Shown: piece after piece, positions 1 through 64,000 of the stretch
How the letters are laid out: the number at the start of each line of letters is the position of its first letter
How positions within the stretch are numbered: the stretch's first letter is position 1
NCBI RefSeq assembly: GCF_002777745.1
Contig: NZ_MEIO01000049.1
Coordinates: forward strand, 62,001-126,000
DNA: 64,000 nt
Source of the DNA: Snodgrassella alvi
GTDB lineage: Bacteria > Pseudomonadota > Gammaproteobacteria > Burkholderiales > Neisseriaceae
Reading direction: 5' to 3'
Notes under the pieces: generated by a model
What the model saw: the letters and a program-made list of their open reading frames with translations, nothing else
What the model was told of the DNA's origin: nothing
Databases searched by the model: none
Translations under genes and position numbers: made by a program

Positions 1-410
1 CCGCTGAGGAACCCACCGTAGTGGAAGGGCGCAATTGTCCAAAGTGTGAAGGGCAGCTAGTTTACAAGCGCGGACGTTATGGCAAATTCATTGGTTGTGC
101 CAACTATCCCAAATGTAAATATATTGAGCCGTTGGAAAAGCCTAAAGACACCGGCATTGAATGTCCGAAATGCCACAAAGGCAGCCTGATTGAGCGTAAA
201 AGCCGTTATGGAAAATTGTTTTACAGCTGTAACACCTATCCTGATTGTGACTATGCTGTGTGGAATCCACCAATCAATGAACCCTGTTCGCAATGCGGCT
301 GGCCAATACTGACCATCAAAACCACCAAACGGCGTGGTACTGAAAAAGTGTGTCCGCAAAAAGAATGTGGTTATGCGGAACAGATTGAACCGCCAGCACC
401 AAAAGAATAA
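1..410 (+). CDS. topA: DNA topoisomerase I, C-terminal zinc-ribbon end (5' truncated by window)
   Basis: The reading frame is open from the window edge and ends at the TAA at 408-410, so this is the tail of a larger gene. The visible ~135 residues contain three consecutive zinc-ribbon modules: CPKC with a later C-x-YPKC, CPKC with C-x-YPDC, and CSQC with a fourth Cys near the end. This tandem array is typical of the C-terminal DNA-binding domain of bacterial type IA topoisomerase I, which relaxes negative supercoils behind RNA polymerase. The catalytic TOPRIM and active-site Tyr domains would lie upstream, outside the window. An ideal terminator follows at 441-470. The neighbouring rsmD and ferredoxin genes do not change the call. 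A stand-alone zinc-ribbon protein is unlikely because the frame has no start at the window edge. Confidence 0.9.
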   Translation, partial: AEEPTVVEGRNCPKCEGQLVYKRGRYGKFIGCANYPKCKYIEPLEKPKDTGIECPKCHKGSLIERKSRYGKLFYSCNTYPDCDYAVWNPPINEPCSQCGWPILTIKTTKRRGTEKVCPQKECGYAEQIEPPAPKE

Positions 411-440
411 AACGGGCACTCAATGTAAATGGATACAGCA

Positions 441-471
441 AGACTTTCAGAATGCCTGAAAGTCTTTTTTA
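441..471 (+). terminator. Rho-independent terminator after topA
   Basis: A perfect 10-bp stem (AGACTTTCAG, 441-450, with CTGAAAGTCT, 456-465) has a 5-base loop and is followed by a T run to 470. It sits 30 bases after the topA stop and just before rsmD. Confidence 0.9.
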
Positions 472-486
472 TCGGAGTTAACTCAC

Positions 487-1059
487 GTGGCAAAAATACA
501 GCAACAGCATCGCAATCAGGTACGCATCATCGGCGGCACACACCGGGGACGTAAATTAACCTTTCCGGTTGCTGATGGTCTGCGTCCAACTGCTGATAGT
601 GTGCGTGAACGTCTATTTAACTGGCTGGGGCAGGATTTAACTGGCATGGCCGTACTGGATCTCTTTGCCGGTAGTGGCGTCATCGGGCTAGAGGCTGCTT
701 CAAGAAGAGCCAAAACAGTGACCATGATAGAAAACAACCGTCAGGTAGCTGCCGCAATAAAAAACAACCTGCAACAATTGAATTTTAGTCAAATAGAACT
801 CATCTGTACTGATGCACAAAGTTTTCTCGCGAATAACCGCCAGCAGTTTGATGTGGTATTTTTAGATCCACCTTATGCCTGGCAGCAATGGGATGAGCTC
901 TTAAATGCAATCGTCGCGCATCTACAGCCAGAGGCTCGCGTCTATCTGGAAAGTAACAGCTTACCTGCCTTACCATCCGGCTGGCAGCTATTGCGAGAAG
1001 GTAAATCAGGTATAAGCCGCTTCGAATTATTAACTTACCGCAACGCAAAGATAGCATAA
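487..1059 (+). CDS. rsmD: 16S rRNA (guanine(966)-N2)-methyltransferase RsmD
   Basis: This 190-residue protein matches the RsmD family in length. The family methylates N2 of G966 in helix 31 of 16S rRNA using S-adenosylmethionine, near the P site of the 30S subunit. The N-terminus has the RIIGG-x-HRGR signature (residues 13-22) and GLRPT (31-35). SAM motif I is DLFAGSG (58-64) and the amino-methyltransferase catalytic motif is DPPY (127-130). The start is GTG at 487, preceded by a GGAG element at 474-477; the N-terminus MAKIQQ then aligns with the family. It follows the topA terminator and appears monocistronic, as the ferredoxin downstream has its own promoter. Confidence 0.93.
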   Translation: MAKIQQQHRNQVRIIGGTHRGRKLTFPVADGLRPTADSVRERLFNWLGQDLTGMAVLDLFAGSGVIGLEAASRRAKTVTMIENNRQVAAAIKNNLQQLNFSQIELICTDAQSFLANNRQQFDVVFLDPPYAWQQWDELLNAIVAHLQPEARVYLESNSLPALPSGWQLLREGKSGISRFELLTYRNAKIA

Positions 1060-1094
1060 ACAGATGGTTGCTTACCGGATTGCAGGCAAAACAA

Positions 1095-1103
1095 TGCTAT
1101 AAT
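1095..1103 (+). promoter_or_regulatory. Extended -10 promoter of the ferredoxin gene
   Basis: TGCTATAAT is a consensus extended -10 element (TGn plus TATAAT at 1098-1103), 46 bases before the ferredoxin start. No good -35 lies at the expected distance, which is common for extended -10 promoters. Confidence 0.5.
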
Positions 1104-1139
1104 CCGCGCCCAACGGTTGTGAGTTAAATTTAACGATAA

Positions 1140-1403
<264 letters not shown>

Positions 1404-1472
1404 ATTATTTCGGCTGAAATGGATTAGGAACAGTTAATTACTATTTTTAGCAAAAAAAAATGCTCAATAGAC

Positions 1473-1501
1473 TTGACGAAAATGTAAATGAACATTATCA
1501 T
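1473..1501 (+). promoter_or_regulatory. Sigma-70 promoter of the tRNA-Tyr/Gly/Thr-tuf transcription unit
   Basis: TTGACG (1473-1478), a 17-base spacer and TATCAT (1496-1501) form a near-consensus promoter. The predicted start lies about 7 bases before the mature 5' end of tRNA-Tyr. Confidence 0.75.
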
Positions 1502-1514
1502 GCCGTTCTCTTTT

Positions 1515-1598
1515 GGAGGGATTCCCGAGCGGCCAAAGGGGGCAGACTGTAAATCTGTTGCGAAAGCTTCGAAGGTTCGAATCCTTCTCCCTCCACCA
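1515..1598 (+). tRNA. tRNA-Tyr (GTA)
   Basis: The 7-bp acceptor stem GGAGGGA/TCCCTCC pairs 1515-1521 with 1588-1594. The anticodon GTA is at 1549-1551, there is a long variable arm as expected for a class II tRNA-Tyr, and the CCA end is encoded (1596-1598). Confidence 0.97.
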
Positions 1599-1637
1599 AA
1601 ATTCCAGTCTTACTTGGAGTAGCTTTTAAGTAAGTAT

Positions 1638-1711
1638 GCGGGTGTAGCTCAATGGTAGAGCAGAAGCCTTCCAAGCTTACGGTGAGGGTTCGATTCCCTT
1701 CACCCGCTCCA
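1638..1711 (+). tRNA. tRNA-Gly (TCC)
   Basis: The acceptor stem GCGGGTG/CACCCGC pairs 1638-1644 with 1701-1707. The anticodon TCC is at 1670-1672 in a 7-base loop, the TTCGATT T-loop is present and CCA is encoded at 1709-1711. The outermost anticodon-stem pair (G1663-A1679) is mismatched. Confidence 0.96.
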
Positions 1712-1733
1712 TATAAAGTAAATACCACCATAT

Positions 1734-1808
1734 GCCCATGTAGCTCAGGGGTAGAGCACTCCCTTGGTAAGGGAGAGGCCGACAGTTCAATTCTGTCCAT
1801 GGGCACCA
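1734..1808 (+). tRNA. tRNA-Thr (GGT)
   Basis: The acceptor stem GCCCATG/CATGGGC pairs 1734-1740 with 1798-1804. The anticodon GGT is at 1766-1768 and CCA is encoded at 1806-1808. It is the last tRNA before tuf, the same Tyr-Gly-Thr-tuf order seen in many proteobacteria. Confidence 0.97.
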
Positions 1809-1850
1809 CCTGAATTGATAAACTTAATCATCTTTAGATAGGAAGTAGCC

Positions 1851-3041
1851 ATGGCTAAAGAAAAATTCGAGCGGAGCAAACCGCACGTAAACGTTGGCAC
1901 CATCGGTCACGTTGACCATGGTAAAACCACATTGACCGCTGCAATTTGTACCATTCTGTCCAAGAAATTTGGTGGTGCAGCGAAAGCTTACGATCAGATT
2001 GACAATGCTCCGGAAGAAAAAGCCCGCGGCATTACCATTAATACTTCACACGTAGAATACGAAACCGCAGAACGTCACTATGCACACGTTGACTGCCCGG
2101 GACACGCTGACTACGTGAAAAACATGATTACCGGTGCTGCACAGATGGACGGCGCTATTCTGGTGGTATCTGCTGCTGATGGTCCAATGCCACAAACCCG
2201 TGAGCACATTCTGTTGGCACGTCAGGTAGGTGTACCTTACATCATCGTTTACATGAACAAATGCGACATGGTAGACGACGAAGAGTTGCTGGAACTGGTA
2301 GAAATGGAAATCCGTGATCTGCTGTCTAGCTATGAATTCCCAGGTGATGACATTCCATTGATTAAAGGTTCTGCACTGAAAGCATTGGAAGGTGATACTT
2401 CTGATATCGGCGAAGCTTCAATCATGGCGTTGGCCGATGCATTAGACAGCTACATTCCTACTCCGGAACGTGCAGTAGACAAACCATTCCTGTTGCCGAT
2501 TGAAGATGTATTCTCAATTTCAGGTCGTGGTACTGTAGTTACCGGTCGTGTAGAACGCGGTGTAATCAATGTAGGCGACGAAATTGAAATCGTTGGTCTG
2601 AAAGAAACCCAGAAAACCACCTGTACCGGCGTGGAAATGTTCCGCAAACTGCTGGATCAAGGTCAAGCTGGTGACAATGTAGGTGTATTGTTACGTGGTA
2701 CCAAGCGTGAAGAAGTAGAACGTGGTCAGGTATTGGCAAAACCGGGCAGCATCACTCCGCACACTAAATTCAAAGCAGAAGTGTATGTACTGAGCAAAGA
2801 AGAAGGTGGACGTCATACTCCATTCTTCGCAAATTACCGCCCACAATTCTATTTCCGTACTACAGACGTAACAGGCGCAGTAAGTCTGGCGGAAGGTGTT
2901 GAAATGGTAATGCCAGGTGAAAACGTAACTATTGATGTAGAACTGATTCACCCGATTGCTATGGAAGAAGGCTTACGCTTTGCGATCCGTGAAGGTGGCC
3001 GTACAGTTGGTGCCGGTGTGGTTGCTAAAGTTATCGCTTAA
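1851..3041 (+). CDS. tuf: Elongation factor Tu, copy 1
   Basis: This is a full-length 396-residue EF-Tu, the GTPase that delivers aminoacyl-tRNA to the ribosomal A site. The G1 loop GHVDHGKT spans residues 19-26, G3 is DCPGH and G4 is NKCD. Domains II and III are complete and end in GVVAKVIA. The start ATG at 1851 follows an AGGAAG site. The gene is downstream of tRNA-Tyr-Gly-Thr and is probably co-transcribed with them and with tRNA-Trp. A second copy at 18596-19786 encodes an identical protein; by eye only four synonymous bases differ. That near-identity points to gene conversion between the copies. Identification is secure; which copy deserves the name tufA or tufB is convention. Confidence 0.99.
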
Positions 3042-3049
3042 AGTTTTGT

Positions 3050-3125
3050 AGGCCAGTAGCTCAATTGGTAGAGTATCGGTCTCCAAAACCGAGGGTTGGG
3101 GGTTCGAGACCCTCCTGGCCTGCCA
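3050..3125 (+). tRNA. tRNA-Trp (CCA)
   Basis: The acceptor stem AGGCCAG/CTGGCCT pairs 3050-3056 with 3115-3121. The anticodon CCA is at 3083-3085 in the loop CTCCAAA. The discriminator is G3122 and CCA is encoded at 3123-3125. Confidence 0.97.
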
Positions 3126-3131
3126 AAAATC

Positions 3132-3165
3132 AGACTAATCGGCCATAGGTCGGTTAGTCTTTTTT
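3132..3165 (+). terminator. Terminator between tRNA-Trp and secE
   Basis: A 13-bp stem (3132-3144 with 3148-3160, two G-T pairs) has an ATA loop and a TTTTTT tail. It ends the tRNA-tuf-tRNA unit 22 bases before secE, so secE depends on read-through or on a promoter inside the short gap. Confidence 0.85.
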
Positions 3166-3187
3166 GCATTAATTAAAAGGTGGTTGT

Positions 3188-3646
3188 ATGGACAACAAAA
3201 CATCGAAAGATGTGGGAACCAAAACCAAAACCAAAGCACAATTAAAAGCTGAGGCCAGAGAACAGCAGCAATTAGAAATCAAGCGCAATAAGCGTCTTGA
3301 TTTTCTCAAATATATCATCTCGGCTATACTGATTGCTGCTGGTATCATGGCATTCTATGCTTTGGATACGCAATTGCCACTTTATATCCGCTATCTGTTT
3401 CCATTAATAGGAGTAATAGCGGCCATTGTAATCGTATTTTTCTGGAGCACTGGCGGGCGAGAGCTGACTGCTTACGTGCGTGACTGTGTGTCAGAAGCCA
3501 GAAAAGTAGTATGGCCCGAGCGCAACGAAGCATTGCGCATGACCCTGTTTGTACTGATATTTGTAGCTGTCTTGTCGTTATTTATTTGGGGTGTTGATAG
3601 CCTGATTTCATGGTTATTATTTGACATCTTTATGAAGAGGAGTTAA
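3188..3646 (+). CDS. secE: Protein translocase subunit SecE
   Basis: SecE clamps the SecY channel of the inner-membrane SecYEG translocon. The 152-residue protein has a charged, Lys/Thr-rich N-terminus and three predicted membrane segments (about 40-58, 67-86 and 119-140), the three-helix form found in proteobacteria. The conserved amphipathic helix and hinge ends in EARKVVWP (103-110), the hallmark of the family. The protein is slightly longer than E. coli SecE (127). The ATG at 3188 has an AAAGGTGG site. nusG follows after two bases, giving the universal secE-nusG pair. Confidence 0.95.
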
Positions 3647-3648
3647 CC

Positions 3649-4182
3649 ATGGCAAAACAGTGGTACGTTGTACACGCTTATTCCGGTTTTGAAAAAAATG
3701 TCCAGAAAACCTTGAAAGAGCGCATTGAGCGTGAAGGAATGGGTGAGTATTTTGGCCAGATACTGGTGCCAGTTGAAGAAGTAGTGGATATCAAAAATGG
3801 TCGCCGGAGTATTACTGAACGCAAATTTTTTCCGGGCTATGTGCTGGTAGAAATGGACATGACTGATGCTTCATGGCATCTGGTAAAAAATACACCGCGC
3901 GTGACTGGCTTTATTGGTGGAACAGCTAATAAACCATTACCTATTTCTGCTCGTGAAGTGGATGCTATTTTGCATCAGGTACAAAGCGGTGTAGAAAAAC
4001 CAAAACCGAAAATACTGTTTGATGTTGGTCAGCAGGTACGCGTCAATGAAGGACCATTTAAAGATTTCAATGGCGTTGTCGAAGAAGTCAACTATGAACG
4101 TAATAAATTGCGTGTTGCCGTCCAGATATTTGGTCGTGAAACACCAGTGGAACTGGAATTTTCTCAGGTAGAGAAAATTTAA
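3649..4182 (+). CDS. nusG: Transcription termination/antitermination factor NusG
   Basis: NusG binds RNA polymerase and links it to Rho, NusE (S10) or the ribosome. The 177-residue protein has the NGN domain, including the [10 protein letters not shown] strand (60-69), followed by a KOW domain around 126-150 with V-x-V-NEGPF. Length and domain order equal the family standard. The ATG at 3649 follows the secE stop directly and has a GAGGAG site, so the two genes are translationally close. A new promoter at 4214-4242 begins the rplK unit after it. Confidence 0.97.
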
Positions 4183-4213
4183 CTGCGAGAATACAACACA
4201 ACTTAACCTGTGC

Positions 4214-4242
4214 TTGTAAGGAAAAGAAATTTTCTTTATAAT
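4214..4242 (+). promoter_or_regulatory. Promoter of the L11 operon (rplK-rplA)
   Basis: TTGTAA (4214-4219), a 17-base spacer and a perfect TATAAT (4237-4242) predict a start near 4249, which leaves a leader of about 60 bases before rplK. Confidence 0.7.
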
Positions 4243-4248
4243 CACGGG

Positions 4249-4290
4249 TCTTGCTTTTGGGAAGCAGCATTTGCTGCGTCATACCCGTTT
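4249..4290 (+). promoter_or_regulatory. Candidate L1-binding autoregulatory leader of rplK-rplA
   Basis: The short leader contains a hairpin (GCAG at 4264-4267 with CTGC at 4274-4277) flanked by TGGGAA on the 5' side and GTCAT on the 3' side. In E. coli, ribosomal protein L1 represses its own operon by binding a helix and internal loop in the rplK leader that resembles its 23S rRNA site. The position and shape fit that role, but I judged the fold by eye only. Confidence 0.4.
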
Positions 4291-4308
4291 ATTTGGAGTC
4301 TAAATCAA

Positions 4309-4740
4309 GTGGCAAAAAAAATTATAGGCTACATCAAACTGCAGATTCCTGCAGGTAAAGCCAATCCATCTCCTCCGGTAGGCCCGGCTTTGGGTCAGCG
4401 CGGTCTGAATATCATGGAATTCTGTAAAGCATTTAATGCTGCTACACAAAATGTAGAGCCAGGCTTGCCGGTTCCAGTAGTGATTACTGCATTTGCAGAT
4501 AAATCATTTACCTTTGTAATGAAAACCCCGCCAGCCTCTATTTTGCTGAAAAAAGCCGCTGGACTGCAAAAAGGTAGCTCTAATCCGCTGACACAAAAGG
4601 TTGGTAAAGTGTCTCGTGCACAACTGGAAGAAATTGCCAAGGCTAAAGAGCCTGACTTAACTGCTGCGGATCTGGATGCAGCTGTACGCACCATCGCTGG
4701 TAGTGCCCGTTCAATGGGTTTAGATGTGGAGGGTGTGTAA
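4309..4740 (+). CDS. rplK: 50S ribosomal protein L11
   Basis: L11 forms the GTPase-associated centre with 23S helices 43/44 and is needed for the stringent response and for factor binding. Starting at GTG 4309 gives 143 residues beginning [12 protein letters not shown], the normal L11 N-terminus with the proline-rich stretch [15 protein letters not shown] longer in-frame extension to 4210 is possible but would translate the leader and promoter. The GTG start has a GGAG site at 4295-4298. rplA begins immediately after the stop (TAA then ATG), so the two are tightly coupled. Confidence 0.97.
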
Positions 4741-5436
4741 ATGGCAAAACTTTCTAAACGTATGCAGACAATTCGTGCTGCTGTTGAAACCAATAAATTG
4801 TATGCTATTGATGAAGCATTGAATTTGGTAAAAGCCAATGCTACAGCTAAATTTGATGAATCGATTGATGTATCTTTTAATTTGGGTGTAGATGCACGTA
4901 AATCCGATCAGGTAATCCGTGGTTCAGTAGTACTGCCTAAAGGTACCGGTAAAACCGTACGTGTAGCTGTATTTACTCAGGGTGCCAATGCTGAAGCTGC
5001 TAAAGCAGCTGGTGCTGATGTAGTAGGATTTGACGATCTGGCTGCTGAAGTAAAAGCAGGCAATCTGAATTTTGACGTTGTTATTGCTTCTCCTGACGCT
5101 ATGCGTGTAGTTGGTCAATTGGGTACTATTCTGGGCCCACGTGGCCTGATGCCAAATCCAAAAGTTGGTACTGTTACCCCAAATGTAGCTGAAGCTGTGA
5201 AAAATGCCAAGGCTGGTCAGGTACAGTATCGTACTGACAAAGCGGGTATTGTGCATGCAACTATTGGACGTGCTTCTTTTGAAGCTGCTGACTTGCGTGA
5301 AAACTTCAATGCTTTATTGGATGCAATTGTTAAAGCCAAACCAGCAGCAGCTAAAGGGCAGTATCTGCGTAAAATTGCAGTATCTAGCACTATGGGTGCC
5401 GGTCTGCGTATTGACAGTGCTTCTGTAAACAGCTAA
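4741..5436 (+). CDS. rplA: 50S ribosomal protein L1
   Basis: The 231-residue L1 builds the mobile L1 stalk that escorts deacylated tRNA from the E site. It is also the translational repressor of the rplK-rplA operon in the bacteria where this has been studied. The sequence shows the standard N-terminus (MAKLSKRMQ), the GTGK strand and the [10 protein letters not shown]-x-GTV motif. The ATG touches the rplK stop codon with no gap. A 277-base leader with regulatory structure separates it from rplJ. Confidence 0.98.
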
Positions 5437-5488
5437 GCAATATATTGCTATTGGCAGTCTGGTTTTAGCTCAGGCTGTCATCAAAATT

Positions 5489-5513
5489 CATATAAATGTG
5501 CCACATTTATATG
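5489..5513. repeat. 12-bp perfect inverted repeat before the L10 leader
   Basis: CATATAAATGTG (5489-5500) and its exact reverse complement (5502-5513) are separated by one base. The sequence is AT-rich and has no T tail, so it is not a classical terminator. It could be an RNA processing site or a protein-binding palindrome. Confidence 0.6.
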
Positions 5514-5540
5514 CCGGGCTACTTAGAAATAAGTAGATGT

Positions 5541-5605
5541 CCAAGACCGTAGGGAATCTGTAGTGGTGATGCGGATTTTAAAAACTAACCCTACGCAGAC
5601 GGTAG
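5541..5605 (+). promoter_or_regulatory. Ribosomal protein L10 leader (rplJL autoregulation)
   Basis: The rplA-rplJ spacer contains the conserved L10-leader stem: GTAGGG (5549-5554) pairs with CCCTAC (5589-5594). An outer GACC/GGT helix is separated by an asymmetric bulge with GCAGA, the kink-turn arrangement. In E. coli the L10-L12 complex binds such a leader to repress rplJ-rplL translation. Recognition is by pattern; no covariance search was run. Confidence 0.75.
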
Positions 5606-5713
5606 TCCCAGATAATCTTGTGTAAGCTTTGCTTACGGATGTCTTTTTGGGTTGCCGCGCTGGGTGGAGTAATGCTTTGTATTACTCTGTTTAAAAACAG
5701 TGGGAGGTAGACC

Positions 5714-6214
5714 TTGAGTCTCAATATTGAAACCAAGCAAGCAGCCGTAGCCGAAATTGCAGCAGCAATCGCTAATGCACAAACTATGGTTCTTGCCGAG
5801 TACCGTGGTATCAGTGTTGCTAGCATGACCGAACTGCGTGCCAATGCTCGTAAAGCAGGTGTATACCTGCATGTGTTGAAAAACACATTAGCTCGTCGCG
5901 CTGTTGAAGGTACTTCATTCGCAGACCTGGCTGACCAAATGGTTGGTCCTTTGGTGTATGCGGTGTCTGAAGACCCGGTTGCTGCTGCAAAAGTACTGCA
6001 CCAGTTCTCGAAAAAAGATGAAAAAATCGTACTGAAAGCAGGTTCATACAATGGTGAATTGCTGGATGTAGCTCAGGTAGCAGAACTTGCTTCTATTCCG
6101 AGCCGTGAAGAATTGCTGGCGAAATTGCTGGGTATTATGCAAGCACCTGTTTCTGGCTTTGCCCGTGCACTGGCTGCTCTGGCAGAGAAAAAAGCCGGCG
6201 AAGAAGCTGCATAA
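5714..6214 (+). CDS. rplJ: 50S ribosomal protein L10
   Basis: L10 anchors the L7/L12 dimers to the ribosome and, complexed with them, represses its own operon through the leader just upstream. The 166-residue sequence begins [12 protein letters not shown], nearly identical in form to Neisseria L10, and ends in the Ala/Lys-rich helix that carries L12 dimers. The start is TTG at 5714 with a strong GGGAGG site at 5702-5707; no in-frame ATG exists in the conserved N-terminus. A rare start codon after a strong site fits the tight translational control of this gene. Confidence 0.97.
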
Positions 6215-6268
6215 TTTTCATCCCCTATATATTTAAATTTTCATTCTCAATTATTGGAGTTTAATAGC

Positions 6269-6640
6269 ATGGCTATTACTAAAGAAGACATCTTGGAAGC
6301 AGTTGGTAACCTGACCGTTATGGAATTGAACGATTTGGTTAAAGCTTTTGAAGAAAAATTTGGTGTTTCTGCAGCTGCTCTGGCAGTTTCTAATGGCAAT
6401 GGTAACGCTTCAACTGCTGCTGAAGAAAAAACCGAGTTTGACGTTGTATTGACTTCTGCCGGTGCACAAAAAGTTGGCGTGATTAAAGTGGTTCGTGCCA
6501 TCACAGGCTTGGGTCTTAAAGAAGCTAAAGATCTGGTTGACGGTGCTCCTAAAACCCTTAAAGAAGGTGTTTCTCAAGCTGAAGCCGACGACATTAAAAA
6601 ACAACTGGAAGAAGCTGGCGCTTCTGTCGAAATCAAGTAA
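6269..6640 (+). CDS. rplL: 50S ribosomal protein L7/L12
   Basis: This is the stalk protein that recruits translation GTPases. From ATG 6269 it is 123 residues, the standard length. It has the N-terminal dimerisation helices (1-32), a flexible hinge and the globular C-terminal domain starting near EKTEFDVVL. The hinge here contains an Asn/Gly/Ser run (SNGNGNAST, about 41-49) instead of the usual Ala/Pro/Gly-rich sequence. The upstream frame extension is short and lacks support; the ATG has a TTGGAG site. A strong hairpin follows and probably reduces transcription into rpoB. Confidence 0.97.
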
Positions 6641-6656
6641 TTACAGTTGTGTTTTA

Positions 6657-6690
6657 CAGGCTGGTAGCTTAGGCTACCAGCCTGCTTTCG
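6657..6690 (+). terminator. rplL-rpoB intergenic attenuator hairpin
   Basis: A perfect 12-bp GC-rich stem (6657-6668 with 6673-6684) has a TTAG loop and is followed by only a weak CTTTCG tail. The equivalent place in E. coli holds a partial terminator that lowers rpoBC expression relative to ribosomal proteins; that role is inferred here. Confidence 0.7.
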
Positions 6691-6721
6691 CTTGTCTAGC
6701 TAAAGTGAAGTTTTATAAATA

Positions 6722-6750
6722 TTTACAAAATAAACTATTATTTACATAAT
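6722..6750 (+). promoter_or_regulatory. Possible rpoBC promoter
   Basis: TTTACA (6722-6727), a 17-base spacer and CATAAT (6745-6750) lie in the AT-rich 188-base rplL-rpoB gap, downstream of the attenuator. The match is moderate. Confidence 0.35.
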
Positions 6751-6828
6751 TTTTCCTAATTTATCTTAACAGTTGTCTTAAGTATTTATAAAACCTTACT
6801 TGCCAAACCTCCCTACTGGAGACTGTCC

Positions 6829-9800
6829 ATGTCCTACTCTTTTACTGAAAAAAAACGTATCCGTAAAAGCTTTGCCAAACGCGCCAATGTATTGGAAGTG
6901 CCGTTTTTATTGGCTACGCAGTTGGATTCTTATACACAGTTTTTGCAGATGGAAACTCCTTATGACCAACGTGCAGACATTGGTCTTCAGGCGGCTTTCC
7001 AGTCTATTTTTCCTATTATCAGTCATAATGGTTATGCTCGTCTGGAATTCACTCATTATGTATTAGGTGAACCGTTGTTTGATATCCCTGAATGTCAGCT
7101 GCGTGGTATTACTTATGCTGCACCATTGCGGGCACGTATCCGGCTGGTTATTCTGGACAAAGAGTCATCCAAACCGAATGTGGTTAAGGAAGTTCGCGAA
7201 AATGAAGTATACATGGGTGAAATTCCACTGATGACACCAAGTGGTTCATTCATTATCAATGGTACTGAGCGTGTGATTGTGTCGCAGTTACACCGATCTC
7301 CCGGTGTATTTTTCGAACATGATCGTGGTAAGTCACATTCTTCAGGCAAATTGCTGTTTTCAGCTCGTATTATTCCTTATCGTGGTTCATGGCTTGATTT
7401 TGAGTTTGATCCAAAAGATTTGCTTTATTTCCGTATTGACCGCCGCCGGAAAATGCCGGTGACAATCTTACTGAAAGCATTAGGTTTTACATCCGAACAG
7501 ATCCTGAATATGTTCTACGATAAAGAACAATATTTCTTATCTAGAGATGGTGTGCATACTAACCTGATACCGTCACGCCTGAAAGGTGAAACAGCTAAGT
7601 TCGATCTGGTTGATAAAGATGGTAAGGTATTGGTACAGAAGGGTAAGCGCATCAATGCCAAAAATATCCGTGATCTTGTTGCAGCAGACATTAAATGGTT
7701 AGAAGTTGAACCAGAAAGCCTGATTGGCAAAGTGCTGGCTACTGATGTTATTGTGCCTGATACTGGTGAGATACTGGCCAAAACCAATGATGAAATCACT
7801 GAAGAGTTATTGGCGCAATTTGATATTCAGGGAATTAAAGAGATTTCCACTCTGTATATCAATGATCTGGATCAAGGAGGTTATGTTTCCAATACCCTGC
7901 GTACAGACGAAATTGAAGGACAACAAGCTGCGCGTATTGCCATCTATCGCATGATGCGCCCAGGCGAACCTCCAACCGAAGATGCGGTGGAAGCGTTGTT
8001 TAACCGTCTGTTCTTCAGCGAAGATAGTTATGATTTGTCTCGTGTTGGCCGGATGAAATTTAATACCCGTACCTATCAACAGAAGTTGTTGGAAGCACAG
8101 CAGCAATCATGGTATGGCAGGCTGATGAATGAGACTTTCGCAGATGCTGATGAAAAAGGCGGTCATGTGCTGACAATTCCGGATATTGTATCCGTAATTG
8201 CCACTCTGGTTGAATTGCGCAATGGTCATGGTGAAGTGGATGATATTGACCATTTGGGCAACCGTCGTGTGCGTTCTGTTGGAGAACTGGCTGAAAATCA
8301 GTTCCGCAGCGGTCTGTCACGTGTAGAGCGTGCTGTAAAAGAACGCCTAAATCAGGCAGAGTCAGAAAATCTGATGCCGCATGACCTGATTAATGCCAAA
8401 CCCGTTTCTGCTGCCATTAAAGAATTTTTTGGTTCTAGCCAGTTGTCACAGTTCATGGATCAGACGAATCCACTGTCTGAAGTAACTCATAAACGTCGTG
8501 TATCTGCCTTGGGCCCGGGGGGGTTAACTCGTGAACGTGCCGGTTTTGAGGTGCGTGACGTACATCCAACCCATTATGGTCGCGTATGTCCGATTGAAAC
8601 ACCGGAAGGTCCGAATATTGGTTTGATTAATTCACTGGCTGTTTACGCCCGTACCAATAAATATGGATTTCTCGAGACACCTTATCGTCGTGTAGTAGAT
8701 GGCAAAGTAACCAATGATATTGACTATCTGTCTGCAATCGAAGAAGGTCGCTTTGTTATTGCGCAGGCTAATGCCGATCTGGATAACGAAGGCCGTATTA
8801 TCGGTGATTTGGTAACCTGTCGTGAAAAAGGTGAAACCATTATGGCGACACCTGACCGTGTACAGTACATGGATGTGGCTACCGGTCAGGTAGTTTCTGT
8901 TGCTGCTTCATTGATTCCATTTTTGGAACACGATGATGCGAACCGTGCATTGATGGGTGCCAACATGCAACGTCAGGCAGTGCCCTGTCTGCGTGCAGAA
9001 AAACCATTAGTGGGTACTGGTATTGAACGCTCAGTTGCGATTGATAGTGCAACAGCGATTGCAGCCAGTCGTGGCGGTGTGGTTGAGTATGTCGATGCTA
9101 ACCGTGTTGTGGTGCGTGTCAATGATGACGAAGCAACTGCTGGTGAAGTAGGTGTGGATATTTACAACTTAGTGAAATTTACCCGCTCCAACCAGTCTAC
9201 CAACATTAATCAACGGCCAGCCGTACAGAAAGGCGATGTCATTGCACGTGGTGATGTAATTGCCGATGGGGCTTCTACTGATTTGGGTGAGTTGGCGCTG
9301 GGTCAGAACATGACCATCGCTTTCATGCCTTGGAATGGTTACAACTATGAAGACTCAATTCTGATTTCAGAACGGGTAGTTGCTGGCGACCGATATACTT
9401 CCATTCATATCGAAGAACTGAATGTTGTATCTCGTGATACTAAACTGGGTGCAGAAGAAATTACCCGCGATATCCCGAATTTGTCAGAACGCATGCAGAA
9501 TCGTCTGGATGAATCCGGTATTGTTTACATTGGTGCTGAAGTAGAAGCTGGTGATGTACTGGTGGGTAAGGTAACACCCAAAGGTGAAACTCAATTAACC
9601 CCGGAAGAAAAACTGTTACGCGCCATTTTTGGTGAAAAAGCCAGCGATGTAAAAGATACTTCTTTGCGTATGCCTACTGGTATGAGTGGTACCGTTATTG
9701 ATGTACAGGTATTTACGCGTGAAGGCATTGAGCGTGACAAACGCGCAAAAGCGATTATTGATGCAGAGCTGAAACGTTACCGCCAGAATCTGACTGACCA

Positions 9801-11010
9801 ATTACGCATTTTCAATGACGATGCTTTTGACCGTATCGAACGTCTGATTATGGGACAGAAAGTTAACGGCGGACCATTGAAACTGGCTAAAGGTGCTGAA
9901 GTCACCAAAGAATACCTCACATCATTGCCAAGCCGGCATGACTGGTTTGATATTCGTCTGAGCGATGAAAGTATCGCTAAACAGGTGGAACTGATTAAAG
10001 AAAGTTTGCAGGCCAAACACGAAGAATCAGATGCCCAGTACGAAATCAAAAAGAAAAAACTCACTCAGGGTGATGAATTGCAGCCGGGCGTACAGAAGAT
10101 GGTAAAAGTATTTATTGCCATCAAACGACGTCTGAAAGCTGGTGACAAGATGGCTGGTCGTCACGGTAATAAAGGTGTGGTATCACGTATTCTGCCAGTA
10201 GAAGATATGCCATACATGGCTGATGGTCGTTCTGTCGATATTGTGTTGAATCCGCTGGGCGTACCAAGTCGCATGAATATCGGTCAGATTCTTGAAGTAC
10301 ATCTGGGCTGGGCAGCAAAAGGTATAGGTGAACGGATTGACCGCATGCTGACAGAGAAACGTGCTGCTGATGATATTCGTGCTTTCCTTGAGAAAGTGTA
10401 TAACAGCAGTGGTAAGAAAGAAGATTTATCGCAGTTTAATGACGATGAAATCATTAATCTGGCACAGCACCTGCGTAAAGGTATGACTGTAGCTACGCCG
10501 GTATTTGATGGTGCGGAAGAAGCTGAAATTAAAAACATGCTAGCGCTGGCTTATCCGGAAGATGATCCGGAAATCCAGAAACTTGGTTTCAACGATACCC
10601 GTACTCAGATGACTCTGTATGATGGCCGTACCGGTGAGGCCTTTGACCGTAAGGTCACCGTTGGGGTAATGCATTACCTCAAACTGCACCATTTGGTTGA
10701 TGAGAAAATGCATGCTCGTTCTACAGGTCCGTACAGTCTGGTAACACAGCAGCCATTGGGTGGTAAAGCTCAGTTTGGTGGTCAGCGTTTTGGTGAGATG
10801 GAGGTATGGGCACTGGAAGCTTATGGTGCTGCTTATACCTTGCAGGAAATGTTGACTGTGAAATCAGATGATGTCACCGGCCGTACCAAAATGTATGAGA
10901 ACATCGTTAAAGGCGAATACAAGATTGACGCCGGTATGCCGGAATCTTTCAATGTGTTACTGAAAGAAATTCGCTCTTTGGGCTTGGATATGGATTTGGA
11001 ACGTTACTAA
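6829..11010 (+). CDS. rpoB: DNA-directed RNA polymerase subunit beta
   Basis: This 1393-residue subunit forms half of the polymerase active-site cleft and binds rifampicin. The rifampicin pocket runs from G535 to about L568. The residues equivalent to E. coli D516, H526 and S531 are D544, H554 and S559, all wild type, so the sequence predicts rifampicin sensitivity. The flap, the [18 protein letters not shown] active-centre motif and the conserved C-terminal clamp ending in LDMDLERY are all present. The ATG at 6829 is preceded by CTGGAG. rpoC follows after 59 bases, the universal rpoB-rpoC pair. Confidence 0.99.
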
Positions 11011-11069
11011 CCGACACCGGTCGCATGCAGTATGTGTAGATGCTGCATGCGGCATCGTCAGGAGCAAAT

Positions 11070-14000
11070 ATGAAAGCTTTATCAGACTTATTTAATCCGC
11101 TGCAAAATGTCAGTGCCGAAGAAGAATTTGATGCAATCAAAATCGGCATTGCTTCGCCGGATACCATTCGTTCTTGGTCATACGGTGAAGTGAAAAAGCC
11201 GGAAACGATTAATTACCGTACCTTCAAACCGGAACGTGACGGCCTGTTCTGTGCCAAAATCTTTGGTCCCATTAAAGATTATGAATGTTTGTGTGGTAAA
11301 TACAAACGCCTGAAATTTCGTGGTGTGACCTGTGAAAAATGTGGTGTTGAAGTAACTTTATCCAAAGTGCGCCGCGAGCGCATGGGGCATATTGAGCTAG
11401 CAGCACCGGTTGCGCATATCTGGTTTCTGAAGTCGCTGCCATCCCGTCTGGGGATGGTATTAGATATGACTTTGCGTGATATCGAACGTATTCTATATTT
11501 TGAAGCTTATGTGGTGACTGACCCCGGTCTGACCTCATTGCAACCGCGTCAATTACTCAGTGAAGAAGAATACATCAGCAAATATGAAGAATTTGGTGGT
11601 GATTTTGAAGCCAAGATGGGTGCAGAAGGCATTCGCGACTTATTGCGGGCCATGGATATCGCGCATGAAGTGACTGTATTGCGCCAAGAGCTTGAGTCCA
11701 CTAGCTCTGACACTAAAATCAAGAAAATTGCTAAACGCTTGAAAGTGTTGGAAGCATTTCAGCGCTCCGGTATGAAGCTAGAGTGGATGATTATGGACGT
11801 GCTGCCAGTATTGCCGCCGGACTTGCGTCCGCTGGTACCGCTGGATGGTGGCCGGTTTGCTACTTCGGATCTGAATGACTTGTATCGCCGCGTCATCAAC
11901 CGTAATAATCGTTTGAAACGCTTGCTGGAATTGCGTGCGCCGGACATCATCGTGCGTAATGAAAAACGCATGTTACAGGAAGCAGTTGATTCTCTGCTGG
12001 ACAATGGTCGTCGTGGTAAAGCCATGACCGGCGCCAACAAACGTCCACTGAAATCATTGGCTGATATGATTAAAGGTAAAGGTGGTCGTTTCCGTCAGAA
12101 CCTGCTGGGTAAACGTGTGGACTATTCTGGCCGTTCAGTGATTACTGTAGGTCCTTACCTGCGTCTGCACCAATGTGGTTTGCCAAAGAAAATGGCTCTG
12201 GAACTGTTCAAGCCGTTTATTTTCCACAAACTGGAACAACTCGATCCAACAGTAACCACCATTAAAAAAGCCAAAAAAATGGTGGAACAGGAAGAACCGA
12301 TTGTATGGGATATTCTGGAAGATGTTATCCGTGAACATCCAATTCTGCTGAACCGTGCACCAACCCTACACCGCTTAGGTATTCAGGCCTTTGAACCGAT
12401 TCTGATTGAAGGTAAGGCAATCCAGTTGCACCCATTGGTATGTACCGCATTTAATGCCGACTTTGACGGTGACCAAATGGCCGTACACGTACCATTGAGT
12501 CTGGAAGCACAGATGGAAGCGCGCACTTTGATGCTGGCTTCTAACAACGTGTTATCACCTGCCAATGGTGACCCGATTATTGTACCTTCACAGGATATTG
12601 TATTGGGTCTGTACTATATGACCCGAGACAAGATTAATGGTAAAGGTGAAGGTAGCCTGTTTGCTGATGTGAAAGAAGTACATCGCGCTTACCAGACCCG
12701 TCAGGTGGAGTTGGGTACCAAAATTACCGTACGTTTGCGCGAATGGGTGAAAAACGGACAGGATGAGTTTGTACCAGTAGTAAACCGTTATGAAACCACA
12801 GTTGGTCGTGCGCTGCTGTCAGAAATCCTACCAAAAGGTCTGTCATTCGAGCATATTAATAAGACGCTGAAGAAAAAAGAAATTTCCAAGCTGATTAATG
12901 CTTCATTCCGTCGCTGCGGCTTGCGCGATACAGTGATTTTTGCCGACCATCTGATGTATACCGGTTATGCTTTCTCTACCCGTGCTGGTATCTCCATTTG
13001 TGTTGACGATATGCTGGTGCCGGAAAGCAAACCACAGTTTCTGGCTGAAGCCAATGCTGAAGTCAAGGAGATCGAAGACCAGTATCGTCAGGGGCTGGTA
13101 ACCAATGGCGAACGTTACAATAAAGTTGTCGATATCTGGGGTCGTACCGGTGACAAGATTGCCAAGGCGATGATGGATAATCTGTCAACCCAGAAAGTTG
13201 TTGACCGTGAAGGCAATCTGGTTGATCAGGAATCGTTCAACTCCATCTACATGATGGCTGATTCCGGTGCTCGTGGTTCCGCAGCGCAGATTAAACAGTT
13301 ATCAGGTATGCGTGGCTTGATGGCGAAACCAGACGGTTCCATCATCGAAACACCGATTACTTCAAACTTCCGTGAAGGTCTGACAGTATTACAGTACTTT
13401 ATTTCTACCCACGGTGCGCGTAAAGGTCTGGCCGATACCGCATTGAAAACCGCTAACTCCGGTTATCTGACTCGTCGTCTGGTAGATGTGACTCAAGATT
13501 TGGTAGTGGTAGAAAATGATTGTGGTACCAACGATGGCTTTGTAATGAAAGCAGTGGTACAGGGCGGGGATATTATCGAATCACTGCGTGACCGTGTATT
13601 GGGTCGTGTAACCGCAGAAGATGTAGTAGATCCAACCAGTGGTGCAACATTAGTAGATGCTGGTACTTTATTAAATGAAAGTCTGGTAGAGCTGATTGAT
13701 AATTCCGGTGTCGATGAAATCAAAGTGCGCACTCCGATCACTTGTAAGACTCGTCACGGTTTATGTGCTAAATGTTATGGACGTGATCTGGCGCGAGGTA
13801 AATTGGTTAATGCCGGTGAGTCAGTTGGTGTAATAGCGGCGCAGTCCATTGGTGAACCAGGTACCCAGTTGACCATGCGTACATTCCACATTGGTGGTGC
13901 CGCTTCCCGAGCAGCTGCTGCCAGTCAGGTAGAAGCAAAATCAGGTGGCACTGTGCGCTTCTCCAGTCAGATGCGTTATGTGGCCAACAATAAAGGTGAA

Positions 14001-15245
14001 CTGGTTGTCATCGGCCGTTCATCCGAAATCGTGATTCATGACGATATTGGTCGTGAGCGTGAGCGTCATAAAGTACCTTACGGTGCCTTATTGCAGGTTA
14101 AAGATGGTGGTGTGGTGAAAGCTGGTCAGACATTGGCTACCTGGGATCCGCATACCCGTCCGATGATTACCGAGTTTGCCGGTCGCGTTCGCTTCGAAAA
14201 TATCGAAGAAGGTGTGACAGTGGCGAAACAAACCGACGATGTAACCGGTTTGTCCACACTGGTGGTGATTGATGGTAAACGTCGTTCGTCCACCCAGTCT
14301 AAACTATTACGTCCAACCGTTAAACTGCTGGATGAAAAGGGCGAAGAAATTCGTATGGCTGGTAGTGAGACTGCTGTTTCCATGGCTTTCCCAGTGGGTG
14401 CGGTGATTACTGTACGCGAAGGACAGGAAGTAGGTAAGGGTGATGTGTTGGCTCGTATTCCACAGGCTTCATCTAAAACCCGCGACATTACCGGTGGTTT
14501 GCCACGTGTAGCTGAGTTATTCGAAGCACGTACGCCGAAAGATGTCGGTATGCTGGCTGAAGTAACCGGTACTGTATCATTTGGTAAGGAAACCAAAGGT
14601 AAGCAACGTCTGATCATTACAGATGCAGATGGTGTTGCTTATGAAACCTTGATTTCTAAAGAAAAACAGGTACTGGTGCACGATGGTCAGGTAGTCAATC
14701 GTGGTGAAGTCATTGTGGATGGTGCAGTTGATCCGCATGATATTCTGCGCTTGCAGGGTATTGAAGCATTGGCGCGTTACATTGTGCAGGAAGTACAAGA
14801 GGTATATCGTCTGCAAGGTGTGAAGATTTCCGACAAGCACATCGAAGTGATTATTCGTCAGATGCTGCGTCGAGTGAATATCGCCGATGCTGGTGATAGC
14901 CACTTCATCACCGGCGAGCAGGTTGAACGTGGTGATGTGATGATTGCTAATGAAAAATTGCTGGCTGAGGGTAAAGAGCCGGTACGCTTTGATAATGTAT
15001 TGCTGGGTATTACTAAAGCATCATTGTCTACCGATTCATTTATCTCTGCGGCTTCCTTCCAGGAAACTACTCGTGTGTTGACTGAAGCAGCAATTATGGG
15101 TAAACGCGACGATTTACGCGGCTTGAAAGAAAATGTGATTGTGGGTCGCCTGATTCCAGCCGGTACAGGCTTGACTTATCACCGCAGCCGTCGTCAGAAA
15201 TGGCAGCAACAGGTAGCTGCTGAAGCAGCAGATAAAAGCGAATAA
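11070..15245 (+). CDS. rpoC: DNA-directed RNA polymerase subunit beta'
   Basis: The 1391-residue catalytic subunit has an N-terminal zinc ribbon with C73, C75, C88 and C91. The magnesium-binding catalytic loop NADFDGDQM spans 462-470 (D464, D466, D468). The second zinc site ([11 protein letters not shown] region), bridge helix and trigger loop are present. The frame could extend to an ATG at 11040, but the ATG at 11070 has a GGAG site at 11061-11064 and gives the family N-terminus MKALSDLF. A strong terminator follows the stop. No insertion or intein is visible. Confidence 0.98.
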
Positions 15246-15270
15246 GCTTGAATATTTGCTGTAATCAGAA

Positions 15271-15306
15271 CAAAACCGCTGAATAGCTTTCAGCGGTTTT
15301 GTTTTA
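15271..15306 (+). terminator. rpoBC terminator
   Basis: A 12-bp stem AAAACCGCTGAA/TTCAGCGGTTTT (15272-15283 with 15289-15300) has a 5-base loop and a GTTTT tail, 26 bases after rpoC. Confidence 0.9.
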
Positions 15307-15367
15307 TATACGGATCCTTACATTGTTGTTTTTCTAGCAGATTAACTAGATTTAAAATTGGAAAATC

Positions 15368-15397
15368 TTGACCAGCAATGTCTTGAAATGCTAAAAT
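15368..15397 (+). promoter_or_regulatory. Promoter of the str operon (rpsL-rpsG-fusA)
   Basis: TTGACC (15368-15373), an 18-base spacer and TAAAAT (15392-15397) lie 59 bases before rpsL and after the rpoC terminator. Confidence 0.55.
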
Positions 15398-15455
15398 TGA
15401 ACACTTTGCCGGCATGGTGTCGGCATGTATTGACTCAACAGGATAAAGAGAAAAT

Positions 15456-15827
15456 ATGCCTACTATCAACCAATTGGTACGCAAAGGACGTCAGGCTCCG
15501 GTTTACGTCAACAAAGTACCTGCATTAGAGGCTTGCCCTCAGAAGCGTGGTGTATGCACCCGTGTATACACTACTACCCCGAAAAAACCTAACTCAGCTT
15601 TGCGTAAAGTCTGCAAAGTGCGTCTGACCAACGGTTATGAAGTGATTTCATATATCGGTGGTGAAGGCCACAATCTGCAAGAACACAGCGTAGTGCTGAT
15701 TCGTGGCGGTCGTGTAAAAGACTTGCCAGGTGTGCGTTATCACACCGTTCGTGGTTCTTTAGACACTGCTGGTGTAAAAGACCGCAAACAATCCCGTTCT
15801 AAATACGGTGCTAAACGTCCTAAATAA
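15456..15827 (+). CDS. rpsL: 30S ribosomal protein S12
   Basis: S12 (123 residues) lines the decoding centre. The streptomycin-related loop TTTPKKPNS has the wild-type lysine K43 (K42 in E. coli numbering without Met), and the second loop VKDLPGVR carries the wild-type lysine, so the sequence predicts streptomycin sensitivity. The ATG at 15456 follows an AGGATAAAGAG site. It leads the classical str operon, with rpsG 92 bases downstream. Confidence 0.98.
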
Positions 15828-15919
15828 GTGGACGCATCGGCAGAATATCTGTCGAGTAAGTGAATATTTACATAAATATTCGTGGGCAATGCCCAGCTGA
15901 ATAGTTTAAGGAAATTGAA

Positions 15920-16390
15920 ATGCCAAGACGTAGAGAAGTACCAAAACGTGACATATTGCCAGATCCGAAATTCGGCAGTATCGAATTATCTAAATTCATG
16001 AATGTGCTGATGATTGACGGTAAAAAATCTGTAGCCGAACGCATTGTATACGGTGCTTTGGAACAGATTGCAAAGAAAACCGGCAAAGAAGCCATTGAAG
16101 TGTTTAACGAAGCCATTGCCAATGCCAAGCCGGTTGTAGAAGTAAAAAGCCGTCGTGTTGGTGGTGCAAATTATCAAGTTCCTGTTGAGGTTCGTGCCGA
16201 GCGCCGTTTAGCTTTGGCTATGCGCTGGGTGCGTGACGCGGCTCGTAAACGCGGTGAGAAATCCATGGATTTGCGTCTGGCTGGTGAACTAATTGATGCG
16301 GCTGAAGGCCGCGGCGGCGCATTGAAAAAACGTGAGGAAGTACATCGTATGGCTGAAGCCAATAAGGCCTTCTCTCACTTCCGCTTTTAA
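15920..16390 (+). CDS. rpsG: 30S ribosomal protein S7
   Basis: S7 (156 residues) nucleates assembly of the 30S head and contacts E-site tRNA. The start [16 protein letters not shown], the central [15 protein letters not shown] beta-hairpin and the C-terminal helices are all typical. In E. coli S7 represses translation through the rpsL-rpsG spacer. Here that spacer is 92 bases and contains an inverted AATATTTACATAAATATT-like sequence near 15861, but I cannot tell whether it is the S7 target. fusA starts 18 bases after the stop. Confidence 0.98.
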
Positions 16391-16408
16391 TGCAGAAAGG
16401 CAATTATC

Positions 16409-18511
16409 GTGGCTCGTAAAACCCCTATTGAACAATACCGTAATATCGGTATTTCTGCACACATTGATGCTGGTAAAACCACCACTTCAGAACGTATTCT
16501 GTTTTACACCGGCATGACCCACAAACTGGGTGAAGTACATGACGGTGCGGCCACCACCGACTGGATGGAGCAGGAACAAGAACGCGGTATTACCATTACT
16601 TCTGCTGCTGTAACTACCTTTTGGAAAGGTATGGCTGGCCAGTTCAAAGAACACCGCCTGAACATTATTGACACCCCGGGACACGTAGACTTTACCGTAG
16701 AGGTAGAACGTTCTATGCGTGTACTAGACGGCGCAGTTATGGTTTACTGTGCGGTTGGTGGTGTACAACCCCAGTCTGAAACTGTATGGCGTCAGGCGAA
16801 TAAATACAAAGTGCCACGTCTTGCTTTTGTAAACAAGATGGATCGTCAAGGTGCCAATTTCTTCCGTGTGGTTGAGCAGATGCAAACTCGTCTGCGTGCC
16901 AATCCGGTACCGGTTGTGATTCCAGTGGGTGCTGAAGACGGCTTTGAAGGCGTAGTCGATCTGCTGAAAATGCGCGCGATTGTATGGGATGATGCAACTC
17001 AGGGTCTGAAATTTGAATATGCAGATATTCCAGCAGATCTGAAAGATGTTGCTGAAGAATGGCGCGAAAAAATGGTTGAAGCTGCTGCTGAAGCCAACGA
17101 AGAACTGATGGAAAAATACCTTGGCGGCGAAGAGCTGAGCGAGGAAGAAATTGTTGCAGCGCTGCGCGCACGTACACTGGCTGGCGAAATTCAGCCTGTA
17201 TTATGTGGTTCTGCCTTTAAGAACAAAGGTGTACAGCGCCTGCTGGATGCAGTGGTTGAGTACCTGCCTAGCCCAACGGACATTCCGCCAGTAGCTGGTG
17301 AAAAACCTGATGGTGAAAAAGACAGCCGTAAAGCCAGCGACGAAGAAAAATTCTCCGCATTGGCGTTCAAATTGATGAACGACAAATACGTTGGCCAGCT
17401 GACTTTCATTCGCGTGTATTCAGGTGTAGTGAAATCTGGCGATACCGTAGTTAATTCTGTTAAAGGCACTAAAGAACGTATTGGTCGTCTAGTACAGATG
17501 AAAGCCAATGACCGTGATGAAATCGAAGAAGTACGTGCCGGTGACATTGCTGCTGTAATTGGTCTGAAAGACGTAACTACTGGTGAAACCCTGTGTGATA
17601 GCGATGCTCCGATCATTCTGGAACGCATGGAATTTCCAGAGCCAGTAATTCACGTTGCTGTAGAACCAAAAACCAAAGCTGACCAAGAAAAAATGGGTCT
17701 GGCTCTGAACCGGTTGGCTAAAGAAGATCCTTCTTTCCGCGTAAAAACGGATGAAGAATCTGGTCAAACCATTATTTCCGGTATGGGTGAATTGCATCTG
17801 GAAATTATTGTAGACCGTATGAAACGTGAGTTTGGCGTAGAGGCCAATGTAGGTGCTCCGCAGGTAGCTTATCGTGAAACCATCCGTAAATCGGTGGAAT
17901 CCGAAGCCAAATACGTGAAACAGTCTGGCGGTAAAGGTCAGTATGGTCATGTGGTTATCACTATGGAACCATTGGAACCAGGTGGTGTGAACTACGAATT
18001 CATTGACGAAATTAAGGGTGGTGTGATTCCACGCGAATTTATTCCGTCTGTGGATAAAGGTATCCGTGATACTATGACCAACGGTATTCTGGCTGGTTAT
18101 CCAGTAGTGGATATCCGCGTGCGCCTGACTTTCGGTTCTTACCATGATGTAGACTCCTCACAGATCGCATTTGAATTAGCCGGTTCTATGGCATTCAAAG
18201 ACGGTATGCGCAAAGCGTCTCCAGTATTACTGGAACCGATTATGGCAGTTGAAGTGGAAACACCAGAAGATTACATGGGCGATGTAATGGGCGACTTGAA
18301 CCGTCGTCGTGGCATCGTACTGGGTATGGACGATGATGGTATCGGTGGCAAGAAAGTTCGTGCCGAGGTACCTTTGGCAGAAATGTTTGGTTATTCAACT
18401 GATCTGCGTTCTGCTACTCAGGGTCGTGCTACTTACTCCATGGAATTCAAGAAATACGCAGAAGCACCGAATAATGTAGCCGAGCAGGTTATTGCTGCCC
18501 GTAAAGGCTAA
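16409..18511 (+). CDS. fusA: Elongation factor G
   Basis: EF-G (700 residues) is the GTPase that drives ribosomal translocation and, with RRF, recycling. The G1 loop AHIDAGKT spans residues 17-24. RGITITSAA (G2), DTPGHVDF (G3) and NKMD (G4) follow, with all five domains to the C-terminal LNRRRG and GYSTDLRS regions. The start is GTG at 16409 with a GAAAGG site; the next residues [13 protein letters not shown] match the family. It is the third gene of the str operon, followed by a hairpin and the second tuf. Confidence 0.99.
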
Positions 18512-18521
18512 CTTATTTACC

Positions 18522-18555
18522 GATAACCTGAAAGTACTTGTACTTTCAGGTTATC
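18522..18555. repeat. 16-bp perfect hairpin between fusA and the second tuf
   Basis: GATAACCTGAAAGTAC (18522-18537) and its exact complement (18540-18555) are separated by TT. There is no uninterrupted T run after it, so it may slow or process the transcript, stabilise the fusA 3' end, or act as a partial terminator before tuf. Confidence 0.7.
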
Positions 18556-18595
18556 ATCGTTCTTTAATCGATCTTTATTCAAGGAAACTTAGCTC

Positions 18596-19786
18596 ATGGC
18601 TAAAGAAAAATTCGAGCGGAGCAAACCGCACGTAAACGTTGGCACCATCGGTCACGTTGACCATGGTAAAACCACATTGACCGCTGCAATTTGTACCATT
18701 CTGTCCAAGAAATTTGGTGGTGCAGCGAAAGCTTACGATCAGATTGACAATGCTCCGGAAGAAAAAGCCCGCGGCATTACCATTAATACTTCACACGTAG
18801 AATACGAAACCGCAGAACGTCACTATGCACACGTTGACTGCCCGGGACACGCTGACTACGTGAAAAACATGATTACCGGTGCTGCACAGATGGACGGCGC
18901 TATTCTGGTGGTATCTGCTGCTGATGGTCCAATGCCACAAACCCGTGAGCACATTCTGTTGGCACGTCAGGTAGGTGTACCTTACATCATCGTTTACATG
19001 AACAAATGCGACATGGTAGACGACGAAGAGTTGCTGGAACTGGTAGAAATGGAAATCCGTGATCTGCTGTCTAGCTATGAATTCCCAGGCGATGACATTC
19101 CATTGATTAAAGGTTCTGCACTGAAAGCATTGGAAGGTGATACTTCTGATATCGGCGAAGCTTCAATCATGGCGTTGGCCGATGCATTAGACAGCTACAT
19201 TCCTACTCCGGAACGTGCAGTAGACAAACCATTCCTGTTGCCGATTGAAGATGTATTCTCAATTTCAGGTCGTGGTACTGTAGTTACCGGTCGTGTAGAA
19301 CGCGGTGTAATCAATGTAGGCGACGAAATTGAAATCGTTGGTCTGAAAGAAACCCAGAAAACCACCTGTACCGGCGTGGAAATGTTCCGCAAACTGCTGG
19401 ATCAAGGTCAAGCTGGTGACAATGTAGGTGTATTGTTGCGTGGTACCAAGCGTGAAGAAGTAGAACGTGGTCAGGTATTGGCAAAACCGGGCAGCATCAC
19501 TCCGCACACTAAATTCAAAGCAGAAGTGTACGTACTGAGCAAAGAAGAAGGTGGACGTCATACTCCATTCTTCGCAAATTACCGCCCACAATTCTATTTC
19601 CGTACTACAGACGTAACAGGCGCAGTAAGTCTGGCGGAAGGTGTTGAAATGGTAATGCCAGGTGAAAACGTAACTATTGATGTAGAACTGATTCACCCGA
19701 TTGCTATGGAAGAAGGCTTACGCTTTGCGATTCGTGAAGGTGGCCGTACAGTTGGTGCCGGTGTGGTTGCTAAAGTTATCGCTTAA
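18596..19786 (+). CDS. tuf: Elongation factor Tu, copy 2
   Basis: This encodes a 396-residue EF-Tu identical in protein sequence to the copy at 1851-3041, with the same GTPase motifs. I find four synonymous differences: GGT/GGC near 19090, TTA/TTG near 19438, TAT/TAC near 19531 and ATC/ATT near 19732. The identity stops sharply at the ATG and at the stop codon; the flanks are unrelated. It has its own AAGGAAAC site at 18580-18587. In the str-operon position this copy is conventionally tufA. rpsJ follows after 18 bases, so tuf and rpsJ are probably co-transcribed. Confidence 0.99.
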
Positions 19787-19804
19787 TTTAGGAAGAATAT
19801 AGAT

Positions 19805-20116
19805 ATGAAAAACCAGAAAATCCGTATTCGTCTGAAAGCTTATGACTACGCTCTGATTGATCGTTCTGCTCAAGAAATCGTAGACACTGCCAAACGCACT
19901 GGTGCAGTTGTAAAAGGTCCTATTCCTTTGCCAACTAAAATTGAACGCTTTAACTTGCTGCGTTCTCCACACGTGAACAAAACTTCACGTGAGCAGTTGG
20001 AAATTCGCACTCACTTGCGCCTGATGGACATTATCGACTGGACTGATAAAACCACTGACGCATTGATGAAATTGGACTTGCCAGCTGGTGTTGATGTAGA
20101 AATCAAAGTTCAATAA
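19805..20116 (+). CDS. rpsJ: 30S ribosomal protein S10 (NusE)
   Basis: S10 (103 residues) sits in the 30S head and also acts as NusE in transcription antitermination and transcription-translation coupling through NusG. The sequence starts [14 protein letters not shown] and contains the characteristic GPIPLPTK-x-ERF loop. The ATG has an AGGAAGAATAT upstream region. In most proteobacteria S10 heads a long operon (rplC, rplD, rplW and so on); here it is followed 21 bases later by a strong terminator and then insertion-sequence debris. The operon has therefore been severed, with the remainder presumably elsewhere. Confidence 0.98.
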
Positions 20117-20137
20117 TTATTAAATTGAATGATACTT

Positions 20138-20167
20138 AAACGGACTGGACTCTCCAGTCCGTTTTTC
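20138..20167 (+). terminator. Strong terminator after rpsJ
   Basis: A 12-bp stem AAACGGACTGGA/TCCAGTCCGTTT (20138-20149 with 20153-20164) has a CTC loop and ends in a T run. Confidence 0.92.
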
Positions 20168-20305
20168 TATATTTGTCATTTGCTACATGAATATAATCAA
20201 AATTAATCTATAAATATACCTAAATTATTGTAATTCCTAATTAAAATAATGCAGGCTAAAATCAGAATTAAATATCCCATAGCTAGTATACAACTCGCGT
20301 AAAAA

Positions 20306-20440
20306 CTACATTGCTTGTTTTGGTGTTTTATATTTAATTGGCGTCATGTTATTCAGTGCCTCATTAGGCCTTTCGGTGTTATATATCGTTAGCGATTCTT
20401 CGGTGATTGTTCTTGCCTGTTCCAGATTATTAAAAATATA
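20306..20440 (-). pseudogene. IS3-family transposase tail (fragment)
   Basis: On the minus strand about 42 codons encode the end of an OrfB transposase (motifs IYNTERPNEALNNMTP and KYKTPKQ) and stop at 20306-20308. The same C-terminus, slightly different, ends the adjacent larger relic. Everything upstream is missing; the fragment abuts the end of the next element at 20451. Confidence 0.8.
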
Positions 20441-20450
20441 TTGTAAATAC

Positions 20451-21609
20451 CCCAAAGTTAGTACAAGACTGAGGTAGAAAATTATGCTGCTTGTTTTAGT
20501 GTTTTATACTCACTTGGCGTCATATTATTTAATGCTTCATGAGGTCTTCTTGCGTTATAAATGGTTAGCCACTTTTCGGTTACCTTTCTTGTTTGTTCCA
20601 GATTATTAAATAGATATAAATCTAGTACATCTGTGTGATAGGTGCGATTAAATCGTTTAATATAGCCGTTTTGATATGGGTTACCTGCTTGAATATAATC
20701 TATGGTTTACCATGTGATTTTGCCCAGTCAATGAATATTTTTCCGGTAAATTCCGGTTTGTTATCTACTCGTATTTTGAGTGGATAGCCATGATATCCGG
20801 CCAATTTATCCCAAATAATAGGTAACCCTACCAGCCGGTAAACTAATTGCAATATCAATGCCTAATGCCTCACGATTAAAGTCATTGATGACATTGAAGG
20901 CTCTAAATCTGCGTTGATGGCAACTGCCGTCACTCATAAAATCCATTGACTAACATTCACCTAGCTTATTCGGTACTGATAGGTTTTCTGTGCTTCGCGC
21001 AAAAATACGTTGTTTACGCTTTACCCTGAGATTAAGCTTTAACTGGCAATATATTCGATGAACACGTTTATGATTCCAGTTATAGCCAAGCTTTCTGATA
21101 CGATTAAAATACTTAGGAAAGCCCCAGTGTAAATGCCTATCTGTGATAGCACTTAGTACCGACACAATCACCGAATCATCCGGTAACTTAAGTTGATAAT
21201 AGTAAGCACAGCGGCTTGAATCAACAATAGCGCAGCTCATGGCCATAGTAACAGAATGATTTTCTGGTAGTTGTACAGCACAGGCTTTACATGCTTGAGT
21301 AGGCACTATAGCTTTTTTATGATTTCCTTCTGAAGCTGGGGTTTTAAGCTCGGCAAACATCTGCTTAAGCTTACGATTTCCAGTTTCCAGTTGCTTTAAG
21401 CATTGATATCTGAGTTTTCTATACCACCGTATTTATCACGCCATTTATAGAAAGTTGAATTGCCCATACCATATTTACGACAGGGCTCCTTAACAGCAAC
21501 GCTGGTTTTACCTTATTTTAAAATGGATATGATTTGATGTTCAGTCATTTTTTTCATGTTTAAATCATTTGTGAAGTAATAAAAAAAATTTTCTAAGTAC
21601 TATTTAGGG
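20451..21609 (-). mobile_element. Decayed IS3-family insertion sequence
   Basis: This is a near full-length IS3-family element. Imperfect terminal inverted repeats can be seen: CCCAAAGTTAGTAC at 20451-20464 and, reversed, CCCTAAATAGTAC at the 21609 end. Inside are remains of OrfA and OrfB on the minus strand. The size (about 1.16 kb) fits the family. I could not define a target-site duplication. It is surrounded by other fragments of the same family. Confidence 0.75.
20482..21557 (-). pseudogene. Broken OrfA-OrfB transposase of the IS3 family
   Basis: OrfA begins at 21557 (MKKMTEHQIISIL) and keeps the helix-turn-helix motif KYGMGNSTFYKWRDKYGG, but an in-frame stop follows ISILK and a frameshift follows GGIENSDI. 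OrfB is readable over 20950-21360 and then continues in other frames: WSMDFMSDG-like, NDFNREALGIDIAISLPAG, VDNKPEFTGK and FNRTYHTDVLDLYLF, ending at 20482. Two acidic residues of the DDE triad can be read, in different frames. The protein cannot be made intact; mobility would need help in trans. Confidence 0.85.
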
Positions 21610-21621
21610 ATAGCTATAATC

Positions 21622-21905
21622 TGAAGGTGCTTGGAATTGATATTGCAGTCAGTTTATCTGCCGGTAGTGTTACGCGTTAACGGAATAAACAGGCACATAT
21701 TATTAAAAATAAGGGTTGATAATCAACTCGAATTTACCAGAAAATATTTATCAATTGGAAAAATCACATGATGCAACTACAGGTTATATCAAATCCGGTC
21801 GTACATTATTAGAATGGTTACATTGAATATTTAATTGGATATATTACACAGAAGGAGCTGATTTATATTTTTCTTAATAATTTGTATAAGGTGATAATAT
21901 GACCA
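21622..21905 (+). pseudogene. Heavily decayed IS3 OrfB fragment, opposite orientation
   Basis: Aligning by eye with the neighbouring element shows the same OrfB region on the plus strand. A LGIDIAVSLSAG-like stretch near 21632 corresponds to LGIDIAISLPAG. A GAATTTACC-rich stretch near 21732 corresponds to the region around the second DDE aspartate. The stretch from about 21754 to 21854 tracks the WAKSHG-to-TYHTD part base for base with many substitutions. Stops occur throughout. No gene function remains. Confidence 0.65.
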
Positions 21906-22057
21906 CAATTAGTATGAAGCACTGAGACAGATAACATTATCTACTACGTAATTTATTTACTGAATACTGGAAATTTATAATATGATTGTCAGGTGCTATA
22001 TAGTTATTTAAAGAGTCGAGTATTTAAATATATTTAGTATTAAAACGGATTTTCTAT

Positions 22058-22495
22058 ATGAACTATTACGTTAAATCATTTTCAGAATTATCAACCAAAG
22101 AATTTTATGAAATTACCAAATTACGTATTGCTGTGTTTGTAGTGGAGCAAACTTGCCCCTATCAAGAAATAGATGCTTATGATGAGCAGGCTGTACATAC
22201 ATGGATACAGGAAGGGCAGACAATCATTGGGTATACGCGGATAATTGATCAAGATACAACAGTTACGTTTGGTAGGGTAATTATTCATCCAAACTATCGT
22301 GGCAAGAAGTTAGGCCATCAATTATTAGAAAAAACGTTGGCAGTGATCAAGACACAAATGTCAGGTAAACCAATTATTATTAGTGCACAAGCACATCTAA
22401 CAGACTTTTATGGTTTGTATGGATTTGTTCCAATTTCTGATATTTACTTAGAAGATAATATCCCACATATTCGAATGAGAAAAGAAAAACAATAG
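22058..22495 (+). CDS. GNAT family N-acetyltransferase, ElaA-like
   Basis: This 145-residue protein has the GNAT fold signature. The acetyl-CoA pyrophosphate loop lies in RVIIHPNYRGKKLG (73-86), and the N-terminal LRIAVFVVEQ-x-CPYQE-x-D segment is the mark of the ElaA group. ElaA-type enzymes are predicted acyltransferases with no firmly established substrate. The ATG at 22058 lacks a strong ribosome site. It stands alone between decayed insertion sequences and its composition is AT-rich like the surroundings. The frame is intact, so it is probably expressed. No operon partner is available to suggest a substrate. Confidence 0.85.
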   Translation: MNYYVKSFSELSTKEFYEITKLRIAVFVVEQTCPYQEIDAYDEQAVHTWIQEGQTIIGYTRIIDQDTTVTFGRVIIHPNYRGKKLGHQLLEKTLAVIKTQMSGKPIIISAQAHLTDFYGLYGFVPISDIYLEDNIPHIRMRKEKQ

Positions 22496-22674
22496 AATTT
22501 AAATAATTATTAGTGAAATGTAGCGTTTAAAAGGTATTGCCGATAATAAAGGTAGCGTTCTGCTACTCTTACGATAATATATTAATTTAAATAGGTTTCA
22601 AAACATAAATTGATGGAACATTAAATCAAATCTATAAGGTAAATGTTCTATTGTTAACACAGAAATCATGTAGA

Positions 22675-22990
22675 AAATAGTGCTGCCTGTTTCTGTACTT
22701 TATACTTGATCGTCGTGATGTTATTTAATAGCTTATGAAGGTTTTTCGATGTTATAAATCATTAGCCACTTTTTAGTTATATTTCATTGCTGGTGACGGA
22801 TTATAAAAAAGATAAAATCTAGTATTTCTATTGGATATGGACGGTTAAATTTATTGTTATACTGTGTAAGAGAGCTTAGTTAATAAGTTTTTAGTAAATT
22901 CCAAATAGCTATCCACTTCACTTCTTGATGAATAACCATGTTATTCGGCCAGCTGGTCTGATTAGCATTTAGTTCTCCTTGCTGGTAAAA
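22675..22990 (-). pseudogene. Third decayed copy of the IS3 OrfB tail
   Basis: The region aligns by eye with 20478-20810 of the larger relic. Shared stretches include GCTGC-TGTTT, TTTATACTT, ATTATTTAAT, GTTATAAAT-nn-TTAGCCACTTTT and ATAACCATG-TATTCGGCCA. It has many substitutions and indels and no usable frame. The rest of the 22496-23153 spacer shows no gene. Confidence 0.6.
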
Positions 22991-23153
22991 AGGCATTTTT
23001 GACGGGATACCATAAAGTCACTTTTAGATGGCCGATATCCCTTTTAGTCAAATTAATTTCTTTAAAACTGATATTCGAGACAGCAAAAACAAGGATAAGT
23101 AAGGTGTAAAATAAGTGTAATAAGTTAAGCTAAAGGTGTAATTTAATTATAAG

Positions 23154-24389
23154 TCAGATTGCTTTAAGGCAATTTTGTTCATTTGCTAGTAATTCTGGCA
23201 GATTTTCACGCTGCCGAATAAGATGATGTTCTGTCCCATTAACTAATACTTCTGCTGCGCGGCAGCGGGTATTGTAGTTGCTTGCCATGCTGAATGCGTA
23301 AGCGCCAGCATTTTGAATCAGTAATAAATCGCCAGCTGTTGCTGCAATAGTACGGTCTTTGGCCAGAAAATCACCGGTTTCACAGATAGGTCCCACCACG
23401 TCAGCAACAAATTCATTTGCTGTTGTTGAACTGACATTCAGAATGCCGTGATAGGCCTGATACAGAGAAGGACGCATTAGGTCATTCATGGCTGCATCTA
23501 CAATAACAAAGTTCTTTTCTTCGCCCTGCTTGATATATTCAACGGTGGTGAGTAAGCCCCCAGCATTACCAATCAGACTACGTCCGGGTTCCAGCATTAG
23601 CTGCAAATTGCGTTTGGATAACAATCTGGCTACTGCGGTTGCGTAGGCAGCTAAATCTGGCACGTTTTCGTTCTGGTAAACAATACCTACGCCACCGCCT
23701 AAATCAATATGTTCTAACTCGATATTGTGTTCGGCCAGTTTATCTACCAGCAGCAACATGCGTTCAAGTGCTTCAATCAATGGAGATAAATCAGTTAACT
23801 GGGAACCGATGTGGCAGTCAATCCCGGTGATTTTTAAATGAGGTAACGTAGCAGCCAGCTGATAGGCTTTTATGACGTCATGATAGGCAATGCCAAATTT
23901 ATTTGCCTTTAATCCGGTGGATATATACGGATGAGTATGGGCGTTGACGTCTGGGTTGATACGTAATGATATCGGGGCAATTTTGCCAAGACGGGCGGCA
24001 ATTGTGTTGATGCGTTCTAGTTCGGGCAGTGATTCAACGTTAAAACAGCGAATATTATTATTCAGGGCAAATTCAATTTCAGCACTGCTTTTGCCTACAC
24101 CGGAAAAAATGGTTTTTCCCGTATCGCCGCCTGCCATTATTACTCGCTGGAGTTCGCCGCCGGAAACAATGTCGAAACCACAGCCCAGCCGGGCAAAGTG
24201 GCGCAGAATGGATAAATTGCTGTTGGCCTTGACTGCATAACATATAAGTGGCTGCAATGAGGCAAAAGCCTGCTGATACTGGTTGAGGGCAGCAGTCATT
24301 TCCTGCTGGCTGTAAACATAAAGTGGTGTGCCATATTCAGCGGCTAGGGCAGAATAGGGTATTTGTTCACATTTCAGGTAATCAGTCAT
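23154..24389 (-). CDS. lysA: Diaminopimelate decarboxylase
   Basis: The enzyme converts meso-diaminopimelate to L-lysine with pyridoxal phosphate, the last step of lysine synthesis. From the ATG at 24389 the protein is 411 residues. The PLP lysine is K54 in YAVKAN (52-57), HIGSQ spans 193-197, a glycine loop is at 231-233, EPGR at 267-270, and the CETGD active-site motif at 336-340 provides the catalytic Cys and Glu from the partner subunit. An upstream TTG at 24413 is in frame, but the ATG overlaps the lptM stop (ATGACTGA), a typical coupled start. The lptM-lysA pair, divergent from cyaY, is conserved in Neisseriaceae. Confidence 0.96.
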   Translation of the reverse strand: MTDYLKCEQIPYSALAAEYGTPLYVYSQQEMTAALNQYQQAFASLQPLICYAVKANSNLSILRHFARLGCGFDIVSGGELQRVIMAGGDTGKTIFSGVGKSSAEIEFALNNNIRCFNVESLPELERINTIAARLGKIAPISLRINPDVNAHTHPYISTGLKANKFGIAYHDVIKAYQLAATLPHLKITGIDCHIGSQLTDLSPLIEALERMLLLVDKLAEHNIELEHIDLGGGVGIVYQNENVPDLAAYATAVARLLSKRNLQLMLEPGRSLIGNAGGLLTTVEYIKQGEEKNFVIVDAAMNDLMRPSLYQAYHGILNVSSTTANEFVADVVGPICETGDFLAKDRTIAATAGDLLLIQNAGAYAFSMASNYNTRCRAAEVLVNGTEHHLIRQRENLPELLANEQNCLKAI

Positions 24390-24552
24390 GTTTGGGTAGG
24401 TTTTTCTGGTCAATTGGGTCGATAGTCAGGCCGGTTTGTATTACGCCATATTTGGCTTTATCGCCTTCCTTGGGCAAGTACAGGTCACCTTTGTAACCAC
24501 AGGCAGACAGGAAACTGGTTGCAAGCACACCTAAAAATAGAAAACGATGCAT
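24382..24552 (-). CDS. lptM: Small LptM/YifL-type lipoprotein
   Basis: This 56-residue protein has a signal peptide (MHRFLFLGVLATSF) and the lipobox LSAC, with lipidated Cys18, followed by GYKGDLYLP, the LptM/YifL signature. E. coli LptM promotes correct assembly of the LptD-LptE lipopolysaccharide translocon in the outer membrane; the same job here is inferred from family membership. The tail is hydrophilic (IDPIDQKNLPKHD). Its stop overlaps the lysA start by eight bases, so the two are co-transcribed. The ATG at 24552 is preceded by weak purines only. Confidence 0.88.
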   Translation of the reverse strand: MHRFLFLGVLATSFLSACGYKGDLYLPKEGDKAKYGVIQTGLTIDPIDQKNLPKHD

Positions 24553-24683
24553 TAATCTGGCTCACTATGGTTTAAATGGCTGGTGCGGTGAGGCGGCCAT
24601 TACGTATAAAACTAGGATTTAACCATATTATATGGCAAGATAACAGTTTGAATGTAATAAAATGTAGGGTTATGGTAAGCAAA

Positions 24684-25007
24684 ATGACCGAAAGTGAATT
24701 TTTACAATATAGTGATGATCTATTTGGCTATATTGAGGAAAGTATTGACACAGCTGGCTGGGATCTGGATTGTGAAGCCAGTGGTAATGTACTTACGATA
24801 GAGGCTGATAGCGGGGAACAGATTATTGTTAACCGCCATGCTGCTACTCAGGAATTATGGATAGCGGCGAAAAGCGGTGGTTATCATTTTGCTTGCCAGC
24901 GCGGACAATGGTTATCAGCGCGGGATGGCAGTGAGTTTTTTGCGGTATTGAGTCAGGTATTGTCTGCTGCCTGTGGTGATGAGGTGCATATTTCGGTGTT
25001 AAACTGA
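24684..25007 (+). CDS. cyaY: Frataxin-like iron-binding protein CyaY
   Basis: CyaY binds iron through an acidic helix and modulates iron-sulfur cluster assembly by IscS-IscU. The 107-residue sequence begins [12 protein letters not shown] and has the acidic first helix ([12 protein letters not shown]) and the conserved sheet [17 protein letters not shown]-x-H with [14 protein letters not shown], the frataxin signature. I place the start at ATG 24684, which matches the family N-terminus and has a GGTAAG site; ATG 24672 is an in-frame alternative. It is divergent from lptM-lysA and is followed 21 bases later by a LysR gene. Confidence 0.94.
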
Positions 25008-25028
25008 TTTCTGGTAAAGGGGCGGGTT

Positions 25029-25928
25029 ATGTTACACACCTTGATTAAACATGATTTAAAGGCTTTGCAGGCTTTTGTGGCTATTGTGGAATGTCAGGGT
25101 GTTACTGCAGCACAAAAGCGGCTGAATATGTCGCAATCGGCTATCAGTACTCATCTGGCACATCTTGAGGAAAGTCTGGGTGTGATTCTATGCCGGCGTG
25201 GTCGTTCTGGTTTTGCCTTAACTAAGGCAGGACATCAGTTATATGAAGCCTGTACTTTATTGTTACAGGCAACTTCTGAATTTCATCGCGAAGTGCAAAA
25301 TATTAAATGGCATCGTTCGGTATTGTCTGGTACGTTGCGCATTGGGCTAGTAGAGTATTTGTCGTCTGATTTCCAGCGTATTTTCAATCAAGTAATTGCC
25401 AGCGCCTATCAGCATTATCCGGAATTGCGGTTGTCTGTAGATATCTGTGCACCGCAAGATATTGAAATTGCCATTGCCAATAATCAGATGGATCTTGGTA
25501 TTGGTTATTATTACAGTTTGCTGAAAAATCTGCACTATCAGTTGGTATTTGAAGAGCGTGAGTATATATATTGTCATGCCTCGCATCCGGCAGCTAAAAT
25601 CAAGGATTTAACGCTGAATTTACTTGCCGAAGACTATCAATGGGTAAAACGCACCTACGCTCGTCAGCAAGAAGGAAATAGTTTGATGAGCGGTAACACA
25701 ACTGCGGTGGCTCACAAGCAACATGCTACGCTGCTGTTTATTCTTGCAGGCAGTCATCTTGGTTTGTTGTCGGAAGAAATTGCTGAGCCTTATGTGCGCA
25801 GCGGTGTATTGATACCTTTGCTAACCCAGCAGGCAACTAATATTGTGAATTACTTTGCGGTAACCCGACCAACGCCTGATCCGCGGGTAAATTGGTTCCT
25901 GGGTGAGCTCAGTGGATTGCTGCCTTAA
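25029..25928 (+). CDS. LysR-family transcriptional regulator
   Basis: The 299-residue protein has an N-terminal winged helix-turn-helix (about residues 6-65: LKALQAFVAIVE, then MSQSAISTHLAHLEESLGV) and a periplasmic-binding-like effector domain from about 95 to the end. This is the standard LysR layout. Such proteins are tetrameric regulators that respond to a small metabolite, usually controlling a divergent or nearby gene. Here the neighbours are cyaY upstream in the same direction and decayed DNA downstream, so no target can be assigned. The ATG at 25029 has a GGGGCGGG stretch upstream. The ligand is unknown. Confidence 0.9.
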   Translation: MLHTLIKHDLKALQAFVAIVECQGVTAAQKRLNMSQSAISTHLAHLEESLGVILCRRGRSGFALTKAGHQLYEACTLLLQATSEFHREVQNIKWHRSVLSGTLRIGLVEYLSSDFQRIFNQVIASAYQHYPELRLSVDICAPQDIEIAIANNQMDLGIGYYYSLLKNLHYQLVFEEREYIYCHASHPAAKIKDLTLNLLAEDYQWVKRTYARQQEGNSLMSGNTTAVAHKQHATLLFILAGSHLGLLSEEIAEPYVRSGVLIPLLTQQATNIVNYFAVTRPTPDPRVNWFLGELSGLLP

Positions 25929-27149
25929 TGCAAAGTACTAACATGATTTAGGAATTGCTGTTAAGTACAGCTATAACTGATTTTTGGCTGTATAAGGAAT
26001 GATAAAGGTATCAATGGTTGTGGTCAGTGCTCTAAATACTCAGTATGCATCTTTGCACTTCGTAATGCTTTAAAATTTCCAGTACTACCACTACTACCAC
26101 TACTACCACTACAGTGTACGCTGCCCAGATGCTGTGCTGCTTCTCAAAAGACTTTTAACATCAGGTGATAATACAAATTTTCTTTGATTGGACGTTTGAG
26201 TTTATATCCAAATAGTGGGGTGCTAAATAGATTATCGCACCGGACAATGCCGATAAAAGGGTTTAGCAAAGGTTTGGTGTTGGAGTGCGCTGTAGCTGAA
26301 TGAGCGGCAAAACTGGTTGATGAATGATTTACAGGACGCGCAGTCCGCAAAGTTTAATAAAACCGGTAACTGCTACTGTTTTGAAACAAGACAGGCTATA
26401 AGTCAGGGATAAATATGAGGAGTTTACTACGGTATATTTGGTTGTATGGAAATAAACTTCTTTCAACATCCGCATCGCTAAAATCTTTACTCTCTATCCA
26501 GTTTGTTTGCGCAGTAGATTTTCTTGCAAGACTTAAATCTCTTTTAACCTGTGGGCGTTTGCGCCATGAGTGGTCGCGAAAATTGTCGGCAATTCATATT
26601 TTCAGGGTCGGGATTATCAGAAAGCCATTATGCCTGAGCTGATCAATGATTTTGGTATGCAAAGCGGGGGAGTGAACGGATAGTAATTGGTTGATGATTT
26701 TACCTCTATTCTATTGCCTGTGTTTCTAGTGCTTTTACTGTCACGATGATGCTCTGTGTCGAACGGTAAGCAATGGTAGCGAGTGGTCGTGTAAATACCA
26801 GTTTTCCAGAAAAATTTCACTGCTTAGACCACTGTTCTGTAATAGAACATGTGCTGTATAGGATAAGTCGGTCAACAGCGCACGTCGCAGTTTTAGAGTT
26901 TTAATTAATTTTAGTTCTGTTCGCAATGAAGAACCATAGCTATTCAGCAGGCTGCACACTTAGTTGGTGTGGGTATTATTGCTGGTGTTTCAGATAGCAG
27001 CAATTTCTTCATCTATAGTAATACTGCTTACCTTAAACGGTGCATTATTGACGCAGGTATCATCCAGAAGGCATGGTTGTCGGGTAAATTCCTGATAGGA
27101 AGTAGCTTATCTGCTGTATATGGATTTATTAGCATGAATTTAGTTGGTA
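25929..27149. other. 1.2 kb decayed spacer without an intact gene
   Basis: No frame here has the length, start context or family motifs of a real gene. A 71-codon minus-strand stretch (26741-26959) containing LKLRRALLTDLSYTAHVLL and ENWYLHDHSLPLL looks protein-like and is bounded by stops and shifts, so the spacer probably holds one or more rotted genes. I could not identify the ancestor. A short tandem repeat lies at 26082-26112. Confidence 0.5.
26082..26112. repeat. Short tandem repeat, unit CTACTACCA
   Basis: About 3.3 copies of the 9-base unit: a partial copy at 26083-26090, full copies at 26091-26099 and 26100-26108, then CTAC. It is intergenic, so there is no obvious phase-variable gene. 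Confidence 0.8.
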
Positions 27150-28349
27150 TCAATGAAAAGCAACAGGCACTCCATCCCATTCTATATCTGAAGTTGTCGC
27201 AGCCAGAAAACTGCTATGTGATGACATGGCTCGAAGCAGTATTTCTGCGGTAGGAACGGGTTGGATTAAATAAGGCAAGATATCCTCTTTTGTCCACACA
27301 GCATCGCACGCTTGCTGATAATCACGCCAGAAAGTTTTTTTGGTAAAAAATCGCCATATCTGGGGTGTAAATAGCATAACCAGATTATGCATAGCTGGTT
27401 GCAGATCATCCATCTTGAGTTGGTTGATGGGTAAATCGGTATCTGCCTCCATGGCTGCGTGAGCAATGGCTGTTTGTGTTGTTTGTGGCAACTGCTCCAG
27501 AAAGTGAATGCCGCTGGTGGCGCGGGGGTTGCATTCAAGCACGTATATTTTGCCCGCTGAGTCTTCGATGAAATCAAATCCCACCTGCCCATGATATTGG
27601 GTTTGTTTGGCAAAGTATTCAATAAAATGACGAATTTTTATTTTCTGCACTGGATCAAAATAAATGCCGGCACCCTGACCGACTCGGTATTTTGGTTGGT
27701 AGCAGCTATGAGCAACAAGCTGTCCATGCCTGATGATACTGTAACTACAGTATTCTTTACCTTGGATATATTGCTGTGCCACCCAGGGTTGCTGTGGAGT
27801 TGCTTGTATCTGGTTGTATTCAATAGTTGTTGGGCAGATTAAGGTATGAGTGGCGAAGCGCGAATAAGCAGGTTTAAACACCCATTGTTTGTTTGTTGAA
27901 AATTTTTGCTGTTTAAATGCGTCAAACTGGTTCTGATCAGTCAGTAATACCGTTTCGGGAGCAGAAACAGGCCAGTCTTGTGTAAGCTGGGCAAAATCAC
28001 CTTTGTGATGCAGTTGCGTTAATAGTGAAATAGAGCTGGTAAAAAGCTGGCAGGGGTGAGCCTGCTGAATAAGAGCATTGGCAGATGCCAGATAAAACAC
28101 TTCTTCGCAGTTTGGAATGATGGTATGAATTTTTTCCCTTACCAGTAGTTGTATCAATTGTTCTAGCCACTGTCTGGGTTGCTGTTTGGGTGAAGGCAGA
28201 CGGGTATAAGTTAACGTATATCTGCTAAAACGGCTTATGGCATAGCCTAAGCTTTCTGCCATGTGTACCCGATGGCCTGCCTTGGCCAGAAGGCGCGCCC
28301 ATGTCAGACTGGCAGGTGATCTGGCTCCTAGAATAAGAATATTGTGCAT
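27150..28349 (-). CDS. ATP-grasp domain protein of unknown substrate
   Basis: The 399-residue protein has an N-terminal Rossmann-like pre-ATP domain (ILILGARSPASLTWARLLAKAG, about 4-25) and an ATP-grasp fold. VFKPAYSRF (157-165) carries the nucleotide-binding lysine, GQVGFDF lies at 254-260, and LECNPRATSG (271-280) supplies the Mg-binding Glu272 and Asn274. It resembles carbamoyl-phosphate-synthase-like ligases that join a carboxylate to an amine or thiol. The ATG at 28349 is clear. It is not in an operon; decayed DNA lies on both sides, so the pathway may have been lost around it. The substrate cannot be named from the sequence. Confidence 0.85.
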   Translation of the reverse strand: MHNILILGARSPASLTWARLLAKAGHRVHMAESLGYAISRFSRYTLTYTRLPSPKQQPRQWLEQLIQLLVREKIHTIIPNCEEVFYLASANALIQQAHPCQLFTSSISLLTQLHHKGDFAQLTQDWPVSAPETVLLTDQNQFDAFKQQKFSTNKQWVFKPAYSRFATHTLICPTTIEYNQIQATPQQPWVAQQYIQGKEYCSYSIIRHGQLVAHSCYQPKYRVGQGAGIYFDPVQKIKIRHFIEYFAKQTQYHGQVGFDFIEDSAGKIYVLECNPRATSGIHFLEQLPQTTQTAIAHAAMEADTDLPINQLKMDDLQPAMHNLVMLFTPQIWRFFTKKTFWRDYQQACDAVWTKEDILPYLIQPVPTAEILLRAMSSHSSFLAATTSDIEWDGVPVAFH

Positions 28350-28439
28350 AACTGGGTATAGCGCTTTAAATAGAAAATATAGAGGTACAGAGACTATTAG
28401 AATTAGACCCTGACTTCAGAAAATAAACTGCATCTATTG

Positions 28440-28740
28440 TGACAGAATTTGATTCTATTTGCTTGTATCTATGTTGTATTGCAACAAGATAAAGAGCTGA
28501 TATTAGATATTGATAATAAAGTGGTTATGATATGTAGTTCTGTTCCGAATTGTTGATAAATGGCACACATTTTTTTCCAGATGTTGCGTTGATGGGTATG
28601 ACGCATAAGGTATTGGCTGCCAAAACATACGGGGATCTGCTTAGTGTGCGTTGCCTGAACTGAATAAAGATTAGTTAGAAGCATTTTGTGTTACTTTGTT
28701 TACACTTGTTGTATGTTTTGGTTGAACACCGGCAGATTCT
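28440..28740 (+). pseudogene. Rotted partial duplicate of thiL
   Basis: This stretch aligns by eye with the first ~330 bases of thiL (29010-29340) just downstream. Shared blocks are GAATTTGATT-TATTTG, TTGTAT near 28463, CACATTTTTTTCCAGATGTTGCG at 28563-28585, GACGCATAAGGTA-TGGCTG, GCTTAGTGTG-CGTTGCCTGAACT and AATAAAGATT-nn-TAGAAGCATTTTGT. Deletions remove the GDDA region and part of the DMAAMGAKP region, and stops break every frame. It is a non-functional relic of a tandem duplication or of a failed recombination. Confidence 0.85.
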
Positions 28741-29009
28741 TTTGTTTTTCCTCTCATATATGTGATGATTGCTTTCTATATATGGAGTTATTTAACTGAC
28801 TTGCTCTCGATATATTATATAGATAAGTAATATAATTTTATTGTGAATTGCTTATATAACGATTTAGTTCTTAATGAGGTTTAAAATTTAATTTATAACT
28901 ATTTTGGCTAAAACCATTCTTACTTGCTTACAGCAACAAACTTTTCTGGAAAGATTAAATCAGACATCTTAAAATCAGAATCCGATTTGAATTATAAAGC
29001 CAATCTATC

Positions 29010-29972
29010 GTGAATGAATTTGATTTTATTCATCAATATTTGTATCGTCAGCAACAGGATGAGCAACTTATTCTGGGAATCGGTGATGATGCAGCTATCG
29101 TACGTCCGCGCAGCGGTTATGATCTGCATTTTAGTACTGATATGCTTGTAGGTGGAACACATTTTTTTCCAGATGTTGCGCCGGCAGATCTGGCGCATAA
29201 AGTACTGGCTGTCAATCTTTCGGACATGGCGGCCATGGGAGCTAAACCACGTTGGGCTTTGCTTAGTGTGGCGTTGCCTGAACTAAATAAAGATTGGATA
29301 GAAGCATTTTGTAATTCCTTGTTTGCACTTGCCGCGCGTTTTGGTGTAACACTCATAGGTGGTGATACCACTAAAGGAAATTGGGTTTTTAATGTTAATA
29401 TTATTGGCGAAACCCCTTGTCGGCAGTCATTAAGGCGCGATGCAGCTGAAGCTGGTGATGATATCTGGGTGTCTGGTTTACTTGGATTGGCTGCTGCTGC
29501 TCTGGATGTGCACTGGAATAAGGTTACTTTACCTGCTGCGATATTTGCCCAATGCGAAGAGAGACGATTGCGTCCTCAGCCACGAGTGGCTTTAGGACAG
29601 GAGCTATTATCTTTAGCACATGCGGCACAGGATATATCCGATGGTCTGGCGCAAGATATCGGGCATATTCTTCAAGCCAGTAAGGTTGGCGCAGAAATTA
29701 ATGCAGATTTAATTCCTACGTTGACAACTTTAAAACAGCAAGCGCTGCCGTTGGCACAGCTAAGACAATGGTTGTTAGCCGGAGGCGATGATTATGAGCT
29801 GGTATTTACCGCCTCGCCGGTGCAACGTGCGGCGATTATGGCTGCTGCTGAGAGAACCGGCACGCCCGTAACCCGTATCGGCGTCATTACCGCAGGCGCT
29901 CAATTGCATTTACATGATCATGCGGGTAACGTGATACAACTACAGCAACAAGGATTTGATCATTTTGTCTAA
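29010..29972 (+). CDS. thiL: Thiamine-monophosphate kinase
   Basis: ThiL phosphorylates thiamine monophosphate with ATP to give thiamine diphosphate, the active cofactor. The 320-residue sequence has the N-terminal GIGDDAA (23-29) metal and nucleotide motif, the MLVGGTHF segment, NLSDMAAMGA, IGGDTT, the DISDGLAQD motif and the AGGDDYEL motif, all family-defining. The GTG at 29010 is the only good start; an ATG four bases downstream (29014) is out of frame. It overlaps the next gene, pgpA, an arrangement common in proteobacteria. A decayed copy lies just upstream. Confidence 0.95.
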   Translation: MNEFDFIHQYLYRQQQDEQLILGIGDDAAIVRPRSGYDLHFSTDMLVGGTHFFPDVAPADLAHKVLAVNLSDMAAMGAKPRWALLSVALPELNKDWIEAFCNSLFALAARFGVTLIGGDTTKGNWVFNVNIIGETPCRQSLRRDAAEAGDDIWVSGLLGLAAAALDVHWNKVTLPAAIFAQCEERRLRPQPRVALGQELLSLAHAAQDISDGLAQDIGHILQASKVGAEINADLIPTLTTLKQQALPLAQLRQWLLAGGDDYELVFTASPVQRAAIMAAAERTGTPVTRIGVITAGAQLHLHDHAGNVIQLQQQGFDHFV

Positions 29973-30477
29973 GACTGAAACAACAACGATACCAGTTACG
30001 CCAACATGGCGCTGGCTATGCAGGTATCCAGTCTGCTGGCTGGGCTTTGGCTTTGGGACGGGGCTGGCGCCGAAAGCTCCTGGAACATTTGGCACATTAC
30101 CTGCCATTCCACTGGCCGCATGCTGGCTGATGCTGAATTTACCGTTCTGGTACAACATTGTGTTTGCTGGACTACTGTTTCTAGTGGGTATTTTTATTTG
30201 TGACTACACGGAACAAGCATTATGCCGGCAAGATTATGGCGGCATTGTCTGGGACGAAATTGCAGCCATGATGCTGATTTTATTTTGTATACCAACAAAT
30301 TGGATTTGGTGGATGGCAGGCTTTGCGGTTTTCCGGTTCTTTGATGCGGTAAAACCATGGCCTATCCGCTGGTTTGATGCGCGTGTTCACGGTGGTTTTG
30401 GTATTATGCTAGACGATTTGATTGCAGCTCTGTTCAGCCTGCTGGTTTTATTACCGGCTGTATATCTGCTGGTTTAA
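29965..30477 (+). CDS. pgpA: Phosphatidylglycerophosphatase A
   Basis: PgpA removes phosphate from phosphatidylglycerol phosphate to form phosphatidylglycerol in the inner membrane. The protein shows the family motif GFGTGLAPKAPGTFGTLPA near the N-terminus, several membrane helices and YGGIVWDEIAAM, which carries metal-binding acidic residues. I choose TTG 29965 (MSKTETTT, 170 residues), because the AAGGA at 29950-29954 is well spaced for it; TTG 29956 is the alternative. It overlaps the thiL end by eight bases, indicating translational coupling. Confidence 0.92.
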   Translation: MSKTETTTIPVTPTWRWLCRYPVCWLGFGFGTGLAPKAPGTFGTLPAIPLAACWLMLNLPFWYNIVFAGLLFLVGIFICDYTEQALCRQDYGGIVWDEIAAMMLILFCIPTNWIWWMAGFAVFRFFDAVKPWPIRWFDARVHGGFGIMLDDLIAALFSLLVLLPAVYLLV

Positions 30478-30619
30478 TCAGGCAGAAGGGCTGAAAATAG
30501 CTTAGACAACTAAATGTTTAGCCAGTAAGCGGTTAGAATAAGTTATGCTAGCTATGGCAGTCATGGTCATAGCCGTTGGTGATAATAAATGAAATCTTGA
30601 TTGGGAAAAGGAAAACAGC

Positions 30620-31165
30620 ATGAATAGTCAGCTTTGGTTATATGTGTCAATTGCTGCAGTAATCGGACTGTTGCTTGGGCTTGGTTTGATGTGGTTATTT
30701 TTGCGTGGCGGTAAACAGCGCCAGCAGTATCAGACAGTGAAAGCCAGTTTTGATAACTATCGACAGCAGGTAGACAAACATTTTATTGATACTGCTGGTG
30801 CTATAGATGAATTGAATCGCAGTTACCTGAAAGTATTACAGCAACTGAACGGTGATGCGCAACAGTTAATGGACAAAACAGCCATGCATGAGCAGTTGCA
30901 GAAACGTGCTAACAAAAGCGTTACTCTGGCATTTATGACACAGTCTGACAATAAAAATTCACAAACTGATACTGATTCATCTGTACCTTATACCGATGTC
31001 ACTGAAGCAGCAGTGATACCGATTAATGGTATGCCGGATCAGGTACCGGATCGCATTGGAACGAATGCCGGACGTGTACATGAACAGCTTACTCAACCTA
31101 AGCATGTGGTACATGATAATGTAATAGAAGCCAAAAGCGAGGATTTACAGCAGAGCAAATCCTGA
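30620..31165 (+). CDS. zapG: ZapG/YhcB-family (DUF1043) membrane-anchored cell-envelope protein
   Basis: The 181-residue protein has one N-terminal membrane segment (about 7-29) followed by a long coiled coil (about 35-100) and a low-complexity polar tail, the YhcB architecture. In E. coli YhcB (ZapG) is an inner-membrane protein linked to division and to coordination of peptidoglycan and envelope growth. The same role is inferred. The ATG at 30620 has an AAAAGGAAAA site. It appears monocistronic, with a terminator at 31192-31233 shared with the convergent gene. Confidence 0.85.
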   Translation: MNSQLWLYVSIAAVIGLLLGLGLMWLFLRGGKQRQQYQTVKASFDNYRQQVDKHFIDTAGAIDELNRSYLKVLQQLNGDAQQLMDKTAMHEQLQKRANKSVTLAFMTQSDNKNSQTDTDSSVPYTDVTEAAVIPINGMPDQVPDRIGTNAGRVHEQLTQPKHVVHDNVIEAKSEDLQQSKS

Positions 31166-31191
31166 GCGCCATTTTTTAGGTGTTATCCATG

Positions 31192-31233
31192 ATATCAGGC
31201 TATGAAGATTTACCCTCACAGCCTGATATTTTT
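31192..31233 (+). terminator. Terminator after zapG
   Basis: A 10-bp stem ATATCAGGCT/AGCCTGATAT (31192-31201 with 31220-31229) has an 18-base loop and a T run. It lies between convergent genes. Confidence 0.75.
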
Positions 31234-31240
31234 ATTACTC

Positions 31241-32662
31241 TCAACGCACAAATACGATATTTTCTGGTTTTTTCAGCCGCTGTTTCAGTAGTTTGGGTAA
31301 TAGGGGGTGAAAATACCAGTGCTGTTCATCCAGCCGTATGCAACCGGCCTGTGCTTCTAAAACTACTTCTGTTGCAGTTGCTGCTTCGATTTCAGTAAGC
31401 TCTAACTGATGCCATCTGCCCCAATCACAAACAGGTAATAACGGAGCATATTGTAATACCAGCTTATTTTGTTTCTGTGTAGCAGAGTCCAATCGACAAG
31501 TGCCATCACATATCCGCGCTGCCTGATTCGGGCAGGGTTCATTGCGGCCAAGACTCTGAGGAGTTATATCCAGAACTGCCGGACATAAACCATAGCGGCG
31601 CGCCCAGTCGGCCAGTGCACGCTTGGCGGCACGCGGATGCATAAACAACCCATAAGGCGGGTGTGACAGAATACCTTCCCTAAGTGTAATAATCCGAGCC
31701 TGTAGCTGTCCATGATGGTTTGCAACAAAAGAAACTGTATACCATTTGGCTGGCGTAACAGTTTCATCAGAATATGGTTGTGCCTGTTGTTGCATTACAT
31801 AATGACCTTGCAACCATAAGGCATGCAGAATACTGATAGCTGGAATAAAATCAACCTTATGAGTTTGCTGCCATTGTATTTGCGCATTTTGATTTTGTAA
31901 TAGTGTACAGATATCAGTAAATGCACGCTCCAGTACCATCATTGTTATTGGTTTATGCTGGGCTGCCTGCTGCAAAATTAAACCAGAGCAGTCTGGTAAA
32001 GCATATAGCTGCTGGCGTAATTCAGGTTTAAGCCATGCGGGCAGATAACCGGGTTTAATCAGTGCTTGCCATTGTGCCAGCCAAACCGGAACAGTTTTTT
32101 CGAATAAGCTGCATTGCAGAAATTCTGTTAGTGCCAGTACATCTCCCATAGCGCGATGACGTTCAGTGGCGGCAATCTTAATCGTAAAGCGCTCAATAAT
32201 GCTATCCAGATTATGTTTAAAATGTTGTGGATATAATTTGCGTGAGAAAGGTACAGTATCCAGAGTTGGTGCTGCAAAGCCAATATGGCAGCGCGAAAAA
32301 GCATGGCGCAGAAAAGTATAATCAAAACGACTATTGTGGGCTACCAGCAGGTGTCCACGTAACAATGGCAATAACTCACTGGCAATATCAGCAAAGATGG
32401 GGGCATTCTGTACCATGTCATTACTGATACCGGTTAACTGAGTAATAAAATCACTAATGGGTTGTTGCGGATTAATCAGCCATTGATGACGGCTGATGCA
32501 GCCACGATGAAACCGTAGAATAGCAATTTCGGTAATCCGGTCGTGTTCGAAATGGCCACCAGTGGTTTCAAGATCAACAATTGCAACAGGCATGGGCAGC
32601 GTAAACAAAACCGCTGCCAGCTCGGCAAATGCAGCGGCGTCATTATCGGTAACAATACTCAT
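31241..32662 (-). CDS. DnaQ-family 3'-5' exonuclease with degenerate UvrC-like C-terminal region
   Basis: Residues about 25-185 form a DEDDh exonuclease like the DNA polymerase III epsilon subunit: D30 and E32 in VDLETT, D115 in HNSRFDYTF, and H170 with D175 in HRAMGD. The 473-residue length and the rest of the protein match the exonuclease/UvrC (Cho-like) fusions of betaproteobacteria, including a C-terminal CPNQAARICDGTC motif. The middle third is where a GIY-YIG nuclease domain belongs, but the expected G-[IV]-Y, Y-[IV]-G and Arg motifs are not there: PGVY-like is SGLI and YVGK-like is MMVL. The exonuclease is therefore probably active and the endonuclease probably not. The ATG at 32662 is followed by no partner gene. 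Confidence 0.85.
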   Translation of the reverse strand: MSIVTDNDAAAFAELAAVLFTLPMPVAIVDLETTGGHFEHDRITEIAILRFHRGCISRHQWLINPQQPISDFITQLTGISNDMVQNAPIFADIASELLPLLRGHLLVAHNSRFDYTFLRHAFSRCHIGFAAPTLDTVPFSRKLYPQHFKHNLDSIIERFTIKIAATERHRAMGDVLALTEFLQCSLFEKTVPVWLAQWQALIKPGYLPAWLKPELRQQLYALPDCSGLILQQAAQHKPITMMVLERAFTDICTLLQNQNAQIQWQQTHKVDFIPAISILHALWLQGHYVMQQQAQPYSDETVTPAKWYTVSFVANHHGQLQARIITLREGILSHPPYGLFMHPRAAKRALADWARRYGLCPAVLDITPQSLGRNEPCPNQAARICDGTCRLDSATQKQNKLVLQYAPLLPVCDWGRWHQLELTEIEAATATEVVLEAQAGCIRLDEQHWYFHPLLPKLLKQRLKKPENIVFVR

Positions 32663-32841
32663 GACGCAAACAGGAAACGCAAAAGAACTGCTATTTTATA
32701 CCAAAATGACGGACTATACAGCCAACATGTTTATGGCATTTTAATTACCTGAAGTATTTTGCCCATTGGATTAATGCCCGATTAATTTATTGCTAAAACA
32801 ATATATTGCTTATTATTGCTAATTTTTGAATATGACTGGTA

Positions 32842-32870
32842 TTGACATGGACGCTAATGTTACCTATACT
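32842..32870 (+). promoter_or_regulatory. Promoter of tRNA-Arg/tRNA-Glu
   Basis: TTGACA (32842-32847), a 17-base spacer and TATACT (32865-32870) form a near-perfect sigma-70 promoter about 7 bases before the transcript start and 14 before tRNA-Arg. Confidence 0.85.
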
Positions 32871-32883
32871 GCACATCTTTCAC

Positions 32884-32960
32884 GCACCCGTAGCTCAGTT
32901 GGATAGAGTATCTGGCTACGAACCAGAGGGTCGGGCGTTCGAATCGCTCCGGGTGCACCA
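32884..32960 (+). tRNA. tRNA-Arg (ACG)
   Basis: The acceptor stem GCACCCG/CGGGTGC pairs 32884-32890 with 32950-32956. The anticodon ACG is at 32918-32920 (A34 is normally converted to inosine by TadA). CCA is encoded at 32958-32960. Confidence 0.97.
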
Positions 32961-32967
32961 GTTCTAC

Positions 32968-33042
32968 GCGCCCATCGTCTAGCGGTTAGGACATCGCCCT
33001 TTCACGGCGGTAACCGGGGTTCGATTCCCCGTGGGCGTGCCA
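32968..33042 (+). tRNA. tRNA-Glu (TTC)
   Basis: The acceptor stem GCGCCCA pairs with TGGGCGT (G1-T72 wobble). The anticodon TTC is at 33001-33003, the discriminator is G33039 and CCA is encoded at 33040-33042. It is seven bases after tRNA-Arg and co-transcribed with it. Confidence 0.97.
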
Positions 33043-33045
33043 ATA

Positions 33046-33082
33046 AAAATAAAAGCCAGTTGTCAAAACTGGCTTTTATTTT
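33046..33082 (+). terminator. Terminator after tRNA-Glu
   Basis: A 15-bp stem (33046-33060 with 33068-33082) with a 7-base loop has a GCCAGT core and A/T-rich flanks that serve both directions. It starts four bases after the tRNA 3' end. Confidence 0.9.
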
Positions 33083-33149
33083 ATCTCCTGATTCTTTATA
33101 TAAATTTTAAGCTGATATTAGAACCGGATATCTGTATCTCCGTTTCTCA

Positions 33150-33869
33150 TCATGGTAATCCTGTTATCTGAATCTTTCCATTAATGTTTAATGTTAACTG
33201 AGTTTCACCCGCAGCCGTATCCTGAACCGGAGCTGAATCTGCCATACGGCTTAACATTACCGGTGACGCATAAGCGCCATAATCCCGTGAATCCTGACTA
33301 CTCCCCAAACTCATACTCACCACCTTGTAGCCATGTCCGCCCAGTGCATGAGCAATTAACACTGCACGTTGCTGAAAACGTGCAATAGCTTCCTGAGTCA
33401 GTTTTGCTTCATAATTTTGCAGTGTAGTATCCGCAACCTGATAATTGATAGCCACAACAGCAGCCAGATTCTGTACCTCAGTGGCAAACCGGTTTAATGC
33501 CGTTAAGTTCGTACTTTTGATCTGTATGAGGACACTGTCCTGCCAGCCATTATCAGTGCGCTTATTTTTCTGATAGTCAAATCTGGGTTCAACCGTGCGA
33601 GTCAATTGTGTTGTATTAAAATCATTATGTCGGTGCGCCGCAGCCAGAACCTGATTTAAACGAGTGGTAACCGTATTGCTGATTTGCTGTCTGTTGCTTC
33701 CCTGTTGCTGAATTTTTAGCACCAGTATCATTTCATTCCGGGCAACAGCTTGTGTCGCCTGTGCGTTCAGCTCAACTATGCCGTAATTTAAACTTTCTGC
33801 CAGACTGCAAAAAGAGCAGACGGACAACAATATAGAAATAATATATGAGAAAGGGCGTGTATTCATCAT
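33150..33869 (-). CDS. SIMPL-domain (DUF541) secreted/periplasmic protein
   Basis: The protein has a signal peptide after the twin ATG start (MMNTRPFSYIISILLSVCSFCSLA, cleavage near LAES). A SIMPL/DUF541 domain follows over the remaining ~215 residues, with the pattern of an alternating strand-helix fold and the GGHGYKVVSMSLG segment. SIMPL proteins are periplasmic or outer-membrane associated; their molecular function is not established, and one E. coli member is implicated in oxidative-stress resistance. A 13-residue longer frame (33908) is possible but has no signal-peptide logic. No operon partner is seen. Confidence 0.8.
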   Translation of the reverse strand: MMNTRPFSYIISILLSVCSFCSLAESLNYGIVELNAQATQAVARNEMILVLKIQQQGSNRQQISNTVTTRLNQVLAAAHRHNDFNTTQLTRTVEPRFDYQKNKRTDNGWQDSVLIQIKSTNLTALNRFATEVQNLAAVVAINYQVADTTLQNYEAKLTQEAIARFQQRAVLIAHALGGHGYKVVSMSLGSSQDSRDYGAYASPVMLSRMADSAPVQDTAAGETQLTLNINGKIQITGLP

Positions 33870-33976
33870 GTGAACTCTTGTTGCAACCTGATTAAAACAG
33901 ATTAGCAAAGTGGCAGAGTGAATACAACAATCAATTGATAAACAGGGGAAATATAGAAATAGAAAAGACTGAGATG

Positions 33977-34079
33977 AGGGTGGCGAGCCAAACCCCCGGC
34001 ACTGGTCGCTTTAAGATGGGCTGCTTGCTTCCGCACCTGACCCGTTGTCCTAAATAACCATGCGAGGAGACCCGCCACA
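33977..34079 (-). ncRNA. ffs: 4.5S RNA (signal recognition particle RNA)
   Basis: On the minus strand the hallmark SRP domain IV is present: GGGTCAGGTGCGGAAGCAAGCAGCCC spans 34013-34038 and has the GGAA tetraloop and the asymmetric A/C-rich internal loop bound by Ffh. The ends pair as GTGGCGGG (from 34078) with CTCGCCAC (to 33980), giving a single ~100-nt hairpin, the bacterial 4.5S form. Compared with the E. coli core there is a compensating G-C swap beside the tetraloop. It has its own promoter. With Ffh and FtsY it targets membrane proteins co-translationally. Confidence 0.93.
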
Positions 34080-34086
34080 GCAGCGC

Positions 34087-34115
34087 ATTATACCGATAGT
34101 TGTATTAATTCCCAA
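34087..34115 (-). promoter_or_regulatory. Promoter of the 4.5S RNA gene
   Basis: On the minus strand TTGGGA (34115-34110), a 17-base spacer and a perfect TATAAT (34092-34087) put the start near 34080, exactly at the 5' end of the RNA hairpin. Confidence 0.75.
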
Positions 34116-34192
34116 ATTTTTTCGCAATTTATTGATGAATAAAATTGCTGTTGTAAAAAATCAAAATAATTTCAAAGCACTACAAATTAGAA

Positions 34193-35596
34193 CTAAATAC
34201 GAATTTTAGTTTTGCGTGCTCCGTAATTAGGCTGTAGCAAGGCACATTGCGGATGATTGTGCCGGCTAAAGCGGCGCGTACGCCCCGGAATCTGTTGGCA
34301 GGTAACATCAACTTCCTTATTGTTCTGCACCTTATTGGCGTTATTCGTGCCAGATCTGATTACTCGTTCACGCTGACGAGGAGTATCACTCTCAACTTTA
34401 ACTGATGAAATCTGCGATGCTTTATTTTCTGCTGGCGTTTGTTCCCACCAGCGTGGTTCAAAACCCTCAATTCGCTCAATCCGCAAATCATTTCCAGTTA
34501 AATCTTTAATAGCATTAAATACTTTCTGTTCCTGCTCATCCATCAGGGAAATGGCCACGCCCTCAGCACCTGCCCGTCCAGTACGTCCAATACGATGTAC
34601 ATAATCTTCTGCATTTAGTGGTAGTTCATAATTGATTACAAACGGAAGCTCAGCAATATCCAGCCCACGTGCAGCTACATCAGTGGCAACCAAAACACGC
34701 AAACTACCTTCTTTAAATTGTGCCAGCGTTTCCAGACGGGTCTGTTGCGACTTGTCACCATGAATTGCCTGAGCACTGATACCACGGCGGTTTAATTCCC
34801 GATTAACCTGATCTACGCTTTGCTTGGTATTACAAAACACAATTACCTGATTCATGTTCAGGTCGCTAATTAGTCGCTGTAACAATGAACGTTTACGTCC
34901 GCCATCCAGAGCAATAATATGCTGTTCCACATTGGCTGAAGTAGTATTTTGTGCTGCTACCTGAATCTTTTCCGGATTGTGCATAAAATCCTGAGCCAAT
35001 CGCTGGATTGCCGGTGCAAAAGTTGCTGAAAACAGCAGAGTTTGACGTTGTGGTGGCAACATTTGCATGATTTTGCGGATATCATCAATAAAGCCCATGT
35101 CCAGCATACGGTCGGCTTCATCCAGAACTACAATTTCTACCTTGTTAAGCTGGATATTCTTTTGCTGAACATGATCAAGCAGGCGTCCTACCGTAGCAAT
35201 AACAATTTCGCAGCCTTGGCGTAAATCCTGCTTCTGAGTTTCCATATTCATGCCGCCAAACAATACCGTCTGGCGTAAAGACAGATTTTTCAGATAACCC
35301 TGTACATTCTGGTCAATCTGGTCGGCCAGTTCACGCGTTGGTGTGAGCACCAGCATGCGTACAGGATGCATGGCTGGTGAAGTGCTAGTATTGGCATAGC
35401 GTTTCAGCCTTTCCAGACTAGGTAGCATAAATGCAGCAGTTTTTCCTGTACCAGTTTGCGCCGCAGCAAGTAAATCCATACCTGCCAAAGCTTTTGGAAT
35501 AGCTGCATGTTGAATCGGTGTGGGTTCCTGATAGCCCTGATCTGTTAGTGCAGAGACGATTTCCTGAGATAAACCCAGATTGGCAAAAGCATTCAT
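34193..35596 (-). CDS. rhlE: DEAD-box ATP-dependent RNA helicase, RhlE-like
   Basis: The 467-residue helicase has all core motifs: Q motif (EPTPIQ, about 24-29), AQTGTGKT (46-53), PTREL, DEAD (159-162), SAT (190-192), and HRIGRTGR (334-341). The short basic tail (about 390-467) ends in NYGARKTKIRI. RhlE-type proteins unwind short RNA duplexes in ribosome assembly and RNA decay. The start is the ATG at 35596, nine bases after a perfect GGAGG; the upstream TTG overlaps that site. The gene is monocistronic. RhlE versus other DEAD paralogues cannot be settled without a tree. Confidence 0.9.
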   Translation of the reverse strand: MNAFANLGLSQEIVSALTDQGYQEPTPIQHAAIPKALAGMDLLAAAQTGTGKTAAFMLPSLERLKRYANTSTSPAMHPVRMLVLTPTRELADQIDQNVQGYLKNLSLRQTVLFGGMNMETQKQDLRQGCEIVIATVGRLLDHVQQKNIQLNKVEIVVLDEADRMLDMGFIDDIRKIMQMLPPQRQTLLFSATFAPAIQRLAQDFMHNPEKIQVAAQNTTSANVEQHIIALDGGRKRSLLQRLISDLNMNQVIVFCNTKQSVDQVNRELNRRGISAQAIHGDKSQQTRLETLAQFKEGSLRVLVATDVAARGLDIAELPFVINYELPLNAEDYVHRIGRTGRAGAEGVAISLMDEQEQKVFNAIKDLTGNDLRIERIEGFEPRWWEQTPAENKASQISSVKVESDTPRQRERVIRSGTNNANKVQNNKEVDVTCQQIPGRTRRFSRHNHPQCALLQPNYGARKTKIRI

Positions 35597-36030
35597 ACTA
35601 GACAACCTCCAGTTGCTGTATGCAATATAGGCAACTGTTACGAATTCGATAGAATTGATGACTATTCAAACGTCAACATTTTTTAATGAAGAGCACCATA
35701 ACATAGATATCCAACCATCACGTTATGGTCATAGCAACAATAATATAAGTCACTTATGTAAACCAATAGTGTATCATCTTTATCAACCTGTTATAAACCT
35801 GACAGCCATCTGCCTAAAAATAAATAAAAATTCGTAAAAGACCAGCCAGATGAAGTAACTATAGTCATCCACAGCCCACCACTGACGGGCATTTACACCA
35901 CCGGTAACAGATAACAAAATTGTTAAATTCAAATAGATAGCATAACTAAGCTTTTGCTAAACACCTGACCATAAGCTTATGCGATAATTGATTTATTAAA
36001 GTTAATTACATAGCAAGCGAGCACAGCATC
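35597..36030. other. Spacer between the helicase gene and recA
   Basis: About 430 bases with no convincing gene. It holds the divergent promoters of the helicase gene and recA. Immediately before recA a GATAAT element (35983-35988) could be a -10. I see no recognisable LexA-type box, but a search with the species' own motif was not possible. Confidence 0.5.
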
Positions 36031-37080
36031 ATGTCTGATGAGAAAAGCAAAGCATTAGCTGCGGCACTAGCGCAGATAGAAAGAAGTTTTGGTAAAGGTT
36101 CCATCATGAAAATGGATGGTAGCCATACCGATGAAAATCTCGAAGTTATCTCCACAGGCTCACTAGGGCTTGACTTGGCTCTGGGCGTAGGTGGCTTGCC
36201 TCGTGGCCGTATCGTAGAAATTTATGGTCCGGAATCTTCTGGTAAAACCACTTTATGTCTGGAAGCCATTGCCCAATGTCAAAAGGGTGGTGGAGTATGT
36301 GCCTTTATCGATGCCGAAAATGCTTTTGACCCTATCTATGCCCGTAAGTTGGGCGTAAAAGTCGAAGATCTTCTGGTGTCCCAGCCTGATACCGGGGAGC
36401 AGGCACTGGAAATCTGCGATATGCTGGTACGCAGTGGCGGAGTAGATATGCTAGTAGTTGATTCCGTAGCAGCACTGGTGCCTAAAGCCGAAATCGAGGG
36501 TGAAATGGGTGACAGTCATGTGGGTTTGCAGGCGCGTCTGATGAGTCAGGCTTTGCGCAAACTGACAGGTAATATTAAAAAAACCAATACACTGGTTATC
36601 TTTATCAACCAGATTCGTATGAAAATCGGTGTTATGTTTGGTAACCCTGAGACCACCACTGGTGGTAACGCGCTCAAATTCTACTCATCTGTACGTCTGG
36701 ACATCCGCAAGATTGGCCAGATAAAAAAAGGAGATGATGTGCTTGGTAATGAAACCCGCGTAAAGGTTATCAAGAACAAAGTTGCCCCACCGTTTAAACA
36801 GGCTGAATTTGATATTCTGTACGGTGAAGGTATCAGCTGGGAAGGCGAATTGATTGATATCGGTGTAAAACTGGGGATTGTAGAGAAAGCCGGAGCTTGG
36901 TACAGTTACAATGGCAGCAAAATTGGTCAGGGTAAAGACAATGTACGCCAATGGCTTAAAGACAATCCTGAAGTTGCCAACGAAATTAACCTTAAAATTC
37001 GCAATAAAGTTGGTATTACCCCCCAGATTACCGAAGGGCAACTGGATGAAACTGACGGCGAAGCGCCTGTTGAAGAGTAA
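36031..37080 (+). CDS. recA: Recombinase RecA
   Basis: RecA (349 residues) forms filaments on single-stranded DNA, catalyses strand exchange and stimulates SOS and UmuD cleavage. The Walker A GPESSGKT spans 66-73. The DNA-binding loops L1 ([15 protein letters not shown]) and L2 ([25 protein letters not shown]) are conserved, and the C-terminus is acidic ([10 protein letters not shown]), which normally restrains activity. The ATG at 36031 has an AGCGAG region upstream, not a strong site. A terminator follows directly. No recX is adjacent within the window. Confidence 0.99.
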
Positions 37081-37091
37081 GTTACCGAAGG

Positions 37092-37117
37092 AGCTGCCTG
37101 TACATCGGCAGCTTTTT
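37092..37117 (+). terminator. recA terminator
   Basis: The stem AGCTGCC/GGCAGCT (37092-37098 with 37107-37113) has an 8-base loop and a T run, 11 bases after the recA stop. The remaining spacer to trpE (to 37398) shows no gene. Confidence 0.85.
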
Positions 37118-37398
37118 AATATCCGGCTAAAGTCACCTTTGTATTAATTCAGTTACAACACCTAAATAACCATATAAAAATAAACATTGATTCTCACAGG
37201 CAAAACCGTTGCCGTAGAATATAAATATATTTATTCAAACATTAAAATTTATATTATCTGCTGCTGTACATTAAGATTTTCCATATTGGTAAACATGCTT
37301 TAAACCCAGAATTACGCTATGATATGAATTAAGAAAGAACAGCAGTTCAGAAACTTTCATATCTAAGACAGCGTATAAATACACAGACTAAGTAAATT

Positions 37399-38874
37399 AT
37401 GATTACCCTAGCTGAATACCAGCGACAAGCTGTAGCCGGTTATACCCATATCCCTTTGGTACAAGAAGTACTGGCAGATATGGATACGCCATTATCGCTT
37501 TATCTGAAACTGGCAAATAAACCATTCAGCTACCTGCTCGAGTCTGTAGTTAATGGTGAGCGTTTTGGACGATACTCCTTTATCGGCCTGCCTTGTAATA
37601 CTTATTTAAAAATATCTGGTAGAACCACCGAGGTTTATCAGCAGGCGCAGCTGGTTGAGACACATCAGGGTAACCCGCTAAAATTTATTAACACATTTCA
37701 GTCCAGATATAAAACTCCCGATATCCCTGATTTACCACGGTTTACCGGTGGGCTGGTTGGCTATTTTGGTTATGAAACCATTTATCATTTTGAGCAAATT
37801 GCTCATCGCCTGAAACAGACAGACAAGCCTAATCCCATAGGTGTACCAGATATTTTTCTGCTGCTTTCATTAGAATTAGCTGTTGTCGATAACTTGTCAG
37901 GAAAAATTTATTTGATTGTTTATGCTGATACCAGTAAAAAAGACGGCTATCAGCAGGCGCGCACACGGCTGGAAGAATTGCGAACCGCTCTGCGTCAGAG
38001 CGTACAGTTACCTCTTTCACTTGGCAGCAAGTTAACTGAACCTATTGCCGAAACCGGCGAAGAGCAATACAAAAATTACGTTAAACGTGTGCGTGAATAC
38101 ATCCTTAATGGCGATTGTATGCAAGTTGTGCCCAGTCAGCGCCTGAGTATGCCATTTAATGACAATCCATTAAGTCTGTACCGTGCTTTGCGTACCCTCA
38201 ATCCATCTCCTTATTTATTCTATTACCACTTTGACGATTTTCATGTTGTCGGTTCTTCACCTGAAATTCTGGTGCGGCGTGAGCAAGACAGCGTTACCGT
38301 ACGACCCATTGCCGGAACACGTCCTCGCGGTAAAACTGCCGAAGAGGATCAGGCGCTGGCACAGGAATTGACCCAAGATCCTAAAGAACTAGCCGAACAC
38401 GTAATGCTAATTGATCTTGGCCGTAATGATGTCGGACGCGTCAGCAAAATTGGTCAGGTAAAAGTTACCGATAAAATGATTATCGAACGCTATTCCCATG
38501 TAATGCATATGGTATCTAATGTAGAAGGTGAATTACAGGATGGTCTGTCTAATCTGGATGTACTAGCCGCTACTTTTCCGGCAGGTACGCTTTCAGGTGC
38601 ACCTAAAGTACGGGCTTTAGAAATCATTGAAGAATTAGAACCAAACAAACGTGGTATCTATGGCGGAGCAGTGGGCTACCTGAGTTTTTCTGGGGATATG
38701 GATTTATGTATTGCTATTCGGACTGGCGTTATCAGAAATAACACCTTATATGTACAAAGTGGTGGCGGGATCGTATTTGATTCCGATGAAGAACTGGAGT
38801 GGCAAGAAACCCAGAATAAAGCCAGAGCTGTTATCAGAGCGGCACATATGGTGCAACAAGGGCTGGATAAATAA
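37399..38874 (+). CDS. trpE: Anthranilate synthase component I
   Basis: TrpE converts chorismate to anthranilate using ammonia supplied by TrpG, the first committed step of tryptophan synthesis. The 491-residue protein has the N-terminal regulatory LLES motif (46-49), where tryptophan feedback acts in characterised enzymes. The chorismate-binding domain has [35 protein letters not shown] and GIYGGAVGY. The absence of PabB-specific changes supports TrpE. The ATG at 37399 has only a weak purine stretch. Neither trpG nor other trp genes adjoin it, so the pathway genes are scattered, as in Neisseria. A leader-peptide attenuator was not recognised. Confidence 0.94.
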
Positions 38875-39168
38875 TATATAAATCTTTATAGGTTCTGCTG
38901 TATGACGGATTTTGTGTATGTAATTTATCTGGCCGATATTGCGGTGGATGACCGTTATCAGCTTTCAGCGGCAGGGTATTGATAAACAGTTGATTAGGAT
39001 AATTCAGAAATATATTGATTCTGATCCCAAAATAATATTAATAGCAGTACCGTGGATGGTGAATAGTTATGTCCATATTGGTTTTGTCGCCCATTCATCA
39101 GCTTAAGCTTTAAATAAGCCGCTGTAACGGGAAATATTTGCAATTTTTTATTTTTGATATTTGATTGT
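38875..39168. other. Spacer trpE-bfd
   Basis: About 290 AT-rich bases. A 26-codon open stretch begins at 38902 (MTDFVYVIYLADIAVDD) with no recognisable relatives and then a stop. No terminator or RNA gene was recognised. Confidence 0.4.
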
Positions 39169-39366
39169 TTATTTGTTATCGGCTTTGGTGCAATTGGTTA
39201 GGTTGTCGTGGTGGCAGGACAGGTATGAGCTGGCCAAATCGGCACAGCAGCCGCAACAGGTGGCGACGCCAAGCTGCGCCTGCAAGTCGGTAAGGCTGGA
39301 AGCGCCGGCGGCTACGGTTTCTTTTATCTGGCGATCGGTGATGGCATTGCACAGACAAACGTACAT
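39169..39366 (-). CDS. bfd: Bacterioferritin-associated [2Fe-2S] ferredoxin
   Basis: The 65-residue protein begins MYVCLCNAITDRQI, with C4 and C6. The second pair, C38 and C41 (in CCGCC, 37-41), completes the Bfd [2Fe-2S] ligand set. Bfd docks on bacterioferritin and reduces its stored ferric iron so that it can be released. The start at 39366 has an AAAGGAAAA site; a longer frame upstream exists but lacks family similarity. Bacterioferritin genes are not adjacent. Expression in related bacteria rises in iron limitation; I did not recognise a Fur box. Confidence 0.92.
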   Translation of the reverse strand: MYVCLCNAITDRQIKETVAAGASSLTDLQAQLGVATCCGCCADLASSYLSCHHDNLTNCTKADNK

Positions 39367-39484
39367 GGCTTTTCCTTTGTGTATATGGTTTGTTTTGCAA
39401 ATAAAGATGATAATGGATTTCATTATTGTTATCAAGTGGTGGATTGCTATGATGGATGTGGTAAGAATATTTATTTGGATAAGA

Positions 39485-39513
39485 ATAAAGCCGACTGGAG
39501 AAGTCGGCTTTAT
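39485..39513 (-). terminator. Terminator of gyrA (bidirectional hairpin)
   Basis: A 12-bp stem ATAAAGCCGACT/AGTCGGCTTTAT (39485-39496 with 39502-39513) has a 5-base loop and lies 19 bases beyond the gyrA stop. Confidence 0.8.
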
Positions 39514-39531
39514 GTTGTTTGAAAACTGAAT

Positions 39532-42135
39532 TTAATCCTCAGGGGTATCTAGTATATCTACTTCGGTGTTGCTGTTTTCTTCTGGTTCGGCAATGCGTTC
39601 CAGACTTACCAGTTTTTCACCTTCATCAAGATTGATGAGTTTTACGCCGGCAGCGGCGCGGCCGGTGGCGCGTATCTGGTCGACTTTGGTGCGAATCAGT
39701 ACGCCACCGCTGGTAATCAGCATCAGGTCGTCACTGTCGGCCACGAGGGTGGCGGCCACGAGGTCGCCATTGCGTTCACCGGTATCGATGGCAATAACGC
39801 CCTGAGTACCACGGCCGGAACGGCGGTAGTCGTCAACGGCAGTGCGTTTGCCATAGCCGTTGGCTGTAGTGGTAAGTACCAGTTTGTTGCTGTCTTTTTC
39901 GGCATCGTATGCCAGCAGACTAATGACCTGATTGTTTTCAGCCAGTTTCATGCCGCGTACGCCACGGGCACTACGTCCCATCGCACGGACGTTGTCTTCG
40001 CTGAAGCGTACGGCTTTACCGCCATTGGAAAACAGCATGATGTCGTGTTTGCCGGCAGTTTTTACGGCGCCTATCAGGTGGTCGCCTTCGTCCAGTCCGA
40101 GGGCGATGATGCCGGCGGTACGTGGACGGGAGAAGTCGATCAGGGAAGTTTTTTTGACGATGCCCTGTTCGGTACACATGAAGACGTATTCGTTTTCGCT
40201 GAATTCGCGTACTGGCAGGATGGTGTTGATTTTTTCACCATCTTCGAGCTGAATCAGGTTGTTAACCGGCCGGCCACGGCTGTTGCGGCCACCTTCGGGC
40301 AGTTTGTAGACTTTTATCCAGTGACATTTGCCCAAGCTGGTGAAGCACAGCAGGTAGTCATGGGTGTTGGCGATAAACAAGGTTTCGATAAAGTCTTCAT
40401 CTTTGGTGGCGGTGGCCTGTTTGCCACGACCGCCACGCCGTTGTGCCTGATAGTCGTCTACCTGCTGGGTTTTGATATAGCCGCCATGAGTGAGGGTAAC
40501 AACCATGTCGCGTTGCGGTATCAGGTCTTCGTCGGCAATGTCGCCACCAAAAGTATTGATTTCGCTGCGGCGTTCATCTCCAAACTGTTGTTGAATGGCC
40601 GTTAGTTCGTCATGGATAATCTGGTTGATGCGTGCTGGATTGGCCAGAATGTCGAGCAGGTCAAGTATGACATCGAGGACGCTTTTGTATTCTTCAACGA
40701 TTTTATCTTGTTCCAAACCGGTAAGGCGTTGCAAACGCATCTCAAGAATGGCTTGTGCTTGTGCCTCAGATAGGTAGTAGTCGTTGCCTAATAGTCCAGT
40801 ATTTTCAGGTAAATCCTGTGGCTTAACCAGTTTGGCATCGATATCACTGCGGGCGAGCATTTCTGCGACCAGACCTGAGCGCCACGCACGTGAGGTCAGG
40901 GCGGCTTTGGCTTCTGGTGGTGTTGCAGAAGTTTTAATCAGGGTGATGATTTCGTCAAGGTTGGACAGGGCTACAGCTAAACCTTCAAGTACGTGGCCTC
41001 GTTCGCGTGCTTTACGCAGGGCAAACATGGTGCGCCGGGTCACGACTTCGCGGCGATGACGTAAAAATTCATTCAGTATCTGTTTTAAGTTGAGCAGGCG
41101 CGGCTGGCCGTCTACCAGTGCCACCATGTTGATACCAAAGCTGTCTTGCAACTGGGTGAGTTTGTATAGCTGGTTAAGTACGACTTCGGCATTTTCGTTG
41201 CGTTTCAGTTCGATAACTATGCGCATGCCGGATTTATCTGATTCGTCGCGCAGGTCGGAAATGCCTTCGAGAACTTTGTTATGTACCAGTTCACCAATTT
41301 TTTCAACCAGTCTGGCTTTATTTACCTGATACGGGATTTCATCAATGATGATGGCTTCGCGATCATCGTGTTTACCGATTGGTTCGATATGGGTTTTGCC
41401 GCGCATAACGACGCGGCCGCGGCCGGTGCGGTAGCCTTCACGTACGCCGGAGAGGCCGTAGATGATGCCGCCGGTAGGAAAGTCCGGCGCGGGAATCAGG
41501 TTAATAAGTTCGTCAATGCTGAGGTCTTCGTTGGCCAGTAAGGCTTTGGCGCCGCCAATGACTTCGTTGATATTGTGTGGCGGAATATTGGTGGCCATGC
41601 CAACGGCGATACCGGAGGAACCGTTAACCAGCAGTGCCGGAATCCTTGTCGGCAGTACGGCCGGTTCGCTTTCGTTGCCATCGTAGTTGGGAATGAAGTC
41701 GACGGTTTCCTGATCGATATCGGCCAGTAATTCGTGCGCAATTTTTGCCATGCGGATTTCGGTATAACGCATGGCCGCAGCACTGTCGCCATCGACGGAA
41801 CCAAAATTACCCTGTCCGTCTACCAGCATGTAACGCATGGAGAAATCCTGTGCCATGCGTACGATGGTGTCGTAAACGGCGGTATCGCCATGGGGGTGGT
41901 ATTTACCGATAACATCGCCGACAATACGTGCCGATTTTTTGTAGGCACGATTCCAGTCGTTGTTCAGTTCGTGCATGGCGTACAGTACACGACGATGAAC
42001 TGGTTTCAGGCCATCGCGCACGTCGGGAAGGGCGCGTCCCACGATAACGCTCATGGCGTAATCGAGGTAGGAACGGCGCATTTCTTCTTCAAGAGATACT
42101 GTTATGGTTTCTTTGGCAAAAAGTGCATCAGACAT
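39532..42135 (-). CDS. gyrA: DNA gyrase subunit A
   Basis: GyrA (867 residues) cuts and rejoins DNA in the gyrase heterotetramer that introduces negative supercoils. The catalytic tyrosine is Y124 in AAMRYTE. The quinolone region [11 protein letters not shown] (80-90) has Thr85 at the position equal to E. coli Ser83 and Asp89 at the Asp87 position. The GyrA box QRRGGRGK lies at 565-572, within the C-terminal DNA-wrapping domain, which distinguishes it from ParC. The acidic tail ends [12 protein letters not shown]. Transcription diverges from earP across a 419-base spacer with DnaA boxes. Confidence 0.98.
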
Positions 42136-42270
42136 AATGGCTTTACTACTTTGGAGAGCATGGTTTATTTTACCATAGCAGTCATTGGTTTCTGACTATT
42201 TTTCATTGTGATGATGATTTAGTGTAAAAAACCTTGTTGTTAAAGGGGTTAAAGATATGCCCACAATATT

Positions 42271-42279
42271 TGTGGATAA
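42271..42279 (-). promoter_or_regulatory. DnaA box
   Basis: TGTGGATAA is the exact complement of the consensus TTATCCACA, intergenic, 136 bases upstream of the gyrA start. Confidence 0.55.
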
Positions 42280-42457
42280 ATCTGTGGAAAATGAAAGTTG
42301 TGTCTGGATAATTGCCTGTAAATCAAGCCTTGTATGTGCTTGCTTAAAAAATAAGCCTAAAAATAAAAATGTTTAAAAACATGAACTTAAAAATAGATAG
42401 TCTTTGGGCTTGTTGGTTTATTTTTTTTATAGTCTTTGGCGCGTTACATTTAATGCA

Positions 42458-42466
42458 TGTGGATAA
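42458..42466 (-). promoter_or_regulatory. DnaA box
   Basis: The second exact TGTGGATAA, 187 bases from the first in the same orientation, 89 bases before the earP start. Confidence 0.55.
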
Positions 42467-42554
42467 AATCGTTCTGTCAAGTGTGTTTTTCTCTTGACAG
42501 AATGACGGATGGTGGTGTGACGGGTTAAGTTATGCTGCCGGTAAGGAAATTTTT

Positions 42555-43757
42555 ATGCAATGTCAGGATTTTTCTGTGTATGCACCGACGAATGGTTCGG
42601 CAACTGAGGCATGGGTATTTGTTCGGGTAATCGATAATTTTGGTGATGTGGGGGTGGGCTGGCGTTTAAGCTGTTTGCTGGCGGAATTTTTGTGCTTGCG
42701 GGTACGCCTGTGGATTGATGACTTGGGTGCACTGGACAGGCTGGTGCCGGAGCATGCCGGATATCAGCCGCAGATTGTGGTGGAAACGTGGCAGGATGAT
42801 GAGGCAGCTATGCAACGGCAACTGGCTGCTGCCGCTGATCCGGTACTGGTGATTGAAACATTCGGCTGTGATTTACCACCAGCGGTACAGGCACGCATGA
42901 CTGAATGCAGACCTTTGTGGCTGAACTGGGAATATCTGACGGCAGAAGACTGGGCGGTGGATTTACATGCTATGCCATCATTGCAGGCCAATGGCTTAGA
43001 AAAGTATTTCTGGTTTATGGGTGTTGATGCGGCCAGTGGCGGCTTGTTGCGCGAAGCTGATTATCTGGCTAAGCGGACTGCGTTTCAGCAGCAGGTTTCG
43101 ATGCAGCAGGCATTCAGGCAGCAGTATGGTTTGCCGTTGCAGCATAGCGGCCAGTTGTGGCTGGTATTTGCCTATGCTTCGGTGTGTTGGCCGCAATGGA
43201 TGGCGATGTGGCGGCAGGCGGATGCGCCAATGACGCTGTGGCTGGCTGAGGGGCAGGTAGTCGACAGTTTGCGGGCTGCGCAGGTAATTGCTCCCGATGC
43301 TTTGCAACAGGACGGCGATGTTTATGTACTGGATAAGCTGACGCTGGTGCGCATTCCGTTTGTGCCGCAGGCGGCCTTTGACCGCCTGCTGTGGCTGGCT
43401 GATGCGGCCATTGTGCGCGGTGAGGATAGTTTTGTGCGCGCTTTATGGGCAGGGTTGCCGTTTTTCTGGCATATTTACCGGCAGGATGATGATGCTCATC
43501 TGCACAAGCTGCATGCGTTCTGGAACAAGGCGATGGCAGGCTGGCCAGTTGGGGTGCGAGGGGCTTTTATGGCATTGTCGGATGATTTGAATGGAGCAGG
43601 CAATCTGGACGGGTTAAGGCGTGTGGAGGTGTGGCAGGATTTGTATGCAAACTGGCAAAATTGGGTAAAAGCGGCTGCGGTATGGTCTGAAATGCTGCAT
43701 GCACAGGACAGTGCGCTGGAAAAACTAGCCAGATTTAGCCATCTTCCGCTAAAATAA
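42555..43757 (+). CDS. earP: EF-P arginine rhamnosyltransferase EarP
   Basis: EarP transfers rhamnose from dTDP-rhamnose to Arg32 of elongation factor P, which activates EF-P for rescuing ribosomes stalled at polyproline. The 400-residue GT-B fold protein has the catalytic aspartates D27 and D31 in IDNFGDVG. The C-terminal RGEDSF motif (288-293) contributes a glutamate (E290) needed in characterised homologues. The N-terminus is about 14 residues longer than in enzymes that start close to the first strand. The ATG at 42555 has an AAGGAAA site. efp follows 44 bases downstream, the diagnostic pairing. Confidence 0.95.
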   Translation: MQCQDFSVYAPTNGSATEAWVFVRVIDNFGDVGVGWRLSCLLAEFLCLRVRLWIDDLGALDRLVPEHAGYQPQIVVETWQDDEAAMQRQLAAAADPVLVIETFGCDLPPAVQARMTECRPLWLNWEYLTAEDWAVDLHAMPSLQANGLEKYFWFMGVDAASGGLLREADYLAKRTAFQQQVSMQQAFRQQYGLPLQHSGQLWLVFAYASVCWPQWMAMWRQADAPMTLWLAEGQVVDSLRAAQVIAPDALQQDGDVYVLDKLTLVRIPFVPQAAFDRLLWLADAAIVRGEDSFVRALWAGLPFFWHIYRQDDDAHLHKLHAFWNKAMAGWPVGVRGAFMALSDDLNGAGNLDGLRRVEVWQDLYANWQNWVKAAAVWSEMLHAQDSALEKLARFSHLPLK

Positions 43758-43801
43758 TGCAGTTATTTATTTGCTGAACTTTTTTGGAAGTTAGATTAAA
43801 G

Positions 43802-44362
43802 ATGAAAACCGCACAAGAATTGCGCCCGGGTAATGTATTTATGGTGGGCAATGATCCAATGGTGGTGCAGAAGTCCGAATACAATAAATCCGGTCGTAAT
43901 GCTGCCGTGGTGAAAATGAAACTGAAAAATTTGCTGACTGGCGCTGCTACGGAAACGGTATATAAAGCCGATGAAAAGTTTGATGTGGTAGTACTGGATC
44001 GCAAACAGTGTACTTACAGCTATTTTGCTGACCCAATGTATGTTTTCATGGATGATGAATTTAATCAGTATGAAGTGGAAGCTGAAAACATTGGTGATGC
44101 CATCAAGTTTATTGTGGATGGCATGGAAGAAAAATGTGAAGTGACTTTCTATGATGGTCGCGCTATTTCTGTGGAATTGCCTACTATTATCGTACGTGAA
44201 GTGGAATACACTGAGCCGGCGGTAAAAGGTGATACTTCTGGCAAGGTAATGAAGAATGCCCGTCTGGTAGGTGGTGCTGAGATTCAGGTAGCTGCCTATG
44301 TTGAAAATGGCGATAAGGTGGAAATTGATTCACGTACTTTTGAGTTCCGCAAACGCGCTTAA
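43802..44362 (+). CDS. efp: Elongation factor P (Arg32 type)
   Basis: EF-P (186 residues) enters the E site and stimulates peptide-bond formation at consecutive prolines. The three OB-like domains are complete. The modification loop reads NKSGRNA with Arg32 at its tip, the residue rhamnosylated by EarP, so the EarP/Arg32 branch is used rather than the EpmA/Lys34 branch. The start is ATG 43802 ([12 protein letters not shown]); six upstream codons from TTG 43784 are in frame but not conserved. earP is directly upstream. A terminator with uptake-sequence-like arms follows. Confidence 0.97.
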
Positions 44363-44378
44363 CTGATTTTCTTGCTGG

Positions 44379-44412
44379 CAGGCTGTCTGAAGAATTTCAG
44401 GCAGCCTGTTTT
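44379..44412 (+). terminator. efp terminator built from DUS-like arms
   Basis: The stem CAGGCTG/CAGCCTG (44379-44385 with 44402-44408), extended by TGAA/TTCA, is followed by a TTTTG tail. The left arm is AGGCTGTCTGAA and the right arm, read on the minus strand, is AGGCTGCCTGAA. Both resemble Neisseriaceae DNA uptake sequences. Confidence 0.75.
44396..44407 (-). repeat. DNA uptake sequence-like 12-mer
   Basis: On the minus strand it reads AGGCTGCCTGAA, matching the DUS dialect described for Simonsiella as I recall it. It forms half of the efp terminator; the other half (44380-44391) differs at one base. Confidence 0.5.
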
Positions 44413-44501
44413 GTTATGATTTACGCGGCGTCATGCTGCCTAACGATTGTGACGGCTTGCCGTCTTTTATTATTTGTATTGTTTAAGTTTGTAGGTGAAA
44501 C

Positions 44502-45887
44502 ATGTTGTTTGAACTGAATCAGCATGGCCGAGGTGAGTTGCTGGCTGAATGTCGCAGATTATTGCGGCTGGCGTTGCCAATTCTTATCGCACAGGCAGCG
44601 CAGGTGGGTGTGGGTGTGGTGGATACGGTGATGGCCGGCCATGCCAGTGCCAATGATCTGGCCGGTGTGGCTTTGGGCTCGAATGTATTTATTACGCTGT
44701 ATATTACTTTTCTGGGGGTGATGACGGCGTTGCAGCCGATTCTGGCACAGTTGTATGGCGCCGGAAAAACTACGGAAATTGGTGAACAGGGGCGGCAAGG
44801 ACTATGGTTCGGGCTGTTCTTAGGTGTACTGGGAATGCTGTTGTTGTGGGCGCTGATTGTACCGATGCAGCATTGGCTGAATATGGGCTCATATGTAGAT
44901 GGTGTGTTTGGGCAGTTTGTGTTCTTTATTGCGCTGGGTATGCCGGCTGCGATGATTCATCGGGCTTTTTATGCTTTTGCTTCTTCTTTAAACCGTCCGA
45001 AGCCAATTATGGTGGTGAGTCTGATTGCGTTACTGCTGAATATTCCACTGAATTATGTTTTTGTTTATGGCAAATATGGTATGCCGGAACTGGGCGGAGC
45101 AGGCTGTGGTCTGGCTTCGGCTATCTGTTTCTGGTTTAATGCAATTGTGTTGGGTATCTATGTGTTTCGCCAGCGATTTTTTGCTCCGTTTGCGCTGTTT
45201 TCACGTTTTGACTGGCCGCAATGGCGCTTGCAGGGCTCTTTGTTGCGGCTAGGGATTCCGATCGGGATGTCGTTTTTCCTTGAGGTGAGCCTGTTTACTT
45301 TTATTAGTTTGCTGATTGCGCGCTTCGGGGTAACTCAGGTAGCAGCGCAACAGGTGGTAATTAGTATTACTTCTCTGATTTATATGTTGCCGCAAAGTGT
45401 GGGTATTGCGCTGGCGGTGTGTGTTGGACAGGCTGTCGGTGCGGGTAAATGGCAGCGTGCCCGTTTTGTTTCGGGTGTGGGGCTGTCTATGGGATTGCTG
45501 GGAGCCTGTTTTACTGGAGTGATCCTGCTATTGTTTCGGCATTTCTGGGTGAGTCTGTATACCGTGGATCAGGAAGTGATTTTTCTGGGTGGAACGCTGC
45601 TGATTTTTGCAGCGATTTTTCAGCTGTCAGATGCAACACAGACGATTGCTTCGTATGCCCTGCGCGGCTATAAGCTGACTAAAATCCCGATGGTGATTCA
45701 TGCGTTCAGCTTTTGGGGGCTGGGACTGGGATTTGGCTGTTTGTTTGGTTTGTATTTTGGTATGGCGCTATATGGTTTCTGGCTGGCGCTGGTACTGGCG
45801 TTAACAGGTGCGGCTGTGGCGCTGGTATGGTATTTGCACCGGCAAAGTGAAAAATTTGCTTTGGCGCATGCGGATAGAGAATCATGA
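44502..45887 (+). CDS. norM: MATE-family multidrug efflux pump NorM
   Basis: The 461-residue inner-membrane protein has 12 predicted helices arranged as two homologous halves. The MATE hallmarks are LALPILIAQAAQVGVGVVDTVMAG in helix 1 with the Asp, and a matching LGIPIGMSFFLEV in helix 7. NorM pumps export cationic dyes and fluoroquinolones using a sodium or proton gradient. The ATG at 44502 follows a GTAGGTG site. The stop overlaps the murB start (ATGA), so both genes share a transcript; a functional link is not evident. Confidence 0.93.
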   Translation: MLFELNQHGRGELLAECRRLLRLALPILIAQAAQVGVGVVDTVMAGHASANDLAGVALGSNVFITLYITFLGVMTALQPILAQLYGAGKTTEIGEQGRQGLWFGLFLGVLGMLLLWALIVPMQHWLNMGSYVDGVFGQFVFFIALGMPAAMIHRAFYAFASSLNRPKPIMVVSLIALLLNIPLNYVFVYGKYGMPELGGAGCGLASAICFWFNAIVLGIYVFRQRFFAPFALFSRFDWPQWRLQGSLLRLGIPIGMSFFLEVSLFTFISLLIARFGVTQVAAQQVVISITSLIYMLPQSVGIALAVCVGQAVGAGKWQRARFVSGVGLSMGLLGACFTGVILLLFRHFWVSLYTVDQEVIFLGGTLLIFAAIFQLSDATQTIASYALRGYKLTKIPMVIHAFSFWGLGLGFGCLFGLYFGMALYGFWLALVLALTGAAVALVWYLHRQSEKFALAHADRES

Positions 45888-46933
45888 TAGATGTGATTGA
45901 ACATGCGGATTTGCAGTCATTGAATACTTTTGCTCTGCCGGTTCGGGCGCGCTGGCTGGTAACGCTAAGTGATACGGCTCAGTTGCCAGACATTATGGCG
46001 CTGCCACAATTTGACCGGCAAAGTGTGCTGTGGCTGGGTGGTGGGAGTAATATACTGTTTTGTGCGGATTATCCGGCGCTGGTGGTACGTATGGCCAACC
46101 GTGGTATCCGGCTGGTAGCAGATGATGGTGTGCGGGTGGTGGTAGAGGCTGCGGCAGGTGAATGCTGGCATGAATTTGTACAGTACACGCTGGCTCAAGG
46201 CTGGAGCGGACTGGAAAATCTTAGTTTGATTCCCGGTACGGTAGGTGCGGCACCAGTACAGAATATTGGTGCCTATGGTGTTGAAGTACAGTCTTGTATT
46301 GAAGCGGTGCAATGTTTTGATCTTGATGAGCGGCAACTGCGCTGGCTGAATCGTGATGAGTGTTGTTTTGCTTATCGGGACAGTATTTTTAAACACGGTG
46401 AACAGGGGCGTTATGTGATTGTGGCAGTGCGGTTTGCGCTGTCGCGCAGTTTTACGCCACAGTTGCATTACGGTGATCTGGCGCAGGTGGCGGCAGAGCT
46501 GGCTCGGGGGCAAACGTTAACGGCTAGTATGGTGGCTCAGGCTGTGTGCCATATCCGCCAGCAGAAACTGCCTGATCCGCGTGTACTTGGCAGTGCCGGC
46601 AGTTTTTTTAAGAATCCTGTTGTGCCGGCGGCGCTGGTGACAACTCTGTTAAACCAGTATCCGGCTTTACCGCATTATCCACAGTCTGACGGACAGATGA
46701 AGCTGGCAGCAGGCTGGCTGATTGATCAGTGTGGTTTGAAGGGTTATCAGCTTGGCGGGGCTGCGGTGCATGAGCGGCAGGCACTGGTGTTGGTGAATAA
46801 AAATCAGGCCAGTGCCGCAGATGTGGTTGCGCTGGCCCGATATGTTCAGGGCTGTGTGGCACAGCGCTTTCAGGTGCAACTGGAGCCGGAACCGGTATGG
46901 CTGCCACAAACATTGATGCTGGCTGCCGGCTGA
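45884..46933 (+). CDS. murB: UDP-N-acetylenolpyruvoylglucosamine reductase
   Basis: MurB reduces the enolpyruvyl ether to UDP-MurNAc using FAD and NADPH in the cytoplasmic phase of peptidoglycan synthesis. At 349 residues it is a type I enzyme like that of E. coli. Visible motifs are LGGGSNILF (FAD), IPGTVGAAPVQNIGAYG, the tyrosine-containing FAYRDSIFK loop, and GSAGSFFKNP with the catalytic serine. LEPEPVW near the end carries the catalytic glutamate. It overlaps norM by four bases (ATGA). Confidence 0.97.
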   Translation: MIDVIEHADLQSLNTFALPVRARWLVTLSDTAQLPDIMALPQFDRQSVLWLGGGSNILFCADYPALVVRMANRGIRLVADDGVRVVVEAAAGECWHEFVQYTLAQGWSGLENLSLIPGTVGAAPVQNIGAYGVEVQSCIEAVQCFDLDERQLRWLNRDECCFAYRDSIFKHGEQGRYVIVAVRFALSRSFTPQLHYGDLAQVAAELARGQTLTASMVAQAVCHIRQQKLPDPRVLGSAGSFFKNPVVPAALVTTLLNQYPALPHYPQSDGQMKLAAGWLIDQCGLKGYQLGGAAVHERQALVLVNKNQASAADVVALARYVQGCVAQRFQVQLEPEPVWLPQTLMLAAG

Positions 46934-47002
46934 TATATGCCACTATGCTGAGGAATCTATCTGTATGATCTGCGCGGTAAGACACTGCATAATCTGAAAG
47001 AA

Positions 47003-47656
47003 ATGAATATGGTGAAAGAATCACGCCCCAATACTTATAATCGTATTATTGATGCCAGTCTGAGGCTGTTTAATGAAGAGGGTGAGCGTAATGTCAGTAC
47101 TAATCATATTGCTTCTTATCTGGGTATTAGTCCGGGCAATCTGTATTATCACTTTCGCAATAAAGATGAAATTATTATGCAGCTGTTTAAGCGCTACAGT
47201 GAGGAGCTGTTGTGCTATCTGCAACATGTTAAAACGCCACAGGACACGGATGCCATTAAGAACTATATGTTTGGTGTATATGATGTGATGTGGAAATACC
47301 GTTTTTTGTTCAGTGATTTGAATGCGATGCTGTCGCGCAGTGCCGAGCTGCTGGGTGAGCATAATAATTTTACCCGAATACAGGTGTCACCATTATTGCA
47401 GAATCTGTTGCAACAGTTGACTGATATCGGATTTATTCAAACAGATGAAACGGCTCGTACGGAAATGGCTGTCAATATCTGGCTGATTACTAAATACTGG
47501 TGTGACTATGACAGTGCTCTGTATGAACGCAAGCTGAATGAAGCCTCGAAGTTTCGCGGTACACATCAGACGCTCACGTTGTTGCGCCCGTATGTTGCTC
47601 CTGCTTATCGTGAGGAGTTTAACCGTATGATGGCTGATTTAAGTAATCAGGTGTAA
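47003..47656 (+). CDS. TetR/AcrR-family transcriptional regulator
   Basis: The 217-residue protein has a TetR N-terminal DNA-binding domain. LRLFNEEGERNVSTNHIASYLGISPGNLYYHFRNKDEI (about residues 17-54) includes the helix-turn-helix and the family's YYHF motif. The C-terminal ligand domain is the long all-helical type found in a Neisseria regulator of unknown target, related to YcdC-like or lipid-associated regulators. The ATG at 47003 (MNMVKESRPNTYN) sits 69 bases after murB; a downstream ATG at 47009 is also possible. The effector and regulon are unknown. Confidence 0.88.
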   Translation: MNMVKESRPNTYNRIIDASLRLFNEEGERNVSTNHIASYLGISPGNLYYHFRNKDEIIMQLFKRYSEELLCYLQHVKTPQDTDAIKNYMFGVYDVMWKYRFLFSDLNAMLSRSAELLGEHNNFTRIQVSPLLQNLLQQLTDIGFIQTDETARTEMAVNIWLITKYWCDYDSALYERKLNEASKFRGTHQTLTLLRPYVAPAYREEFNRMMADLSNQV

Positions 47657-48045
47657 ATGTTAAAACCCATTTTATTCAGGCTGAATGTGGTTTGTTTGGG
47701 TGTTTTAATTCAGGATTTCTGTATCTGGATGTAATTTTTCTGGCTGGATACTGTGTCAGCTCAGCTTGCATGTCTGGGCAAGATGTGCTGATAACTTCTC
47801 TGATTTGGTGTTTTGTTTCTGTTTTATTAGTTAAGTATTTGCTTTGTGCAATGTCTATAAGCTGGTTGCGAATGATTTTGTCATCCGATCAGTTCTTTTG
47901 AAAGCGATATTCTGCTGAAATTGTCTGCTGGCTTTACTTGTATTGTGTATTTAGGTTTGAGACCAGTATTGTTTTTCAATATGGTTTTACTAAAAAAATC
48001 AGTTTTTTATGATGTTATTGCAGATTTTTTCTGTTAGTGTTTAGT
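47657..48045. other. Spacer between the tetR-like gene and the convergent MBL gene
   Basis: About 390 T-rich bases without a convincing gene. The end next to the MBL gene contains TTCAGGCAGCAG (48044-48055), 10 of 12 bases like the uptake motif, overlapping the gene's stop. Confidence 0.4.
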
Positions 48046-49053
48046 TCAGGCAGCAGAAATTATGCGGCTGGCTCCCATTTTGATACTTTCAAAGCGACCA
48101 GTGGAAAGTTGTTGTTGTGCACAGGCGGTGGCCAGTAGCTGTGGTGGTTCATCCAGTGGTTCGTCGGCCAGTTCAAAAGCGCCCCAGTGGATTCCGACAG
48201 CCTGACGGCATTGCAGTATTTTAAAAATGGTTACTGCCTGTTGTGGGTCGATGTGCTGATTGTGCATAAACCAGCGCGGTGCATAGGCACCTATCTGGAG
48301 AGCGGCCATGTCTATGGGCGCAAAACGTTCTGCTATCTGCCGGAACATTATTTCGCTGAAACCCGTATCACCACTGAAATAAGTACTGCTGCCTTGGGGT
48401 GTTTGCATTATCCAGCCACACCACAGGCTAAGGTTGCGGTCGAAGATGCCTCGCTGACTCCAATGTTGTGCCGGCACGGCATGAAATTGGATATCTTTTA
48501 TGTTTATCTGTTCCCACCAGTCCAGTTCAATTACGTTGCTAACGCCCAGCTTTTGCAGTGTGTTTTTCAGGCCTAATGGAACAACGGCTGTAATGGCCGG
48601 AAAACGAGCAGCCAACTGCCGGATACTGGCTTTGTCCAGATGGTCGTAATGGTTGTGTGACAAGGCAATAACATCAATGGGGGGGAGCTGGGCAATGCTG
48701 GCTGCCGGCTGGGTGCGGCGCTTCGGACCTGCAAATGTTACTGGTGAAACGCGCTGTGAGAATACGGGATCGGTGATAATCATGCATTGCTGTAAACGCA
48801 GTAACAATGTGGCATGACTAATCCACCATAGCCGGTTGCCGCTGAGAGTAAAGTCAGGTATCTGATACCAGTCCTGAGCAAAGCGCTCATAGCCCTGTTG
48901 TGGCGGTTTGGGCAGGTGTTGTATGTGTCTTTCCCAGTTCCAGCGATAGACTTCAAGCTGTTTGATAACTGTTGGCTCCAGATTACGAAAGCCATAGGGT
49001 GTATGGTGGGCTTTCGCCGGATTGTAGTACGGGTTTTTTCTTTTAAATAGCAT
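48046..49053 (-). CDS. MBL-fold metallohydrolase, NAPE-PLD-like
   Basis: The 335-residue protein carries the metallo-beta-lactamase signature HNHYDHLD (133-140) for the dizinc site, later ligands in AQHWS (near 197) and SGDTGFSE, and a final GIHWGAFEL. The whole matches the family that includes N-acyl-phosphatidylethanolamine phospholipase D and the bacterial RomA/UlaG-like proteins. A phosphodiesterase acting on lipid or nucleotide is likely, but the substrate is unknown. No signal peptide is evident. The ATG at 49053 is followed by a basic N-terminus (MLFKRKNPYYNPAKAHH). It is monocistronic. Confidence 0.85.
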   Translation of the reverse strand: MLFKRKNPYYNPAKAHHTPYGFRNLEPTVIKQLEVYRWNWERHIQHLPKPPQQGYERFAQDWYQIPDFTLSGNRLWWISHATLLLRLQQCMIITDPVFSQRVSPVTFAGPKRRTQPAASIAQLPPIDVIALSHNHYDHLDKASIRQLAARFPAITAVVPLGLKNTLQKLGVSNVIELDWWEQINIKDIQFHAVPAQHWSQRGIFDRNLSLWCGWIMQTPQGSSTYFSGDTGFSEIMFRQIAERFAPIDMAALQIGAYAPRWFMHNQHIDPQQAVTIFKILQCRQAVGIHWGAFELADEPLDEPPQLLATACAQQQLSTGRFESIKMGASRIISAA

Positions 49054-49400
49054 TCTGGGTTGCCTTTAGCTGATATGGTTATGGGTGCGATGGATTATTG
49101 CCGCCAAAATGGATTTTTGAGAGGATCTTTAATTTGTTTTCTGCATTGATATCTGTATTTTAGCTTAATTTGAGCGTACTAGAATGCTTGCTGGGCTATT
49201 TGCTGTTTTGTGTCAGGTATGTGATATCGCGATTTTGATTATATTAGGTTGTTTACATCATTACTCTGATTGTGAAATGATGTTGTATATCAATGAATTT
49301 AAGTTAATATGTGTATTTATTGTTGGTTTCTTTTGTAAATGCTAATATGCGATTTGATATTTTACCAGATGCCTATTTTTGTAGCTGAGGGGATAGATCA
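49054..49400. other. Divergent spacer, MBL gene and lipoprotein gene
   Basis: About 350 AT-rich bases that must hold the promoters for both divergent genes. No structured RNA or operator was recognised. Confidence 0.4.
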
Positions 49401-50816
49401 ATGAAAAAAGTTTTACTGGTGTTTTTGTGTTTGTTTCTGGCAAGCTGTGTAGTACCGGTTAAACCGGAAGATAAGTTTAAAACAGGCGATTATATCGGTG
49501 GAGTGAATATTCTGGCGACTAACTTTAATGCGAAAAGCCAGAAGCTGCAACAGCAAAATAAACCGTGGAAAGAAAAAGATATTCTGTATTTGCAGGTGAC
49601 AGTTAGTGAACTGACTCAGATGGCACAGAGAAATATTCAGCAGGCTGCGGCGGCAGATTATGATACACGGATTAAAAATTATCAGCTGTTGCTGGAGATG
49701 AAAACTAAGCTGGAAGACAAAAGCTACAGTTCTTTTATTGAGCAATATTTGGGTCTGTATACGGTGAGTGGGCTGAAAGAATCTCTGGCGATACAGTTTT
49801 ACCAGCAGGCTGGTGCCATTGTGGCGACTAATAGTAATGATTATCTGCGTAAGGCCAAATTATACCGTCAGGGCTATGAATATTTTAATTATAAAGATAT
49901 TTACAAGCGCGCTGAGGATAATCAGAAAATGTATTATAAGACTGCTGCGCAGGAGTTTTATGCTGAGGGACAAGCTAATGTCCGAGCGCGGAATTATAAG
50001 CAGGCAGCAGCTAATTTCCGTAAGGCGCATGATGTCTATCTGCCTTTAGGTAATTATAAGGATAGCGCTAAACTGGCCGATATTTATGAAAAAAAATGGC
50101 GCACAATTGAGGCAGAAAATCAGTACCAGCAGGCGCAGGCCATTGTGCGCAAAGCAAGGTATTTAAGTGAATACCGTGAGGCGGCCAGTTTGTTCAGTGC
50201 GGCCAGTCAGGTATACAGTCCTTATGGCAGCTCTTATAAAAATGCCACTAAACTGGCTGATGTTTATGCTCGTAAGGGACAGGTACAGATATTTGTCCGC
50301 GGTAATAGTTATCTGGCTGACCGTATACGCTCTGCGCTTCAAAAAAATTACGTGAGTTTTGTAAGCAGTGCCAGTGCTGCTAATCTGGTGATTGATGTGA
50401 GTATGACTCGTGGTCATTTTCAGCAGTACAAGGAAAATATTGAAACCAGTGATAAGCATGAAAATTTACGGGTTGGCACGAAGCAGGTGGCTGATGCCGA
50501 TGGCAATATGGTGAATCAGGCTGTTTATGAGGATTTTTATTTTAAACAGTATAGTGTGAAAACGGTTAATGAGGCGGAGATGGTAGCTGAGGTACGTTCA
50601 AATGGGCTGTATGATTTAAACCGGCAATACAGTGCAAAGAGTACCTCGTCGCAGACTTATTACTGGTTTGACGGCCATGTGCCCAGCAAATATACGGCTT
50701 TTACTGAAGGTAAACTGCTTGGCCGTGAGGAACAGTTTGATCAGGCACGTGAAAATCTATGGTCTCAAATGCGGGGCGATTTTTATGAGATGAGCCGAGT
50801 ACTGGCTAATCTGTAG
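49401..50816 (+). CDS. Predicted lipoprotein with TPR-like helical repeats, function unknown
   Basis: The 471-residue protein has a lipoprotein signal peptide MKKVLLVFLCLFLASC with lipobox LASC and lipidated Cys16; residue +2 is Val, which does not signal inner-membrane retention. Residues about 120-300 contain repeated alpha-hairpins of TPR type, such as FYAEGQANVRARNYKQAAANFRKA and EYREAASLFSAASQVY. The C-terminal ~170 residues are a mixed domain with charged and aromatic content. I do not recognise a characterised homologue. Outer-membrane or periplasmic scaffold work is plausible. The ATG at 49401 has a GAGGGGATAG site. It is monocistronic. Confidence 0.8.
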   Translation: MKKVLLVFLCLFLASCVVPVKPEDKFKTGDYIGGVNILATNFNAKSQKLQQQNKPWKEKDILYLQVTVSELTQMAQRNIQQAAAADYDTRIKNYQLLLEMKTKLEDKSYSSFIEQYLGLYTVSGLKESLAIQFYQQAGAIVATNSNDYLRKAKLYRQGYEYFNYKDIYKRAEDNQKMYYKTAAQEFYAEGQANVRARNYKQAAANFRKAHDVYLPLGNYKDSAKLADIYEKKWRTIEAENQYQQAQAIVRKARYLSEYREAASLFSAASQVYSPYGSSYKNATKLADVYARKGQVQIFVRGNSYLADRIRSALQKNYVSFVSSASAANLVIDVSMTRGHFQQYKENIETSDKHENLRVGTKQVADADGNMVNQAVYEDFYFKQYSVKTVNEAEMVAEVRSNGLYDLNRQYSAKSTSSQTYYWFDGHVPSKYTAFTEGKLLGREEQFDQARENLWSQMRGDFYEMSRVLANL

Positions 50817-50854
50817 CGCGGGATAAGGGCTGTCTTAAATGGATGAGCTGTCTG

Positions 50855-50866
50855 TTCAGGCAGCCT
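50855..50866 (-). repeat. DNA uptake sequence-like 12-mer
   Basis: AGGCTGCCTGAA on the minus strand, identical to the 12-mer at 44396-44407, again placed just after a gene end. Confidence 0.5.
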
Positions 50867-51534
50867 CCCAGATGATGTTTTGATATTGCTGTGCTTTATA
50901 CCATTTAATTTTAATTCTTTTGGTATGGTGCCATTATTTGTGCTCTGAGGGAGATGTTGTTTAATTTCTGTTGGCTGATATAACAAAGTCATTATATTTG
51001 CTCTTGTTTCTGAAATACAGAGCAGCTTTGGTCTGGAAATTTTCTCTATTTATACAAAAATCCTGAATTGCTTTTGTCTCCGATTCCATTGGGAATGATT
51101 AATCTGTTATTTTTTCATGATTTTGTTCACCAGTTTTCCTAATAAATAATTTATTTCTGGTATGGTTGCCAAGAAGAGAATATAAAAAACGGAAATACAG
51201 AATTTGTGATATGAGGTATATGACACAATTTCTGGAACTAAGATGATTGAAAAAAAATTAATAGGTTTATTTAATTTGTTCGTGTGCCTGTATCTGTGGG
51301 CAGTTTGCTTTGCTGGTTTGGATAAGGACTATTTTTAGCTTAATTTGATGTTTATCTGGGTAGTGGGACAAATAATGGTTTGGGTTGCTATGTCTGCACT
51401 GATGCCTGATTGAGGCGGATAATGGTTCGGTAAAGAATGACTTAAATGGTGGTAGCTGGTTGATATATCCGGCTGGTTTATGTTTTTTCATGCAAAAGTT
51501 GATGCAGTTTGTGATGTGGTGAAGCGAACTAAAC

Positions 51535-51540
51535 TATAAT
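51535..51540 (+). promoter_or_regulatory. Possible -10 element for pta
   Basis: A perfect TATAAT lies 62 bases before the pta start. No convincing -35 is at 16-18 bases upstream, so confidence is limited. Confidence 0.35.
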
Positions 51541-51601
51541 CGTTAGCGATAAGATAAGTGCAGCGATTGCTGTGGGTGTTATTTATACGAAAGGGATAAT
51601 T

Positions 51602-53302
51602 ATGTCGCAATTTTTGCTGGTACCAACTGGAAATCAGACAGGTCTGTCTGCGCTAGGTTTGGGTGTGGCACAGGCTTTTGTTCAGGCCGGACATGTGTCA
51701 TTGTACTTTAAGCCGGTTGCTACAGATGTGGCTGCGGATAACACAGCTGCACTGGTGCAGGCTGTATTGCAGCAGAATCTGCCTGCATCGCAGTCGCTGG
51801 CTAGTCTGGATGAACGTGTGTATCAGGGACAGGCAGATGATGCGGTAGAAGAGTTTGTGGCTGCTTTCCACCAGATGGCTGAAGCCAGACACGATGTGGT
51901 GGTGGTTGAAGGTGCTGTGCCTGAAGCTGGCCGGACTTACTTGCCTGCACAAAATGTAAAAATTGCGGCCGCACTGAATGCACGGGTGATTCTGGTGGCT
52001 GCTGTGGCAGACCAAACACCTGCTGCGGTGGCTGCTCAGTTGCAACTGGCTTTACATGATTATGCACATGGACATACTGAAATCAGTGGCTTTATTTTAA
52101 CTGCTGATGCCCAAACTGCACCGGCTGCCGGTTTTGCCGCAGAAGTGCAGGCGGAACTGGCTGCACATGGTAAAAAGCTTGAATGTATTGGTCTGGTTAC
52201 TGCCGCATCTGCTGGTGTCGAAGTAGCGCAGGCTCAGGATGTGGCTAAAGCTGTGGCTGCTCAGTTAAACGCTGAGCTGCTTTGCGCGGAACTGGCTAAA
52301 CCGGTAGCAGAACATTTGGCACCGGCAGCATTCCGCTATCAGATGATGGCACGTGCCCGTTCAGCTAATAAGCGTATTGTTTTGCCTGAAGGTAATGAAC
52401 CACGTACGATTGCTGCGGCAGCAATTTGTGAAAATAAAGGTATTGCCCGCTGTGTGTTGCTGGCTAAAAAAGCAGAAGTGGAAGAGGTGGCGCAGGCTAA
52501 AGGAATCACTTTACCAGCCTCGCTGGAAATCATTGACCCTGACAGTATCCGTGAACGTTATGTTGCTCCGATGGTAGAGCTGAGAAAGAGTAAGGGGTTG
52601 ACTGCGGAACAGGCGGCTGAACAGTTACAGGATACAGTGGTACTGGGTACTATGATGCTGGCAACAGGTGACGTGGATGGTTTGGTATCTGGCGCTGTGC
52701 ATACTACAGCCAATACTATTCGTCCGGCCTTGCAACTGATTAAAACTGCACCGGGTGCCAGTCTGGTATCCAGTGTATTCTTTATGCTGATGCCGGATCA
52801 GGTGCTGGTATATGGTGATTGTGCGGTAAATCCGAATCCTACTGCCGAGCAGTTGGCTGATATTGCTATTCAGTCTGCTGATTCTGCTAAAGCATTTGGT
52901 ATTGAACCAAAAGTGGCGATGATTTCTTATTCTACTGGCTCATCTGGTAGTGGTGCTGATGTGGAAAAGGTTACTGCTGCAACTAAGCTGGCACAGCAAA
53001 AACGTCCTGATCTGCATATTGACGGACCTTTGCAGTATGATGCGGCCAGTGTACCGAGCGTGGGCCGGCAGAAAGCTCCTGACAGTAAGGTAGCAGGTCA
53101 GGCAACGGTATTTGTATTCCCTGATTTAAATACTGGTAATACAACTTATAAAGCGGTTCAGCGCAGTGCTCATGTGTTGAGTGTTGGTCCGATGTTGCAA
53201 GGTCTGAACAAACCGGTAAACGATTTGTCTCGTGGCGCTCTGATTGAAGATATTGTTTATACTGTTGCTTTGACAGCAATTCAGGCTGTGCAGATGAGTT
53301 AA
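51602..53302 (+). CDS. pta: Phosphate acetyltransferase
   Basis: Pta interconverts acetyl-CoA and acetyl phosphate. From ATG 51602 it is 566 residues. An N-terminal P-loop-like domain ([17 protein letters not shown], about 4-20) is followed by the catalytic PTA_PTB domain from about 245, with [44 protein letters not shown] and the C-terminal [15 protein letters not shown] motif. It is shorter than E. coli Pta (714) because the middle DRTGG-type region appears to be missing. Ten upstream in-frame codons are not needed. ackA is not adjacent, so acetate kinase must be elsewhere if present. A strong terminator follows. Confidence 0.95.
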
Positions 53303-53333
53303 ACGAATTATTGTATCTGGTTTTGTAATCTGT

Positions 53334-53369
53334 GGGCAGGTGGTATAACTATCATCTGCCCGATTTTTG
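53334..53369 (+). terminator. pta terminator
   Basis: A 12-bp stem GGGCAGGTGGTA/TATCATCTGCCC (53334-53345 with 53350-53361, including G-T pairs) has a TAAC loop and an ATTTTT tail. Confidence 0.85.
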
Positions 53370-53593
53370 GTGTGTATGGTAAGAAAATTCAATAATCTGC
53401 TTTTTTGCGCAAGATTAATAATGATATTTAGGGGAAATAGGCTGATTATTGTCTTTTGATGCTGTAATTTTACGGACTATTGCCAAAACTGTGCTCATAA
53501 ATTACAGTTTGTAACGCAGACTTTCTGTCTGAAAAAGGCCAAGAATACAGAGGCATAATCTAAAATTAGAGGATATTGATGGTATTTAATACT

Positions 53594-53625
53594 CGCCTGC
53601 GGATTTTTGCAGGCGGTTTATTTTT
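53594..53625 (+). terminator. Orphan terminator-like hairpin
   Basis: The stem CGCCTGC/GCAGGCG (53594-53600 with 53609-53615) has an 8-base loop and then GTTTATTTTT. The nearest upstream gene already ends in its own terminator 230 bases earlier. Confidence 0.6.
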
Positions 53626-54116
53626 ATCTGCTGTGCGGTTTGTTTAAAAGTCATTCCGGAATGTACCGGCTAATTTTATTTATTTTGCTTCCCGTCTTCC
53701 TGTTATATAGCCATTTATTCTGTTGCCGGCATGGTACTATTAAAGTATGTCTGCGATTCTGATCAGTGTTTTCTGTCGTAAGTTTATGCGATGTTCTGGT
53801 TGTTTAAGCTGTGCTACACCGGTATGTGAAATTATTTTTACTGTTTAATATGTTTATGTCATTTTCAGCAATGCGAATATTGATTATGATGAATCAATCT
53901 GTTTGTATTATGCTTTTGTGGTAAGTAATTGTTGTTTATTTAATTTATTTGGCATTAATATTTTATTGCTTTGCATCAGAGGCAGGTAATTTTATATTTA
54001 TTCAGCTTAATGTTGGCTGTTTGCATTTAAATATTATGAGCTGGATTAAGGAAGTTGTCTTTTTTGCGATATGAGTTCGGACAGCGGGGAGTGCTTGCTG
54101 TTACATTAAGACTGAA

Positions 54117-54389
54117 CTATTTTTTTAACATTAGTTTGATGTGGGGTTTATGTGGTTTGATTTCTGACGAAGAGGGTTTACTGGCAATGGCAATTTGTGC
54201 ACGCTGGGCATCGGAAAGTAGACCAGACCAGTCGCCGTTCAGATACCAATGTTCGCCGAAATCTTCGCAGGGATGAGGAATACGGATGCAGCCATTACCA
54301 CATAGCAGGTCATCGGCACGGCAGTATTTGTCGCAGCCCCAACAGATTCGTTCAGGATGTTTGGGATGTAATGGAAAAACCTTGGCCAT
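54117..54389 (-). CDS. DUF3079 domain protein (small zinc-binding-like)
   Basis: The 90-residue protein starts MAKVFPLHPKHPERICWGCD and has four clustered cysteines (C17, C20, C24, C31 region), as expected for the DUF3079 family of short uncharacterised proteins, probably a metal-binding motif. The C-terminal third is an extension (SDAQRAQIAIASKPSSSEIKPHKPHIKLMLKK) that family members usually lack. The ATG at 54389 matches the family N-terminus; the in-frame codons further upstream are not conserved. Nothing nearby suggests a function. It diverges from thiO. Confidence 0.75.
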   Translation of the reverse strand: MAKVFPLHPKHPERICWGCDKYCRADDLLCGNGCIRIPHPCEDFGEHWYLNGDWSGLLSDAQRAQIAIASKPSSSEIKPHKPHIKLMLKK

Positions 54390-54565
54390 GGTAGTGTATA
54401 CCCTGTTATGAGTAATATGATGGTTATACATGCTGAGGTAGATTTGTTCAAGAAATGGATAGTTAAGCGCTGTGTAATGTTTTGTCTGGATTGGCTGCGG
54501 GCATTGTAGACGGCAAACCGATACGGACAGGGTACAGATTCAGGTCAATGGAAACGGGGGGCACG

Positions 54566-55681
54566 ATGAAACAATATGATGTGGCGGTGCTGGGGGGAGG
54601 TTTACTGGGACGTTTGACTGCGTGGTTACTGGCAGATCAGGGATGTAAGGTAGTATTGCTCAATGCTGGTAAGCGTAATGGTGAGGGTGCTGCTGCTTTT
54701 GCAGCAGCAGCAATGCTGGCACCTACGGCAGAAGCGGCAGAAGCTACGCCGCTGGTGGTGCAGCTTGGTTATGCCAGTTTACCCATCTGGCGTCAGTGGG
54801 TGAATTTATTCCCAACACCGGTATTTATGCAGCAGAATGGTTCGCTGATTGTGTGGCATTCGCAGGATCATGCTCTGGCCAAGCAGTTTTCCCAGCATTT
54901 GCAACGGGCTCATGTGGACAGCAGTGTCTGGCAGGTATGGCATAATCAGGAAATCAGTGAACACGAACCACAGTTGTCTGGACGTTTTCAGCAAGGTTTG
55001 TTTCTACCCACTGAAGGGCAGTTGGATAATCGTCAAACTTTGCTGGCTTTGGCGGATATGCTCGACCGGCAACAGGTAAGCTGTTATTGGGAGCACTGTG
55101 GTGATTTGGCTGAATGTGCGGCACTTGCGCACTGGACGTTGGATTGTCGTGGCTACGGTGGCAAAAGTAACTGGAACAGTTATGGTCAAAGTCGCTTACG
55201 CGGGGTGCGGGGAGAAGTGTTGCGTGTGTATGCACCGGATATTGTGCTTCACCGGCCGGTGCGGGTATTGCATCCACGCTATCCTATTTATATTGCGCCT
55301 AAACAGAACAAGCTGTTTGTTGTTGGGGCTACGCAGATTGAGAGCGAAGATAACAGTAATCTGAGTGTACGCAGTGGGCTGGAGCTGATGTCTGCTCTGT
55401 ATTCTGTGCATCCGGCCTTTGGGGAAGCTCGGATTCTGGAAAGTCTGGCTGAGCTGCGCCCCACGCTTAATCATGAAAGCCCGGAAATACGTTATGATAT
55501 ACAGAATCGTGTTGTAACGGTTAATGGGTTGTTCCGGCATGGTTTTATGATTTCGCCTGCGGTGAGTATTGCTACGGTGCATGTATTGCAGGCTTTAATG
55601 CAACAGCAGTTGTTGCCGGATGCTCAGGCGTGCTATCACATTGATGTTTTGCCGGTAAATCAGAACGGGGAGGCAGTTTGA
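54566..55681 (+). CDS. thiO: Glycine oxidase ThiO (thiamine thiazole synthesis)
   Basis: ThiO oxidises glycine to iminoglycine (dehydroglycine), the two-carbon precursor of the thiazole ring, using FAD. The 371-residue protein has the dinucleotide-binding VLGGGLLGRLTAWLLADQG (7-25), a second DAO-family segment and the C-terminal GLFRHGFMISPA with the substrate-binding arginine, close to the GHYRNGI motif of characterised enzymes. The start ATG 54566 follows a GGGGGG stretch; earlier in-frame starts are unconvincing. thiS follows with an overlapping TGATG, so the two are coupled. I found no TPP riboswitch upstream. Confidence 0.92.
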   Translation: MKQYDVAVLGGGLLGRLTAWLLADQGCKVVLLNAGKRNGEGAAAFAAAAMLAPTAEAAEATPLVVQLGYASLPIWRQWVNLFPTPVFMQQNGSLIVWHSQDHALAKQFSQHLQRAHVDSSVWQVWHNQEISEHEPQLSGRFQQGLFLPTEGQLDNRQTLLALADMLDRQQVSCYWEHCGDLAECAALAHWTLDCRGYGGKSNWNSYGQSRLRGVRGEVLRVYAPDIVLHRPVRVLHPRYPIYIAPKQNKLFVVGATQIESEDNSNLSVRSGLELMSALYSVHPAFGEARILESLAELRPTLNHESPEIRYDIQNRVVTVNGLFRHGFMISPAVSIATVHVLQALMQQQLLPDAQACYHIDVLPVNQNGEAV

Positions 55682-55875
55682 TGGATATTTGTGTTAATGA
55701 TGAGGTAATTGCTTTTGATGGCAGTACTGTCGCTGATCTGGTTCAATATTTGAAGCTGGAAGCGCCTTTTGCTGTAGCGGTAAATACATCTTTTGTCGCT
55801 AGAAATCAGTATTCGACTTATTATTTACAATCGCAAGATAAGGTGGATATTGTGAGTCCGGTGGTAGGTGGCTAG
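55681..55875 (+). CDS. thiS: Thiamine biosynthesis sulfur carrier ThiS
   Basis: ThiS is a 64-residue ubiquitin-like protein whose C-terminal Gly-Gly is adenylated by ThiF and thiocarboxylated to donate sulfur to ThiG. The sequence ends in DIVSPVVGG, the required diglycine tail, and has the beta-grasp pattern with AVAVNTSFVARNQY. Its ATG overlaps the thiO stop by one base (TGATG). A terminator at 55911-55936 ends this transcript, separating thiS from thiG by more than 900 bases. Confidence 0.95.
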   Translation: MDICVNDEVIAFDGSTVADLVQYLKLEAPFAVAVNTSFVARNQYSTYYLQSQDKVDIVSPVVGG

Positions 55876-56820
55876 TTAGTATGTTGGTCACATTCTGTTT
55901 TTGTTTTGAAAGCCCTGTTTGCATACAGGGTTTTTTGCTATCTGGTTAGTGCAGTTTATGCTTGCTGATAATTCAATTTGATCTGTTTATTTTTAAATAA
56001 AGTGATATTTGTCTCTGAGAATGTATTAGTAATAATGCTGGTTTGTTTGTAGATAAATTTAATATGCTGATGATTTAATCTGCCGTTCTGCTTTGTCCAG
56101 TGATATGTAGGCTGTCTTGGCTGGAATTGAAGAATTAATTTTGTTACTTACTCAATCTAAGGGCGATGTTGATAAAGAATTTACACAGCTGGTTTAGTGC
56201 CGGTATCGGTGAGGAAGGCGAGGTAAACTATTTTATCATTCTGGAATTTTTTTCTTGAAATTAGTTTATCGTTAACTAATGAGCTAATGAATATTGTTGT
56301 TGCAGCTTGGGTTATTCCAAGTAATTTAGCGTTCCTTATAGCGACAGTTTTGGATATTCTTTTTCTGAAATATTACATAATGGTAAATGTCTGTTTTCTG
56401 ATTGCATACCTCGATGTCTTTAAGTTAGTTAGCTATCTTTCTATTTGCAAGATATTATATATATTAAGGTTATGATTAATTATTTTAAACTAAACTTTGG
56501 CTAAGAATAAAAGAAAATTCTAAAAAATATTTTCTGGTAATAAAACTATCGACATTATTGTAAGGTGTATACGGTTGTCTGTATCAATGCTAATTGGCAT
56601 GGTAACGGGAGATATTTGTCTGTGCCTATGCTTTTGGTATCAGGGATAGGCTTGTACTCTGACTGCTTTGGGATATGGTAATTATATTTGATGTTATTCT
56701 TTGAGGTGAAAATAGATGCAAAGTTGTTGTTCTGGTTATAAAATCTAATATTCTTTACTTAGGATGACTGCCGGCTGTTTGGGAATATTTGTTAATTTTA
56801 TATGAATGGGGAGATGGCTT
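55876..56820. other. 945-base spacer inside the thiamine cluster
   Basis: After the thiS terminator the sequence is AT-rich and empty of convincing genes. A 62-codon frame at 56287-56475 is hydrophobic but has no family pattern. No TPP riboswitch (neither the CTGAGA nor the ACC-TGATCTGG elements) was found before thiG. Confidence 0.5.
55911..55936 (+). terminator. thiOS terminator
   Basis: The stem GCCCTGT/ACAGGGT (55912-55918 with 55925-55931) has a 6-base loop and a run of six T. Confidence 0.9.
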
Positions 56821-57618
56821 ATGGCTTTGCAACTTTATGATGAACAGTTTGATAGTCGTTTGCTGTTGGGCACTGCTGCTTATCCTAATCCGGAAGTGCT
56901 GCGTGCAGCGGTAAGAAAAGCGCAGCCGGCCATGATTACTGTAGCGTTGCGCCGGCAGGGTGCTACCTCAGCCGAGCATGGTCGGGGTTTATGGGGGCTA
57001 TTGCAGGAGCTGGCTTTGCCTATTCTTCCTAATACTGCCGGTTGTCTGAGTGTGGAGGAGGCTGTGACTACGGCACAGATGGCACGGGAGGTATTTGCAA
57101 CTGACTGGATTAAGCTGGAACTGATTGGCGATGACGATACTTTGCAGCCAGATGTATTTCAGTTAGTACAGGCGGCGGATATTCTGATTAAGGATGGTTT
57201 CAAGGTATTGCCGTATTGCACGGAAGATTTGATTGCGTGTCGCCGTTTGCTGGATGTTGGTTGTGAGGCTTTGATGCCGTGGGCTGCTCCGATTGGCACT
57301 GGTCTGGGACCGGTGCATGAATATGCGCTGCATGTGTTACGTGAACGTTTGCCGGATATTCCGCTACTGGTGGATGCGGGGCTAGGGCTGCCTTCGCATG
57401 CGGCAATGGTAATGGAGTGGGGCTTTGATGGTGTTTTGCTTAATACAGCAGTTTCGCGCAGCGGCTATCCGCTGATGATGGCGGAGGCGTTTGCTCTGGC
57501 AGTTAATGCAGGCCGGCTGGCTTATGAAGCAGAGCCGGTAGTGCCGCGCCATAATGCACAGGCTTCTACGCCGCAGGTAGGGCAGCCATTCTGGCACTAT
57601 CCTGATTATGAGCCTTAA
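56821..57618 (+). CDS. thiG: Thiazole synthase
   Basis: ThiG builds the thiazole phosphate carboxylate from deoxyxylulose phosphate, dehydroglycine (from ThiO) and ThiS thiocarboxylate. The 265-residue TIM barrel has K98 in WIKLELIGDD, the Schiff-base lysine. The PWAAPIGTGLG and VDAGLGLPSHAAMVMEWGFDGVLLNTA phosphate-binding segments are intact. Start ATG 56821 is seven bases after a GGGGAG site; ATG 56806 is the alternative. It is followed at once by a bidirectional terminator. Its separation from thiOS is unusual. Confidence 0.96.
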   Translation: MALQLYDEQFDSRLLLGTAAYPNPEVLRAAVRKAQPAMITVALRRQGATSAEHGRGLWGLLQELALPILPNTAGCLSVEEAVTTAQMAREVFATDWIKLELIGDDDTLQPDVFQLVQAADILIKDGFKVLPYCTEDLIACRRLLDVGCEALMPWAAPIGTGLGPVHEYALHVLRERLPDIPLLVDAGLGLPSHAAMVMEWGFDGVLLNTAVSRSGYPLMMAEAFALAVNAGRLAYEAEPVVPRHNAQASTPQVGQPFWHYPDYEP

Positions 57619-57650
57619 ACAATAAAGCGCGAAAGCGCTTTATTGTTTAT
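57617..57650. terminator. Bidirectional terminator between thiG and cycA
   Basis: A 14-bp stem AAACAATAAAGCGC/GCGCTTTATTGTTT (57617-57630 with 57635-57648) has a GAAA loop. It is symmetric, so it can serve both convergent genes. A second inverted repeat (57663-57673 with 57691-57701, TGTCCTGTTTA) lies just beyond. Confidence 0.85.
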
Positions 57651-57714
57651 TATTTGTTGGCTTGTCCTGTTTAGCTGCATTGATGTCAGTTAAACAGGAC
57701 AGATTTTGTTTATG

Positions 57715-59115
57715 TTAAGAGTTGGTGTTGGGTGTATCTGAATAGGTAATGCGTTTTTTTAGTTGCTGGCGATACAGGGGCAGAACCATGGTTAGCAGAA
57801 TAAACCAGACGGGTGTAGCTATTAAGCCGGTAAGGGTATCCTTATCCTGAGTGAACAGATACAGAACAAACCCAAAGAAAATCAGGCACACATAGCACAT
57901 GGGTATGCCGAAAGGCATTTTGTAGACTGAGCGGGCATGTGCCTCAGGATAGAGTTTGCGATAACGTAGGTAAGCAATCAGAATAACTGCCCAGACAAAG
58001 ATAAAGCAGATACTGGATACGGTGGTGACGATGGTGAATACTTTCATGACATCACCTTCGGCATAGAGCAGACCCACGCCAATTAGCAGCAGGGTGCAGG
58101 AATAGATGAGGCCGTTTTGTGGTACGCCGGTAGCAGACAGATGCGCAAAAGCTTTCGGCCCAACGCCGTTTCTGGACAGTCCATACAGCATGCGGCCGGT
58201 GGAATACATGCCACTATTGGCAGAGGACAGGGCGGAAGTCAGTACGACGAAGTTAATGATGGTGGCTGCGGCACTGATGCCGATTAAGGTAAACATGTTC
58301 ACGAACGGACTGCGGTCGGGCGCAACCATGCTCCACGGGGTAACGGTCATGATGATGGTTAAGGCCAGTACATAAAAGACAATTACGCGCACTGGTATTT
58401 TGTTGATGGCTGCCGGCAGGGTGGTATTGGGGTTGTCTGTTTCGGCTGATGCTGTGCCAACGAGCTCAATACCGACAAAAGCGAAGATGGCAATCTGAAA
58501 GGCAGCAAAAAAACCGCTCCAGCCATGTGGCATCCAGCCTCCATAAGTCCATAAATTGCTGATTCGTGCCTGAATACCGCTGGAGCTGACAAAGCCTGTG
58601 AGTAACAGATAGCCGCCACAGCCAATCAGTGCGAGAATGGCCAGAATCTTGATCAGTGCAAACCAGAACTCCATCTCACCAAACAGTTTGACGGATAACA
58701 GATTCAGTGCCAGCAGGACAATAATGCATATGATACCGGGCAGCCAGAGTGGTACTTCTGGCCACCAGAACTGGGTATAGCCGGTGATGGCCACAATATC
58801 GGCCATGCCGATGACCACCCAGCAAAACCAGTATGACCAGCCTACATAATAGCCGACGGTAGGATTGAGAATATCGGTGGTGAAGTCGACAAAGGATTTG
58901 TAATGCAGATTGTGCAATAGCAGTTCACCCATGGCACGCATAACAAAAAACAGGAACGCACCGATGATGATATAGGTAAACAGTACAGATGGCCCTGCCA
59001 GACTGATGGTGCGGCCTGAACCCATAAAAAGGCCGGTACCGATTGCGCCGCCTATGGCAATCAGTTGTAAATGTCGGTTTTTCAATGTGCGTTTTAACTC
59101 AGGTGGCCGGTTCAT
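57715..59115 (-). CDS. cycA: Amino acid permease, CycA-like (D-serine/D-alanine/glycine type)
   Basis: The 466-residue inner-membrane protein of the amino acid-polyamine-organocation superfamily has 12 predicted helices. It has the AAT-family N-terminal motif LKRTLKNRHLQLIAIGGAIGTGLFMGSGRTISLAGPS and the helix 6-7 region FAFVGIELVGTASAETDNPNTTLPAAINKIPVRV. These segments resemble E. coli CycA most, which imports D-serine, D-alanine and glycine by proton symport. Substrate specificity is inferred. The ATG at 59115 has an AAGGATA site. It is convergent with thiG, so glycine uptake for ThiO is suggestive only. Confidence 0.82.
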   Translation of the reverse strand: MNRPPELKRTLKNRHLQLIAIGGAIGTGLFMGSGRTISLAGPSVLFTYIIIGAFLFFVMRAMGELLLHNLHYKSFVDFTTDILNPTVGYYVGWSYWFCWVVIGMADIVAITGYTQFWWPEVPLWLPGIICIIVLLALNLLSVKLFGEMEFWFALIKILAILALIGCGGYLLLTGFVSSSGIQARISNLWTYGGWMPHGWSGFFAAFQIAIFAFVGIELVGTASAETDNPNTTLPAAINKIPVRVIVFYVLALTIIMTVTPWSMVAPDRSPFVNMFTLIGISAAATIINFVVLTSALSSANSGMYSTGRMLYGLSRNGVGPKAFAHLSATGVPQNGLIYSCTLLLIGVGLLYAEGDVMKVFTIVTTVSSICFIFVWAVILIAYLRYRKLYPEAHARSVYKMPFGIPMCYVCLIFFGFVLYLFTQDKDTLTGLIATPVWFILLTMVLPLYRQQLKKRITYSDTPNTNS

Positions 59116-60099
59116 GGGGTATCCTTTAGAGACTGGAAAACAAGAATTGAAAACATAGTTTTATTTTTGGGAAAAATACGCTGGTATGAGGTTATTTATG
59201 TTAAATGGTTTTCTGGTGCTGGCTGGGTTATATTCATACCCATTGATACAGTGTATGTGATTAGCTACGCAGCCAGCTTGAAGTCATAATACTGTATCAC
59301 AGTTTATTGCTGTTGCTGGCAATATCTGAATGTAGTTGTTGTGTAAGGAGCAGTGTTGTACTAATGTGGTACTGCTCAGCTAATCTGTGTGCAAGGTTAG
59401 GCCAGAGATTGGCACATAATCACTATGGTAAGGCGTGTGTGTTCGTGTGCGCGATCCAGACTGGATTCGTTGGACTATGGTTTTTGTGATGTTTATCCGC
59501 ACGATATTAAAAGGCGTTTATCTGGTTTATTTTACTAATCTGGTATAAGGGGGGTATTTGATGGTAGTGGGTAAGTATTCTGAGTGATCTGAATGTGATA
59601 CTGGATAGATGTTAGTTTGTTTGTATATTGCCGCCAATGGTATTTTACGGTACTTCGCTGATTTGTATTGTTGGGCATTATGAGTCTGTAATAAAGCAAA
59701 TATTGCGACGCGGTGAAACAGCAACTCTGTTTACTGCTTAGTGTTTAGTCTGTCAGGTATGACCGGAATAATGGATGGTTTGCTACGGGTATATTGTGGC
59801 GGTTATTTTCTGGTTATCGGTTTTGTTGCAGTATGGCTGGCATTATCTGCGATTGTTGTCGGTTATGAAGTCCAGTAGTGGTATTGGCGGACATGACTGT
59901 TATTAGGTTAAATATGAATAATACCCGCCTTGATGCGATGGTACAGCTCAGATATGGCGGTATTGAGGCTGTGTGCATTATATTTCTGTATTTTAAGGAT
60001 AAAATATTGCTAATACTGTGCACGGCTGCGCTGGGGTTGATTGCGTGCATGGTAGCCGTACAATAGGCGGAATGGATTTGGATATTGAGAGTATTGAAG
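59116..60099. other. 984-base gene-free spacer before pepN
   Basis: No credible gene. A 7-bp inverted repeat GAGCAGT/ACTGCTC (59348-59354 with 59371-59377) stands out but has no T tail. The composition is T-rich on the plus strand, like the other spacers around 47-60 kb. Confidence 0.45.
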
Positions 60100-62745
60100 A
60101 TGAGTGAAAATAAAGTGGTTCATTATCTAAAAGATTATCAGGCACCGGATTTTGCGGTTGCTGATATTAATCTGACCTTTTCTCTGGAGGATGCTTATAC
60201 CACTGTCCTCAATCGTATGACTGTTGTCCCCCGACAGGGATGTAAACCCTGTGTGCTGGACGGCAGTGCTGAGCTGTTGCAGGTTGTTTTAAATGGTAAG
60301 CTTTTGTCTCCGCATGAATATGCAGTTGCAGATGAGAAACTGATTATTCATACTGTGCCAGATAGTGAGTTTGTGCTGGAAATCTCTACCCGATTGTATC
60401 CGGCACAGAACAAGACGCTGATGGGACTGTACGAATCTGGTGATAATTTGTATACCCAGAATGAGCCAGAAGGCTTTCGCAAGATTACCTATTATTTTGA
60501 CCGGCCGGATGTTATGAGCCAGTTTACCACTACTATCATTGGTGATAAGCAGCGTTATCCGGTTATGCTGTCTAATGGTAATTTGATTGATAGCGGTGAG
60601 CTGGACAATGGCCGTCACTGGGTATGTTGGCGAGACCCGTTTGCTAAACCAAGCTATCTGTTTGCACTGGTGGCTGGGAAGCTGGCGATGCTGGAGGGCA
60701 GTTTTACTACCCGCAGTGGTAAAGAGGTGGCACTGAAGTTTTATACCCGTCCGGAAGACTCTGCCAAGGCAGGCTTTGCGCTGGAATCGCTGAAGCATGC
60801 GATGCAGTGGGATGAAGAGCGTTTTAATCTGGAATACGATCTGAATATTTTTATGGTTGTGGCTGTAAGCGATTTTAATATGGGCGCCATGGAAAATAAG
60901 GGTCTGAATATTTTCAATACTAAATATGTGCTCGCCAGCAGTGATACGGCCACTGATGCTGATTTTGAAGCAATTGAGGGGGTGATTGGTCACGAGTATT
61001 TCCATAATTGGACAGGTAACCGGGTAACTTGTCGTGATTGGTTTCAGTTGTCATTGAAAGAAGGACTGACGGTATTCCGTGATCAGGAATTTTCAGCCGA
61101 TCGTGCCAGTAGGGCAGTACGTCGTATTCATAATGTCAGGGTGTTGCGCAGCATGCAGTTTGCCGAGGATGCTGGCCCGATGGCACATCCGGTACGGCCA
61201 GCTTCATATGAGGAAATGAATAATTTCTATACGTTGACTGTGTATGAGAAAGGTGCTGAAGTGGTACGTATGTACCATACACTTCTGGGTGAGGACGGTT
61301 TTCAGAAAGGTATGCAGCTTTACTTCCAGCGCCATGATGGTCAGGCGGTTACCTGTGATGATTTCCGCGCTGCGATGGCGGATGCCAATGGTGTTAATCT
61401 GGAGCAGTTTGCTTTATGGTACAGTCAGGCTGGTACGCCGCAGATTAAAGCGCATGGTGAATATGATGCGGGCAAACGTACTTTCAGCTTGCATTTGCAG
61501 CAGTACATTCCACCCACTCCTGATATGGCAGACAAGCTGCCGATGGTGATTCCGGTTAAAGTGGGTTTGCTGGGCAGGGATGGTGCACCTGTAGCATTCA
61601 GACTGGGCGATACGGATGTGGCAGTAGATGAAACAGTACTGGTATTCAATCAGGCGCAACAGACATTTGTGTTTGATGATGTTGCTCAGGAGGTGGTGCC
61701 ATCATTATTGCGTGGTTTCAGTGCTCCTGTAAGACTAGATTATCCATATAGTGATGCTGATTTGATGCTGCTGCTGGCACATGATGGTGATTCCTTTGCA
61801 CGCTGGGAAGCTGCACAAACCTTGTACCGGCGTGCCGTTGCGGCTAATTTGGTGGCACTAGAAGCAAATCAGCCGGTTCCCCATCATGCTGAGCTGGCAG
61901 AGGCAATTACTGCGGCGTTGAATGCGGATATTGAACCGGCTTATAAGGCAGTATTATTGCAGGTGCCGACTGAGGCGGAGTTGTGGGAAGATGCGCAAAG
62001 TATTAATCCTGAGTTGTATGTACGTGCACGGCAGGCACTGTTGCAGGATCTGGCCGGTAGTATGGAGGATACGCTGACGCACTGGCGTACATGGGCCGAT
62101 AAGCAGGAGCAGAACAGTAAGTATGCGGCACCGCAGGAGTATCATCCTGATCTGGCCGGAGTTCGTAGTTTGCGCAATACTTTATTGCAATGGGGTGTTC
62201 AGGCCAGAGCGCAATTATTGCAAACTATTGCAGCGGAATACACGCAGCGTGCCACTAATATGACTCATGAGTTTGGTATGTTATTGGCTGTTAATCATCT
62301 GTCTGATGATAAACGGAATGAGTTATTAGATGGGTTTGCTCAGCGTTATGCTCACGATGATCTGGTGATGGATAAATATTTTATGCTGATTGGCGGCAGC
62401 CAGCGTGCTGATACTTTGCAACAGGTACAGGCAGCGTTGCAGCATCCTGCTTTCAGTCTGGAAAATCCGAACAAGGTGCGTTCGCTACTGGGCAGTTTTA
62501 GCCGTAATATCCGGCATTTTCATGCTGCTGATGGTAGTGGCTATCGTTTTGTTGCTGAGCATATATTGCATATTGATGGATTTAATCCGCAGGTGGCATC
62601 GCGTCTGGTACAGGCATTTAATCTGTATGGCCGGCTGGAACCGCAACGCAAGGCGTTAATGGCTGAGCAGTTGCTGCGGATTCAGAAGCAAGAGCATTTA
62701 TCCAAAGACAGCCGTGAGATTGTGGATAAGATTTTACGTGACTGA
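60100..62745 (+). CDS. pepN: Aminopeptidase N
   Basis: PepN is a cytoplasmic M1 zinc aminopeptidase that finishes protein breakdown by removing N-terminal residues. The 881-residue protein shows the exopeptidase motif GAMEN (262-266) and the zinc site HEYFHNW with H298, E299, H302 and the third ligand E321 (HExxH-x18-E). The C-terminal DUF3458-type alpha-helical region marks the Gram-negative PepN subfamily. I start at ATG 60100 (MSENKVVHYLKDY); five upstream codons from TTG 60085 are in frame. It appears to be monocistronic. Confidence 0.96.
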   Translation: MSENKVVHYLKDYQAPDFAVADINLTFSLEDAYTTVLNRMTVVPRQGCKPCVLDGSAELLQVVLNGKLLSPHEYAVADEKLIIHTVPDSEFVLEISTRLYPAQNKTLMGLYESGDNLYTQNEPEGFRKITYYFDRPDVMSQFTTTIIGDKQRYPVMLSNGNLIDSGELDNGRHWVCWRDPFAKPSYLFALVAGKLAMLEGSFTTRSGKEVALKFYTRPEDSAKAGFALESLKHAMQWDEERFNLEYDLNIFMVVAVSDFNMGAMENKGLNIFNTKYVLASSDTATDADFEAIEGVIGHEYFHNWTGNRVTCRDWFQLSLKEGLTVFRDQEFSADRASRAVRRIHNVRVLRSMQFAEDAGPMAHPVRPASYEEMNNFYTLTVYEKGAEVVRMYHTLLGEDGFQKGMQLYFQRHDGQAVTCDDFRAAMADANGVNLEQFALWYSQAGTPQIKAHGEYDAGKRTFSLHLQQYIPPTPDMADKLPMVIPVKVGLLGRDGAPVAFRLGDTDVAVDETVLVFNQAQQTFVFDDVAQEVVPSLLRGFSAPVRLDYPYSDADLMLLLAHDGDSFARWEAAQTLYRRAVAANLVALEANQPVPHHAELAEAITAALNADIEPAYKAVLLQVPTEAELWEDAQSINPELYVRARQALLQDLAGSMEDTLTHWRTWADKQEQNSKYAAPQEYHPDLAGVRSLRNTLLQWGVQARAQLLQTIAAEYTQRATNMTHEFGMLLAVNHLSDDKRNELLDGFAQRYAHDDLVMDKYFMLIGGSQRADTLQQVQAALQHPAFSLENPNKVRSLLGSFSRNIRHFHAADGSGYRFVAEHILHIDGFNPQVASRLVQAFNLYGRLEPQRKALMAEQLLRIQKQEHLSKDSREIVDKILRD

Positions 62746-62872
62746 TATGTTGGTTGCTTAGTACCGGACTGAATAAAATGAATCAGAGCACTACAGTTTA
62801 TGCTGGGGTGCTCTTTTGATATGAATAGGCTTTTGGCTATTAAGGCTCAGGTAGGCTATGGTGTAGCGCTGT

Positions 62873-64000
62873 TTATCCTTCAAGCAGCTGCTTGCCCAGA
62901 TAATCGTTTTCTCTGGCCATTCCCGGCAGGACAAAGAAAAAGCCTCCACCAAATGGTTTGATATAGCGTTCCAGTGGTTCGCCATTTAAGCGGTTTTGGG
63001 TATCGATAAAGCCTTTTTTCAGGTCATTCTGGTAGGCCACGAAAATCAGCCCCATATCAAGCTGGCCGCTGGGTAATACACCTAGTGAGTAACTGAAGCT
63101 GCGCCGGCGTAATCTGGCTACATGCCGTTCCGGAATACGTGGTTCAGCACGGCGCATATGCGAATCGAACAGAATGCGGTCGCCATGCGGGTCGCGATTC
63201 ATCTGAGGATCATCGGTTTCATGCTGCATGCCGATGGGTGCGCCGCTGGTTTTGTAACGGCCAAAATCGTTTTCCTGATCTTCCAGTGGTGTTCTGTCCC
63301 AGAATTCCAGATTAAAGCGAATCAGGCGAATAGCCTGATAGCTGCCGCCCAAACACCATGCAGGTTCATGATTGTCGGCAGTTACCCATACCAGTTCGTT
63401 CATTAGTTTGCTATCGGTAATGGAGGCATTGCCGGTACCATCTTTAAAGCCAAACAGGTTGATGGCAGTGTTATGTTGGTCGATATCGCGTGCTGGCAGA
63501 AATCCATCCATTTTCCAAACGGGTATCATGAACCGGTTGCAGTGGCTAATCAGATCGCGCAGGGCATAAATTACGCTTTCGCGGCTGTTGGCACATAGCT
63601 GAATCGACAAGTCTCCGCCACACCAGTCTTTTTCCAGCCGGTCGTTGGGAAAGCGTGGCATGGGAATCAGTTTTTTTGGTTTATGTTTGGCCAGACCAAA
63701 GCGCTGGTCAAACAAGCTGGCGCCTACGGCTACGGTAATGGTAAGCGAATCTGGTGACAGGTTATGGCCGAGCAGCCCGGATTCCACCGGAGGCAGTTGG
63801 TCATTTTTGCCTGTTGTCAATGTCTGTGGTCGGGTGAGATAGGCAATGCGCTGGGAAATGAGCTGTAATAACTGTTGTAGTTGGGCTTTTTCTCGTGTGG
63901 TGACATTAAAGACAACAAAAATGGCTTCTTTGGTATCGGGGGTGATCACACCGGCCTGATGGTTGCCCCAGTAATCGACAGCCTGACTGTAATCGTGACT
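62873..64000 (-). CDS. efeB: Dyp-type heme peroxidase, EfeB-like (5' end outside window)
   Basis: The frame stays open to the window edge (WGNHQAGVITP precedes the first internal start), so the N-terminus is missing. The protein has the DyP motif GFKDGTGN with the catalytic Asp, the heme-ligand His in the RIPERHVARLRRR region, and a C-terminus typical of the family. YWGNHQAG resembles EfeB, the Tat-exported partner of the EfeUO iron system, which oxidises or takes iron from heme; the presence of a Tat signal cannot be checked here. A spacer of 127 bases separates its 3' end from pepN. Confidence 0.88.
   Translation of the reverse strand, partial: SHDYSQAVDYWGNHQAGVITPDTKEAIFVVFNVTTREKAQLQQLLQLISQRIAYLTRPQTLTTGKNDQLPPVESGLLGHNLSPDSLTITVAVGASLFDQRFGLAKHKPKKLIPMPRFPNDRLEKDWCGGDLSIQLCANSRESVIYALRDLISHCNRFMIPVWKMDGFLPARDIDQHNTAINLFGFKDGTGNASITDSKLMNELVWVTADNHEPAWCLGGSYQAIRLIRFNLEFWDRTPLEDQENDFGRYKTSGAPIGMQHETDDPQMNRDPHGDRILFDSHMRRAEPRIPERHVARLRRRSFSYSLGVLPSGQLDMGLIFVAYQNDLKKGFIDTQNRLNGEPLERYIKPFGGGFFFVLPGMARENDYLGKQLLEG

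Follow-up and report, generated by a model that had tools for sequence, protein, structure and literature searches.

The window analysed here is a 64-kb stretch of the genome of Snodgrassella alvi (G000; 2.6 Mb, 67 contigs), in which the thiamine-phosphate kinase gene thiL is preceded, on the same strand, by a truncated and decayed copy of its own front end. We refer to the leader ahead of this relic as P1 and to the leader of the working gene as P2. The locus was compared within a genus set of 14 genomes including G000, among which are S. alvi Nev4-2 (G009), S. gandavensis (G010), S. alvi App4-8 (G002) and S. communis (G003). A tree of two genes downstream of thiL (up to 2.3 kb, 1.4 kb for G000; a local tree and not a genome tree) places G000 as sister to G010, G009 and G002, with G003 outside. 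The features of the locus are as follows.

26021–27175, minus strand: remnant of a 400-aa gene that is found after the ATP-grasp gene in relatives (38% identity over residues 8–373 of the G001 protein; short open reading frames only).
27150–28349, minus strand: ATP-grasp protein gene, open, 399 aa, adjoining the relic (PF02655 above cut-off; NF005315 at 376 bits, below its cut-off of 406).
28350–28438, no strand assigned: what is left of P1, the old leader; it spans 89 bases from the ATP-grasp gene to the relic, where G003 has about 238 (aligned by eye with G003, G004 and the grasp side of G002, G009 and G010).
28388–28729, plus strand: thiL relic, broken by stops and frameshifts and made up of part of the old leader and codons 1–114 of an older thiL start (alignment, shuffles, repeats).
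28439–28520, plus strand: start of the relic gene, a GTG followed by codons 2 to about 27; its type is that of G003 (S. communis) and G004 (12 of 15 scorable sites, clade, AU tests).
28521–28729, plus strand: relic body, resembling G003/G004 less than it does the working gene and G009 (own/G009 type at 11 of 14 scorable sites; AU p 0.0044 against a G003/G004 grouping).
28730–28812, no strand assigned: spacer at the relic/P2 junction, where sister genomes carry a decarboxylase gene (weak likenesses only).
28813–29009, plus strand: present thiL leader P2, of the decarboxylase-thiL kind found in G002, G009 and G010 (identity, pairwise table, tree).
29010–29972, plus strand: thiL, intact, 320 aa (TIGR01379, E 9e-104; open reading frame).

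The 400-aa protein of G001 had no Pfam or NCBIfam match. The neighbouring genes that we call LysR, pgpA and dnaQ are presumably such from the look of their proteins.

Elsewhere in the window there is a direct repeat of about 1.22 kb (1824–3041 and 18564–19786; 98.9% identical), possibly an insertion sequence, and a set of diverged repeats at 20269–20862, 21633–21884 and 22670–22850 (69–76% identity, one pair inverted). Near-perfect palindromes occur at 18522–18555 (34 bases, 94% self-complementary) and 33046–33082 (37 bases, 92%).

The relic is a pseudogene fragment of thiL

Local alignment, with a score of 110, matched 28388–28729 to 28961–29352, an interval covering leader bases and codons 1–114 of working thiL. 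Shuffles of 28380–28860 that preserved dinucleotides (300 in all) gave a mean of 13.5 and a maximum of 21, and chance similarity is therefore rejected. The same relationship was recovered in a repeat search as a series of relic/thiL pairs, including stretches of 104, 82, 37 and 35 nt with 74%, 82%, 78% and 71% identity, respectively, and in a self-comparison of the whole window as a single match of 68% over 241 columns (E 7e-22). Likeness is already present, weakly, ahead of the gene, from about 28388; it breaks off abruptly at 28729 (thiL base 343). An earlier note on this DNA had reported a rotted thiL copy upstream of the working gene, and that copy is real; the interval given for it, 28440–28740, comes near the true extent but misses the 5′ flank. 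Its run of 23 identical bases at 28563–28585 likewise exists, but the run, the longest shared by the two copies, is 24 bases long and lies at 28565–28588, corresponding to 29157–29180.

The internal deletions and stops mentioned in the same note are borne out. The largest losses relative to thiL are of 22, 21 and 7 bases, in-frame stops in the thiL frame lie at 28535, 28672 and 28723, and, of the eight gaps that separate aligned blocks from 28420 onward, six are frameshifting. Differences between the relic and the working gene are distributed over the codon positions as 33/97, 19/96 and 28/95; this spread is unlike that between working copies, for which the G000 and G003 genes differ at 14, 6 and 50 of 120, and argues for decay under little constraint. 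With similarity beyond chance and the open frame destroyed, the relic is a pseudogene fragment of thiL. DNA searches of the G000 genome found no further thiL copy, nor was any 3′ part of a second thiL found, similarity stopping at codon 114.

A phage origin of the relic was rejected, as 28360–29980 has no match among phage records. The relic still lies directly upstream of thiL and reads in the same direction, as it would had it been retained because it serves thiL, for instance as a regulatory spacer or a leader RNA. We regard this as highly improbable. Rfam, searched with 25900–30600 to E 1, gave no match, on which ground a regulatory RNA reading was rejected; no such copy was found in G002, G009 or G010; and the differences over codon positions are spread as in decay. 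No function for the relic is indicated.

Layouts of the locus across the genus

As far as the searched cargo proteins tell, the interval between LysR and thiL differs widely in content. It measures about 57 bases in G011, holds a 377-aa gene in G008 and none of the searched cargo proteins in G013, and carries a PLP decarboxylase gene (PF00282) alone in G006. The 400-aa gene and the ATP-grasp gene (PF02655) are present in G003, G004 and G005, with an extra 188-aa gene sitting within the 400-aa gene of G003, and G007, G002, G009 and G010 have the 400-aa gene, grasp and decarboxylase, several of these genes being broken. The interval is unreadable in G012 (contig end) and split over two contigs in G001. 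The grasp gene is broken in G002, G009 and G010 and open in G000; the decarboxylase frame is full-length in G010 (486 codons), runs for 389 codons in G002 and survives as fragments only in G009. A search of the G000 genome at E 0.001 found no decarboxylase, and no remnant of one was found in the window, the sole match (E 1.9) lying elsewhere.

Two states were compared among near relatives, namely grasp-P1-thiL (G003, G004) and grasp-decarboxylase-P2-thiL (G002, G009, G010). About 238 bases separate the ATP-grasp gene from the thiL start in G003 and G004, where thiL reads away from grasp. By an alignment made by eye, the relic of G000 occupies this P1-thiL place beside grasp, with a shortened P1. 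Also by eye, P1 beside grasp is common to G003, G004 and, as far as the decarboxylase junction, G002, G009 and G010; because it is present in both groups, grasp-P1-thiL is probably the older layout there.

These comparisons bear on the possibility that the exchange ran in the reverse direction, an ATP-grasp gene and a truncated G003-type thiL start having been imported and having replaced a decarboxylase before the resident thiL. This would accord with the ATP-grasp protein of the window being closest to that of G003 (79%), with the adjoining remnant of the 400-aa gene aligning best with G003 (78% over 830 bases), and with grasp being broken in the three sisters and open in G000. However, the grasp tree leaves G000 and G003 unsettled against the sister group, which equally fits plain descent, and since P1 beside grasp also occurs in G002, G009 and G010, an import is unnecessary. 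We therefore consider the reverse direction quite improbable.

The front of the relic belongs to another haplotype

Thirty-six diagnostic sites separate the thiL of G000/G009 from that of G003/G004; 29 of them can be scored in the relic and seven cannot, because of a gap or a third letter. Up to base 65, 12 sites are of the G003/G004 type and three of the window's own type, while from base 116 on the numbers are three and 11 (Fisher p 0.003 for the shift along the relic, with a split that was picked after the pattern was seen). A tree of the whole 5′ part leaves the position of the relic unsettled, and this part was therefore split at a point taken from the site pattern.

The front tree was built from 60 upstream and 81 gene bases (141 columns) in 16 rows, omitting G012, for which there is too little upstream sequence; a second version of 14 rows also left out G005 and G011. 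The flank and start of the relic group with G003, G004, G008 and G013 (support 99/98). For this stretch, which is short, with a relic branch that is long, AU tests rejected a union of the relic with the working gene (p-AU 0.0017 with 16 rows, 0.0006 with 14 rows) and with G000, G009, G002 and G010 (0.00014 and 0.00027); a narrower union with only G003 and G004, inside this five-row group, is compatible with the tests without being demonstrated by them (p 0.205, 0.217). From alignment column 100 onward, in the later part, the tree joins the relic to the working gene and G009, though not firmly (86/63), and here it is the union with G003/G004 that is rejected (p-AU 0.0044). Thus only the front part of the relic belongs to the other haplotype, and the displaced end and that of the intact gene are different alleles. 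The question raised by the earlier note, whether the relic is closer to the thiL of another species, is answered in the affirmative for the leader and the first ∼80 bases (G003, G004, G008, G013), but not for the later part. As the relic body is not of the G003/G004 type, the relic is not of one haplotype throughout, and a body that is native, or was later converted, must be assumed.

The relic has diverged by 25–28% from the thiL genes of G000, G009, G002, G010, G003 and G004. Third-position divergence between G000 and G002 is 112/474 and 82/300 codons (24% and 27%) in two genes. That the relic has diverged about as far as third positions between species argues that the event is old.

Leaders and the junction

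The leader P2 of the window shares 72–76% identity over 182–185 bases with the decarboxylase-thiL leader of G002, G009 and G010, and its match with G009 extends over 201 bases. Its branch in the leader tree is long (0.30), so that its place in that tree is not firm. Upstream of the start, the leaders of the relic and the working gene align weakly.

At the junction, 28725–28845 has no other match in the G000 genome. When 28730–28829 was compared with 15 other loci, 13 gave chance-level results. The other two were L051 (reverse strand, just before thiL of G012; score 23, 0/100 shuffles) and L038 (beyond the far end of the broken decarboxylase gene, G004:C79; score 24, 1/100 shuffles); as 15 loci were tried, both likenesses are leads only. 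The likeness to L038 would fit a decarboxylase gene lost from between the relic and P2 sides.

The relic had been described as a tandem copy, and it does lie close to thiL in direct orientation, but a plain tandem duplicate it is not, since its flank and start are of another haplotype. A single genome could still have duplicated its thiL front end in tandem, with a later transfer overwriting the working leader and first ∼100 bases. The close, direct arrangement, the position of the relic body nearest the working gene and G009 (86/63) and the weak alignment of the two leaders upstream of the start all speak in favour of such a history. Yet two events would be needed where displacement of the front end requires one, the flank and start of the relic are of a different haplotype from those of the working gene, and P2 runs for 180 to 197 bases, to about the point at which the decarboxylase begins in relatives. 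Duplication with overwriting seems to us unlikely; it stays a rival because of the geometry of the cross-over, considered below, and because the spacer at 28730–28812 has no settled source.

Identity breaks within working thiL

The thiL protein of the window is nearest to that of G009 (95% identical). Compared with thiL of G003, the working gene is 65% identical before base ∼72 and 84% identical after it (2/500 permutations as strong), and the jump lies near the place where the relic switches type. For G004 the corresponding break falls at base 129 (72%, then 85%; 7/500 permutations), and for the pair G000–G006 identity is 86% up to base ∼404 and 66% after (0/500 permutations). Identity breaks inside thiL are thus found in several genome pairs.

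Within thiL (29010–29972), bases ∼160–800 are 94–100% identical between G000 and G009, as compared with ∼86–92% in neighbouring genes, and this inner tract looks like a separate, more recent exchange. The G004 gene (L043 5150–6109, G004:C36) is 89–98% like that of S. communis per 80-base step, while the tree of the two downstream genes puts G004 far from S. communis; on this comparison, thiL in G004 was probably exchanged too.

Truncated thiL copies in other genomes

DNA searches found a second 5′ copy of thiL in three of the 14 genomes, G000, G001 and G004, each of them truncated; two of the 13 other genomes of the genus therefore carry one. The ends lie near codons 114 (G000), 121 (G001) and 171 (G004), and a shared end point was rejected on these positions. 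The G001 contig C57 follows the gene order of G007 as far as thiL base 362, after which come other genes; contig C68 of G001 has thiL complete from −112 on, beside a multi-copy repeat at the contig start. The 474 bases that the two share are 95% alike, and the contigs are not joined in the assembly; G001 may be a fresher parallel of a stranded thiL start. The multi-copy repeat (L094 1–185, G001:C68), which has related copies also in the G000 genome, looks like the end of an insertion sequence. The truncated copy of G004 adjoins a broken decarboxylase gene and is on a different contig from the working thiL.

Discussion

The suggestion that thiL had undergone a past duplication or replacement, with the older copy now decaying, is supported by these data, and the evidence favours replacement. 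We think it likely that thiL originally began with what is now the relic, and that recombination bringing in a new leader and start moved this front end aside; the route, donor and direction of the exchange we infer. The ancestral thiL of the lineage would have had the P1 leader and start, beside the ATP-grasp gene. Incoming DNA carrying a decarboxylase gene, P2 and the first part of thiL would have recombined inside the resident thiL, near bases 70–130 or further in, its other end joining without much homology. In this way the thiL body would have gained a new start and the old start would have been stranded upstream as a truncated piece, which would later have decayed, the decarboxylase being lost in the G000 lineage; G002, G009 and G010 would have lost the old start. 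These losses, of the relic in the other three genomes and of the decarboxylase in G000, we also infer. Because P2 occurs in G000 and in all three sisters, the exchange probably predates the split of G000 from G002, G009 and G010.

A cross-over at bases 70–130 leaves thiL bases ∼130–343 in both copies, and plain linear replacement is therefore insufficient. The duplicated bases could have arisen by a single cross-over with a circle, or if the cross-over lay past codon 114 and conversion came afterwards. The incoming DNA may plausibly have arrived by transformation. None of six Neisseria-type DNA uptake words occurs in the 64-kb window.

Snodgrassella and Neisseria belong to the same bacterial family, and minimal mobile elements of Neisseria were reportedly described by Saunders and Snyder in 2002. 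Later accounts portray such elements as sets of whole genes that vary from strain to strain while the two conserved genes enclosing them stay the same, and as incorporated solely by homologous recombination in the flanking genes (PMC3898611, PMC3082526). The locus described here resembles them, as so portrayed, in that the LysR-like gene and thiL enclose gene sets that differ between strains. It differs in that part of the flanking core gene is itself exchanged, with the old front end left behind, and in that several cargo genes are broken. As regards exchange by homologous recombination alone, there are the identity breaks inside thiL, but also the multi-copy repeat end in G001 and the unexplained junction at 28730–28812.

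A second comparison is with the displacement of Rhs C-termini, which PMC8125069 reports also for S. alvi. There, as here, recombination within a gene supplies a new end and leaves the old end orphaned beside the gene, and by the AU tests the end preserved in the relic is another allele than that of the intact gene. The thiL case is, however, a mirror image, in which the 5′ end and leader of a housekeeping gene are displaced upstream, and the thiL orphan has decayed, whereas in that text an Rhs orphan is a possible reservoir (PMC8125069). Finally, one homologous and one non-homologous junction, as in homology-facilitated illegitimate recombination, would yield the order observed; a deletion of about the size of the insert usually accompanies this process (PMC3240628). 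Junction microhomology is no longer readable in the window, and homology-facilitated illegitimate recombination is a possible mechanism.

Titles and abstract openings listed for Snodgrassella recombination, transformation, pseudogenes or thiL duplication contain no report on the thiL locus. The relic records a stage in the turnover of this variable locus that would otherwise have been lost, since G000 holds pieces of both layouts; we regard it as a fossil of ordinary replacement at such a locus, with no new system indicated. More tentatively, and with some doubt on our part, the 5′ third of thiL might be a recurrent exchange handle in Snodgrassella, incoming gene sets carrying a leader and front end as a homology arm. 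If so, thiL would repeatedly receive a new start and have its old one stranded, a 5′ counterpart of Rhs C-terminal displacement. The relic is also a reminder that the front third and the body of a core metabolic gene may differ in history, making a mosaic of the gene, which matters where thiL serves as a marker.
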